Positions 1 through 38,832 of a DNA stretch of 38,832 nt are shown in pieces. The position numbers and the translations under genes were made by a program. The stretch lies in the IMG/VR virus record IMGVR_UViG_3300036715_001875, positions 1 to 38,832 of that record; one strand, 5' to 3'. A model generated the notes under the pieces. It worked only from the letters and a program-made list of their open reading frames with translations, was not told where the DNA came from and did not search any database. This DNA is from a virus. Within the stretch, counting starts at the first letter, position 1; every line of letters starts with the position of its first letter.

Positions 1-79
1 GTTAAATTTTGCGTAGAAGTGTTTTTTTGAATGGGGGGGGGTGAAACTGCTATAGGTTTTGCTTTCCACAGGTAATGTC
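1..79. other. Terminase-proximal non-coding region, possible cos area
   Basis: No gene is visible. The stretch has a run of seven T (22-28) and a run of nine G (33-41) just upstream of the small terminase gene. In HNH-TerS-TerL phages the cos site usually lies between the HNH gene and TerS, so the cohesive end may lie here or in the last 30 bases of the window (38804-38832), which also hold no gene. If the molecule is circular, the two window edges join into the imperfect palindrome TAACGACGTTA. The cos assignment is inference only. Confidence 0.3.
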
Positions 80-610
80 ATGGCAGATTTGCACGCACTT
101 CCGACTGTTCCGCTCCAAGTCGGCGCGAGTGGTACGTCTGGCGTTCACCCATTGTCGATTGATTCCGAAATTCCTATCCCACCCGCCAAGCTCAGTACAA
201 AAGAGCGCCGCATATGGGATCAGGTCACTCTAGCGCTGCATGAAGTCGGCCTGATCCATCGCACCGATGCGATGCTGCTCACCGTCATCTGCCGCACCTT
301 CGCCAGCTGGATCGCCGCCGAAGAAGAGATCGCCGAGTATGCCAAGGCGCATGACGGAAGCTACATTGTATCTACGCCCAATGGCTACCAGCAGCCGCAC
401 CAGCTCTACTATGTTGCGCGCAACCTCAAGCGCGAGCTGCTGCAATGGCTGCCCGAAGCCGCATTGACGATCCCGAGTTTCAACAAAGTCATGGGCGATG
501 CTGCCAAGCCGCAGCAGCGCACCCTGTTTGATGATCCTGTCGCCGCGCACCAGGCACGCAAATCCGCGATAGGCATGACCCTGGTGCAGGGCAGCGCCGA
601 CCCGGCATGA
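80..610 (+). CDS. terS: Terminase small subunit, P27 family
   Basis: This is the DNA-recognition subunit of the packaging motor. It is 176 aa from the ATG at 80. A TTG at 59 would add seven residues, but the ATG has an AGG at 70-72 at good spacing. The protein has a disordered Pro-rich N-terminus, then a helical domain (PPAKLSTKERRIWDQV, then a long helix and LLQWLPEAALTIPSFNKVMG) typical of P27-like TerS of HK97-type phages. It overlaps terL by four bases (ATGA), so the two are translationally coupled. The family call rests on pattern and position. Confidence 0.85.
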   Translation: MADLHALPTVPLQVGASGTSGVHPLSIDSEIPIPPAKLSTKERRIWDQVTLALHEVGLIHRTDAMLLTVICRTFASWIAAEEEIAEYAKAHDGSYIVSTPNGYQQPHQLYYVARNLKRELLQWLPEAALTIPSFNKVMGDAAKPQQRTLFDDPVAAHQARKSAIGMTLVQGSADPA

Positions 611-2283
611 GCGCCGTATTATCAGCGTCACGATCGTTTGACTGGAACGCCTACGGCCTCGCCGTCCTTGCTGACGACATCCCCGTCAGCAAGTGGACGC
701 GCAAAGCCGTAGAGCGCCACTACCGCGACATGGAAACCGGCCACCTGCGCGGCCTGCGCTTCAGCGAAGACCACGCACAGCACGCGCTCGAATCGTTCCT
801 GTTCCTGCGTCATTCCAAAGGCGAGTGGGCAGGTAAACAGTTCGAACTTGCGCCTTGGCAGCAATTCTGGATCGCCCTCGCGTTTGGCTGGTTACGCGCC
901 GACGGCACCCGGCGATTTCGTGAAGTCTGGGAAGAGGTGCCGCGCAAGTCAGGAAAAAGCACCAAGCTCGCAGGCATCGGCATCTACCTGTTCCAGTTCG
1001 ACGGAGAAGGCGGGTCTGAGGTCTACACCGCCGCCACCAAGATGGAACAGGCGCGCATCACCCATTCCGAAGCCATCCGCATGGTTGAATCCTCGCCGCT
1101 GCTGCGCCGCCACATCGGCATCCGCCGCGACGAGCTGTACAACCCGACCCCGGGACGCGCTGATAAGTTCCTACCGCTGGGGCGCGACAGCAAAAGCCTC
1201 GACGGCCTTAACCCGCATGGCGCAATCCTGGACGAGGTGCATGCCCACCCCACGCGCGAGATCTACGACGTCATCAAATCCGGCATCGGCTCACGCCGCC
1301 AGCCGATGATCTGGCAGATCACCACCGCCGGGTTTGACCTGTCCGGGTTCGGTTACGAGCAACACCTGTACGCAGAAAAAGTGCTCGATGGTATATTCGA
1401 CGACGATGAATTTCTCGCCATCATCTACACCGTCGATGACGCTGAAAAATGGGATGACCCGCTTGAATGGGCCAAAGCCAACCCCAGCCTAGGCGTCTCG
1501 GTCTACCTCGATGGCTTAACAGCCGCATGCGAGAAGGCCAAGCGCCAGCCCAGCGAAGAGCCAAATTTCAAAACCAAACGCCTGAATATCTGGCTGACCG
1601 GCGGCGAATCGTGGATCAGCGTCACCGACTGGAAAGCCTGCGGTGATGAAAGCCTGAGCCTTGACGACTTTGCCGGTGAAGAATGCTGGATCGGCATGGA
1701 CTTGGCAGAAAAGTCAGACATTGCCGCGTTGTGCCTGACCTTCAAGCGTGGTAAAAAATACTATCAGTTTTTTCGGTTTTACCTGAACGAAGCCCAGGTT
1801 AACGCCCCAGAGAACCGCCACTTCTACGGATGGGAAAAAACCGGCCATCTGGTCATGACTGAAGGCAACGCTACCGATTTTGAAGTAATAGCAGCCGATC
1901 TGCGAGAGTACAACAGCAAATTCAGGGTCGTCGAAATCCCCTACGACCCCAAATTCGCCGCGTACTTCGCCGCCACGCTGCTGAAAGAAGGTTTGCCGCT
2001 GGTCGAAATCGCCCAGACCGCCAACCACTTCACCCTGCCGATCATCGAAATCGAAAATCTCGTGCTGACTGGCGACCTGGTGCACGATGCCAACCCGGCG
2101 ATGACCTGGATGATCAGCAACGTCGTAATGCGCGTCAGCAAATTCAGCGGCCTGAAGCACCCGACCAAAGAAAAGCACGAACAGAAAATCGACGGCCCGG
2201 TTTCCATGCTCATGTCCATGGGCCGCGCCCTGTTCGCCCAGGACGAAAGCATCTACGAAGACCGCGGAATCATGTCCATATGA
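607..2283 (+). CDS. terL: Terminase large subunit
   Basis: This is the packaging ATPase-nuclease, 558 aa, the usual length for the Terminase_1 (HK97 gp2/phiE125-like) family. The ATPase domain has a Walker A-like VPRKSGKST near residues 111-119 and a Walker B GAILDEVH near 204-211. The C-terminal RNase H-like nuclease starts at GMDLAEKSDI near 363, whose Asp is a likely metal ligand, with a further acidic site around IPYDPKFAAY. It threads DNA through the portal and cuts it at cos or pac. It overlaps terS and the portal gene by ATGA junctions, so head genes 80-4230 form one tightly coupled unit. Confidence 0.95.
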   Translation: MSAVLSASRSFDWNAYGLAVLADDIPVSKWTRKAVERHYRDMETGHLRGLRFSEDHAQHALESFLFLRHSKGEWAGKQFELAPWQQFWIALAFGWLRADGTRRFREVWEEVPRKSGKSTKLAGIGIYLFQFDGEGGSEVYTAATKMEQARITHSEAIRMVESSPLLRRHIGIRRDELYNPTPGRADKFLPLGRDSKSLDGLNPHGAILDEVHAHPTREIYDVIKSGIGSRRQPMIWQITTAGFDLSGFGYEQHLYAEKVLDGIFDDDEFLAIIYTVDDAEKWDDPLEWAKANPSLGVSVYLDGLTAACEKAKRQPSEEPNFKTKRLNIWLTGGESWISVTDWKACGDESLSLDDFAGEECWIGMDLAEKSDIAALCLTFKRGKKYYQFFRFYLNEAQVNAPENRHFYGWEKTGHLVMTEGNATDFEVIAADLREYNSKFRVVEIPYDPKFAAYFAATLLKEGLPLVEIAQTANHFTLPIIEIENLVLTGDLVHDANPAMTWMISNVVMRVSKFSGLKHPTKEKHEQKIDGPVSMLMSMGRALFAQDESIYEDRGIMSI

Positions 2284-3614
2284 GCCAAACTGAAAAACTC
2301 AGCGCCGCCCGCGCCTACATCGCCGAGCGTGGCATTCAGCCGTTTGGCTGGATGAAAGAGCAGCGAGGCATGCTGGAAAACCCGCGCTACTCGCTCGACG
2401 ATCCCGGCGTGATGGACGCCTTGTGGTATGACGCAGGCACCCTGCCGCCAGTGCGGCCGCAACGTGCCATCCAGACCAGTGCCGTGTTCGCCTGCGTGCG
2501 CATCCTGGCGGAAACCCTCGCCACGCTGCCGTGCCACCTGTATAAAAAAATCAACGACCGCGACGTGACGCGCGCCGACAACCATCCGCTCTACGGCGTA
2601 CTGCACGATGAGCCAAACAGCTATCAGTCAGCATTTCAGTTTTTCCAGGCCAGCATGTCGCAGCTTGCCTTGTGGGGCAACTTTTATGCCGAAATCCAGC
2701 GCGACAGTACCACCGGCCAGGTCATCGGCATCTACCCGCTGCCAGCGTGGGAAGTACAGCCTGCATTGATCCGTACCGGCAATTCCATCCGCAAGGTTTA
2801 CAACGTCGCTGGCGAAGTGCTGGAAGACGCCGACGTGCTACACATCCCGGCGCTGGGATGGGATGGTGTCAAAGGCATCAGCCCCATCGCGTTGCACCGC
2901 GCCACCATCACCATGAGCCTCAACGCCGAAGAGTTCGGCGCCAACTTTTTCAAGAACGGAACCCGCCTCAGCGGCGTCTTGCAGCACCCCGGCAAGATTA
3001 GCGCCGAAGCCAGCGCACGCCTGCGCGAATCATGGCAACAGAGCTATGCCGGCAAGGCCAACAGCGGCAAGGTCGCCCTGCTCGAAGAGGGCATGATCTT
3101 CAACGCCCTGTCGATGCCGCTGGCCGATGCACAGTTCATTGAGCAACGAAAATTTCAGATAGATGACATTGCTCGAATCTTCCGCATCCCGCCACACATG
3201 GTCGGCAGCATGGCCAGCAGCACCAACAACAATATCGAACAACAGGCGCTTGAGTTTGTGAAGCACACCATGCTGCCGTGGATCAAGCGCTGGGAGCAGG
3301 AAATCAATCGCAAGCTGATTCCGTCAACGCAGCGGCGCAAATACTTTGTCAAATTCAACGTCGACGACTTGTTGCGTGGCGACTTTACCAGCCGCGTGCA
3401 AGGCTACGCCAGCGCCCGCCAGTGGGGCTGGATGAGCGCCAACGACGTGCGCGAAAAAGAGGACATGAACATGATCGAAGGCGGTGACGTGTACCTGTCG
3501 CCAAGCAACATGATGCCCGCCGATAAGCTCGATCAGGAAGAAGACCAGATCAACAACGAGCCGCCCGAACCCGCCGAACCGCAAGACCCCGCAGCAGGAG
3601 CAGAAAATGAATGA
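2280..3614 (+). CDS. Portal protein, HK97 family
   Basis: This is the dodecameric portal at the capsid vertex, 444 aa, typical of Phage_portal (HK97 gp3-like). Family hallmarks visible are SAVFACVRILAETLATLPCHLY near the N-terminus, the central EEFGANFFKNGTRLSGVL segment, and the C-terminal DDIARIFRIPPHMVG followed by NNNIEQQALEFVKHTMLPW. The Pro/Glu-rich acidic tail is typically disordered. It overlaps terL by four bases and the protease by eight. Confidence 0.95.
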   Translation: MSQTEKLSAARAYIAERGIQPFGWMKEQRGMLENPRYSLDDPGVMDALWYDAGTLPPVRPQRAIQTSAVFACVRILAETLATLPCHLYKKINDRDVTRADNHPLYGVLHDEPNSYQSAFQFFQASMSQLALWGNFYAEIQRDSTTGQVIGIYPLPAWEVQPALIRTGNSIRKVYNVAGEVLEDADVLHIPALGWDGVKGISPIALHRATITMSLNAEEFGANFFKNGTRLSGVLQHPGKISAEASARLRESWQQSYAGKANSGKVALLEEGMIFNALSMPLADAQFIEQRKFQIDDIARIFRIPPHMVGSMASSTNNNIEQQALEFVKHTMLPWIKRWEQEINRKLIPSTQRRKYFVKFNVDDLLRGDFTSRVQGYASARQWGWMSANDVREKEDMNMIEGGDVYLSPSNMMPADKLDQEEDQINNEPPEPAEPQDPAAGAENE

Positions 3615-4230
3615 CATCGAACGTCGAATCTTTGAATCAGGCCGGATTGAAATCCGCAAGGCCAGCCCTACCAGCCCGGTCGGCGTGCGCGGCTACGCGG
3701 CCAAATTCAACACCCTGTCTGAAAACCTCGGTGGCTTCCGCGAACAGATCGCCCCCGGCGCATTCGACGGCGTGCTGCAAGACGATGTCCGCTGCTTTTT
3801 CAACCACGATGAAAACCTCATTCTTGGCCGCACTACCGCAGGCACCCTGCGCATTACCGCCGACGCCACCGGCCTGATGTATGAAGCTGACCTGCCCGAT
3901 ACCCAGGCTGCACGCGACCTTGCAATCAGCATGGAACGCGGGGACATCACCCAGAGCAGTTTCGCCTTCCGCCTGGCCGCCAATGGCGACAGCTGGGACG
4001 AAAACGAAGACGGCGTCATCATTCGCACCATCACCCAGTTTGGCCGCCTATACGACGTCAGCCCGGTATCGATCCCGGCCTATCCAGACGCAACTTCCGG
4101 CATGCGCAGCCTGGATGCGTGGAAAAACGCCAAAAACAGCCAAAACGAGGCAGAAATTGCCAAAAAACAGGCACAAATCCAACAATTTCTAGAATCCAAA
4201 CGCCGCCAGTTAAGGCTGCGCTGCGCCTGA
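3607..4230 (+). CDS. Prohead maturation protease, HK97 (U35) family
   Basis: This serine protease cleaves the delta domain of the capsid protein during head maturation. It is 207 aa. It shows the family pattern GVRGYAAKFNTLSE, FREQIAPGAFDGVL, then the catalytic His in CFFNHD (about residue 67) and the catalytic Ser in ITQSSFAF (about 117-118). The C-terminal 50 residues are Gln/Lys/Ala-rich and probably helical. It sits between portal and capsid as in HK97 and is followed by two terminators. Confidence 0.93.
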   Translation: MNDIERRIFESGRIEIRKASPTSPVGVRGYAAKFNTLSENLGGFREQIAPGAFDGVLQDDVRCFFNHDENLILGRTTAGTLRITADATGLMYEADLPDTQAARDLAISMERGDITQSSFAFRLAANGDSWDENEDGVIIRTITQFGRLYDVSPVSIPAYPDATSGMRSLDAWKNAKNSQNEAEIAKKQAQIQQFLESKRRQLRLRCA

Positions 4231-4253
4231 TCGCGCGCTGACCCACTACCCAC

Positions 4254-4309
4254 AACCGCCTCACGGCGGTTTTTTTTCGCCCAAAGGCTGCCATCTGGCG
4301 GCCTTTTTT
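4254..4309 (+). terminator. Two tandem intrinsic terminators between protease and capsid genes
   Basis: The first hairpin pairs AACCGCC (4254-4260) with GGCGGTT (4265-4271) and runs into eight T. The second pairs GGCTGCC (4286-4292) with GGCGGCC (4297-4303), with one mismatch, followed by six T. They lie in the 163-base gap before the capsid gene and would reset transcription before, or process the message of, the most abundant protein. Confidence 0.75.
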
Positions 4310-4393
4310 GTTTCCCAGCCTCCGCAGCTCTAGCAGGGCGGCGCGGCTGGCCTCGTTTTTGGCCCTGCAAACACTCCCTTGAAAGGATCAACA

Positions 4394-5656
4394 ATGAGCA
4401 CCGCACAACAACTGAAAGACACCCGCGCCAGCATCGTCGTCCAGATGCGTACCCTGCACGAAGCAGCTGAAAAAGAGGCGCGCGCATTCAACACGGATGA
4501 AGACGCAAAGTGGGCAACCATGGACGCCGACCTGATCGCCCTCGACGACCGCATCAAGCGCGCCGAAAAGCTCGACAGCGCCGCCATGGTCGTGCCCACC
4601 CAGCTGCGCGCCGCCGGTAAAGTAGGCATGACCGAGGCCGAACCCGAAGACCCGGACCAGCCCACCGAATCCCGCGCCTTCACCAAGTTTCTCAAGTTCG
4701 GCATGTCTGAGCTTACCACCGAAGAGCGCAACCTCATGCAGGGTCGCAAAAACGACAGCAAGGAAATTCGCGCCCTGACCGCAGGCACGCTGAATACCGG
4801 CGGCTACACCGTGCCGCAGGACTTCCGCGACCAGCTCGAAGTCGCGCTCAAAGCATACGGCGGAATGATGGACGCTGCCGAGATCATCTACACCGACAGC
4901 GGTGCAGCCCTGCCGATGCCATCGTTCAATTACACGGCCGTGCTTGCCACAATCGTCGGTGAAGGCGTTGCAGGCACTGCCGACAGCAGCACCCCGTTCG
5001 GCGTCGCCACGCTCAACGCCTTCACCTACCGCTCGCCGATTCTGCCGGTCAGCTACGAGTTCCTGCAAGACAGCGCGTTTGGCGAAGGCTTCATTGTTGA
5101 CGCCTTGAGCGGATCCATCGCACGTGCGCTCAACGCCCACACCACCGTCGGCACCGGCACCGGCCAGCCACGCGGCATCATGCTTGACGCCGCGGCGGGC
5201 AAAGTCGGCTTGGTTGGTCAGACCTTGAGCGTGATTACTGACGACCTGTTCGATCTTGAGCACTCGGTTGACCCGGCCTATCGCGCCAGCGGCAGCAAAT
5301 TCATGATGGCCGACAGCTCGATGAAAGTCATCCGCAAGCTCAAAGACACCACCGGCCGCCCGATCTTCCTGCCTGGCTACGATGGCCTGGGTCAGCATGG
5401 CTCGGACAGCATCCTGGGCTACGACGTCGTCATCAACCAGGACATGCCAGCCATGGCCGCCAACGCCAAATCCATCGCCTTTGGTCGCCTCGACAAATAC
5501 AAGCTGCGCATGGTCAAGGACATCACCATTCTGCGTCTGACCGAGCGCTACGCCGACCAGCTGCAAGTCGCGTTCATCCTGTTCGCCCGTGCTGACGGCC
5601 GCCTGCTCGATGCCGGTACCAACCCGGTCAAGTATTACGCCAATAGCGCAAGCTAA
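4394..5656 (+). CDS. Major capsid protein, HK97 fold, with N-terminal delta domain
   Basis: 420 aa from the ATG at 4394, chosen over an upstream in-frame TTG (4379) because AAAGGA at 4382-4387 is correctly spaced. The N-terminal ~110 residues are charged and helical, the scaffolding-like delta domain expected to be removed by the protease. The mature HK97-fold shell protein begins around LTAGTLNTGGYTVPQDF and shows the usual MPSFNYTA, YRSPILPVSYEFLQDSAF, GTGTGQPRGI and GYDVVINQDMPAM blocks. The final segment RADGRLLDAGTNPVKYY matches the family end. It is isolated between terminators on both sides. Confidence 0.95.
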   Translation: MSTAQQLKDTRASIVVQMRTLHEAAEKEARAFNTDEDAKWATMDADLIALDDRIKRAEKLDSAAMVVPTQLRAAGKVGMTEAEPEDPDQPTESRAFTKFLKFGMSELTTEERNLMQGRKNDSKEIRALTAGTLNTGGYTVPQDFRDQLEVALKAYGGMMDAAEIIYTDSGAALPMPSFNYTAVLATIVGEGVAGTADSSTPFGVATLNAFTYRSPILPVSYEFLQDSAFGEGFIVDALSGSIARALNAHTTVGTGTGQPRGIMLDAAAGKVGLVGQTLSVITDDLFDLEHSVDPAYRASGSKFMMADSSMKVIRKLKDTTGRPIFLPGYDGLGQHGSDSILGYDVVINQDMPAMAANAKSIAFGRLDKYKLRMVKDITILRLTERYADQLQVAFILFARADGRLLDAGTNPVKYYANSAS

Positions 5657-5661
5657 CCAAA

Positions 5662-5694
5662 ACAGCGCGCCTGTATCCGGGGCGCGCTGTTTTT
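5662..5694 (+). terminator. Intrinsic terminator after capsid gene
   Basis: A 10-bp perfect stem, ACAGCGCGCC (5662-5671) with GGCGCGCTGT (5681-5690), is followed by a T run. It starts six bases after the capsid stop codon. Confidence 0.85.
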
Positions 5695-5715
5695 CATTCG
5701 CACAAGGAAATCATC

Positions 5716-5916
5716 ATGGCAAAAGCAACTACAGTATCAGGCCGACTGCTACTCGATACCACCATCAACGGCAATTCATACCCGATCAACAGCGTTGTGA
5801 TCCTGTCTCAAACCGATGCTGACAACCTGGTCGCGCAAGGCGCGCTCGACACCTCACCCGAAGCCGTTGCCTACGCCACCGAGCAAGGCTGCGCAGCCAT
5901 TGACCTTACCGCATAA
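5716..5916 (+). CDS. Small hypothetical head-region protein
   Basis: 66 aa, preceded by AAGGAA. It is the first of seven genes between the capsid and connector genes. The sequence looks like a small beta-rich domain (AKATTVSGRLLLDTTINGNSYPINSVVILSQ) with a helical end (TDADNLVAQGALD). There are no signal or membrane segments. Position right after the capsid gene suggests a capsid accessory or decoration role, but no family is recognised. Confidence 0.7.
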   Translation: MAKATTVSGRLLLDTTINGNSYPINSVVILSQTDADNLVAQGALDTSPEAVAYATEQGCAAIDLTA

Positions 5917-5920
5917 CCGC

Positions 5921-6388
5921 ATGAATACCGCCCAACTCCACGCCGAGCTGACCGCCGACCCGCTGGCGCTTGGCTACGCCGCGCAACTCAATATCAGCGA
6001 CAACGCCATTGCTGCAATGCTCAATGCCACAACCGGCGCTGGCGCTGCGGTCATTTCGCTGACGACGCAAAGCAAGGCCAATATCTTGACCGGGCTGATT
6101 CCGGCTCTTGACCAGCTTGCAACGGGCGTGGGCTACGCTGGAACTGTCATTACCCCGGCCATCGACAGAAAATGGACGCAGCGGTTCACGGCTCTACGCG
6201 CCGGCAATGACCAGATCGACTTGACGCCACAATTCATGGGCATGTTGGGTCAGCTGGTATCGGACGGCATCATCCCGCAGCCCTACATCGACGCATTCAC
6301 CAAGCGCACAGGAAGCCGTGCCGAAGTGCTGTGGGGCGATGGTACGCATGTGTCGCCTGTTGACGTACAGACAGCGATGGGGAGATAA
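5921..6388 (+). CDS. Hypothetical head-region protein
   Basis: 155 aa from the ATG at 5921. The open frame extends upstream to 5816 but overlaps the previous gene, so that extension is rejected. It is helical and Ala/Leu-rich, with a repeated pattern of short helices (ALGYAAQLNISDNAIAAMLN, ANILTGLIPALDQLATGVGY). It starts five bases after the previous stop, with a weak RBS, so it is probably coupled. Similar small proteins occur near the capsid genes of other proteobacterial siphophages, but no function is recognised. Confidence 0.75.
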   Translation: MNTAQLHAELTADPLALGYAAQLNISDNAIAAMLNATTGAGAAVISLTTQSKANILTGLIPALDQLATGVGYAGTVITPAIDRKWTQRFTALRAGNDQIDLTPQFMGMLGQLVSDGIIPQPYIDAFTKRTGSRAEVLWGDGTHVSPVDVQTAMGR

Positions 6389-6390
6389 GC

Positions 6391-6813
6391 ATGTTGCCAG
6401 CGACCGTACGCTACCAGGTCCAAAACGCAACCGGCGTAGCCTTTGGCGCAGCCGATACACTGACGCTAACAGGCAAACATCTGCAAGTCACGCCCAGTAC
6501 CGGCGCGATGGATTTCACCTCACAGATGACCCCATTGGCCGCAGCATCTGGTAACAGCCTGGCGTCGGGCGGGTTCGTAAACAGCGCGGCAATTGATACG
6601 ACAGCAGGCGGTACGCAGAAATGCTTACAGGGTGATTTTTTGTTATTGGCAACAATCACAACTGCAACGCCAGCTGGCAATCTGAACGTCTACATGCAGG
6701 AATCCCCTGACGGCGGCACTACCTGGCCTGCCAACGGGCAAGGGCAGTTGATCGGCTGGATGGTGTGTAGTGCGACCGGCGCACAGGGAACCGTGCAGTG
6801 CTACGCTAGATAA
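6391..6813 (+). CDS. Hypothetical beta-rich head-region protein
   Basis: 140 aa, starting two bases after the previous stop with GGGGAGATAAGC upstream. It is rich in Thr, Gly and Ala with alternating beta-strand patterns (VRYQVQNATGVAFGAADTLTLTG, LLLATITTATPAGNLNVYMQES), like virion decoration or spike domains. The PDGGTTWPANGQG segment resembles an exposed loop. No catalytic motif is visible. Probably a structural head accessory protein. Confidence 0.7.
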   Translation: MLPATVRYQVQNATGVAFGAADTLTLTGKHLQVTPSTGAMDFTSQMTPLAAASGNSLASGGFVNSAAIDTTAGGTQKCLQGDFLLLATITTATPAGNLNVYMQESPDGGTTWPANGQGQLIGWMVCSATGAQGTVQCYAR

Positions 6814-6815
6814 GC

Positions 6816-8501
6816 ATGAAGCTGTTTATACCAGCGCCGGTTGCGTCGGGCAATTTCAAGCCGGATTATCCGGTAGAGCTTAATCCCGGACATTTCGCGG
6901 CAGCAAGTTGTGTCTCTGCAATCCTGATATATGGGGATTATGCGGTTGACGTTGCGCAAGGCATTGTCGGGAAAAACGTAGGTGGTGTAACGCGCACGGT
7001 TCGTGCTGACGGACGCGCCGGTACGTTCGCCAATACAGGCCATTTCGAGTTTCCGCATAATGCTGCCTACAACACTACCGGCGGCGTGACGATACTGTCC
7101 ACGGCGAATGTCACAACAGGCAGTGTTTACAACTCATTTTGCACAAAAGCTGTGTCGAACGGGGCGAGCAATACCCCATATGATTTTAATACCGACAATG
7201 CTGGCACTCCGCTACTGCTATTAACAAGGGCGTCGGCATCTACCTACGTTCAGTGGTTTGGGCCAGCGACCACCCTGAATAAACTACAGACCTACGGATT
7301 TTCATGCGGGTCTGATTTATCTGCTGTGCCTACGTTTTTTGTCAACGGCGCGGCCACTACTGGTACTCTGGGTACGGGGTCACGTACCGGCGCGGTTACA
7401 GGCAATACAGCACCATTATGGGTAGGACGCAGGCAGGACGGCGCAACGCAATTGCGAGGCAGCATGGGGTTGCTGCTGATATTCAACCGTGCATTTACCA
7501 CAGCAGAATATCAATCGCTGGTCGCTAATCCGTATCAGTTGCTACGGCCAAAGCAGCATGGATTGTATCTGGTGGTGGGTGGTGGCGGTGCAATCAGCCT
7601 CGTCCTCGCCAACATGGCACATGCGCAAGCCGCTGACGCACTCGCGCTGACCCAGTTAAATAACCTCGTTGCTGCCGACGCACAGCACGCTCAGACCGCT
7701 GACAACGTCAGCCTTGGCACCGTCTATGCCCTGGTCGCACAAGACGGCCTGCACGCGCACCTGGCCGATGCCGTTACGCTGTCGCAAGCGGGCAATCTGG
7801 CGCTGGCGGATGGCCTGCACGCACAAGCCGCCGATGCGCTGACGCTGACCCAGACGCACCTGCTGGCATTGGTAGACGGCCTGCAGGCACAGACTGCTGA
7901 CAATGCCGTGCTCACGCAAGCGCACATCCTCGCCTTGGCCGATGCGCTGCACGCGCAAGCCGCCGACAACCTGTCGCTGTCCGGTGCCTTGCAACTGGTT
8001 TTAGCCGATGCGCTCAATGCGCAGACCGCCGACACCGCCGCGCTGACGCAAACGCACTTGCTGGCGCTGGCAGATGCGCTGCATGGACAGAGCGCCGACA
8101 ACCTGTCGCTGTCCGGCGCGGTGCAGCTGATTCTTGGTGACAGCCTGCACGCGCAAGCTGCCGATAGCATCACGCTCACGCAGGCGCAACTGCTGGCGCT
8201 AGCCGATGCCTTGCACACCCACACCGCCGACAGCATCACACTCAGCCCGGGCTACACGCTGGCGATTGCCGATGCGGTGCACGCCACGCTGGCCAACACC
8301 CTGGCGCTTACCCAGCAACACGTGCTGATTGTCTCGGATGCGCTGCACGCGATGCTGTTGGACACCGCCTTTTTTAGCACCATCCCCACCCCCGACAGCC
8401 GCGTGCTGATCGTGCGCGGCGAAAACCGCGTGCTGATCGTCGCGCGCGAACAACGCGTGCTGATCGTCGCGCGCGAACAACGCGTTTTAACTTTGCATTA
8501 A
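6816..8501 (+). CDS. LamG-like head accessory protein with 22-residue tandem repeats
   Basis: 561 aa. Residues ~70-250 have the pattern of a concanavalin A/LamG-like jelly roll (GRAGTFANTGHFEFPHN, then GFSCGSDLSAVPTFFVNG, APLWVGRRQDG, GSMGLLLIFNRAFTTAEY), a fold common in capsid decoration and cell-attachment proteins. From residue ~262 come about twelve copies of a 22-residue unit of the form LALADALHAQAADNLSLTQ plus three residues. A basic tail of three and a half RVLIVAREQ-like units follows. The gene lies between capsid and connector genes, so a head fibre or decoration protein is the best guess; a carbohydrate- or cell-binding role is inferred from LamG. Repeat number is likely variable between relatives. 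Confidence 0.7.
   Translation: MKLFIPAPVASGNFKPDYPVELNPGHFAAASCVSAILIYGDYAVDVAQGIVGKNVGGVTRTVRADGRAGTFANTGHFEFPHNAAYNTTGGVTILSTANVTTGSVYNSFCTKAVSNGASNTPYDFNTDNAGTPLLLLTRASASTYVQWFGPATTLNKLQTYGFSCGSDLSAVPTFFVNGAATTGTLGTGSRTGAVTGNTAPLWVGRRQDGATQLRGSMGLLLIFNRAFTTAEYQSLVANPYQLLRPKQHGLYLVVGGGGAISLVLANMAHAQAADALALTQLNNLVAADAQHAQTADNVSLGTVYALVAQDGLHAHLADAVTLSQAGNLALADGLHAQAADALTLTQTHLLALVDGLQAQTADNAVLTQAHILALADALHAQAADNLSLSGALQLVLADALNAQTADTAALTQTHLLALADALHGQSADNLSLSGAVQLILGDSLHAQAADSITLTQAQLLALADALHTHTADSITLSPGYTLAIADAVHATLANTLALTQQHVLIVSDALHAMLLDTAFFSTIPTPDSRVLIVRGENRVLIVAREQRVLIVAREQRVLTLH
7599..8378 (+). repeat. About twelve tandem 66-bp coding repeats (22 residues each)
   Basis: These encode units beginning LVLANMAHAQ, LVAADAQHAQ, LVAQDGLHAH, LALADGLHAQ, LALVDGLQAQ, LALADALHAQ, LVLADALNAQ, LALADALHGQ, LILGDSLHAQ, LALADALHTH, LAIADAVHAT and a partial LIVSDALHAM. 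The register is exactly 66 bases throughout. Asp and the HAQxAD core are most conserved, and the units drift toward both ends, as expected for old internal duplications. Confidence 0.9.
8427..8480 (+). repeat. Perfect 27-bp tandem duplication at gene 3' end
   Basis: Two identical 27-base copies (8427-8453 and 8454-8480) each encode RVLIVAREQ. A diverged copy (RVLIVRGEN) precedes them and a truncated one (RVLTLH) ends the gene. The identity suggests recent slippage or selection for a repeated tail peptide. Confidence 0.85.
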
Positions 8502-8510
8502 GGAGCAATG

Positions 8511-8771
8511 ATGAAAATCCACGCCACAACTACATTCATGCACGGTCGCACGCGCTTCGAGGCCGGGCAGAAATACCAGATTCCCGGTCGCACCGGCGGC
8601 TATTTTGTCCACAGCGGCTGGGCAACCGAATTGCCAGATACCGAGGCGGACACGCTCTACATCGACATCGCCGAACTGGAGGGCGATGCGCCGCTGCCAG
8701 TCAGCACCGACACCACACTGGTGATTGATACCGGCACCAACGCCCAACCTGCTGACGTGATGGGAGCATAA
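8511..8771 (+). CDS. Small hypothetical head-region protein
   Basis: 86 aa from the ATG at 8511, which is better spaced from AGGAG (8501-8505) than the adjacent ATG at 8508. The N-terminus (KIHATTTFMHGRTRFEAGQKY) and GRTGGYFVHSGWATEL are beta-rich, with an acidic C-terminal tail. It resembles a small SH3-like or ferredoxin-like domain, but no family is recognised. It is co-transcribed with the capsid-to-connector block. Confidence 0.7.
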   Translation: MKIHATTTFMHGRTRFEAGQKYQIPGRTGGYFVHSGWATELPDTEADTLYIDIAELEGDAPLPVSTDTTLVIDTGTNAQPADVMGA

Positions 8772-8773
8772 CC

Positions 8774-9175
8774 ATGGCAAAACGCATTAACCCAAGCGTG
8801 CTTGACGGCGCGCTCAATATCATCAAAACCGGCATTTCCGGCCTTGGTCCCGCGAATAAAATCATCGCGTGCTCTGCCGAGCCGGTCACTTTTACCGACG
8901 CCAATGTGACCTACGCGCTGGCCAGCAGCGTAATGGCCGGTACTGATTTCACGATCGCAAACGGTATCACCGGCGGCAACACCCCGCGCAAAATTACCAT
9001 GGCGGCAAAATCCGGCGCATCCATCACCACCACCGGCACGGCCACCCACGTCGCGCTGGTCGATACCGTCAATTCCGCGCTGTTGCTTGTCACTACCTGC
9101 ACCAGCCAGGCGCTCACCGCTGGCAACACGCTCAATTTCCCCAGCTGGGGCGATGAAATCGGCGCACCGACCTGA
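8774..9175 (+). CDS. Hypothetical head-region protein
   Basis: 133 aa starting two bases after the previous stop. Thr/Ala-rich beta pattern (ASVMAGTDFTIANGITGGNT, ITMAAKSGASITTTGTATHVALVDT) ending FPSWGDEIGAPT. Such proteins recur next to phiE125-type connector genes and are probably virion components. No enzymatic motif is visible. Confidence 0.72.
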   Translation: MAKRINPSVLDGALNIIKTGISGLGPANKIIACSAEPVTFTDANVTYALASSVMAGTDFTIANGITGGNTPRKITMAAKSGASITTTGTATHVALVDTVNSALLLVTTCTSQALTAGNTLNFPSWGDEIGAPT

Positions 9176-9190
9176 TCCGGGTGATAGATC

Positions 9191-9493
9191 ATGCAAAGTG
9201 ATTTTCAGCAGGATGCGGCGGGCTGGTGGATTAAAAAAGACCCGGCGGCGGTACTCGACTACACGCTTGACTGGTCTACCGACGGCTGGCTGGGAATTGA
9301 CACGATTGCCAGTGTAGTATGGGCTGTCCCGGCAGGTATCACCCAGACGGCGGCGAGCAACACCACCACCGGCGCAACCGTCTGGCTGTCTGGCGGCACC
9401 CTCGCCACCAGCTACACCGTTACCTGCCGCATCACCACCGCCGCAGGCCGCACCGACGAGCGCAGCTTCCGCATCATCATCAAGGACAGATAA
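9191..9493 (+). CDS. Ig-like/beta-sandwich phage structural protein
   Basis: 100 aa. The opening GWWIKKDPAAVLDYTLDWS and GWLGIDTIASVVW, then alternating strands GATVWLSGGTLATSYTVTCRITT and RSFRIIIKDR, match a small beta-sandwich protein often found just before the phiE125 gp8-like connector gene. It is probably a head or neck accessory. The stop codon overlaps the next start (TAATG), giving coupling. Confidence 0.75.
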   Translation: MQSDFQQDAAGWWIKKDPAAVLDYTLDWSTDGWLGIDTIASVVWAVPAGITQTAASNTTTGATVWLSGGTLATSYTVTCRITTAAGRTDERSFRIIIKDR

Positions 9494-10194
9494 TGCCGGT
9501 TAAAATCATCGCCCAGCCGAGCGTCGAACCGATCTCGCTGGCGGACGCACGCCTGCACTTGCGCATTACCGGCAGCGCCGACGCCACCATCGTCACACCC
9601 GAAGACGGCCTGATCAAAATGCTCATCGGTGCCGCGCGCCGTGCTGCCGAGACCATCACCCGCCGCGCGCTGATTACTCAGCAGTGGCAGATGGTCGTTG
9701 ACCGCTTCCCGTCGCCGATGGGTGCGCGCCTGGCCGATTACTGGCTGGGCCAGTCATGGGGCATGTCCGGCATGAGCGGCGTCAGCCAGTTCGCACCCAC
9801 CGACCGCACCGGTTACGCCATCATGCTGCCGTTCCCGCCGCTTGCCACGGTTGACAGCATCCAGTACCTTGACCCGGCAGGTGTGCTGCAAACCTTGCCC
9901 ACAGCAAATTATGTGGTCGACACCACCAGCGAACCCGGCCGCATCGTGCCTGCGCTCGGCTACGCCTGGCCAAGTACCCTGCTACAGATCGACGCCGTCA
10001 CCGTCAAATTCACCGTCGGCTATGGATTCGCCGAAACCGACGTGCCCGAAGGCATCCGCTCCTGGATGCTGTTGATGATCGGCACCCTGTACGAAAACCG
10101 CGAGCTGGTCGCCATCCTGCAAAAAGGTCGCCTCCAAGAGCTGCCATACGTTGACGGCCTGCTCGACCCCTACCGCGTGCAGTACTTCGCCTGA
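9493..10194 (+). CDS. Head-tail connector, phiE125 gp8 / HK97 gp6-like
   Basis: 233 aa from the ATG at 9493; upstream in-frame codons overlap the previous gene and are rejected. The start MPVKIIAQPSVEPISLADARLHLRI is the classic gp6-like/phiE125 gp8 signature (LADARLHLR), followed by IKMLIGAARRAAETITRRALITQQW and a late RSWMLLMIGTLYENRE helix. It forms the ring under the portal that receives the tail. It is overlapped by one base at both ends (TAATG, TGATG). Confidence 0.88.
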   Translation: MPVKIIAQPSVEPISLADARLHLRITGSADATIVTPEDGLIKMLIGAARRAAETITRRALITQQWQMVVDRFPSPMGARLADYWLGQSWGMSGMSGVSQFAPTDRTGYAIMLPFPPLATVDSIQYLDPAGVLQTLPTANYVVDTTSEPGRIVPALGYAWPSTLLQIDAVTVKFTVGYGFAETDVPEGIRSWMLLMIGTLYENRELVAILQKGRLQELPYVDGLLDPYRVQYFA

Positions 10195-10538
10195 TGGCAC
10201 GCACTGGTGATTTCCGCAGACTGGTCACGCTACAGGCGCGTAGCGCCACGCAGGACAGCTATGGCAGCCAGGTAAACACATGGTACGACGTCGCGCCGCT
10301 GTGGGCTGACATGAACCCCCTGCAAGGCCGCGAACTGCTCGCCGCGCAAGCGCTGTATACCGAAGTCACCAGCGAAATCAGCGTGCGCTACAGCAGCGTG
10401 TTCGCCGACCCCAAGGCCATCGCCGCCATGCGTCTGAGCTACGCCGGGCGCTATTTTGACATCCTCGGCATGGTCAACGAGGAAGAGCGCAATCACATCG
10501 TCAAACTGTTTTGCAAAGAAGGGGTCAGCGATGGCTAA
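10194..10538 (+). CDS. Head closure / head-tail adaptor protein, SPP1 gp16-like
   Basis: 114 aa. The pattern GDFRRLVTLQARSATQDSYGSQVNTW, LWADMNPLQGRELLAAQ, then ISVRYSSVF and RYFDILGMVNEEERN is typical of the phage head-tail joining (gp16) family of small beta-barrels that plug the connector. It sits directly after the gp6-like connector as in related phages and overlaps the next gene by eight bases. Confidence 0.88.
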   Translation: MARTGDFRRLVTLQARSATQDSYGSQVNTWYDVAPLWADMNPLQGRELLAAQALYTEVTSEISVRYSSVFADPKAIAAMRLSYAGRYFDILGMVNEEERNHIVKLFCKEGVSDG

Positions 10539-10905
10539 CAGCATCGTCACCGGAATTGATGAATTTCGCACCGGCCTCGTTACCGGCATGGCCAACCAGC
10601 GCAGCGTCATTCGCAACCAGCTGGAAGCGCTGGGCGTGCAAATGGTTGCCGAAATGCGCGCCAATGCACCACGCAAAACCGGGGCGCTGGCGGCTTCAAT
10701 CCACGCCGAAACCATCGATACCAACCACGGCGAAAAGCTCGACATCCAGATCGGCGATGAAGTGGCATTCTATGCCGCGCACGATGAATACGGCACCGCA
10801 CACCAGCCCGCCCGGCCGTTTGTGCGCCCGGTTTTTTACCGTTATGAAAAACTGATACCCGGCCAAATGGAACAAAGCATCGTCAATGCCTGGGGCACTC
10901 AATGA
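10531..10905 (+). CDS. HK97 gp10-like tail completion protein
   Basis: 124 aa from the ATG at 10531; the longer open frame from 10456 overlaps the upstream gene. Motifs RANAPRKTGALAASI and FYAAHDEYGTAHQPARPFVRP are the characteristic HK97 gp10 (tail completion, lambda gpZ-like) signatures. It finishes the tail so that it can join the head. It overlaps the next gene by four bases. Confidence 0.9.
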   Translation: MANSIVTGIDEFRTGLVTGMANQRSVIRNQLEALGVQMVAEMRANAPRKTGALAASIHAETIDTNHGEKLDIQIGDEVAFYAAHDEYGTAHQPARPFVRPVFYRYEKLIPGQMEQSIVNAWGTQ

Positions 10906-11258
10906 CCATCGAAGAACAACTCACCGCGCTGCTGTCGCCGCTGCTGCCTGGCGGCCTGCATCCGCACATCGCACCGCAAAACAGCGTCACGCCTTACGCT
11001 ATCTATCAGGAGATCATCAGCCCGACAGAAAACACCCTGTCGGACGGCGTGCCGATCCAGCAAAGCGTCATGCAGATCGATGTGTACGACAAAACCTATC
11101 CGCTGGTAAAAACCGCATCGAACACGCTCGAAACGGCGATGCAGGCCGCGTTTGCAGCGGGCACCCTGGCTGGTGTGCAGCGCAGCCGCCGCAGCCTGTA
11201 CGAGCCAGACCCAAAGCTGCATCGCATCATGTACGAATTCAGCCTCTGGTATCACTGA
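10902..11258 (+). CDS. Tail completion/terminator protein, DUF3168
   Basis: 118 aa. DUF3168 (gp17/lambda gpU-like) features are an N-terminal helix, PYAIYQEIISPTENTLSDG, QQSVMQIDVYDKTYPLVKTAS and a C-terminal strand KLHRIMYEFSLWYH. These proteins cap the tail tube at the head-proximal end. It overlaps the gp10-like gene by ATGA and is followed by a terminator. Confidence 0.88.
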   Translation: MTIEEQLTALLSPLLPGGLHPHIAPQNSVTPYAIYQEIISPTENTLSDGVPIQQSVMQIDVYDKTYPLVKTASNTLETAMQAAFAAGTLAGVQRSRRSLYEPDPKLHRIMYEFSLWYH

Positions 11259-11274
11259 TTAACCGCTTTACCCA

Positions 11275-11299
11275 GCCCGCTGCTCGCGGGCTTTTTTTT
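11275..11299 (+). terminator. Intrinsic terminator before tail tube gene
   Basis: The stem GCCCGC (11275-11280) pairs with GCGGGC (11286-11291) and is followed by eight T (11292-11299). It separates connector genes from tail genes. Confidence 0.85.
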
Positions 11300-11322
11300 C
11301 GTCCACAGTTAAGGAGGCCACC

Positions 11323-11970
11323 ATGCCCAGTACCGCCCAAGTTGCACAGCAATCAAAATTTTACGTTTCCGGCACGCCGGGCGCGGCGATTTCCATTACC
11401 GGCATCAGCAAGGCAGCGGTGGCTGCGGTGACGGCAACCAATACCGTAGCCGTCGGCGACGTGGTGATTTTCGGTTCGGTCACAAACATGCCTGAAATTG
11501 CTGGCCGGATTGGTATCGTTGCCGCAACTCCAGCGCCTTCCGGTACGGCGTTCTCGGTCAATATCGACTCCAGCGCTTTCGCTGCTGTCGGCACCACCGG
11601 CACAGCCACACCGCAGACCTTTACCAAGGTCGGCAACGTGATGGACTTCACGCCAGACGGCGGCACCTCCAACGTGATTGACGTCACCAACCTGGATTCG
11701 CTGGCCAAGGAAAAGCGCCAGGGCTTGCAGGATAACGGCAACTATGCGCTAACGTTCGATTCCGACGACACCGACCCGGGCCAGCTTGCCCTGATCGCCG
11801 CCCGCGCCGCGCAATCGGTCGTGGTATTCAAAAACGTCTATCCCGGTGGCCTGAAAATCCGCGTTTTCCAGGGCTTCGTGCAAAAGATCAGCGAGCCAGT
11901 GGCAGGCGTGGATAAAACCCTGCGCAGCACCGGCACCATCGTCGTCACTGGCGCAATTTCGCGGGGTTGA
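11323..11970 (+). CDS. Major tail tube protein
   Basis: 215 aa with a strong RBS (AAGGAGG) seven bases upstream. It contains the tail-tube pattern TPDGGTSNVIDVTNLDSLAKEKRQGLQDNGNYAL followed by FDSDDTDPGQLALIAARA, and C-terminal strands KIRVFQGFVQKISEPVAGVDKTLRSTGTIVV, typical of HK97 gp13/lambda gpV-like tube proteins. An unusually Ala/Thr-rich insert at residues ~20-95 (ITGISKAAVAAVTATNT and on) may be an exposed domain. The stop overlaps the next start. Confidence 0.85.
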   Translation: MPSTAQVAQQSKFYVSGTPGAAISITGISKAAVAAVTATNTVAVGDVVIFGSVTNMPEIAGRIGIVAATPAPSGTAFSVNIDSSAFAAVGTTGTATPQTFTKVGNVMDFTPDGGTSNVIDVTNLDSLAKEKRQGLQDNGNYALTFDSDDTDPGQLALIAARAAQSVVVFKNVYPGGLKIRVFQGFVQKISEPVAGVDKTLRSTGTIVVTGAISRG

Positions 11971-12299
11971 TGCAGATCATGGATAAAGCTGCCCTGCTGG
12001 CGCTGTTTGCGCCGAAAATCATCGAAGTGGACGTCCCTGGTATCGGCCTGACCCGGTTGCGTGAACTCAGCGCACCCGAAGTCAACGACGCGCGCGAGGC
12101 ATGCGCAAAAGCCGACAAGTCCGATTTTGGCCTGTACCTCATCATTGCCTCGGTCGTCGATGCCGACGATAAGCCGTTGTTCGCGCGCGCCGACCTGGAC
12201 GACCTGCGCAAAGCCAGCCAGCGTACCATGGGCGAGATGGTCACGGCGGTGATGGAAATCAACGGCTTCCAGGTCAAGGACGCCGCGCCAAAAAACTGA
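11970..12299 (+). CDS. Tail assembly chaperone, gpG-like
   Basis: 109 aa from the ATG at 11970 (TGATG overlap with the tube gene); an ATG at 11979 is an alternative. This is the helical chaperone that coats the tape measure protein during tail assembly and is absent from virions. IIEVDVPGIGLTRLRELSAPEVNDARE is typical of the family. The gene ends PKN-stop on the slippery heptamer A AAA AAC, so a minority of ribosomes should slip -1 and make a gpGT fusion with the next frame. Confidence 0.85.
   Translation: MQIMDKAALLALFAPKIIEVDVPGIGLTRLRELSAPEVNDAREACAKADKSDFGLYLIIASVVDADDKPLFARADLDDLRKASQRTMGEMVTAVMEINGFQVKDAAPKN
12290..12296 (+). promoter_or_regulatory. Programmed -1 ribosomal frameshift site A AAA AAC
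   Basis: The zero-frame codons CCA AAA AAC TGA contain the canonical heptamer A AAA AAC immediately before the stop. Slipping back one base reads on as LTWSPDRLMLFRLALALRR and continues open to 12673. Frameshifting here is the conserved way long-tailed phages make the gpG and gpGT pair. Confidence 0.88.
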
Positions 12300-12673
12300 C
12301 CTGGTCACCGGATCGGCTCATGCTGTTCCGGCTGGCGCTGGCCTTGCGCCGCACCATTGCCGAACTCAGCATGCCCGGCGTCCTGTCGCACGCCGAATAC
12401 CTCGACTGGATCGAATACTACCGGCAAGAACCGTGGGGAGAAGAACGCGCCGACCTACGCGCAGGCACCATCTCTGCGGTCATTGCCAACGCTTACACGC
12501 TGTGGAACGGCGGCGAAGCCAAGCACAAGCCCAGCGATTTCATGCCCTATCTGAACCGCCCTGCGGTGGTTGAAACGGTAGAAGAACAAATTCTGACCGA
12601 TGAAGAACTGGCCGCCTGGGCCGATGCTACAATCTACGGGTTTGCCCCTGAACCCAATGTAGAGGAAGCATGA
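12296..12673 (+). CDS. gpT-like extension of tail assembly chaperone (frameshift product)
   Basis: The -1 frame is open from the slippery site to the stop at 12671-12673. DRLMLFRLALALRRTIAEL, HAEYLDWIEYYRQEPWGEERADLR and the acidic end match lambda gpT/Phage_tail_T. The main product should be the fusion from 11970 through the slip at 12296; an internal ATG at 12320 gives a 117-aa stand-alone form but has no good RBS. The T domain recruits tail tube subunits to the tape measure-chaperone complex. Confidence 0.85.
   Translation: MTWSPDRLMLFRLALALRRTIAELSMPGVLSHAEYLDWIEYYRQEPWGEERADLRAGTISAVIANAYTLWNGGEAKHKPSDFMPYLNRPAVVETVEEQILTDEELAAWADATIYGFAPEPNVEEA
12625..12633 (+). promoter_or_regulatory. 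Candidate extended -10 promoter for the signal-peptide gene
   Basis: TGC TACAAT gives an extended -10 (TGn) plus a 5/6 match to TATAAT, inside the end of the gpT frame. No good -35 is visible. A start near 12640 would give a ~35-base leader with AGAGGA (12661-12666) eight bases before the ATG at 12675. Confidence 0.45.
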
Positions 12674-12674
12674 T

Positions 12675-12950
12675 ATGCATAATAAATTATTCATGGCAGT
12701 GGTTTTGATTGGCTGTTTTGCAGCGCCGTTTGCGCATGCAGATGGAACGGTCGGCGCAACTGATAAATGTCAATTTTCTTATCAGGGCGCGATCGGGCAA
12801 AGAAGCTGGTCGCTTGCCGATGCAGCCCATCAAGAATGCAGATGGAACGAGGCATTAACCAATGCCGGACGTCAAAATGAAATACAACACAATGCCTATC
12901 AGATGTGGCGGGATGATGCGCCGATACGCATGACCATAGAACGAAAATAA
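12675..12950 (+). CDS. Small exported protein of moron type between gpT and tape measure
   Basis: 91 aa. The N-terminus MHNKLFMAVVLIGCFAAP ends at FAHADG, a clear signal peptide with likely cleavage after AHA (residue 23). LIGC could alternatively act as a short lipobox. The mature part is polar with two Cys (DKCQFSY, HQECRWNE), so one periplasmic disulphide is possible, and a QSWRxW-like aromatic C-terminus. It is more AT-rich than its neighbours and has its own candidate promoter and terminator. HK97 carries gene 15, a superinfection-exclusion moron, at the same place. A role in excluding other phages is inferred; sequence homology to gp15 is not seen. Confidence 0.75.
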   Translation: MHNKLFMAVVLIGCFAAPFAHADGTVGATDKCQFSYQGAIGQRSWSLADAAHQECRWNEALTNAGRQNEIQHNAYQMWRDDAPIRMTIERK

Positions 12951-12974
12951 TCGTTCAGGTATCAACCGCACCAG

Positions 12975-12996
12975 GCCGCCTTCGGGCGGCTTTTTT
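12975..12996 (+). terminator. Intrinsic terminator after the exported moron-like gene
   Basis: A perfect stem GCCGCC-TTCG-GGCGGC with a stable UUCG tetraloop (12975-12990) is followed by six T. It sits between the small exported protein gene and the tape measure gene. Confidence 0.88.
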
Positions 12997-13010
12997 ATTG
13001 GGGATGCCAA

Positions 13011-15374
13011 ATGTTTTCAATCATCAATCTGTCGGTCAATGCCAACGTCGACCACTTTGAAAACACCATGAATCGTGCGGCCAACATCGCCGATCAAAGC
13101 ATGGGTATGGCCGCTGCGAACGCCGACAAATTCCAGTCGCGTTTCGACCAGGCATCGGCCAGCGCCGCCGCGTCTGCCGACAAAATGGCCGGTAACTTCC
13201 AGACTGCCAACGAAAACATGGCCGCATCGGCCAACCAGACCGTCGGCGCGCTCGACAGCATCAGCACCGCTGCCGACCATGTAGACCTGCGCAGCTGGCA
13301 AGACAAGGTTGCCGAGGGGTTTGGTGCAGGCCTTGGCGCTGGCATCGTCGTCGCGCAAACCTGGCTGGATAAGGTTGAAACCTTCGTCGGTGACAAGCTC
13401 AAGGTTATCGGCATTGGACTGGCCATCGCACTGGTGTCCGCGACAGCTGCGGCAGTGTATTCGGCCTATCGCATCATTTCCGCATCGATGGGGTTCCTGA
13501 CGGGTCTATTCACCGGCGACAGCTACAAGTCCGCCAATATCGACGCCGTCATCGCCCTTAACAAAGAAGTCATGACGCTGCAAAACGGATTGCAGATTTC
13601 CGCACAACAGGCTTCAGCGCTCAATTCGGCGCTCAAAGGCCAGGGCGTTGACCCGTCTGCCTATATCAAGGTGATGGACGACACCGCCAACGCCGCGCAC
13701 AAAAATACCGATGAACTCGACCGCCTTGGCGTGGCCTACAAAAGCGCAGACGGCAAGCTGCTGCCGTACAAGACCACACTGGAAAATGCCCGTACCGTGC
13801 TCGATAAATACGCCGCAGGCTGGGATCGCAACGCCGCCGCTGTTGCCATTGGCATGGGCTCATACGACCAGATAAAGACTGTGCTGGCAGTCACCAATGA
13901 CAAGATCGCCGACGCCCAGCAACGCCTGGTGGATTACAACCTGGTGATCGGTTCAGGCACCCAGAAAGCCGTTGCCGATTATCAGACCTCGATGCTCGCA
14001 TTCCAGCAAGAGCTCGACCTCACCAGCAACGGTTTCAAAAAAGCCATCAGCGACCAGATCATGCCGGTGCTAACCGATCTGTCGGATTTCTTCCGCGATG
14101 GCTTTCCGTTTGTAGTCAATGTTTTCCGCTACACCATGGCGACAGTCACCAGCCTGTTTTACGGTTTGAAAGAGGCGGTATTTGTTACAACCGAGGCCAT
14201 ACTGCAGGCGTTCAAATCAATTGGCGATGTGGTCGGGCGCGTCGGCTCGTCACTGAATAAAGCCGCGCACGGCGATTTATCCGGTGCGGCCAACGAGATG
14301 ATGAAAACCCCGGACGACTTAAAAAACCGCTGGGAGCTGGCCGGTAAAAACATGGTCGCCCAATCCGAGCGCAACGCCGCCGCGATGAAACTGGCGTGGG
14401 GTGCCGACAATTTTTCCGGAGCAGATCCGGCTAAAAAGATAGGCACTGGCAAGGTATTTACGCCAGCGGCGAATGATACAAAAGATAAATTTGCCGAAGT
14501 AGACAAGGCCATCCAGAAAACCATCGGCCAGTATCAGGCGCTTACCAATGCCACGCGCGCTGCCTGGGAAGCCTCGCTGGCATCGGAAAAAAGCTACCTG
14601 GCTGAATCCAAAAGCCTGCATGCGCAGGCTGAGGCGGCCAAGCCGAAAGACACCAGCTATGAAGGCCAGGCGCTGGCCGGGCTGGATGTGACGATTGCCA
14701 AAATGAAGCTGGCGCGCCTGAGCAGCGCCAGCGGTACCTCCTACGACGATATCAAGACGCAGGCCGAGCTGGTGCGCACGCTGGCCGGAAACCTGACCGA
14801 TCAGGAAAAGGCACAGAGATCGGTCTCGGAATCATTCGAGGTGCAATCCAAAGCCGCTGCGCGCGCAGCGGCTACAGAAAAGGCAACTCAGCCCGGCCTG
14901 CGTGACGAGTGGAACAAATCGATGGCCACCGTCAATGACCTGACCGCCGCGATGGATTCGCTGAAAAAAGGCACGCAGATCGTGGTGCACAGCGACCAGG
15001 CGAAAATCATCGTCGATCAGATGAAAACCCAGCTCGATGCGCTGAAAGACAAAACCATCACGCTCAAGGTAGTGCGGCAGGATATACCGGCCGCTGCTGC
15101 TGGTTCCAGCAGCCAGTCGGTTGAATGGAGCAAAAAACAGCTTCCCAGCTTTGCCGTGGGCACCGACTACGTGCCGCACGACATGGTCGCAAAAATCCAC
15201 AAAGGCGAACGCATCATCACTGCTGCTGATAACGCTAAATCCGGCAACGTGGTGCCGATCACCATGAATATCCCCGGAATGGGCAGCTACCCGGTGCAGG
15301 CCAGCCCGGACGTTGCCGCCGAAATGCAGACCGCCATCCGTCGCGCCGCCCTCAAATACGGTAACAGCCGATGA
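13011..15374 (+). CDS. Tail tape measure protein
   Basis: 787 aa, preceded by GGGGA. It sets tail length; at roughly 0.15 nm per residue this predicts a tail near 120 nm. The N-terminal ~100 residues are coiled-coil-like and Ala-rich (repeated ASADKMAGNFQTANENMAAS-type patterns). A hydrophobic stretch lies near residues 128-165 (KVIGIGLAIALVSATAAAVY, ISASMGFLTGLF), and a second near 365-385. Long helical repeats follow, then a C-terminal LPSFAVGTDYVPHDMVAKIHKGERI block that recurs at the end of many tape measure proteins. It overlaps the next gene by four bases. Confidence 0.93.
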   Translation: MFSIINLSVNANVDHFENTMNRAANIADQSMGMAAANADKFQSRFDQASASAAASADKMAGNFQTANENMAASANQTVGALDSISTAADHVDLRSWQDKVAEGFGAGLGAGIVVAQTWLDKVETFVGDKLKVIGIGLAIALVSATAAAVYSAYRIISASMGFLTGLFTGDSYKSANIDAVIALNKEVMTLQNGLQISAQQASALNSALKGQGVDPSAYIKVMDDTANAAHKNTDELDRLGVAYKSADGKLLPYKTTLENARTVLDKYAAGWDRNAAAVAIGMGSYDQIKTVLAVTNDKIADAQQRLVDYNLVIGSGTQKAVADYQTSMLAFQQELDLTSNGFKKAISDQIMPVLTDLSDFFRDGFPFVVNVFRYTMATVTSLFYGLKEAVFVTTEAILQAFKSIGDVVGRVGSSLNKAAHGDLSGAANEMMKTPDDLKNRWELAGKNMVAQSERNAAAMKLAWGADNFSGADPAKKIGTGKVFTPAANDTKDKFAEVDKAIQKTIGQYQALTNATRAAWEASLASEKSYLAESKSLHAQAEAAKPKDTSYEGQALAGLDVTIAKMKLARLSSASGTSYDDIKTQAELVRTLAGNLTDQEKAQRSVSESFEVQSKAAARAAATEKATQPGLRDEWNKSMATVNDLTAAMDSLKKGTQIVVHSDQAKIIVDQMKTQLDALKDKTITLKVVRQDIPAAAAGSSSQSVEWSKKQLPSFAVGTDYVPHDMVAKIHKGERIITAADNAKSGNVVPITMNIPGMGSYPVQASPDVAAEMQTAIRRAALKYGNSR

Positions 15375-15886
15375 ACGCGCATAACATCATCATCGCAGGG
15401 GTCAGCATCGCGTTTGATTCTTCCTATCAGATCAGCCAGACATACGATCCATTGGGCGGCGTCAGCCAGCGCCGCATGATGTCCGGTGCGCTCAACCAGC
15501 AAGTGCACTGGCGTAAGCGTCGCACCGTAATCAACGGATCGGGGCGCTATCCTGATGGCCTCGACTCGATCAATTTCGACAACGCTATTAGTATCAGCTG
15601 CATGGCTCCATTGTCGCTGTCCGGCGCATCCAACGTGTTCACCATGCCTGCACCACGACGTACTGATTTTGTCGAAACAGGCTATGCGCTGGTCGGCGAC
15701 CGGCTGGTGAAATCGACAGTCTCGGTAGTGGCCAACGTCGCCACCATCGGCACCGTGTCAGGCGCATCCGGATATCAGGTATTTTATTACCCGATACTGA
15801 GCTGCTACGCCGGTCTGGGTGTGCAGCGCCAGTTCGATGGGCGAGGCACGGTTGCCGGCTGGTCGATCACGGCGGAGGAAATCTAA
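15371..15886 (+). CDS. Minor tail protein (tail tip region)
   Basis: 171 aa, ATGA overlap with the tape measure gene. A beta-rich protein (HNIIIAGVSIAFDSSYQISQTYDPLGG, WRKRRTVINGSGRYPDGLDSINFDN) ending LGVQRQFDGRGTVAGWSITAEEI. Position after the tape measure is that of distal-tail/lambda gpM-type proteins. The exact family is not recognised. Confidence 0.7.
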   Translation: MNAHNIIIAGVSIAFDSSYQISQTYDPLGGVSQRRMMSGALNQQVHWRKRRTVINGSGRYPDGLDSINFDNAISISCMAPLSLSGASNVFTMPAPRRTDFVETGYALVGDRLVKSTVSVVANVATIGTVSGASGYQVFYYPILSCYAGLGVQRQFDGRGTVAGWSITAEEI

Positions 15887-18829
15887 GTGGCGTTGCCGAT
15901 TTCAGCAGTCTGGCATGGTATCAGCGTCAAATCTGCCATATATTGCGCGGTTGCTTATGGCACGGCGACATCCGCTGTCAGTTCCGATGGTATTTCCTGG
16001 ACAGCAGGAACTTTACCAGTCAGTGCGAACTGGTTTGCCATTGCAAACAATGGAACGACATACTGCACCGTCGCCAATGGCACCAGCATTGCCGCAACTA
16101 GTAATGACGGACTGACATGGGTACAACGTGTCCTGCCTGTATCGGCTTACTGGTATTCAATTGTTTGGAACGGTTCTGTATTTTGTGCAATTGCTGGCGC
16201 AAGTTCCAGCATTGCAGCGACCAGCCCGGACGGCATTACATGGACACAGCGCACGCTGCCCGCAACGGCTTATTGGCGAGCAATGGCGTGGAACGGTACG
16301 GTATTTTGTGCCGTGTCCAATACCGGCAGCAATATTGCAGCGACCAGCCCGGACGGCATTACATGGACACAGCGCACGCTTCCAGCATCCGGCAACTGGG
16401 CGCAAATCATCTGGAACGGAACAGTTTTCTGTGCCACCACTGATAGCTCTACTGTTTGCGCCACAAGTCCTGACGGTATTACCTGGACAACTGGCGCGCT
16501 GCCTGCCAGCGGAACCTGGCGTGGATTGAGTTGGAACGGCACAAGCTGGTGCATGGTACTGAATGGAACAAGCAATTCAGCCACCAGTTCCGATGGTCGA
16601 AACTGGACTTTGCGCACATTACCATCTACCAATGGATGGGAGGTGATGGCGTGGAATGGTCAGTATTTCAGCGTGATTGCCAACAGCACCACAACCTCAA
16701 TCATCAGTACAGATGGCATCACTTGGCTGACGACTGCACCGCCGCCATCTGTTTATGTGATTTTGCCACTGGTCTCCAACGTCTATTCCAGCGGCGGTTA
16801 TAGCGTGCTGTATCTGCCCATTACGACGCAAGGCACTGGCACAGTCACGCTGCCGCTGTCAGTGGCTGTCGCCATCCCAAATAATCGCATCAATCTGACG
16901 CTGTCTGTTTCGGTCAGGCTCACCAGCAATGTGACATTCGGATTGCCGGTATCGGTGGTTGCCAACAAACTCGGGCAGACTGCGGCATGGCGTCCAGTGG
17001 TCATGTTGGGCGGGGTTGATGTATCAAGCCGCCTTACCGGGCAGATCCGCGTCGAAGCGGAAGAGGGCGCGGCACGGATTGCAGAATTTACCCTGGTGCC
17101 GCTTCCGGGTGCAGTATTGCCGACGACCTGGGTCGGCGCTGCCGTCACCATCGACTACGCTGGGCAGAATGCAGCCGGGGCGGCGCTCTACCCTGTACGG
17201 CGCTTCACCGGCGTGGTGGATGTGCCGGATTACGACCCGATCCAGAAAACCACGCTTTTCCATTGCACCGATGACCTACAGGGAACGCTGGCCGCCAGTA
17301 CGCGCGCTTCACTGGCTGGGCTGATAGGAGGCTACTGGTCAGAGGCGGCACTGGGTGTGCCGAACAGCAATCTGGATTATGCCAATCTGCGCTTGAGCAC
17401 TGTTCCCGGCAGCTTGGATATGTCACCATGGCGCGCACCTCGCCTGACGCTGTGGGCAGCCAAGGCCACGCCCGATTTCGTGCTGGGCGCGGCCGACCTA
17501 GATGACAACAGCCTCAAGGTCGCGCTGGCGTATCGTGGGCTGCTGCGCAACCAGGTGCAAATCAGCTTTGGCTATCGTTTTCAGGTGGCACGGTTGCGCG
17601 TGATGCAGTTGTATTGGGAGTGGACGCCCAGCCGACCGTATTACAACCAAATCACCGCACCTGTGGCGCAAACGATTATTGATGCGGTCAATGCGACTGG
17701 CTGGGGCATCGTCAGCAGCCTGTTTGCTATCGGTACGGTCATTGCCACTCGCAATGGGGTCGTCAATGCCACGATATATTCAGATAGCAGCGCCGTTGAC
17801 CTGACCACTGCTAGACCAAGCAACGCCACGCTGCGTATCAACAAAAAATATTCCCAAACAATCACTGAGCAATACGGCATTACCGTGTCCGCCCCACTGT
17901 CGGTCGCCGCCCTGCGCGCCAATACCTCGCAACGTAGCGCCACGCTAGAAGCGCCGTGGGACGCCACCGATTGGGAAAAAACACCCATCCTGATTAATGG
18001 CTATTCTCAGGACAGCGCAAGCGGCTACGGGTACGGGATAATCAGTCTTGGCTTGTCTCTGGTGGTGCAGGACACCGGCCCAATGCCGCCACCGTTGCCT
18101 GTCCCGCCCGCACTCATCGTCGGAACAGCCGTTGGCGAAACTATCCAGACCATGACCCAGCCAGGCGTCAACGACCGCGCCGCATCGGATGCCGCCATTG
18201 CCGCGCTGATCGCCGCAGCGCAGGTTGACATCCTCGGCTCGCATCGCGGCAATGAGGTACGTGGCACCCTGCTGCTGTCGCCCACGCTTGACCTGGTGCA
18301 CACCCTCTACGTATCAGCTGGCGGCATCACGGCACAGGGCAAGGTTCGCAGGCTGATAGACCGCATGGACATGGATAGCGGCAACGCCAGCACCGAATTT
18401 ACTTTGGCGATTTCATCCGCCAACGCAACCGGTATTCAGCCACCTACCAGCACGCCACTGGCGCCACCGCCACCGGCCTTTTATGTGCCGAATGCATCGC
18501 TGGTGCAAAGCTGGTATATCAACCTGGACACCTATCTGGGGGCGTCGCCTGTATCGGTTATGCCGTACTCGCCTGCCTGGGCAGGCTGGATCACCAACCT
18601 CAGCCCGACTGTCAAGATTTGCGGTGACAGCTACCTTGGGCAAAGCGGGCCGACCGACTGCGCGGAATTTTTCAACCTGAATTACCGTGCCGACAAGCTC
18701 TATCCGGTCAACGAATTTCGCATTTTCGCACCCGGCATAGAAGACGCTTACCGAAACCCGTCGCAACTTACCAAAAATGCCAGCTACACCGTGCAAATCC
18801 CCGAAGATTTACTCACCTTGACCGCATAA
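15887..18829 (+). CDS. Tail hub/tip protein with seven-repeat propeller-like N-terminus
   Basis: 980 aa, GTG start with GGAGGAA six bases upstream. Residues ~3-290 consist of seven repeats of about 41 residues, each with an S-x-DG-x-x-W box (SSDGISW, SNDGLTW, three SPDGITW, SSDGRNW, STDGITW) and a WNGTVFCA-type strand. This looks like a seven-bladed beta-propeller related to BNR/Asp-box repeats. A beta-rich linker (to ~365) leads to a hub-like domain (WRPVVMLGGVDVSSRLTGQIRVEAEEG) and further tail domains. A receptor- or glycan-binding module fused to the tail hub is inferred. Six of the seven blades carry a Cys at the same place. Confidence 0.75.
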   Translation: MALPISAVWHGISVKSAIYCAVAYGTATSAVSSDGISWTAGTLPVSANWFAIANNGTTYCTVANGTSIAATSNDGLTWVQRVLPVSAYWYSIVWNGSVFCAIAGASSSIAATSPDGITWTQRTLPATAYWRAMAWNGTVFCAVSNTGSNIAATSPDGITWTQRTLPASGNWAQIIWNGTVFCATTDSSTVCATSPDGITWTTGALPASGTWRGLSWNGTSWCMVLNGTSNSATSSDGRNWTLRTLPSTNGWEVMAWNGQYFSVIANSTTTSIISTDGITWLTTAPPPSVYVILPLVSNVYSSGGYSVLYLPITTQGTGTVTLPLSVAVAIPNNRINLTLSVSVRLTSNVTFGLPVSVVANKLGQTAAWRPVVMLGGVDVSSRLTGQIRVEAEEGAARIAEFTLVPLPGAVLPTTWVGAAVTIDYAGQNAAGAALYPVRRFTGVVDVPDYDPIQKTTLFHCTDDLQGTLAASTRASLAGLIGGYWSEAALGVPNSNLDYANLRLSTVPGSLDMSPWRAPRLTLWAAKATPDFVLGAADLDDNSLKVALAYRGLLRNQVQISFGYRFQVARLRVMQLYWEWTPSRPYYNQITAPVAQTIIDAVNATGWGIVSSLFAIGTVIATRNGVVNATIYSDSSAVDLTTARPSNATLRINKKYSQTITEQYGITVSAPLSVAALRANTSQRSATLEAPWDATDWEKTPILINGYSQDSASGYGYGIISLGLSLVVQDTGPMPPPLPVPPALIVGTAVGETIQTMTQPGVNDRAASDAAIAALIAAAQVDILGSHRGNEVRGTLLLSPTLDLVHTLYVSAGGITAQGKVRRLIDRMDMDSGNASTEFTLAISSANATGIQPPTSTPLAPPPPAFYVPNASLVQSWYINLDTYLGASPVSVMPYSPAWAGWITNLSPTVKICGDSYLGQSGPTDCAEFFNLNYRADKLYPVNEFRIFAPGIEDAYRNPSQLTKNASYTVQIPEDLLTLTA
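16211..16380 (+). repeat. 47-bp perfect direct repeat within propeller blades
   Basis: Bases 16211-16257 and 16334-16380 are identical over 47 positions, spaced 123 bases (41 codons), encoding the same part of two adjacent blades (IAATSPDGITWTQRTL). The DNA identity implies recent blade duplication or gene conversion. Confidence 0.9.
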
Positions 18830-18842
18830 AAAAGAGGCTACC

Positions 18843-19259
18843 ATGGCTGTTACATTCCAGTTTTATTCCGATGCGGCGTTGACGCTGCCGATCACCTCGC
18901 AGGGATTCGTGCAGGCTGCGGATGCTTCGATTCCGCCGGATCAGCGCAATGTATTTTTTGGCTCGACTACCGCCAGCCGCACGCTGAAAGAGGCGACAAA
19001 CCCCGGCGTCAACAATATCAACTTGACGCCAACAGATTCTGGCATAGGAACGGGTGAACCAGCCACCGCTGTCAAGCTGTCGCTGACGCAGGCCGGGCTG
19101 GCAACGGCTACAGCTGGCGCTGCCTTGTCGCTTGGCACACAAGTGCTATCTGGTTCTGCCAATGCAAAATCAGTATGGATCCAGGTGACTGATGCAACTG
19201 CCGTGGTTGGCACATATACTGACCTGTCACTTCAAACATCATCGGTAGTTGAATCGTAA
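18843..19259 (+). CDS. Hypothetical tail-region protein
   Basis: 138 aa. A beta-rich protein (VTFQFYSDAALTLPITSQGFVQAADAS, then GSTTASRTLKEATNPGVNNINLTPTD) ending QVTDATAVVGTYTDLSLQT. The pattern resembles small virion or tail-tip proteins. It lies between the tail hub and the probable fibre gene; its stop abuts the next start (TAATG). Confidence 0.7.
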   Translation: MAVTFQFYSDAALTLPITSQGFVQAADASIPPDQRNVFFGSTTASRTLKEATNPGVNNINLTPTDSGIGTGEPATAVKLSLTQAGLATATAGAALSLGTQVLSGSANAKSVWIQVTDATAVVGTYTDLSLQTSSVVES

Positions 19260-19582
19260 TGTCCAGCCCAGATCAACGCTTTGGCGATGACGTCAATCAG
19301 ATCGTCAAGGCAAAGCCGACGCCGAAGAGCCTCAGCCAGGTAGTCTATCCTGCCCCTATTGGGCAGGCGATGGGTGCAGGGCAAGACCCTGTAGCCGCAA
19401 CGACTGCGGGGATTGCCAGCCCGCTGACTGAAACAAAATATGCTGACCGGCTGTTTTACAACTCGTTCAACGTCGCCAGTTCAGACGGCTTGTTTGTCTT
19501 TTCTGTCAGCCGCTTGAAACAGCTGAAAATGCTCGATGCAAAAGGCAAGACGGTAGTTCTCAAGTTCCAGGACAAAACATGA
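19259..19582 (+). CDS. Hypothetical tail-region protein
   Basis: 107 aa starting on the TAATG overlap. Polar N-terminus (SSPDQRFGDDVNQIVKAKPTPKSL), then SPLTETKYADRLFYNSFNVASSDGLFVFSVSRLKQLKML. No motif is recognised. Overlap with both neighbours suggests that it acts with the 564-aa protein that follows. Confidence 0.68.
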   Translation: MSSPDQRFGDDVNQIVKAKPTPKSLSQVVYPAPIGQAMGAGQDPVAATTAGIASPLTETKYADRLFYNSFNVASSDGLFVFSVSRLKQLKMLDAKGKTVVLKFQDKT

Positions 19583-21273
19583 TCAATGCTGGCCAGCCGG
19601 TCGAGGAGTTAGCCGAGGCCGTATTCGGCCACCCGTTCCATGGTTTCGTGCGCGGTGGTGTGCTGGTGCTGCCAAATGGCACGAACATGACCTACCGCCA
19701 GCCAATCGGTGGTAATACTTATGTATATAAAAAGCCCGGCATTGCAGTCATTACACGCTCCCCTGCCGACCAGATTACAGATACCGCATCCGGGTTTCAG
19801 TGGCGCAATTACGCCATTATGTCAGGGCTGGATTGCCAGCTCTACGGCAAGGCAATTGGGGCGTATGGGTATCTAAACTGGATTTATCTGGCCGCAGATG
19901 GATCGCGCTGGAACATTTCGATGGCAAACCCAACGCTTACCTATAATGCCGGGCCATGGGTTTTTAATTTTACGGTCAGCCGGTTTGGAGAATTTGGAGC
20001 GGCGGCAGAATCCTATAGCCTGTCTTCAACCCTGACTGACATTGGCCAGCATATTGATTCGACCAGCAACCTCGATCGCATGGGTCTGTATGTAAATGCA
20101 CACAGCACCGTAATCAAAACACAAATGACGACTGGCCTTATGGTATTGTCAGACGTAAAGCCGGATGGTTCAGAGGCGATACTGGGGCTGGATAGTTTCA
20201 TCAATCCTGACGTCATCGCGAATGGTGACATGCCTACTTATATGGGTGACCAGGGGATGCCGGTCGGGTTTCTGTCAGTCAATTTAACCGGTTCAGGATC
20301 GTCGCTAAGTGTTTCGGTAAGCGTGTTATATACCCGCGCTCAATGTATGCCGGTGATTAAGGTTGATGGCGTAGCAGAGACGTACAACGGAACAATTCAG
20401 CCTCTGCCATTGGCGGCACTAGGTATTCCCGCAGCTGGAACAGGGCATGGTTATGGTATTCCTGGAACGGCTGATTATATCGGGAGGATTGTTGCAGTTT
20501 GGTATGACCAATCTGGTATTCCACATCCAGTCACAATTGATAAAAATTACAGTGCAGTATTTGTGGGCTGGTCTAGCAGTCAAAGCTATGACCCAGTAAC
20601 TTCGCAGATTATACCGTCAGATTGCGAGAATAATGTAGGCGCATCAGCAACGGGAACAGGGTTTTCTGTCTATACATTAAAGTTTAATAGCACTGCGTCT
20701 TCAGTGACATTTACCACCAGCAATACAATTATATGCCAGGTATCTATTTCTTTTGCACGTAGTTGCGTTGGTAGTTTCTGGCAATATAATCAATTGATTT
20801 CAAACCCAGGGGTACAGGGAGCCCCTTATTGCGACGTAATGTCATATGCCGGGTACATGAAATGGACACCTGGCCCATTGACCCCTTTTGGAGACACCTG
20901 GTCTTCCACACCATACGCAGAATATCCGGGCGGTTTATTGCCGCTGTACGATCAGATTTTATATCAGGGGATTCCCCCGTTTGTAACTCAAATTAATGAA
21001 ATCTATTATCGCCGATTGTCGAATCGCTGTCTTGCGATCATGGGCAAACATAATTCAGGCGGTGATGATGCCATCATCGCCATGCTTACACCAGATGGCA
21101 AGCCAACCAGCATCACACTTTATACCGGCGCTGGAGTGGGAACTTCATCAACAATCCCTCTGCCTTCAAATCTTGGCATGCTATTGCCAAATTCAGTTCC
21201 AGTGACCAGCGTTGATCCAGGAACGACAACGGTGGCGCTCGATACATCAAATAATCAGATTTGCTACGTGTGA
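19579..21273 (+). CDS. Probable tail tip/fibre protein (receptor-binding candidate)
   Basis: 564 aa. Rich in Gly, Ser, Thr, Tyr and Trp with no helices evident, e.g. LDCQLYGKAIGAYGYLNWIYLAADGSRWNISMANP, LLVLGLD-type strands and FSVYTLKFNSTASSVTFTT. The last third has more AT-rich codon use than the tail genes upstream, a common sign of exchange of host-range genes. It is the last gene of the tail block, before lysis genes, where receptor-binding proteins usually lie. No chaperone or enzyme domain is recognised. Confidence 0.65.
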   Translation: MINAGQPVEELAEAVFGHPFHGFVRGGVLVLPNGTNMTYRQPIGGNTYVYKKPGIAVITRSPADQITDTASGFQWRNYAIMSGLDCQLYGKAIGAYGYLNWIYLAADGSRWNISMANPTLTYNAGPWVFNFTVSRFGEFGAAAESYSLSSTLTDIGQHIDSTSNLDRMGLYVNAHSTVIKTQMTTGLMVLSDVKPDGSEAILGLDSFINPDVIANGDMPTYMGDQGMPVGFLSVNLTGSGSSLSVSVSVLYTRAQCMPVIKVDGVAETYNGTIQPLPLAALGIPAAGTGHGYGIPGTADYIGRIVAVWYDQSGIPHPVTIDKNYSAVFVGWSSSQSYDPVTSQIIPSDCENNVGASATGTGFSVYTLKFNSTASSVTFTTSNTIICQVSISFARSCVGSFWQYNQLISNPGVQGAPYCDVMSYAGYMKWTPGPLTPFGDTWSSTPYAEYPGGLLPLYDQILYQGIPPFVTQINEIYYRRLSNRCLAIMGKHNSGGDDAIIAMLTPDGKPTSITLYTGAGVGTSSTIPLPSNLGMLLPNSVPVTSVDPGTTTVALDTSNNQICYV

Positions 21274-21293
21274 CTCAACAAAAAAGGAACAGC

Positions 21294-21575
21294 ATGAACG
21301 AACTTAACCCGGATCCATCATGGGTACACTGGATTCCATTCGCCGCGCTGATGGCCAAAGAGACGCCACCGAATCGCCCGATGACAACCCGTATCCTGGA
21401 GCAATTATTTATCGGGATAATCGCCGGCGCGGGCGGTGCGTACATCACCATCCAGGTCACGCTGGCGGTGCAGGATAATAAAATCAGCACGCTGCAAGTG
21501 CAGGTTAAAGAAAACACCGAAATCATCCATCAGGATATCCGTGAGTTGCGCGAGCGGATGTACCGTAAAGATTAG
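21294..21575 (+). CDS. Single-TM, coiled-coil membrane protein (lysis-associated)
   Basis: 93 aa from the ATG at 21294, which has AAAAGGAA just upstream; upstream in-frame codons overlap the previous gene. One membrane span (LFIGIIAGAGGAYITIQVTL, residues ~38-58) is followed by a coiled coil (QDNKISTLQVQVKENTEIIHQ and on). Such proteins are often found before endolysins and annotated as holin-like or holin accessory proteins. With a separate two-TM holin at 22999, an antiholin/accessory role is plausible but not shown. Confidence 0.65.
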   Translation: MNELNPDPSWVHWIPFAALMAKETPPNRPMTTRILEQLFIGIIAGAGGAYITIQVTLAVQDNKISTLQVQVKENTEIIHQDIRELRERMYRKD

Positions 21576-21599
21576 CGACACCCAGAAATTGATGACCAG

Positions 21600-21623
21600 A
21601 CCGCCGTCCAGGCGGTTTTTTTT
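21600..21623 (+). terminator. Intrinsic terminator before endolysin gene
   Basis: ACCGCC (21600-21605) pairs with GGCGGT (21611-21616), followed by a run of T to 21623. It separates the tail/TM gene unit from the endolysin unit. Confidence 0.8.
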
Positions 21624-21638
21624 CGTGTGGAGGATGAG

Positions 21639-22079
21639 ATGCAACTGACACCCAATTTTAGCCTGGAAGAGCTGGTCAAATCCGACACCGCGCTGCGGCG
21701 TGGCATCGACAATACCCCTGACGGCATCGTATCGGGAAACCTGCGCGAATACACCGCGCCGGGGCTGGAACAGGTACGCACGTTGCTCGGGCAGCCGGTG
21801 CGCGTCTCATCCGGCTATCGCTGCCCGGAACTCAACCGGGTGATAGGCGGCAGCGCCACCAGCGCGCACGTACACGGACTGGCGGCAGATTTCACCGCGC
21901 CGGAATACGACACACCTGCACAGGTCGCCCGCGCCATCGCCGCCAGCCCTATCCAGTTTGACCAGTTGATCATGGAGGGCACCTGGGTACATATCGGCTT
22001 TGCGCCGGTGCCGCGCCGCCAGCTGCTGACCGCGCATTTTCTGGCTGGGCGGGTACGCTACAGCACCGGCATCGCATGA
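21639..22079 (+). CDS. Endolysin, peptidase M15 (D-Ala-D-Ala carboxypeptidase-like)
   Basis: 146 aa from the ATG at 21639, preceded by GGAGG. This zinc peptidase cuts peptidoglycan cross-links. The M15_3 motifs are visible: VSSGYRCPELNRVIGGSATSAH, the ligand pair in SAHVHGLAADF (H and D) and a final WVHIGF His. There is no signal peptide, so access to the wall depends on a holin. It shares an ATGA overlap with the next gene. Confidence 0.9.
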   Translation: MQLTPNFSLEELVKSDTALRRGIDNTPDGIVSGNLREYTAPGLEQVRTLLGQPVRVSSGYRCPELNRVIGGSATSAHVHGLAADFTAPEYDTPAQVARAIAASPIQFDQLIMEGTWVHIGFAPVPRRQLLTAHFLAGRVRYSTGIA

Positions 22080-22264
22080 TCGACCGTGGCCTTGCCACCG
22101 TGAGCCTGACGATCCGTTTCCATAACCTGCCTGATGCCGAAATCGGGCTGGAAACGGTGCGCAAAGTGCTGATCGAGGAACTGGCCGCTGCCGAGGATCG
22201 CATCGAACTGGCGCTGGAAAAAATCGGCACCCACAACGTAGTGGTTTCGATGATTGCTTACTGA
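22076..22264 (+). CDS. Small hypothetical protein in lysis block
   Basis: 62 aa, overlapping the endolysin stop (ATGA). Strand-helix-strand pattern: ATVSLTIRFHNLPDAEIGLETVRKVL, a helix with acidic residues, and GTHNVVVSMIAY. It has no signal or TM segment. The role is unknown; the coupling suggests expression with the endolysin. Confidence 0.6.
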   Translation: MIDRGLATVSLTIRFHNLPDAEIGLETVRKVLIEELAAAEDRIELALEKIGTHNVVVSMIAY

Positions 22265-22292
22265 ATTATCAATTGATAGAAAGTTGATAGAT

Positions 22293-22499
22293 ATGGATGA
22301 CAGCGACCGCGCCACTGCGCGAGAAGAACTTAGCCGCGAAGAAGCAAACGCCTATCGCAAGCCCACGCTGAAAGCATGCGGATGGTGTTTGAATTGCACT
22401 GAATCCATTGGCCTTGGCGCGCTTTTTTGCTCGGCAGATTGCCGCGACGATTACCAAAAAGCCGAGGATGCGCGGCGTAGAAATGGCGGTGCGCTGTGA
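22293..22499 (+). CDS. Small zinc-finger protein
   Basis: 68 aa from the ATG at 22293. Residues ~31-55 hold ACGWCLNCTESIG, LGALFCSADCRDDY, i.e. CxxC and CxxxC pairs forming a treble-clef or DksA/DUF2116-type zinc knuckle. Such proteins in phages can bind nucleic acid or RNA polymerase, but function is unknown. The stop overlaps the GTG start of the next gene. Confidence 0.65.
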   Translation: MDDSDRATAREELSREEANAYRKPTLKACGWCLNCTESIGLGALFCSADCRDDYQKAEDARRRNGGAL

Positions 22500-22999
22500 A
22501 AAACGACGACCGCAATCTGCTTCTGTTTTTTGTGCTTGTGGCCATCCTGATCTGGGGCGGATTTTGGTCTGCGGGCGGTTTCGCCGCCAGCCTGCCGGAT
22601 CCGGTACTCACGCCCGGCGTCACCCGCGACCTGACGCTCGATCAGGTATGTAACACAAAGTGGGGCCGGGACACGCGTGCAGTCACCCCGGCGATGAAAA
22701 CGCAGGTCTACGCGGAATATCACATGGTGCGGTATCAAGGCGACTGCGCGTTAAGCAAGCGCGGCTGCGAGGTGGATCACCTTATCAGCCGCGAGCTGGC
22801 AGGCGCCGATGACGTGCGCAACTTGTGGCCACAGCCGTACGGCGGCGCGTGCAATGCGGTGAACAAAGATCGGCTGGAAAACGCCCTGCATAAACGCGTA
22901 TGCAGCGGCACCTTGCTGCTGACCAACGCCCAGCACGCCATCGCGACTGATTGGATTGCAGCCTACGCCAAATATGTTGACCCGAAAGGATGCCAGTGA
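22496..22999 (+). CDS. Membrane-anchored or exported HNH-like nuclease
   Basis: 167 aa, GTG start overlapping the previous gene. An N-terminal hydrophobic segment (LLLFFVLVAILIWGGFW, residues ~8-25) acts as signal or anchor. The rest has an HNH/DUF1524-like core: CEVDHLISRELAGADDVRNL, WPQPYGG, then NAVNKDRLENALHKRVCSG. Several Cys fit a periplasmic protein. It may degrade DNA outside the cytoplasm (incoming phage DNA or host DNA at lysis); this is inference. It lies between a zinc-finger gene and the holin and overlaps the holin start. Confidence 0.7.
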   Translation: MKNDDRNLLLFFVLVAILIWGGFWSAGGFAASLPDPVLTPGVTRDLTLDQVCNTKWGRDTRAVTPAMKTQVYAEYHMVRYQGDCALSKRGCEVDHLISRELAGADDVRNLWPQPYGGACNAVNKDRLENALHKRVCSGTLLLTNAQHAIATDWIAAYAKYVDPKGCQ

Positions 23000-23241
23000 T
23001 GCGCAGAATATCAGCAGCAAACCGCCTCAAACTGCAAGTGACCGTGGGGTTTATTGGCTTTGCCATCTGGAGCGGCCTGGCGTACTTTGACCCGGCGTTG
23101 AGACAAGCCTACGTGGGCTTCATCATAATGGTTGTGACTGGTATGTACACACTCATAACCCGTGAAATGAAGGACATCACGCCACCAGTCAGCACCTCCG
23201 AACCAACAGCACCACCACCAGAAAAGGAACCGCAAGCATGA
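22999..23241 (+). CDS. Two-TM holin
   Basis: 80 aa from the ATG at 22999, placed eight bases after AGGA; an ATG at 22990 is too close to it. Two membrane spans, LQVTVGFIGFAIWSGLAYF and AYVGFIIMVVTGMYTLI, are separated by a short loop, followed by a polar Pro-rich tail (PPVSTSEPTAPPPEKEPQ). This is the layout of a class II holin, which would open the inner membrane for the M15 endolysin. It overlaps both neighbours (TGATG, ATGA). Confidence 0.7.
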   Translation: MRRISAANRLKLQVTVGFIGFAIWSGLAYFDPALRQAYVGFIIMVVTGMYTLITREMKDITPPVSTSEPTAPPPEKEPQA

Positions 23242-23660
23242 AATTCATTATCGGTATTTTGGCATTGTCATTAACCGGCTGCGCCAGCCTGCAATACGCT
23301 GGGTCTGCGGATTATGAACTACGTCCGTTTCAAGGTGCCGATGGTAAAAACGTGTGCTGTTCGGTGGTGATCCACAACGGCAAGGAAATCGCCAGCCTGA
23401 CCGCGCACGTGACGAAATTAGGAGAAAATTACAGTGTTGACCTCAACGAAGTGGGTGTTGCTGCATTCGCGGGTCAGAAAATCAGTGCTGAGGCTCTACA
23501 GGCGGCGGTTGACGGGGCTGTCAAGGCGGCTATTGCTACTGCTCTGGCTCCTCTCTTACCTGCTGCTGGCGCTGCTCTTGCCGCCCCTGGTATTGGCGCA
23601 GCTGCTTTAGGCGCGGGCGCTGTCATCGGTGCTCAGAAACTTGCTCCGGCCAAGCCATGA
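23238..23660 (+). CDS. Outer-membrane-type lipoprotein in lysis block
   Basis: 140 aa. The signal sequence MKFIIGILALSLTGCAS carries a good lipobox (LTGC, Cys15). Residue +2 is Ala, so sorting to the outer membrane is expected. The body has an NVCCSVVIHNGKEIASLTAHV segment and ends in a long Ala/Gly/Leu-rich low-complexity tail that could insert in or associate with membrane. It occupies the place where an o-spanin might be expected, but it is longer and has no partner i-spanin nearby. It directly precedes and overlaps the patatin-like gene. Confidence 0.7.
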   Translation: MKFIIGILALSLTGCASLQYAGSADYELRPFQGADGKNVCCSVVIHNGKEIASLTAHVTKLGENYSVDLNEVGVAAFAGQKISAEALQAAVDGAVKAAIATALAPLLPAAGAALAAPGIGAAALGAGAVIGAQKLAPAKP

Positions 23661-24460
23661 GCAAGCCGATCCGTGTAGCACTTAGCGGCTCTGGATTTAA
23701 ATTCCCCGCCCACGTCGGCGCGCTCAAGGCCATCCTGCAAGCCGATTATCTGCCGATTGAGATCGCTGCCACATCGGGCGGGTCAATCATCGCCGCGCTG
23801 TACGCAGCAGGCATGCCGATGGACGAAATGGAGGCGCTGGCGCTGCACCATGACTGGTCGGATATGATGACGTTCAACCCGTGGTCACTGATGACCAAGC
23901 TGGGCTACTGCAACGGCAACGCCCTGCACGAGTGGCTGGCGGAAAACACCTATGACCGCACATTCGCCGACCTGAACGTCGCGCTGACCATCGTTGCCAG
24001 CGACATCACCTTCATGCGTCCGTACATTTTCAGCAAAATCATGACGCCCAATGTGCCGCTGGCGTTCGCCGCACGTTGCTCGGCCAGCATACCGTTTGTC
24101 TACGCGCCCATGCCGTGCAGCGGTAGCCTGCTAGTGGATGGCGGCGTGCGCAACAACATCCCCATCGACCTGTTGATCGACGAACGCGTGCCGCAGATCG
24201 GCGTGCAGCTAGTGTCCAACAGGCAACCGCTTAAACCGGGCGCGCACGGTGTCGTCGAAATCGTCACGCGCATTGTTGAGTCCATGATGTCAGCCAATGA
24301 ATCAGCCCATGTTGACCTGGGTGTACGCGACGGCGCGCGCATGGCGTTTGTAGAAACCGGATACGTTGACGGCCTCAACCGCAACATGGCGCTGGCTGAC
24401 CGGCAACGATTGATGGATGATGGCTATATCAAGACTGCTGCGGCGTTGGCTGTGCCTTGA
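23657..24460 (+). CDS. Patatin-like phospholipase
   Basis: 267 aa. The patatin fold is indicated by an oxyanion-hole-like SGSGFKFPAHVGALKA near the N-terminus, a nucleophile elbow AATSGGSIIAALYAAG (Ser40; ATSGG in place of GxSxG), and the catalytic Asp motif LLVDGGVRNNIP near residue 162. The AFAARCSASIPFVYAP segment is also typical. Such enzymes hydrolyse acyl lipids. It is the last gene before attP, coupled to a lipoprotein and holin, so a role in membrane disruption at lysis or as a lysogeny cargo gene is inferred. There is no signal peptide. Confidence 0.85.
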   Translation: MSKPIRVALSGSGFKFPAHVGALKAILQADYLPIEIAATSGGSIIAALYAAGMPMDEMEALALHHDWSDMMTFNPWSLMTKLGYCNGNALHEWLAENTYDRTFADLNVALTIVASDITFMRPYIFSKIMTPNVPLAFAARCSASIPFVYAPMPCSGSLLVDGGVRNNIPIDLLIDERVPQIGVQLVSNRQPLKPGAHGVVEIVTRIVESMMSANESAHVDLGVRDGARMAFVETGYVDGLNRNMALADRQRLMDDGYIKTAAALAVP

Positions 24461-24546
24461 TCCGCGCCGCCGCCCGCCGGTTACCCAGCGATAAATCCCC
24501 ATCACAAGGATTATTTTAAATTTATTTTCAGGCAGGCATTTTTGTT

Positions 24547-24572
24547 GGTGTAGTCCTGGTGTAATTTGTGCG
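24547..24572. promoter_or_regulatory. Candidate integrase arm-type site (left of attP core)
   Basis: GGTGTA and CTGGTGTAATTTG occur here and recur on the other side of the tRNA-like core (24752-24775: GGTGTA, CTGGTGCATTTTG). Paired direct repeats flanking the core fit the P and P' arm sites bound by the integrase N-terminal domain. Binding is not shown. Confidence 0.45.
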
Positions 24573-24653
24573 CAATCACACCCTGGCAGCGCCCGTCTGA
24601 GCCGCCAAAAACCGCATGGATGCTTGTTATTTCTGGCTTGCACTGGCCTTCTC

Positions 24654-24703
24654 TTGCCTTCACACGGCAGGGGTCGACAGTTCGAAACTGCCACCGCCCA
24701 CCA
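24654..24703 (+). other. attP core: 3' half of tRNA-Val(CAC)
   Basis: Fifty bases fold as a tRNA from the anticodon stem to the CCA end. The anticodon stem TTGCC/GGCAG encloses the loop TTCACAC (anticodon CAC, 24661-24663). A five-base variable loop, T-stem GACAG/CTGCC with loop TTCGAAA (one A-C mismatch), the acceptor strand ACCGCCC and ACCA follow. No matching 5' half (GGGCGGT) lies upstream, so it is not a gene but a tRNA-identity attachment core. It lies five bases from the integrase 3' end. Integration would rebuild the host tRNA-Val(CAC) gene. Confidence 0.82.
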
Positions 24704-24707
24704 ACAT

Positions 24708-25715
24708 TCATGCGGGTTTCAGGGATTTTAATTTTTGCTGATTATCATGCCGGTGTAATTCTGGTGCATTTTGCGAAAACGCCTTGTCCAGCGCATCGCG
24801 CTGGCGGCCGATCTGCATGTGTGCGTATCGTTGGGTAGTTTTTACCGATGCGTGCCCCAAAATCTCTGCCACGGTGTACAGGTCTGCGCCACTGGCGATC
24901 AGCAGGCTGGCGCAGCTGTGGCGCAAGTCGTGGAAGTTGACGTGCGGCATGCCTGCGGCCTCGCGCGCTCTGCGCCAGCCGCTTTTTATCCCCTCGTAAT
25001 TGAGTTGCAGCGGTATTTTATCGAGCCACGGGCGCAGCGGTGCGACGATGGGGATGGTGCGCGTGCGCAGGGTTTTTGTGTTACCGGCATGGATCAGGAT
25101 GCGGTCGGCGCTGATGTCGGCAGCAGCGAGTTTGCAGATTTCGCCGCGCCGGGTGCCGGTGTAGGTGGCGATCCAGATTGCTGCCTGCATGGCCGGGCTG
25201 GCATGGTCTGCGATGGCCTGTACCTGTTCCAGCGTGAGGTAGATGCTGCGGGCGTTGTTTTCCGGCAGGCGCTTGATGTGGGTGCTGTAGTCGGTGGCAA
25301 TCAGCCCGCGCTCCCAGGCGATGTGCAGGGCTTTTTTTAGGGTGCCGAGGCTGCGGTTGATGGTGGCGGCGGCGTAGTGGCCGGTCATGTCACGGATGAT
25401 GTGCTCAGCGGCCTGGCGTGCCTGGCTGGCGCGGTATTTTTCTGCCCAAAGGCCGATGCGGTTGGCGTGGTAGATGGCAGTGTCAGGGCTGCGCAGGGTG
25501 GCGGCGTGGACGATGTACAGGCTGATTATGTCGGACAGGCGCGGGTCGCCGGGGATACGTGGGCTGGTGTTGCCAGCCAGCGCGCTGCGCAGATCGGCCT
25601 CTAGCTGCTTGGCGTCACCCGCAGATGCACCCGGCGGCAGGATGCGGTGAACGCGTTGGCCTGCGGCCATGACGCCAACATGCCGCCGCCCTTTTTTGTC
25701 GATCCAGATTGACAT
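24708..25715 (-). CDS. int: Tyrosine site-specific integrase
   Basis: 335 aa. It catalyses phage integration and excision. The catalytic set is complete: Arg189 in TYTGTRRGE, a Lys near 214, His262/Arg265 in HDLRHS, His288 in LGHAS and the nucleophile Tyr297 in KTTQRYAH. The N-terminal part (GRRHVGVMAAGQRV) is a short arm-binding domain, and residues 60-150 are the SAM-like core-binding domain. Its 5' end overlaps the xis-like gene by 115 bases, as in lambda. It is the last gene of the leftward operon, with its stop next to attP. Confidence 0.95.
   Translation of the reverse strand: MSIWIDKKGRRHVGVMAAGQRVHRILPPGASAGDAKQLEADLRSALAGNTSPRIPGDPRLSDIISLYIVHAATLRSPDTAIYHANRIGLWAEKYRASQARQAAEHIIRDMTGHYAAATINRSLGTLKKALHIAWERGLIATDYSTHIKRLPENNARSIYLTLEQVQAIADHASPAMQAAIWIATYTGTRRGEICKLAAADISADRILIHAGNTKTLRTRTIPIVAPLRPWLDKIPLQLNYEGIKSGWRRAREAAGMPHVNFHDLRHSCASLLIASGADLYTVAEILGHASVKTTQRYAHMQIGRQRDALDKAFSQNAPELHRHDNQQKLKSLKPA
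24752..24775. promoter_or_regulatory. Candidate integrase arm-type site (inside int 3' end)
   Basis: GGTGTAATTCTGGTGCATTTTG matches the element at 24547-24572 on the other side of the attP core, in the same orientation. It overlaps the codons for the integrase C-terminal PELHRHD. Confidence 0.4.
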
Positions 25716-25879
25716 TGATTATCCCGTAGCCACTGTTTGCATTCCGCGAGATCGTAGCGTTTTGCCCGCGCGCCGATGGGGGTATAGGGTAGCCCATACA
25801 GCTCCAGCCGTCGAACGGTAGATTCGCTGATTGTGAGGGCGGCGCACAGTTGCTGGCGCGTGAGGTGGTGATTGCTCAT
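25601..25879 (-). CDS. Excisionase-like HTH protein
   Basis: 92 aa from the ATG at 25879, which overlaps the previous stop (TAATG); a longer frame to 25966 exists but lacks support. The first 50 residues, LTRQQLCAALTISESTVRRLELYGLPYTPIGARAKRYDLAECKQWL, form a MerR/AlpA-type winged helix (HTH_17) typical of phage Xis and directionality factors. The C-terminal 40 residues are coded in the int overlap and may be spacer. It probably bends attP/attR DNA for excision. Confidence 0.75.
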   Translation of the reverse strand: MSNHHLTRQQLCAALTISESTVRRLELYGLPYTPIGARAKRYDLAECKQWLRDNQCQSGSTKKGGGMLASWPQANAFTASCRRVHLRVTPSS

Positions 25880-26265
25880 TATATGCTCATGATCGGCGAG
25901 TAGCCGCGCGCTGGTAGGCTGCGACGGGCATTGCCATGTCCTGGACGCGATTCGCGGTCGCTGCAAATATGCACGATGCGTGCGCCCGGCAGGCGTGGGA
26001 TATTCACTAAATCAACCGGCTTTGATGATTGATTTCGCACGGTCTGTAACGCGCTACCTGATGCAGTTTCGCGCATCGCGTAGTAGCGATCCATAACCCG
26101 GATGATGTCGCCACACTCATTGAGCGTCACGAGGATGTAGGCAAACTGGCGCGCACGCATGCCAGTGGCTGCGGAAATTGCCTTGCTGGTCATGCCGGTT
26201 TTTGATGTGCGGATTAAATCTAGCATGGCCTGGCGGTTTTTGTGGCCTGTGTCTGTTTTGGTCAT
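25879..26265 (-). CDS. Winged-helix-like early protein
   Basis: 128 aa. The N-terminal half (RQAMLDLIRTSKTGMTSKAISAATGMRARQFAYILVTLNECGDIIRV) reads as a winged HTH, suggesting DNA binding. The C-terminal half is basic and Arg-rich. It is coupled to the xis-like gene by TAATG. A regulatory role in the early operon or excision is possible but unproven. Confidence 0.6.
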   Translation of the reverse strand: MTKTDTGHKNRQAMLDLIRTSKTGMTSKAISAATGMRARQFAYILVTLNECGDIIRVMDRYYAMRETASGSALQTVRNQSSKPVDLVNIPRLPGARIVHICSDRESRPGHGNARRSLPARGYSPIMSI

Positions 26266-26266
26266 T

Positions 26267-26686
26267 TTATTTATCCTCGGGTGAAGGTGCGGTGTAGAGA
26301 GGTGTGGAGTGGTTACTCATGCCCTCAGATCGGTACACTGTAGCCATGCCGTCACCAGACTTAAGCATCTCCAGTCCGCTGCCGCGAATCCAGGCTACCG
26401 GCTCGCCGCGCTCCTCAAGCTTTTTGATACGCATAAGCAATGGCTGCGTAGCTGCATCAATCAATCCCTTGTGGTAATCGCAAATATGCTCTGGCGCATC
26501 AAACGCACAGGCGCACTGCTGCATACAATGCGCTTCGGCTAAATGCTCTTCCAGCCGCTCGATTTCATCACACAGCGCATTTACTGCGCGCACGGCACCG
26601 ATAGGGGCGCATAACTCACCGTTTTCAGCGGCGATACGCTCCCACGCTTCCACGTTGTAGTTCGTTCGGTAGTCTTTTAAGTCCAT
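26267..26686 (-). CDS. Hypothetical early protein
   Basis: 139 aa from the ATG at 26686, preceded by AAGGAA; an upstream ATG (26707) lacks an RBS. The N-terminal half has a coiled-coil segment (VRAVNALCDEIERLEEHLAEAH) and Cys residues (CMQQCACAF, EHICDYH). The C-terminus EPVAWI and STPLYTAP is a short module that recurs at the ends of many phage early proteins. Function unknown. It is the first gene leftward of the cassette-like array. Confidence 0.68.
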   Translation of the reverse strand: MDLKDYRTNYNVEAWERIAAENGELCAPIGAVRAVNALCDEIERLEEHLAEAHCMQQCACAFDAPEHICDYHKGLIDAATQPLLMRIKKLEERGEPVAWIRGSGLEMLKSGDGMATVYRSEGMSNHSTPLYTAPSPEDK

Positions 26687-26726
26687 TTTATGTTCCTTAT
26701 GCTTCAAAAATACGGTTTAAAAGTGG

Positions 26727-26766
26727 GTTAGGCACCTGTTTAGGTGCCTATAACGTGTTGTGCGTC
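26727..26766 (-). repeat. attC-like junction A (28-bp short hairpin with core boxes)
   Basis: Read on the minus strand, the stop codon of the 77-aa gene is followed by GCACAAC, AC, GTTATAGGC, then ACCT-AAAC-AGGT and GCCTAAC. GCACAAC resembles an attC R'' box and GTTATAGGC/GCCTAAC are core-like. The 28-base hairpin (26727-26754) shares GGCACCT and AGGTGCCTATAAC with the one at 27076-27103. It is too short for a full attC and looks like a remnant or fused site. Confidence 0.5.
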
Positions 26767-26998
26767 ACAGCAGCGCCGCCTTTTTTGCCTTCTGCTTTTT
26801 CTCAGGCCGCACCCACTTCATCATCATTTCTCGGGCCACTTCCGGCGTCACGCGTATCACGGTTGCACCCTTGCGTACCCATCTGGCAATATCCTTCGCC
26901 GTGTCTTTCTCCCATCGCGGATCATCCACGCAAGCCGCCCATGCCGCGCCTGGCTGGTCCGGGTCGGCTGCCACATAAACCATCGTTCCGTCTTCCAT
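26765..26998 (-). CDS. Hypothetical cassette gene
   Basis: 77 aa from the ATG at 26998, placed six bases after GGAGG; an upstream ATG at 27037 lies within attC-like junction B and is rejected. MEDGTMVYVAADPDQPGAAWA is followed by RWVRKGATVIRVTPEVAREMM and a very basic Lys-rich tail (PEKKQKAKKAALL), suggesting nucleic-acid contact. It is flanked by attC-like sites on both sides. Function unknown; an accessory anti-defence role is possible by association with the Tad2 gene next to it. Confidence 0.65.
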   Translation of the reverse strand: MEDGTMVYVAADPDQPGAAWAACVDDPRWEKDTAKDIARWVRKGATVIRVTPEVAREMMMKWVRPEKKQKAKKAALL

Positions 26999-27019
26999 GT
27001 CCGCCTCCAAAAAAGTGCC

Positions 27020-27103
27020 GCACAACCCTACGCTCAAGCGGGACTGCGCAAAAGCGTGCCGCCCCTTACCTCTACGTTTGGCACCTCGAAAGGTGCCTAT
27101 AAC
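27020..27103 (-). repeat. attC-like junction B (63-bp site plus short hairpin)
   Basis: Bases 27020-27082 run from GCACAAC to GTTTGGC on the plus strand (minus: GCCAAAC to GTTGTGC), 63 bases, with AACCCTACGCTCAAGCGGG on one arm, GCGC-AAAA-GCG in the centre and CCGCCCCTTACCTCTACGTT on the other arm. These are the boxes, spacing and imperfect pairing of an integron attC (59-base element). The 28-base hairpin GTTTGGCACCT-CGAA-AGGTGCCTATAAC (27076-27103) overlaps its end and abuts the Tad2 stop codon. Confidence 0.7.
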
Positions 27104-27106
27104 ACG

Positions 27107-27364
27107 TTAGCCGCCTTGTGCAACTTGCCAGTCTTCGGCAAGAATATCCGCTTGTGAAGCCAGCCATCCGGCTTGATGTGTTCCTTGCGCGGTATACATG
27201 CATATCACGGGGTCATAGTGTCGCGTTGTATTTTTTGCAACACCTACGGCAATGGGCAAGTGCCTGCCTTCTTCAAGGTATATGTGCATACCCTTGCCGT
27301 TCCAGCCAGATCGCTGTACAAGTTGGTTATCTTTTAACGCTTCAATCGCTTGTCCAAAGTTCAT
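27107..27364 (-). CDS. tad2: Tad2-like Thoeris anti-defence protein (DUF2829)
   Basis: 85 aa, preceded by AAAAGGAA. It has the DUF2829 layout: MNFGQAIEALKDNQLVQRSGWNGKG at the start, a central PVICMYTAQG strand and the conserved end GWLASQADILAEDWQV. Known Tad2 proteins form oligomers that sequester the gcADPR signal made by Thoeris ThsB and so block abortive NAD depletion. The Trp-Asn-Gly motif and the terminal W-L-A-S-Q...D..A-E-D-W pattern are preserved here. It sits alone between two attC-like sites (B and C), like an integron cassette. Family assignment is firm; anti-Thoeris activity is inferred. Confidence 0.85.
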   Translation of the reverse strand: MNFGQAIEALKDNQLVQRSGWNGKGMHIYLEEGRHLPIAVGVAKNTTRHYDPVICMYTAQGTHQAGWLASQADILAEDWQVAQGG

Positions 27365-27405
27365 GTTATTTCCTTTTAAAGTGCCGCGCTTCGTTGTGGG
27401 TAGGC

Positions 27406-27461
27406 GGCTAACCCATCATTCCAGCGGATGCCTTCGGCACCGCTGAATTCATACATTATGC
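27406..27461 (-). repeat. attC-like junction C (56 bp)
   Basis: On the plus strand it runs GGCTAAC ... ATTATGC. Inner arms CATTCCAGCGG and CCGCTGAATTC pair around GCC-TTC-GGC, with one unpaired C on one arm, the extrahelical-base asymmetry typical of attC. Outer boxes on the minus strand are GCATAAT (R''-like) and GTTAGCC (R'-like). It lies between the 58-aa gene and the Tad2 gene. Confidence 0.75.
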
Positions 27462-27483
27462 GTCGCATGGTGCATATCATTGG

Positions 27484-27660
27484 CTATTCGTCATCATCAA
27501 CTTCGTGAACGGTCGCAACGCAAAGAACCTCGCTATCCGGGTGCATCATGCGGTCTTGCAAATATTGCTTGTTGACCTCATTCGATCTCTGGAGCGCTTC
27601 GAGTTCATCACTGAAAACAACCACATCGTCCGTCCCTGCAACTCTCATTTCGTATTGCAT
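27484..27660 (-). CDS. Small acidic hypothetical cassette gene
   Basis: 58 aa from the ATG at 27660, seven bases after GGAG; a TTG at 27672 is rejected. MQYEMRVAGTDDVVVFSDELEALQ begins with a strand-turn-helix pattern, and the end VLCVATVHEVDDDE is strongly acidic. Small acidic phage proteins are often inhibitors or DNA mimics, but nothing specific is recognised. It is bounded by attC-like sites C and D. Confidence 0.65.
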   Translation of the reverse strand: MQYEMRVAGTDDVVVFSDELEALQRSNEVNKQYLQDRMMHPDSEVLCVATVHEVDDDE

Positions 27661-27677
27661 TTTTATCTCCAAAATTC

Positions 27678-27738
27678 GCCCCCAACACGGCGGTCAACAG
27701 CAACCGCTTTCAGCGGCGCGTTACCTTAGTCGTTATGC
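27678..27738 (-). repeat. attC-like junction D (61 bp)
   Basis: On the minus strand it starts with GCATAAC just before the TAA stop of the 76-aa gene and ends GTTGGGGGC, 61 bases. The central hairpin CCGCT-GAA-AGCGG and flanking GTAACGCG/TGCTGTTGAC arms pair with unpaired single bases. A stop codon lying just inside the R'' box is the normal cassette arrangement. Confidence 0.72.
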
Positions 27739-27956
27739 CCCAATCCAATCGGGCATGGTCTAACTGGGCACTGCATGCAGTAGCGGTGCGGCGCTGCGTG
27801 CGGGCAGTCCTCGAACCGGGCTTCGCATATCATCCGCAGTGCGTCGGCGCATTCACGCAGCGCCTCGCGTCGGTCGGCGTTTCCAGCCCCGCTGTCGGCC
27901 TCAGTCTGCCAATGCCCAGCTAGTGTCGTAAGTGTCGTAATCCGTATGGTTTCCAT
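27726..27956 (-). CDS. Small Cys-rich hypothetical cassette gene
   Basis: 76 aa from the ATG at 27956 with GGAGAGGAAAG upstream; a longer frame to 27992 runs through attC-like site E. An amphipathic helix (ADRREALRECADALRMICEARFED) is followed by CPHAAPHRYCMQCPVRPCP, with five Cys and two His that could bind zinc. No family is recognised. It is bounded by attC-like sites D and E. Confidence 0.65.
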   Translation of the reverse strand: METIRITTLTTLAGHWQTEADSGAGNADRREALRECADALRMICEARFEDCPHAAPHRYCMQCPVRPCPIGLGHND

Positions 27957-27978
27957 CGTCTTTCCTCTCCGGGCCAGT

Positions 27979-28006
27979 GCCCAACAATTCATTCAATTGG
28001 CTATGC
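27979..28006 (-). repeat. attC-like junction E (28 bp, truncated)
   Basis: On the plus strand GCCCAACAATTCATTC leads into AATTGGCTATGC. GCCCAAC is a perfect core box (GTTGGGC on the minus strand), and AACAATTCATTC is the usual continuation of many attC sites. The centre is missing, leaving a CAATT-GAATG-AATTG hairpin on the minus strand. The stop codon of the 74-aa gene lies in the distal box. Confidence 0.55.
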
Positions 28007-28225
28007 CGCCTTATGCTTACACCCAGCGCACGCCGTCCACGGTAACCACACGCCGCGCTGGTCTGTCATCTGGCGCATCAGATGAGCGTTACCCCCGGCG
28101 CGCCAATGTGGGCATCCGGGCAGCCAGCCGCCGGTAAATGGCGCATGGTTGTAGCATGTTGGCAGCGCGGGTTGTCGGTGGTTGCGCGCGTGCCAGGATT
28201 GCTGGATTTCAGGCATAGTCTTCAT
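28001..28225 (-). CDS. Small Cys/His-rich hypothetical protein
   Basis: 74 aa, ATGA overlap with the upstream gene. LPTCYNHAPFTGGWLPGCPHW and WTACAGCKHK give two Cys/His clusters consistent with a zinc finger. Trp- and Pro-rich. Its start MKTMPEI is echoed by the 19-codon frame at 28577. Its stop lies in attC-like site E, so it may be the first member of the array or the gene next to which the array was inserted. Confidence 0.65.
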   Translation of the reverse strand: MKTMPEIQQSWHARNHRQPALPTCYNHAPFTGGWLPGCPHWRAGGNAHLMRQMTDQRGVWLPWTACAGCKHKAA

Positions 28226-28521
28226 TGAGCGGCATCATTCTGCACATCATCAAAAAAGGGCTCTACGTCCAGCCAGTCCTGTCTATTCATTGCCAGTGAA
28301 CAGAAAAAACGTAAGCGCTCAAGCGGGTCATCTTCCAGTTCGCCAAACAGCTCTTTGAATTTATCCAGCGTGCGTAATTCTGGTTTTGCCGAGTTATATG
28401 GCCGGTAATATCGCTGGATCGAATGACTGAATTTTTGATAACGCGATTCCGTCACATAGCGAATCAGCCCGTTGCCTTTGTCGGTTTCCCACGCAATCGG
28501 CTCACCCCGTATGTCGGTCAT
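28222..28521 (-). CDS. Hypothetical early protein
   Basis: 99 aa with a strong RBS (AAGGAGG) upstream. It begins MTDIRGEPIAWETDKGNGLIRYVTE, the GEPIAW-type module seen in many phage early proteins, then helices with many charged residues (FKELFGELEDDPLERLRFF). Function unknown. It overlaps its downstream neighbour by four bases. Confidence 0.68.
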   Translation of the reverse strand: MTDIRGEPIAWETDKGNGLIRYVTESRYQKFSHSIQRYYRPYNSAKPELRTLDKFKELFGELEDDPLERLRFFCSLAMNRQDWLDVEPFFDDVQNDAAQ

Positions 28522-28577
28522 TTTGTTACCTCCTTGTGCTTAATTTCTGGCAGGGTTTTCATGGATGCACCATTCAT
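28518..28577 (-). CDS. Possible 19-codon coupling ORF
   Basis: ATG at 28577 overlaps the methyltransferase stop (ATGA), and its own stop overlaps the start of the 99-aa gene (ATGA). It encodes MNGASMKTLPEIKHKEVTK. It spans the only gap in this part of the operon and may serve translational coupling, or be the remnant of a gene starting MKTLPEI like the 74-aa protein (MKTMPEI). It may also be chance. Confidence 0.3.
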   Translation of the reverse strand: MNGASMKTLPEIKHKEVTK

Positions 28578-29251
28578 GCGAACATCCTTGTCTGTGCAGT
28601 AGCCTGTTCGATGCGCTTACAGGCCGCATCGTAATAATCTTTGTCTAACTCGCATCCGACCATCTCAAAGCCGAGGTTATTGCAGGCTATAGCGGAACTT
28701 CCTGAGCCTAGGTGCGTGTCCAGAATTCGGTCGCCGGGCTTGGCGTAGTTGGTCAGGAGCCATTCGTAGAGCTTTACTGGTTTCTGTGTTGGATGTATCC
28801 GCGCCTCTTTATTTTTCATATCACCTTGAATCATGCCGTTCCATGTGTGCTTAAATTTACGCAGAGCGATATCAAACGATGAAAAAGCAAGCTCACAATC
28901 ACTGAACTTTGTTGTGCCGTTGTCCTTATCCCAAACAATCCACCCCATAGATGGTGGAAGGTGGTTTGTCATGTAGTTGCCACCCCATATAATGCGATTC
29001 TTGCTCACTCGATCAAGTTGCTCAAAGTATTCGTGCTCAGGTATAGATGCATCCCAATCTTTATTTTCAAACGCACTTTTCATCGCGCAGCCGTTTCCGC
29101 TCTTTCTTATCTCGCCGCCAAATAATTCAGCCGCATTTATCCCATAAGGCGGGTCAACAATCGCCAGCTCAAACGCTTTATCCGGCAATGTGCGCATATA
29201 TTCCATGCAATCCATCCGGTGCAGCGTGGCTTTTCCAATGATGTCGCTCAT
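28574..29251 (-). CDS. DNA adenine/cytosine-N4 methyltransferase
   Basis: 225 aa. The catalytic motif IV DPPYGI lies near residue 34, and the AdoMet motif I (DTHLGSGSSAIAC) near 176, with HPTQKPVKLYEWL (motif X-like) between. This order is that of beta-class N6-adenine/N4-cytosine methyltransferases (N6_N4_Mtase). No restriction gene is nearby, so it is an orphan enzyme, likely protecting phage DNA from host restriction or tuning expression. It is coupled to the upstream gene by ATGA. Confidence 0.9.
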   Translation of the reverse strand: MSDIIGKATLHRMDCMEYMRTLPDKAFELAIVDPPYGINAAELFGGEIRKSGNGCAMKSAFENKDWDASIPEHEYFEQLDRVSKNRIIWGGNYMTNHLPPSMGWIVWDKDNGTTKFSDCELAFSSFDIALRKFKHTWNGMIQGDMKNKEARIHPTQKPVKLYEWLLTNYAKPGDRILDTHLGSGSSAIACNNLGFEMVGCELDKDYYDAACKRIEQATAQTRMFA

Positions 29252-29706
29252 GCCGAAACCCTCAGCACGTCACCCGCGTCCATCCGCTTATGCACCTCAG
29301 CAATCGCCTCGCGGATATGTTTCTGCCGCGCCATCCGTATCTGCGCATCATGTAGGCTGCACAGGCTGGTGATGGCCTGTATCGCCTCGCCATCAAGCCC
29401 ATATTTGCCGCTGCGCTGGTGGCGTGAGAAACAGCGTAGGATGCCGTCTTGCGCCAGCTTGATTGCGTCGATGCTGTCGGCACCGTAGCCGCGTTCTGCC
29501 AGCACCAGGGCAATGTTGCTGGCGCATGCCAGTGTGTGGACGTGGCTCTCGACGCCGTTGCCGGTACGCAAGCATTCCAGCGCCATCCGGTACGCCAGCG
29601 ATAGGTCGGTGGTCTGGCTGCCGTCCAGCTGCTGCACGCCGACTAGGGCGCGGGTGGCTGCGTGCGGGTCGCGGGCGGTGCCGAAGCGTTTCCCACGTTT
29701 TTTCAT
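29248..29706 (-). CDS. Hypothetical early protein
   Basis: 152 aa from the ATG at 29706, overlapping the upstream stop (ATGA); the longer frame to 29784 is rejected. A basic start (KKRGKRFGTARDPHAATRALVG) is followed by an all-helical body (LSLAYRMALECLRTGNG, HTLACASNIALVLAERGYG). Proteins of this pattern are common in early operons of proteobacterial phages, function unknown. Confidence 0.7.
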   Translation of the reverse strand: MKKRGKRFGTARDPHAATRALVGVQQLDGSQTTDLSLAYRMALECLRTGNGVESHVHTLACASNIALVLAERGYGADSIDAIKLAQDGILRCFSRHQRSGKYGLDGEAIQAITSLCSLHDAQIRMARQKHIREAIAEVHKRMDAGDVLRVSA

Positions 29707-30329
29707 GGCTTGACGACCGCGAATTCGATGACCCATACCCATGGGTTTGCGTCCCATGAGCCGGGGCCGTTGATGGATTCCCAAAGGTCTCGGTATGCAT
29801 CATGCAATCCAAACGCATATTGTGGTGCATCGGACTCGATGATTCCCTCTGCGATGCAGTCTGCACCACTGATTTCATTCAGCCGCTCCACTCTCACACC
29901 GGTTATTTCCAGCGTGATGCGGCTGGCCCATCGCGGCATGTGGATGGTTGGAACGGTCAATCCTTTGCCACCGCGATAACCGTTCAGTTTTACCCATACA
30001 TCACTTGCTTCGTGGGTATTCTCTATTTCACGAAAGGCTCCATCTGCAGCATAACGAACACCATCAAGTCCGCTGGGCAACTCTTCTGCGCGGCACGTCT
30101 CGCGCACCCACAGCTGGTCGCCTGGCTTGCCATATGGGCATCCATTCCAGTATCTTTTTCCAATCAAGCTGTTTTCGATTTCCAATAGGCATTCATCTTG
30201 ATCGAAGTCTGTTGCATAAACGACGTGAGGTTGTGATGTCTTAATTGCTACCCGCCGCGTCTGCGTTTTCCGCCCCTCCAAAATGGCTCTCACCATTGGC
30301 GCGCTGAACATAATATGGCGAGATTTCAT
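29703..30329 (-). CDS. Phage early protein with ASCH-like N-terminus
   Basis: 208 aa from the ATG at 30329, which overlaps the stop of the small membrane gene (TGATG). MFSAPMVRAILEGRKTQTRR is the hallmark of a widespread phage family related to ASCH/PUA-like domains; GDQLWVRETCR, MPRWASRITLEITGVRVERL and the final NPWVWVIEF complete it. ASCH domains bind RNA or modified nucleosides, but the phage role is not known. Confidence 0.8.
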   Translation of the reverse strand: MKSRHIMFSAPMVRAILEGRKTQTRRVAIKTSQPHVVYATDFDQDECLLEIENSLIGKRYWNGCPYGKPGDQLWVRETCRAEELPSGLDGVRYAADGAFREIENTHEASDVWVKLNGYRGGKGLTVPTIHMPRWASRITLEITGVRVERLNEISGADCIAEGIIESDAPQYAFGLHDAYRDLWESINGPGSWDANPWVWVIEFAVVKP

Positions 30330-30463
30330 CAGCTCATCACTACGGCATAGCACGCGGTCACAAAAACCACGATCATGCACAGTTGCCAGACCTGGCTGGA
30401 TTCTGCATGGCGCACTTTGCGGATGGCGCGTACGGCTCGGGCGCTGATTTGTAGTGTGGTCAT
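30329..30463 (-). CDS. 44-residue single-TM protein
   Basis: ATG at 30463 overlaps the upstream stop (ATGA), and the stop at 30331-30329 overlaps the next start (TGATG). A basic N-terminus (MTTLQISARAVRAIRKVRHAE) is followed by one hydrophobic span (VWQLCMIVVFVTACYAVVM). The exact fit between two genes, with overlaps at both ends, supports it as real. It could be an inner-membrane regulator or exclusion peptide; function unknown. Confidence 0.6.
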   Translation of the reverse strand: MTTLQISARAVRAIRKVRHAESSQVWQLCMIVVFVTACYAVVMS

Positions 30464-30780
30464 GCGGCCTCCTGCTGGTGGGTGTGCATTTTGCGTAGCA
30501 CGTTTATGCTGGCGCGCCAGCCGTGGATAAAGCTGGGCAGCATGTTGTCGTGCAGGTTTTTCCGGCAGGTCAGCGCGCGGGCGATGGCGTTGCCGGCCCC
30601 GGCAATATGATCGGGCACGCTGCCGACGGGTGCGCGGGCGAGTGCGCCATGCCAGGTGAGGATGAGGCTGTCGATCTCCATCGCCTCGTACAGGTCAGCG
30701 TGCTCAAGCGCGGCGGCCATCAGGTTGCCTGCGACGACTACGCTGCGCAGCGGGTAGTTGTCTGGCATGCGGTGGTTCAT
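30460..30780 (-). CDS. Hypothetical early protein
   Basis: 106 aa from the ATG at 30780, with AAAGG upstream and overlapping the previous stop; the much longer open frame to 31239 is a shadow across two other genes. Helical: RSVVVAGNLMAAALEHADLYEAMEIDSLILTW, GAGNAIARALTCRKNLHDN. No motif recognised. Confidence 0.68.
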   Translation of the reverse strand: MNHRMPDNYPLRSVVVAGNLMAAALEHADLYEAMEIDSLILTWHGALARAPVGSVPDHIAGAGNAIARALTCRKNLHDNMLPSFIHGWRASINVLRKMHTHQQEAA

Positions 30781-31037
30781 GGTTGTGCCTTTCTGCGCAT
30801 GATGCGCGGGTGGATCGCCATGGCGGCGATGATGCCGAACGGGCCACCGCACAGCGCGGCGATGATCTGCGCGGGGCTGGCGTCTGGCACCACGCGCCAC
30901 AGGATGATCTGGCTGCCGCCGATGGCGAAGCTGGTGAAAAACGCCGCCAGGTAGTGGCTGCCGGTCACATTCTTTTGCTGAAAACCGAGCGCAAACACGG
31001 CGATGAAGCTGCTGCAAAACAGGGCGAGTTCGGTCAT
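30777..31037 (-). CDS. Small multi-TM membrane protein
   Basis: 86 aa. Three hydrophobic segments: ALFCSSFIAVFALGF, YLAAFFTSFAIGGSQIILW and IIAALCGGPFGIIAAMAI, followed by a basic tail (HPRIMRRKAQP). It lies in the early operon, far from the lysis genes, so a holin role is unlikely; exclusion or membrane targeting is possible. Coupled by ATGA at both ends. Confidence 0.7.
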   Translation of the reverse strand: MTELALFCSSFIAVFALGFQQKNVTGSHYLAAFFTSFAIGGSQIILWRVVPDASPAQIIAALCGGPFGIIAAMAIHPRIMRRKAQP

Positions 31038-31441
31038 GGCATATCATCGTCGCTGTAGATTTCGCCGACGCGCTCGCCTGCCTGGCGCGCCACCAGCTCG
31101 TGCAGGTCATTGACCATGCGCGCCAGAATTTCGTTATCGTCACCCTTGATCGCGAATTTGTAGGTATCAATTTCGGTGGCGATGTTGGCCAGGCGCTCCA
31201 GGCTGCCGAAATGGGTGGTGCTGTGGATCTCGGCGTCAAGGGCGTGCTGGTTGGCGATGTGGATCAACGTCTCGTAGTCATCGAGATATTCACAGCTGAG
31301 AGCAGCATCGGTTACAGCGATGATGGCGCCAGAAAAATACAAGCCAATATCGTCCCAGTCTTCTGCGCTGCGCGCGCTTTGCCAAACCCGATGATTAACC
31401 AGGGCAAGGACGGCACCGGCGTCGTTGTTATGGGTAGTCAT
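31034..31441 (-). CDS. Hypothetical acidic early protein
   Basis: 135 aa. Acidic and mostly helical (SAEDWDDIGLYFSGAIIAVTDAAL, DDYETLIHIANQHAL), with a negative C-terminus GEIYSDDDMP. No recognised domain. Overlaps both neighbours by four bases. Confidence 0.68.
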   Translation of the reverse strand: MTTHNNDAGAVLALVNHRVWQSARSAEDWDDIGLYFSGAIIAVTDAALSCEYLDDYETLIHIANQHALDAEIHSTTHFGSLERLANIATEIDTYKFAIKGDDNEILARMVNDLHELVARQAGERVGEIYSDDDMP

Positions 31442-31812
31442 GCTACGCGCCGCTCGGTTTTTTGGTCGTTGTAGACCAGTTCGCAGCCACTGTCGCCAAG
31501 GTCAAACGTGAGGTCGCCGCAGCTGGTTGCCGATTTCGTCATGGTGGCGTCAATGCCTATGTCAAACAGCGCCTGGCTTACCACTTGTTCCTGTCGGCGG
31601 TTGACAAAAATCAGGCAACTGATCTTGTCGCTGTGCAGGTGTGGGATGACTGCGACCTGCACCTGTAAATTCGGGTTGTCAATTTTGCTGTTGACGCGCT
31701 CGGCAATGGCATAGGCGGCGTCGATCTTGTCGGCGTTGGCTGCCAGCAGCATGGATTCGGCTGCGGCGCGCGCTTCGACTTTGCGCAGCTCGGTTTGTAG
31801 TGGGTTGTCCAT
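31438..31812 (-). CDS. Hypothetical first gene of leftward early operon
   Basis: 124 aa, with CAGGAG upstream, the first gene after PL. An N-terminal helix (LQTELRKVEARAAAESMLLAANADKIDAAY) is followed by strands (LQVQVAVIPHLHSDKISCLIFVNRR) and an acidic end. First genes of PL operons are often early regulators or anti-host proteins (the lambda N position), but no Arg-rich N-like motif is present. Function unknown. Confidence 0.68.
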   Translation of the reverse strand: MDNPLQTELRKVEARAAAESMLLAANADKIDAAYAIAERVNSKIDNPNLQVQVAVIPHLHSDKISCLIFVNRRQEQVVSQALFDIGIDATMTKSATSCGDLTFDLGDSGCELVYNDQKTERRVA

Positions 31813-31857
31813 TTTTTCCGCTCCTGTTTGGGTGGGTTTTGTTGTGGTACGGGGTTA

Positions 31858-31886
31858 ATAATAATTACAGGTTATCGTTATGTCAA
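31858..31886 (-). promoter_or_regulatory. PL: leftward early promoter
   Basis: On the minus strand, a perfect -35 TTGACA (31886-31881), a 17-base spacer and -10 TATTAT (31863-31858, 5/6) predict a start near 31851, about 40 bases before the first early gene. Both flanking 15-bp operators overlap or abut it. Confidence 0.85.
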
Positions 31887-31900
31887 TAACTCTAGGTAAT
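31861..31900. promoter_or_regulatory. OL operators: two 15-bp repressor sites over PL
   Basis: ATAATTACAGGTTAT (31861-31875) and ATAACTCTAGGTAAT (31886-31900) are spaced 25 bases start to start. They match the OR sites at 33297 and 33323 with a shared partial dyad (AT-A-Y, five central bases, GTWAT). One covers the -10/spacer and the other abuts the -35 of PL. Confidence 0.65.
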
Positions 31901-31917
31901 AATATTTATTGAGGGCG

Positions 31918-31941
31918 AAAAAAAACCCGCCGGGACGGGTT
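31918..31941 (-). terminator. Intrinsic terminator of the lysogeny operon
   Basis: On the minus strand the stem AACCCG (31941-31936) pairs with CGGGTT (31929-31924) and runs into eight T (31925-31918). It ends transcription from the repressor operon before PL. Confidence 0.85.
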
Positions 31942-31958
31942 GATGGCGGTGTAATGTT

Positions 31959-32477
31959 TTAACTGGTGGGGTCTGTGTATTGCTCGTAAAGCGTGCCGGT
32001 GCAGTGCTTGTTCCAGGCGGCACTGGTTCTGTAGGGCTTGCCGGACAGGTACACGATGAAACTCTGATTCATGCCACCGAACCCGTTGCGCGCGCGATAT
32101 TTTACGCAGATAGTCGAACCGTCCTCATTGGTGCGGGCACTTTCGATTTTAAGTGAATCGGGGTCGCGCATCGCATCCTTGACGGCAACAACCGCAATGG
32201 CTGCGGCGCTGTAACGCAGATACTCGGCTTTTTTGGCTGGGCTTTCTTGCTCTGTTGGCGCGGTTGATGGCGTTGCCGCATTTGTTGGCGCTGGATTATT
32301 TGCAATTGCAGCAACCAGCCCGACAGCCAGTAAGCCCAGGACAATATAGGCGAGCTTACCTGCTGGTTTTTTTTCGTTGACCACTTTGCTGGCTTTCACT
32401 TTTGCGCCGCAGTGCGGGCAGGCGGTGGCTTCCGAACTGACGTCTTTGCCGCATTCGTGGCAGGCTTGTAATGACAT
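31959..32477 (-). CDS. Zinc-ribbon membrane protein expressed with repressor
   Basis: 172 aa, GGGAG six bases upstream. The N-terminal zinc ribbon (CHECGKDVSSEATACPHCG) is cytoplasmic. A single TM span (LAYIVLGLLAVGLVAAIA, ~42-60), a Pro/Thr/Ser linker and a ~90-residue folded domain (YLRYSAAAIAVVAVKDAMRDPDSLKIESA, STICVKYRARNGFGGMNQSFIVYL) follow. It is the last gene of the repressor operon and thus a lysogen-expressed cargo. Superinfection exclusion or host modification is inferred from position only. Confidence 0.72.
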   Translation of the reverse strand: MSLQACHECGKDVSSEATACPHCGAKVKASKVVNEKKPAGKLAYIVLGLLAVGLVAAIANNPAPTNAATPSTAPTEQESPAKKAEYLRYSAAAIAVVAVKDAMRDPDSLKIESARTNEDGSTICVKYRARNGFGGMNQSFIVYLSGKPYRTSAAWNKHCTGTLYEQYTDPTS

Positions 32478-32495
32478 GATTATCTCCCTGGTTGT

Positions 32496-32744
32496 TTATT
32501 CATTCTGTCCATTTCTGGCGCGCAGCGCAATATCATCTGACAGCATGCACACCACGCCCAGGGCGAACAGCGGGTTGCGGTGCGCCTCGCCTGCGGTGTC
32601 GACGATGCACTCGCGGCTCTTCATCATCGCGCCGTAGGCAATGCCGATCAGCTCGCCGCGCCGCGCTTCTTGCAGCAAAAATTCCAGCGCGGCCACGGCG
32701 TCGTGCGAGACCGGATCGCGGGCTAGCGTGAAGGGCTTTTTCAT
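32496..32744 (-). CDS. Hypothetical protein of lysogeny operon
   Basis: 82 aa, overlapping the repressor stop (ATGA). Helical (DAVAALEFLLQEARRGELIGIAYGAMM, RNPLFALGVVCMLSDDIALRA). Similar small proteins occur beside repressors in other proteobacterial prophages. Function unknown; coupling implies expression in the lysogen. Confidence 0.68.
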   Translation of the reverse strand: MKKPFTLARDPVSHDAVAALEFLLQEARRGELIGIAYGAMMKSRECIVDTAGEAHRNPLFALGVVCMLSDDIALRARNGQNE

Positions 32745-33271
32745 GCTGTTTTTTTGTGCGTATGCGGTTTGGTATGGGTGCGCGGCGGCCCACCTGATAC
32801 GGCGCTGGCGGGTCGCTTGAGCATGGGTTTTTCAACTGCGGGTGGAGCAGCTGTTACCGGCGCGCTGGTAGTTGCGGCGGTGGTGGCTGTGTCAATGGCT
32901 GGTGGTACGGGGTGGGCAATGATGTCGACCAATTGCATAATCTGGTACTGCTGTTGCGGCGACATTACCGCCATTTTTTCAGCGACTGAACTGATGGTGT
33001 CAGATGGTTGCTCACCGTAGATATATTTGCGTCCACGCCCGGTCATCAACCATTCAAACTGTACGCCTGACCAGATTGCCAACTCGATGCATTTATCTGT
33101 GTCGGGAATTGCTTCGCCATCAAACCATTTTTTTACGCCCGGCTGAGTCACTTGCAGGCCGTGTGTTTTCATCATCCGCACCAGCCCGGCTTGTCTGCCG
33201 TGAGGTTTTAAGCCGCGATCGAGGCATATCTCTGCCAGCCGCTCTGCGAAATCCGTGTGTAATTTTTTCAT
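32741..33271 (-). CDS. CI-like repressor lacking a self-cleavage domain
   Basis: 176 aa from the ATG at 33271; the frame extends upstream across the operators and is not used. The N-terminal ~75 residues are an XRE-type HTH domain with GVQFEWLMTGRGRKY, a typical repressor motif (EWLxTGxG). After a helix (MSPQQQYQIMQLVDIIAHP) the C-terminus is Pro/Ala/Thr-rich low complexity. The S24/LexA peptidase found in lambda CI is absent, so RecA-driven self-cleavage is unlikely and induction must use another route. The gene diverges from the cro-like gene, with operators between. Confidence 0.8.
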   Translation of the reverse strand: MKKLHTDFAERLAEICLDRGLKPHGRQAGLVRMMKTHGLQVTQPGVKKWFDGEAIPDTDKCIELAIWSGVQFEWLMTGRGRKYIYGEQPSDTISSVAEKMAVMSPQQQYQIMQLVDIIAHPVPPAIDTATTAATTSAPVTAAPPAVEKPMLKRPASAVSGGPPRTHTKPHTHKKTA

Positions 33272-33278
33272 AGCCAAA

Positions 33279-33284
33279 ATTATC
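33279..33284 (-). promoter_or_regulatory. Candidate -10 of repressor promoter (PRM)
   Basis: GATAAT on the minus strand ends seven bases before the repressor ATG at 33271, so transcription would start at or next to the start codon, giving a leaderless message as for lambda cI. No consensus -35 is visible; operator OR1 lies in that region. Confidence 0.45.
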
Positions 33285-33296
33285 ATTGGTTTGAAC

Positions 33297-33337
33297 ATTA
33301 CTACAGGTAATTGACAAGTTCTATTACTAGCGGTTAT
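33297..33337. promoter_or_regulatory. OR operators: two 15-bp repressor sites over PR
   Basis: ATTACTACAGGTAAT (33297-33311), a perfect dyad with 5-bp arms, and ATTACTAGCGGTTAT (33323-33337) are spaced 26 bases. They overlap the -35 and -10 of PR and share the consensus of the OL sites. Confidence 0.7.
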
Positions 33338-33340
33338 TAT
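33311..33340 (+). promoter_or_regulatory. PR: rightward early promoter
   Basis: A perfect -35 TTGACA (33311-33316) and -10 TATTAT (33335-33340, 18-base spacer; or TTATTA with 17). The predicted start is about 33346-33348, at the ATG of the cro-like gene, with no SD present. Confidence 0.82.
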
Positions 33341-33347
33341 TCTGTAC

Positions 33348-33575
33348 ATGGAATCTAACCTCATCTCACAAGCAATTCAGGACGTCGGCCTGGCTGAACT
33401 TGCCCGCCGCCTTGGCGTTACCTATCAGGCCATTCGCAAGTGGGAGCGCAAGGGCTGTTTGCCGCGCACCGAATGGACTGGTGAAACCAGTTACGCAGCA
33501 ACTATAGAAACGTTGACCGAGCGCCGTATTACGCGTGATGCGCTGCTGGTCAGGCCAGTGGCCAGCGCAGCATGA
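33348..33575 (+). CDS. Cro/YdaS-like HTH regulator
   Basis: 75 aa. LISQAIQDVGLAELARRLGVTYQAIRKWERKGCLP is a compact HTH of the YdaS/Cro type (the V-T-Y-Q-A-I-R-K-W-E-R recognition helix), followed by ETLTERRITRDALLVRP. It diverges from the repressor and would compete for the same operators to permit lytic growth. The start codon coincides with the predicted transcription start, so the message is probably leaderless. Confidence 0.85.
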   Translation: MESNLISQAIQDVGLAELARRLGVTYQAIRKWERKGCLPRTEWTGETSYAATIETLTERRITRDALLVRPVASAA

Positions 33576-33625
33576 CCGCGCCGCTGTTCCTCCCCGCTGG
33601 CAGACCGGACGTCTGCCCCTCCTCA

Positions 33626-33683
33626 CCCCGGCTTGCCGGGGTTTAGTGCCGCGCCGGGATTGTCCTGGTGCGGCATTTTTTTT
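33626..33683 (+). terminator. Hairpin plus intrinsic terminator after cro
   Basis: A GC-rich hairpin CCCCG-GCTTGC-CGGGG (33626-33641) is followed by a longer one (TGCCGC 33647-33652 with GCGGCA 33670-33675) and eight T. This is like tR1 between cro and cII, limiting read-through to cII and replication genes; the first hairpin has no T run. Confidence 0.75.
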
Positions 33684-33711
33684 CATCACAGTTTGCATGG
33701 GTAAAGCATAA

Positions 33712-34023
33712 ATGACCGAAAGCGCAATGACCCGCACGTTTGTGCAGAAAAACCAGACAGTGCTGTTGCGCGCGGTTGCGGATGCGACGCAGGCGAAGGT
33801 GGCTGAGGCGATGGGCGGGCATCAATCGAGCTATGTGAGCCGGTTTTTGAACTGCGACAAGGCAGGCAAGGATTGCCAGAAAATCAGCCTGGACGAGATG
33901 CTGGCGATGCTGGATGTGTGCGGCCTGGCGCTGCACCGGATGGGCGATGCGGATGTGATTGTGGCGCGCGAGGAGTGGGATGCGATGGTGGTGCTGGCGA
34001 AAAAATATATGGCGACGATGTGA
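33712..34023 (+). CDS. CII-like transcriptional activator
   Basis: 103 aa. QTVLLRAVADATQAKVAEAMGGHQSSYVSRFLNCDKAG has the layout of lambda CII (HTH in KVAEAMGGHQSSYVSRF), then SLDEMLAMLDVCGLAL and a helical tail. It lies between cro and replication genes like cII and probably activates repressor and integrase promoters. Overlaps the next gene (TGATG). Confidence 0.78.
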   Translation: MTESAMTRTFVQKNQTVLLRAVADATQAKVAEAMGGHQSSYVSRFLNCDKAGKDCQKISLDEMLAMLDVCGLALHRMGDADVIVAREEWDAMVVLAKKYMATM

Positions 34024-34154
34024 TGATGACGCCCGCGCAACAGCGGTTGATGCGCCAGGCGTGGGCGCTGAGCTATGCGATTCCACGGCGGGCGGACAAG
34101 CGGGCGTGCGCGAAGCGGTATTTTGAGGTGTTGCGCAAGTTGTTGGCGAGCTGA
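34023..34154 (+). CDS. 43-residue basic protein
   Basis: ATG at 34023 (or 34026) overlaps the CII stop; the longer upstream frame lies inside cII and is rejected. MTPAQQRLMRQAWALSYAIP, then RRADKRACAKRYFEVLRKLLAS, a basic amphipathic helix. The one-base overlaps at both ends support it as a gene. Function unknown. Confidence 0.6.
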   Translation: MMTPAQQRLMRQAWALSYAIPRRADKRACAKRYFEVLRKLLAS

Positions 34155-34552
34155 TGTCCACGGCGCTGAATAAAAAACTAGAGCACCCGCTAGACAGACT
34201 GAAGCGATTGGGTGTTGAAATTGTAATCAAGCGCGACCTGCAGGACGGAATCATATATCGCTATACGGGGGTGGGTAATAGTCATCCGCGCTTGTTCAAG
34301 AATCCAGTAACAAAGCTGAACACCTGCCAACTTTGCGGAAGGATGAGCACATTGAAAAAGGTGTATCTCCGAAATGATGTTTATAGATGGAATTGCGAAA
34401 ACGGTGACTATAAGTGCGAAGGAAAAGACACCTTATGTACAGGCTGCTGGAACAAGGTAAGGCCACTGGTCATGCGGGAGCGCGAAGCAAAAGAATTGAG
34501 CAGTTTTATTAATCGTATAAAAAAGGAAATTAGAAATGAGCGGAAAAATTAG
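34154..34552 (+). CDS. AT-rich zinc-finger-like hypothetical protein
   Basis: 132 aa, TGATG overlap. NTCQLCGRMSTLKKVYLRNDVYRWNCENGDYKCEGKDTLCTGCW has three Cys pairs, suggesting a zinc-binding fold. The DNA is clearly more AT-rich than its neighbours and its codon use differs, a sign of recent acquisition. It ends in a Lys/Arg-rich helix. It sits between cII and replication genes, where accessory genes are exchanged in lambdoid phages. Confidence 0.68.
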   Translation: MSTALNKKLEHPLDRLKRLGVEIVIKRDLQDGIIYRYTGVGNSHPRLFKNPVTKLNTCQLCGRMSTLKKVYLRNDVYRWNCENGDYKCEGKDTLCTGCWNKVRPLVMREREAKELSSFINRIKKEIRNERKN

Positions 34553-34769
34553 AACGACCGGACAAATGCGCGACTTTCTGGCAACGATGATGGTCGGGGT
34601 GAAGAACGGCGACCTTGATTTGGACAAGGCCAGCAGAATCACCAAGCTGGCCGGACAAATTAACGAGAGTTTTTACGCCGAAGTGAAAGTAGCGAAGGTG
34701 CGAGCTGAGGCAGGCGAAAACATGCCAGCACTCGGGGAAATGAGCGTGGGCGGCGCGCAGTCTAGCTAA
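34536..34769 (+). CDS. Small hypothetical pre-replication protein
   Basis: 77 aa. MSGKIRTTGQMRDFLATMMVGVKNGDLDLDKASRITKLAGQINESFYAEVKVAKVRAEAG is a helical pattern seen in many phages just before replication genes. No enzymatic motif. It overlaps the previous gene by 17 bases. Confidence 0.75.
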   Translation: MSGKIRTTGQMRDFLATMMVGVKNGDLDLDKASRITKLAGQINESFYAEVKVAKVRAEAGENMPALGEMSVGGAQSS

Positions 34770-34771
34770 AA

Positions 34772-34954
34772 ATGACGCCGCGCGAACAAAACCGTGCCGC
34801 GTTCCCGTTGGCTGCTGAAAAAATGGACGAACTGCGGGCGGTATTTGGCAACAAGGTGAAGCTGGTATGGGCGCGTGAAGGCGGGCAGGAGATCGGCCGC
34901 AGGCGTCCAGGTGAAAAAAACAACAGTGAGGATGGGCATGGCAAATTCGATTGA
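34772..34954 (+). CDS. Small hypothetical protein before replication gene
   Basis: 60 aa, starting two bases after the previous stop. MTPREQNRAAFPLAAEKMDELRAVFGNKVKLVWAREGGQEIGRR, mostly helical, with a charged C-terminus. It overlaps the start of the replication protein by 17 bases. Function unknown. Confidence 0.65.
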   Translation: MTPREQNRAAFPLAAEKMDELRAVFGNKVKLVWAREGGQEIGRRRPGEKNNSEDGHGKFD

Positions 34955-37373
34955 TGCAGTGGTGCGGCAGTTCGCGGCGATGGGCATGCCGCCGCTGCCG
35001 GATAGCGGATTGCAGGTGGATGCCGGGCGAGTGGTGCGGTTTGGCCCTGCCAAAAAGGCGTGGTATCGGGTGTTTGCCTATACCGCGCGCAACAACAAAA
35101 CCTATCTGTCGGGGGCGTTTGGCTACAAGGGCGCGGGGCCGTACAAGATAGAGTCGGACTGGTCTGATCTGGACGCCGCCGAGCGCGAGCAGTTTGCGCG
35201 TGAGCAGGCGGCGGCAGTAGCACAGGCGGAAGCCAAGCGGGTGCAGCGTGCCGAGGCAGCAGCGAAGCGCGCGGCGTCGCAATGGCGCATGGCGCAGAAG
35301 GTCGGCGAATCGGGCTATCTGGTGCGCAAGCAGGTGCGCGGCGAATCGTGCCGTTATGCCGACGGTGTGCTGCTGGTGCCTGCGCTGCGTTATGACCACG
35401 CACCGGCGCAACTGGTGGGGCTGCAAAAAATATTCGACGACGGGCAAAAGCGCTTCAGCGCTGGCATGGCCAAGGAAGGAGCTGCCTGCCGTCTGGGCGA
35501 TGCGCCGAAGGATGGCGACACGCTGTATCTGTGTGAGGGCTATGCGACCGGCGGCAGTGTGCGTGCGGCGCTGGAATACAAGGGCGCGGTGTTCGTGGCG
35601 TTCGATGCTGGAAACCTGGTGCCGGTGGCGCGCATCCTCCACGCACAATACCCGACCAGCACGCTGGTGGTGTGCGCGGATAACGACCACGCGACCGATG
35701 GCAACCCGGGGCTGACCAAGGCCAACGAGGCGGCCAAGGTTTTCGGCAACGCGCAGGTGGTGATGCCGGTGTTTGCCGGTGACGCAACCGGGCTGACGGA
35801 TTTCAACGATCTGGCGGTGGCTGAAGGTGTGTCGGTGGTTGCTGCGCAGCTGGCTGTGGATAGGGATGATTCCCCCGCACCCCCTTCTGAGGGTGAGGCC
35901 GGTGCGGTGATGTTGCCAAATATGGCAACGTTGCTGGCGCATTTTTCGCTGATCTACGGCAAAACCGATGTGTGGGACAGCTTGCAGCGCATGGTGATCA
36001 AGCGCGCCGGGTTTGTCGCTGCCTACGGCAAGCCGCTGGTGGATGCGTGGTTTGTGCACCCGGAACGCCGCACCATTTCACCCGAGGCGCTGCCACGGCT
36101 AAAACGCGGACGCAGTACCGAGGGGGGCGCGGGGGATCGATTTGCGCATATGGTCGCGCGCTACACGCTGCTGTACGGCACGACCACAGTGTGGGATGGC
36201 GATGCGTGCAAGGTGCTGACGCTGGCCAGCCTGGTGGCGGCGTTCGGCAACGATGACGTGAACCGCTGGCAGGAATCGACGGCGCGGCGAATCATCGATG
36301 CCGACAATCTGGTGTTCGACCCGACGCAGCGCTGTGACCCTGAGACGCATATCAATATGTTCGACGGGTTTCCGTTGCAACCGGCTGGCACCACTGACCA
36401 GTGCGCGGCGATTCTGGACTTGCTGGCTGATCTGTGCAGCAACGAACCGGACAGCGCGGTGGTGTATGCGTGGCTGCTGAAATGGATTGCCTACCCGCTG
36501 CAACACCCAGGCGCGAAAATGCAATCGGCGGTGTTGATGTTCGGCGAGAAGCAGGGCACCGGCAAAAGCCTGTTTTGGGAAGGCGTGGTGAAAGCGCTGT
36601 ATGGCGAATATGGCACGACGGCAGGCCAGCATCAACTGGATTCGCAATTTACCGAGTGGCGCTCGCGCAAAGTGTTCGTGGTGTTCGAGGAAGTGCTGAG
36701 CCGGTCTGAGCGTTACAACTTCATCGGCACCATCAAGCACATGATTACCGGTCGCACGCAGCGCATCAATCCGAAGGGTTTGCCCGAGCGCGAGGAAGCC
36801 AATCACCTCAATTCCGTGTTTCTGTCGAACGAGCCGCAACCGATACCGCTTGAGCTTGAAGACCGGCGTTTCATGGTGGTGGAGGCGCGCAACAAGCTGT
36901 CTGCTGAGCAAAAGAGCGCGGTGTTGAATGAGATAGCGCACGGCGGTCTGGCGGCGTTCTACCACTATCTGCTGCAATTTGATCTGGGCGATTTTGAGCC
37001 GGGCAGCCTGGTGCTGCATACGCTGGCGCGGGAGAAGATCATCAATTTCGGCTTGCCTAGCCATGAGGCGTTTTACCGCGAGTGGCGCGATGGCGAGCTT
37101 GAGGTGCCGTATTGCTCATGCCGGGTGGCGGATTTATTCGAGATGTATCGGCGCTGGTGCAACCGCACCGGGGAGCGGTTGCTGACGCAAACCAAGTTCT
37201 CTGAGCTGATCGGCAACCGGGTGCACAAGACACGCACGCAGGTATGGGCCGGCAGCGGCCGTGTTCAGGCGCGTATTTTTCAGCTGATACCGCATGAAAA
37301 CAGCATCGCGCACGGCCTGCCTGTTGATGAACAATGTGCGAAGTTTAGAGCCGTTGCGGACATAAAAGACTAG
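34938..37373 (+). CDS. Toprim-helicase replication protein (primase-helicase)
   Basis: 811 aa from the ATG at 34938, six bases after GAGG; an ATG at 34932 is also possible. Residues ~190-310 are a toprim domain: GDTLYLCEGYATGGSVRAAL (catalytic Glu) and STLVVCADNDHATDGN (D-x-D). The C-terminal half is a DUF5906/SF3-type helicase: Walker A GEKQGTGKS near 535, Walker B KVFVVFEEVL, then NHLNSVFLSNEPQPIPLELEDRRFMVV. It should prime and unwind phage DNA, as in the P4 alpha type, and the iteron region directly downstream is its likely target. The middle part (SLIYGKTDVWD, LLYGTTTVWDGD) repeats a short segment. Confidence 0.9.
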   Translation: MANSIDAVVRQFAAMGMPPLPDSGLQVDAGRVVRFGPAKKAWYRVFAYTARNNKTYLSGAFGYKGAGPYKIESDWSDLDAAEREQFAREQAAAVAQAEAKRVQRAEAAAKRAASQWRMAQKVGESGYLVRKQVRGESCRYADGVLLVPALRYDHAPAQLVGLQKIFDDGQKRFSAGMAKEGAACRLGDAPKDGDTLYLCEGYATGGSVRAALEYKGAVFVAFDAGNLVPVARILHAQYPTSTLVVCADNDHATDGNPGLTKANEAAKVFGNAQVVMPVFAGDATGLTDFNDLAVAEGVSVVAAQLAVDRDDSPAPPSEGEAGAVMLPNMATLLAHFSLIYGKTDVWDSLQRMVIKRAGFVAAYGKPLVDAWFVHPERRTISPEALPRLKRGRSTEGGAGDRFAHMVARYTLLYGTTTVWDGDACKVLTLASLVAAFGNDDVNRWQESTARRIIDADNLVFDPTQRCDPETHINMFDGFPLQPAGTTDQCAAILDLLADLCSNEPDSAVVYAWLLKWIAYPLQHPGAKMQSAVLMFGEKQGTGKSLFWEGVVKALYGEYGTTAGQHQLDSQFTEWRSRKVFVVFEEVLSRSERYNFIGTIKHMITGRTQRINPKGLPEREEANHLNSVFLSNEPQPIPLELEDRRFMVVEARNKLSAEQKSAVLNEIAHGGLAAFYHYLLQFDLGDFEPGSLVLHTLAREKIINFGLPSHEAFYREWRDGELEVPYCSCRVADLFEMYRRWCNRTGERLLTQTKFSELIGNRVHKTRTQVWAGSGRVQARIFQLIPHENSIAHGLPVDEQCAKFRAVADIKD

Positions 37374-37734
37374 ATGTTGTGGTTTTTGGATATGAAAAGC
37401 GGATTTGTTAGACAGGTTAGACAGGTTAAAAATCAACCTGACTTGGGTTAAGTGATTGTTTTGTTAGGGCAGTTAGACAGGTTAGACAGGTTAGACAGGT
37501 TGGGCGGCTTTCCTCGTGCGTGCGTGTGTTTTTTTCTGGTCTTATATGTGCGGCGTGTTTTAGATAAATATTTTTCTCGCACGAGAACCTTGTTTTAACC
37601 TGTCTAACCTGTCTAACCTGTCTAACTGTATTAAAGAATCAATGACTTAGACCTAGACAGGTTGGATTTTAACCTGTCTAACCCTGTCTTGGTGGTGTTT
37701 TTGCTAAATCAGTTATTTTTTTTGGGGGAATTGA
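37374..37734. other. Candidate replication origin with inverted 9-bp iterons
   Basis: A 361-base gene-free region. GTTAGACAG occurs exactly at 37407, 37416, 37472, 37481 and 37490; its complement CTGTCTAAC at 37600, 37609, 37618 and 37674, with degenerate copies near 37653 and 37683. Two 49-base arms (37472-37520 and 37578-37626) form an imperfect palindrome, perfect over the outer 30 bases and again over CTCGTGCG/CGCACGAG, around a 57-base AT-rich centre. This fits an iteron origin with a melting element, next to the replication gene. Confidence 0.7.
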
Positions 37735-38328
37735 ATGAATCCGCGTGCCGCTTTGAGTTATGCGCTGAAACCAGGGGTGAATCTGCGGCAGGATTGCGCG
37801 AGAGCGGATTTAAGCGCCGCTGACGTGTTGGTGGCGCTGGGATGGGCAACGGCGCGCCATCATGCGCTGGTGCCCGGATTTGAGGGGCTGGCGGCGGGTT
37901 TGTTGCGGGTCAAGTGGGCGCGCCAAATGGATCACCTGACTGCGCTGCACGGGGAGCTGGTGCGGTTTGCACTGTGGAACTTTGGCCGCAAGCATTGGGC
38001 GGTGCACGATAGGCAGCAGGCGAGCGCGATGGAGACGATGCGTTTTTTCGCGGCACGGCTGATTGTGGAGTTTGATGATCCGGCGTGCGCTACGTGCAGG
38101 GGGCGCGGCAATGTGGTCAACCAGCGTGGGATTCCGGTGGTGTGCACGGCCTGCAATGGCGTGGCGCGTGAGCTGCAATCGACAAGTGAGCGTGCCAGGG
38201 CGCTGGATATGCACCACTCTTGCGTGAGTGACACATGGGGCAAGCGGCTGGATTTTGTGCTGGATGAGGTGCGTGAGATTGAGCGCCAGGCGCTGGTGCG
38301 TATCAGCGGTTTTTTGCAGGAGATTTAA
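37735..38328 (+). CDS. Q-like late antiterminator (zinc-finger protein)
   Basis: 197 aa, with GGGGGAA upstream. The C-terminal third has a zinc finger, ACATCRGRGN and VVCTACNG style (CxxCxGxG and CxxC), as in lambda Q and related DUF1133/antitermination proteins of about 200 aa. The N-terminal part is helical (AADVLVALGWATARHHALV, LLRVKWARQMDHL). It is the last early gene, directly before a candidate late promoter with a terminator just downstream, the site where Q acts. The family call is moderate; position strengthens it. Confidence 0.7.
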   Translation: MNPRAALSYALKPGVNLRQDCARADLSAADVLVALGWATARHHALVPGFEGLAAGLLRVKWARQMDHLTALHGELVRFALWNFGRKHWAVHDRQQASAMETMRFFAARLIVEFDDPACATCRGRGNVVNQRGIPVVCTACNGVARELQSTSERARALDMHHSCVSDTWGKRLDFVLDEVREIERQALVRISGFLQEI

Positions 38329-38334
38329 ATAAAG

Positions 38335-38363
38335 TTGCAAACCCGCGAGATATAGGCTATTTT
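38335..38363 (+). promoter_or_regulatory. Candidate late promoter (PR'-like)
   Basis: -35 TTGCAA (38335-38340) and -10 TATTTT (38358-38363) are spaced 17 bases, predicting a start near 38370. It lies between the Q-like gene and a terminator 25 bases further on, like lambda PR' and tR'. Confidence 0.5.
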
Positions 38364-38394
38364 TGCTAACATCGAAGCACCCGTCTAACCTATC

Positions 38395-38427
38395 AACCCG
38401 GCACTGGAAACAGTGACCGGGTTTTTT
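38395..38427 (+). terminator. Intrinsic terminator (tR'-like) before late genes
   Basis: AACCCGG (38395-38401) plus CACTG pairs with CAGTG plus CCGGGTT (38417-38423), with a GAAA loop and one unpaired A, followed by a T run. Read-through by the Q-like protein would turn on HNH, terminase and all structural genes. Confidence 0.82.
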
Positions 38428-38434
38428 GTTGCCC

Positions 38435-38803
38435 ATGAACAATCAAGCGCCCAAGCCGTGCAGGCATGCAGGCTGTGGTGTGCTGGTGGTGGATGGCAGC
38501 GGTTTATGCCCGGCGCATCTCAAGTCAAGACGGGCGGCCAGCGATCAGCAGCGTGGCAGTGCAACCGAGCGTGGCTATGGATCGCAATGGCGCAAGGCGC
38601 GTGCCGGGTATCTTAGGTCGCATCCTCTGTGCGTAGTGTGCGCAATGGCTGGTGTAGTGCGCGCCGCCAACGTGGTTGACCACATCGTTCCGCACAAGGG
38701 TGATCAGGCGCTGTTCTGGGACAAGAACAACTGGCAGTCGCTGTGCAAGCCACACCACGATGCGAAGACGGCAAGAGAGGACGGCGGCTGGGGTAGGGGG
38801 TAG
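38435..38803 (+). CDS. HNH endonuclease (packaging-associated)
   Basis: 122 aa from the ATG at 38435; a TTG at 38426 lies in the terminator and is rejected. The N-terminal CRHAGCGVLVVDGSGLCPAHL and HPLCVVCAMAG give zinc-binding pairs. The HNH core is VVDHIVPHKGD, NNWQSLCKPHHDAKTARE. In HK97-type phages this gene lies directly upstream of terS and its product aids terminase cleavage at cos. Here it is at the right edge of the window and terS at the left, consistent with a circular map. Confidence 0.92.
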   Translation: MNNQAPKPCRHAGCGVLVVDGSGLCPAHLKSRRAASDQQRGSATERGYGSQWRKARAGYLRSHPLCVVCAMAGVVRAANVVDHIVPHKGDQALFWDKNNWQSLCKPHHDAKTAREDGGWGRG

Positions 38804-38832
38804 TAAATCTCATAAATCACCCGCCTAACGAC

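Follow-up and report, generated by a model that had tools for sequence, protein, structure and literature searches.

What are the closely spaced attC-like sites that separate small genes in the accessory region of a phage genome, and from what kind of integron might the genes between them have come? The window, as we call the whole stretch of DNA analysed here, is one IMG/VR virus record (38.8 kb). It resembles Pseudomonas stutzeri phage vB_PstS-pAN in gene layout and in its large terminase subunit (63% identity), and it carries accessory genes, mostly on the - strand, from ~24.7 to 33.7 kb. An initial annotation of this region described integron cassettes captured by the phage, with a chromosomal integron implied as the source. 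Phage genomes are known to carry both CALINs and integrons, with sites that are active with IntI1 (Qi et al. 2023, PMC9892861). The window itself has no direct DNA match in phage and plasmid collections, and an Rfam search gave no match. We propose to read the locus as a phage integron's cassette array, lacking intI and with its reading frames reversed, and we regard this reading as very probable. It draws on observations of attC identity, of polarity, of like polarity in unrelated phages, of a shared block with cassette-exact ends, of orthology at the intI slot, and of a phage IntI clade.

We searched for attC sites with a covariance model, R1, built from 28 sites outside the window, taken from class 1 plasmid integrons and from IntI-encoding bacterial contigs; R1 was used in place of an earlier hand-made arm-pairing scan, which overlooked sites with degenerate R boxes. 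Run over the entire window on both strands with filters off, R1 finds exactly three sites, all on the + strand (S1-S3; Table 1), and its next-best match reaches 9.3 bits (E 2.6). All three have the R''-L''-L'-R' architecture with core GTTRRRY and score above the model threshold, at 30-45 bits. The annotation had placed three full-length attC sites at these coordinates (44.5, 36.9 and 30.4 bits) and had named a covariance-model search as the check on them, which they pass with E values from 1.6e-5 to 5e-9. It had also counted five junctions with such sites; the remaining two hold a half site (27979-28014) and, at 26727, a core box only. The model behaves as expected on known material: bacterial integron loci gave 110 R1 matches, 110/110 on the expected strand, while 93 related-phage and Tad2 loci (1.0 Mb) gave a single match of 14 bits (E 4.7), and in 24 complete records of terminase- or integrase-related phages the best match reached 17.1 bits. 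S1-S3 are genuine attC sites. Lying within 719 bp in a window that lacks IntI, they constitute a CALIN (at least two close attC sites, no intI).

Table 1. Features of the cassette array and its surroundings, in window coordinates.
Feature	Position	Strand	Remarks
Phage tyrosine integrase (not IntI)	24708..25715	-	Sole tyrosine recombinase in the window
g26267 and g25879	25879..26707	-	Between array and integrase; intI slot of L265/L286 by gene order
Core GTTAGGC, 30-bp hairpin element, core GTTGTGC	26727..26763	+	Promoter-distal array edge; two cores 30 bp apart
Cassette A (gene A and S1, core to core)	26757..27081	-	DNA block in common with G028
Gene A, 77 aa	26765..26998	-	No assigned function; aa identity 85% to G028, 64% to Cyanophage Cy-LDV1
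attC S1	27020..27082	+	R1 36.9 bits, E 3.8e-7; R' core GTTTGGC at 27076-27082
Second copy of 30-bp hairpin element	27076..27112	+	Between cores GTTTGGC and GTTAGCC
Gene B, 85 aa	27107..27364	-	Tad2-like (anti-Thoeris family, predicted); Pfam PF11195, E 1.4e-24
attC S2	27406..27461	+	R1 44.5 bits, E 5e-9; R' ATTATGC at 27455-27461
Gene C, 58 aa	27484..27660	-	No assigned function; ORF with ribosome-binding site
attC S3	27680..27738	+	R1 30.4 bits, E 1.6e-5; R' core GTTATGC at 27732-27738
Gene D, 76 aa	27726..27956	-	No assigned function; final codons overlap S3 core
Degenerate attC half site S4	27979..28014	+	R''/L''-like GCCCAACAATTCATTCAA by sequence reading; no R1 match
DNA methyltransferase	28574..29251	-	Pfam N6_N4_Mtase, E 1.8e-19; promoter-proximal side of array

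The three sites resemble attCs of betaproteobacterial chromosomal integrons: S1 and S2 are near matches to two different attCs of a chromosomal integron in a Glaciimonas MAG (L237), and S3 resembles an attC of an Accumulibacter MAG (L231). The likeness to such sedentary integrons, of which L237 is our example, extends to attC types, cores, cassettes of a single small gene each, and the placing of attC relative to intI, but there the genes run with the attC sites and intI is divergent from them. The direction of an attC site can be read from its asymmetry. The bottom strand recombines roughly a thousandfold better than the top; unpaired features, among them extrahelical bases, determine this preference, which normally ensures that an inserted gene faces the Pc promoter (PMC8946536). 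Reading the sequence of S1-S3 shows that it is the 5' arm on the + strand that holds the extra base (GCTCAAG/GGT-AAG, ATTCCAG/ATT-CAG and GGTCAAC/GGT-AAC), and since R1 also scores these sites on + only, + is their top strand; minimum-energy folds of the single sites were uninformative as to strand. Genes A-D lie on the - strand, and they are real genes, as the Pfam match of gene B and the conservation of gene A in another phage indicate (Table 1). The array thus departs from the shared polarity of genes and attC sites that is canonical for cassettes, and the earlier statement that the genes are oriented as in gene cassettes is wrong, because the polarity of the attC sites is opposite to that of the genes.

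The same opposition is found in other phages. We identified G028 (39.4 kb) through gene A, and a pattern scan yielded G030 and G031, which have 11 and 12 sites on one strand, respectively; by protein comparison these three and the window have almost nothing in common. In the four together, attC-flanked genes run 18 against and 2 with the attC direction, compared with 4 against and 46 with it (46/50 intervals) in chromosomal integrons assessed by the same procedure (Fisher p 5e-11). A degenerate pattern for S1-type sites led to 78 IMG/VR stretches, and in the 76 new loci assessed, with 80 sites, the coding direction was opposite for 61, mixed for 19 and the same for none; gene calls in the metagenomes are automatic, and direction counts from IMG/VR are not all independent, because some contigs are near copies. 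IntI-encoding IMG/VR contigs gave 56 attC-flanked genes against and 7 with, subject to the same dependence, and all 7 belong to L295, a sequence from an isolate genome that resembles a chromosomal superintegron, which leaves 56 to 0 in the phages that encode IntI. Nine large proteins of such IMG/VR contigs were checked, and 8/9 match phage tail, terminase or primase families. Where opposed-strand cassette genes have family matches, these are to methyltransferases, a DHH phosphoesterase, and PAPS reductase-like and Mom-like proteins. In the IntI phages, intI and the array genes occupy one strand, and attC and intI stand in the same relation as in cellular integrons. Phage arrays therefore conserve the geometry of recombination, and only the reading frames are flipped, so that one transcript could span array and intI. 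The window shows the arrangement by which we propose to recognise a phage lineage, attC sites opposed to genes within a phage operon. The IntI-bearing viral contig L303 is unlike all the others in having its attC sites (11465-11559 and 12742-12833, +) on the other side of intI.

The integrases of these phages also belong together. In a tree of 138 IntIs, 50 viral sequences group in a single clade (local support 99) that contains none of the cellular IntIs sampled, and the clade stays intact (support 98) once the 20 cellular IntIs nearest a phage query are added; it is also recovered in a mixture-model tree of 76 rows (SH-aLRT 81). Arrays could be assessed for 25 of the 50 clade members and are reversed in 25/25. 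Two further loci, L323 and L327, have reversed arrays yet encode IntIs that fall outside the phage clade. Many phage intI genes have an attI-like site upstream, its two cores spaced by 30-31 bp. Separately, in the GenBank phage record KX853513 (Virus Rctr41k; L165), an IntI-like gene at 3995-4993 stands in line with small same-strand genes; R1 finds no attC there, so this phage may use diverged sites.

An intI gene, which a complete integron has, is missing from the window, as the initial annotation had noted: the best candidate, the product of the phage integrase gene, reaches 45.6 bits, where TIGR02249 requires 265. No IntI was found in G028, G030 or G031 either. The place that intI would occupy can nevertheless be located by comparison with the IntI phages L265 and L286, in which the gene order is array, phage-clade intI, phage integrase. 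The integrase of the window is 76% and 73% identical to theirs, each encoded just downstream of intI, and DNA similarity to L265/L286 (78%) begins at 25865, adjoining g25879. The slot at the promoter-distal end of the array is filled in the window by g26267 and g25879. The window shares reversed attC arrays with L265, L286 and L304, an integrase beside the array with the first two and gene D with the third, and differs from all three in lacking the phage-clade IntI, upstream of which those phages have an attI-like site. It is most simply read as a member of the phage integron lineage without intI.

At the promoter-distal edge of the array there is a 30-bp hairpin element (GGCACCTnnnnAGGTGCCTATAAC) with a second copy further in, each copy lying exactly between two core boxes; the element is absent from the other loci compared. 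Since this spacing resembles that of the two cores in phage attI-like sites, the elements may be attI-derived, and we treat 26727-26763 as a lead only, to a possible attI-derived remnant. Cores at 26696 (CTTATGC) and 26727 are 31 bp apart, which is again the spacing of phage attI-like sites, and the sequence is otherwise diverged.

Two cases point to the exchange of genes as units that end at core boxes. The single DNA match between the window and the whole of G028 covers 26757-27081 (87.7% over 325 bp). Its first base is the G of core GTTGTGC (26757-26763) and its last lies in the R' core of S1 (27076-27082), so that cassette A corresponds to a core-to-core unit. Gene D corresponds at one end: its relative in the IntI-bearing phage L304 is 77% identical in amino acids, and the shared DNA block (75%) has one end at 27736, within the S3 core (27732-27738). 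The C-terminus of gene D is also found in L260, where it runs into an R' core. Broader tests gave only weak enrichment, both for isolated blocks ending at cores in an all-against-all comparison (11.8% vs 6.8%, with intI blocks dominating) and for homology of phage intI regions starting at the attI core (11.9% vs 5.4%), and the claim of exchange therefore rests on cassette A and gene D. Among terminase relatives the early regions, which contain no attC, are too divergent for a comparison of single-gene gain and loss. The gene A relative in Cyanophage Cy-LDV1 (BK059895; L330) lies at 5001-5267, in a record without an R1 attC match.

The cassette genes themselves bear out part of the earlier description. 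Stop codons were said to lie in or beside the core boxes, which holds for genes A, B (whose stop is within core GTTAGCC, 27106-27112) and D, but not for gene C, whose stop is 22 bp from the S2 core; in several arrays the core, read on the gene strand, includes the stop TAA (RYYTAA/C). Gene B belongs to the Tad2 family (Thoeris anti-defence 2), scoring 86.8 bits against a PF11195 gathering cut-off of 25, in agreement with the claim that the content includes anti-defence; 49 other Tad2-bearing viral loci have no attC by R1. A family search with gene C gave no match. In the searches run here, close relatives of genes A and D occur in other phages only, and neither gene A nor gene B turned up in the bacterial genomes sampled (399 and 369; Beta- and Gammaproteobacteria). 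We found no link to a chromosomal integron as donor, and a lineage of phage integrons that has an IntI clade to itself is a better source for the cassettes. Of the idea that integron cassettes were captured, the genuine attC sites and the G/TT ends of the cassette A block stand; the layout is not that of a bacterial array.

An ordinary CALIN, in which a piece of a bacterial chromosomal integron was taken up by a phage and now lies under a phage promoter, would account for the closeness of S1-S3 to Glaciimonas and Accumulibacter attCs, and phage CALINs of normal polarity do exist, as in Tetrasphaera phage TJE1. We nonetheless think it unlikely, given that genes opposed to attC are seen in only about 8% of chromosomal cassettes, that genes A and D have close relatives in phages only, and that the slot beside the array matches that of intI-bearing phage integrons. 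Somewhat less plausible still is that the sites derive from attC but are past recombining, and are retained as RNA hairpins or spacers in gene leaders. On the gene strand each attC does stand ahead of a ribosome-binding site, and the decay of S4 and the absence of intI also fit; against this, the R and L boxes are preserved well enough to score 30-45 bits, the block in common with G028 ends at both cores, and phages of equal layout encode IntI. Chance resemblance of ordinary intergenic hairpins to attC has a negligible probability and is refuted by the R1 search and its controls, for although core-like motifs by themselves are frequent (8 in 1.5 kb vs about 5 expected), three adjacent sites reach E 1e-5 to 5e-9, and 1 Mb of DNA from related phages holds nothing comparable.

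We propose the following model for the locus as the array of a phage integron. Each cassette is a single small gene that has a ribosome-binding site of its own and stops in or close to a core box; it is bounded by G/TT cores and flanked by attC. The attC sites point away from the expected place of intI and attI, which is promoter-distal and beside the phage integrase, as they do in cellular integrons. Since the frames run against the attC sites, the array, the intI slot and the phage integrase are all read one way, and the coding strand of the array would be the recombinogenic bottom strand; transcription could, speculatively, help to expose it. IntI supplied in trans, by a co-infecting phage, a lysogen or resident phage, or a host integron, most likely still recombines the bottom strand and moves the cassettes, which we infer to be mobile at present. 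The role of the system would be the exchange of anti-defence and accessory genes.

The previously described CALINs of Tetrasphaera phage TJE1 and Shewanella phage M16-3 (PMC9892861) resemble the window in being attC clusters without intI and in having methyltransferase cassettes, but their genes run with attC, whereas those of the window run against it. Neither reversed polarity nor a phage IntI clade is reported in that study (PMC9892861), and we found nothing on either in the literature searched, which was of incomplete coverage and without preprints. We think it probable that phages own a distinct integron lineage, with its IntI clade, attI-like sites and reversed arrays, through which unrelated phages trade single genes in a separate pool. 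This pool would stay apart from the bacterial one because a cassette moved between the two would be wrongly oriented for expression. Such a lineage could account, through a site-specific process, for some of the single-gene mosaicism in phage accessory regions, and would make anti-defence genes (Tad2-like, methyltransferases, Mom-like) part of a shuffling system that is the counterpart to the defence cassettes found in bacterial integrons. Moreover, reversed polarity uncouples gene direction from recombination geometry, which makes the determinant of cassette orientation directly testable, and any viral dataset can serve to check the direction bias, which is large. Next to the phage integrase, an ORF at 23657-24460 has GSGF and SGGS motifs and may encode a protein resembling patatin-type phospholipases.
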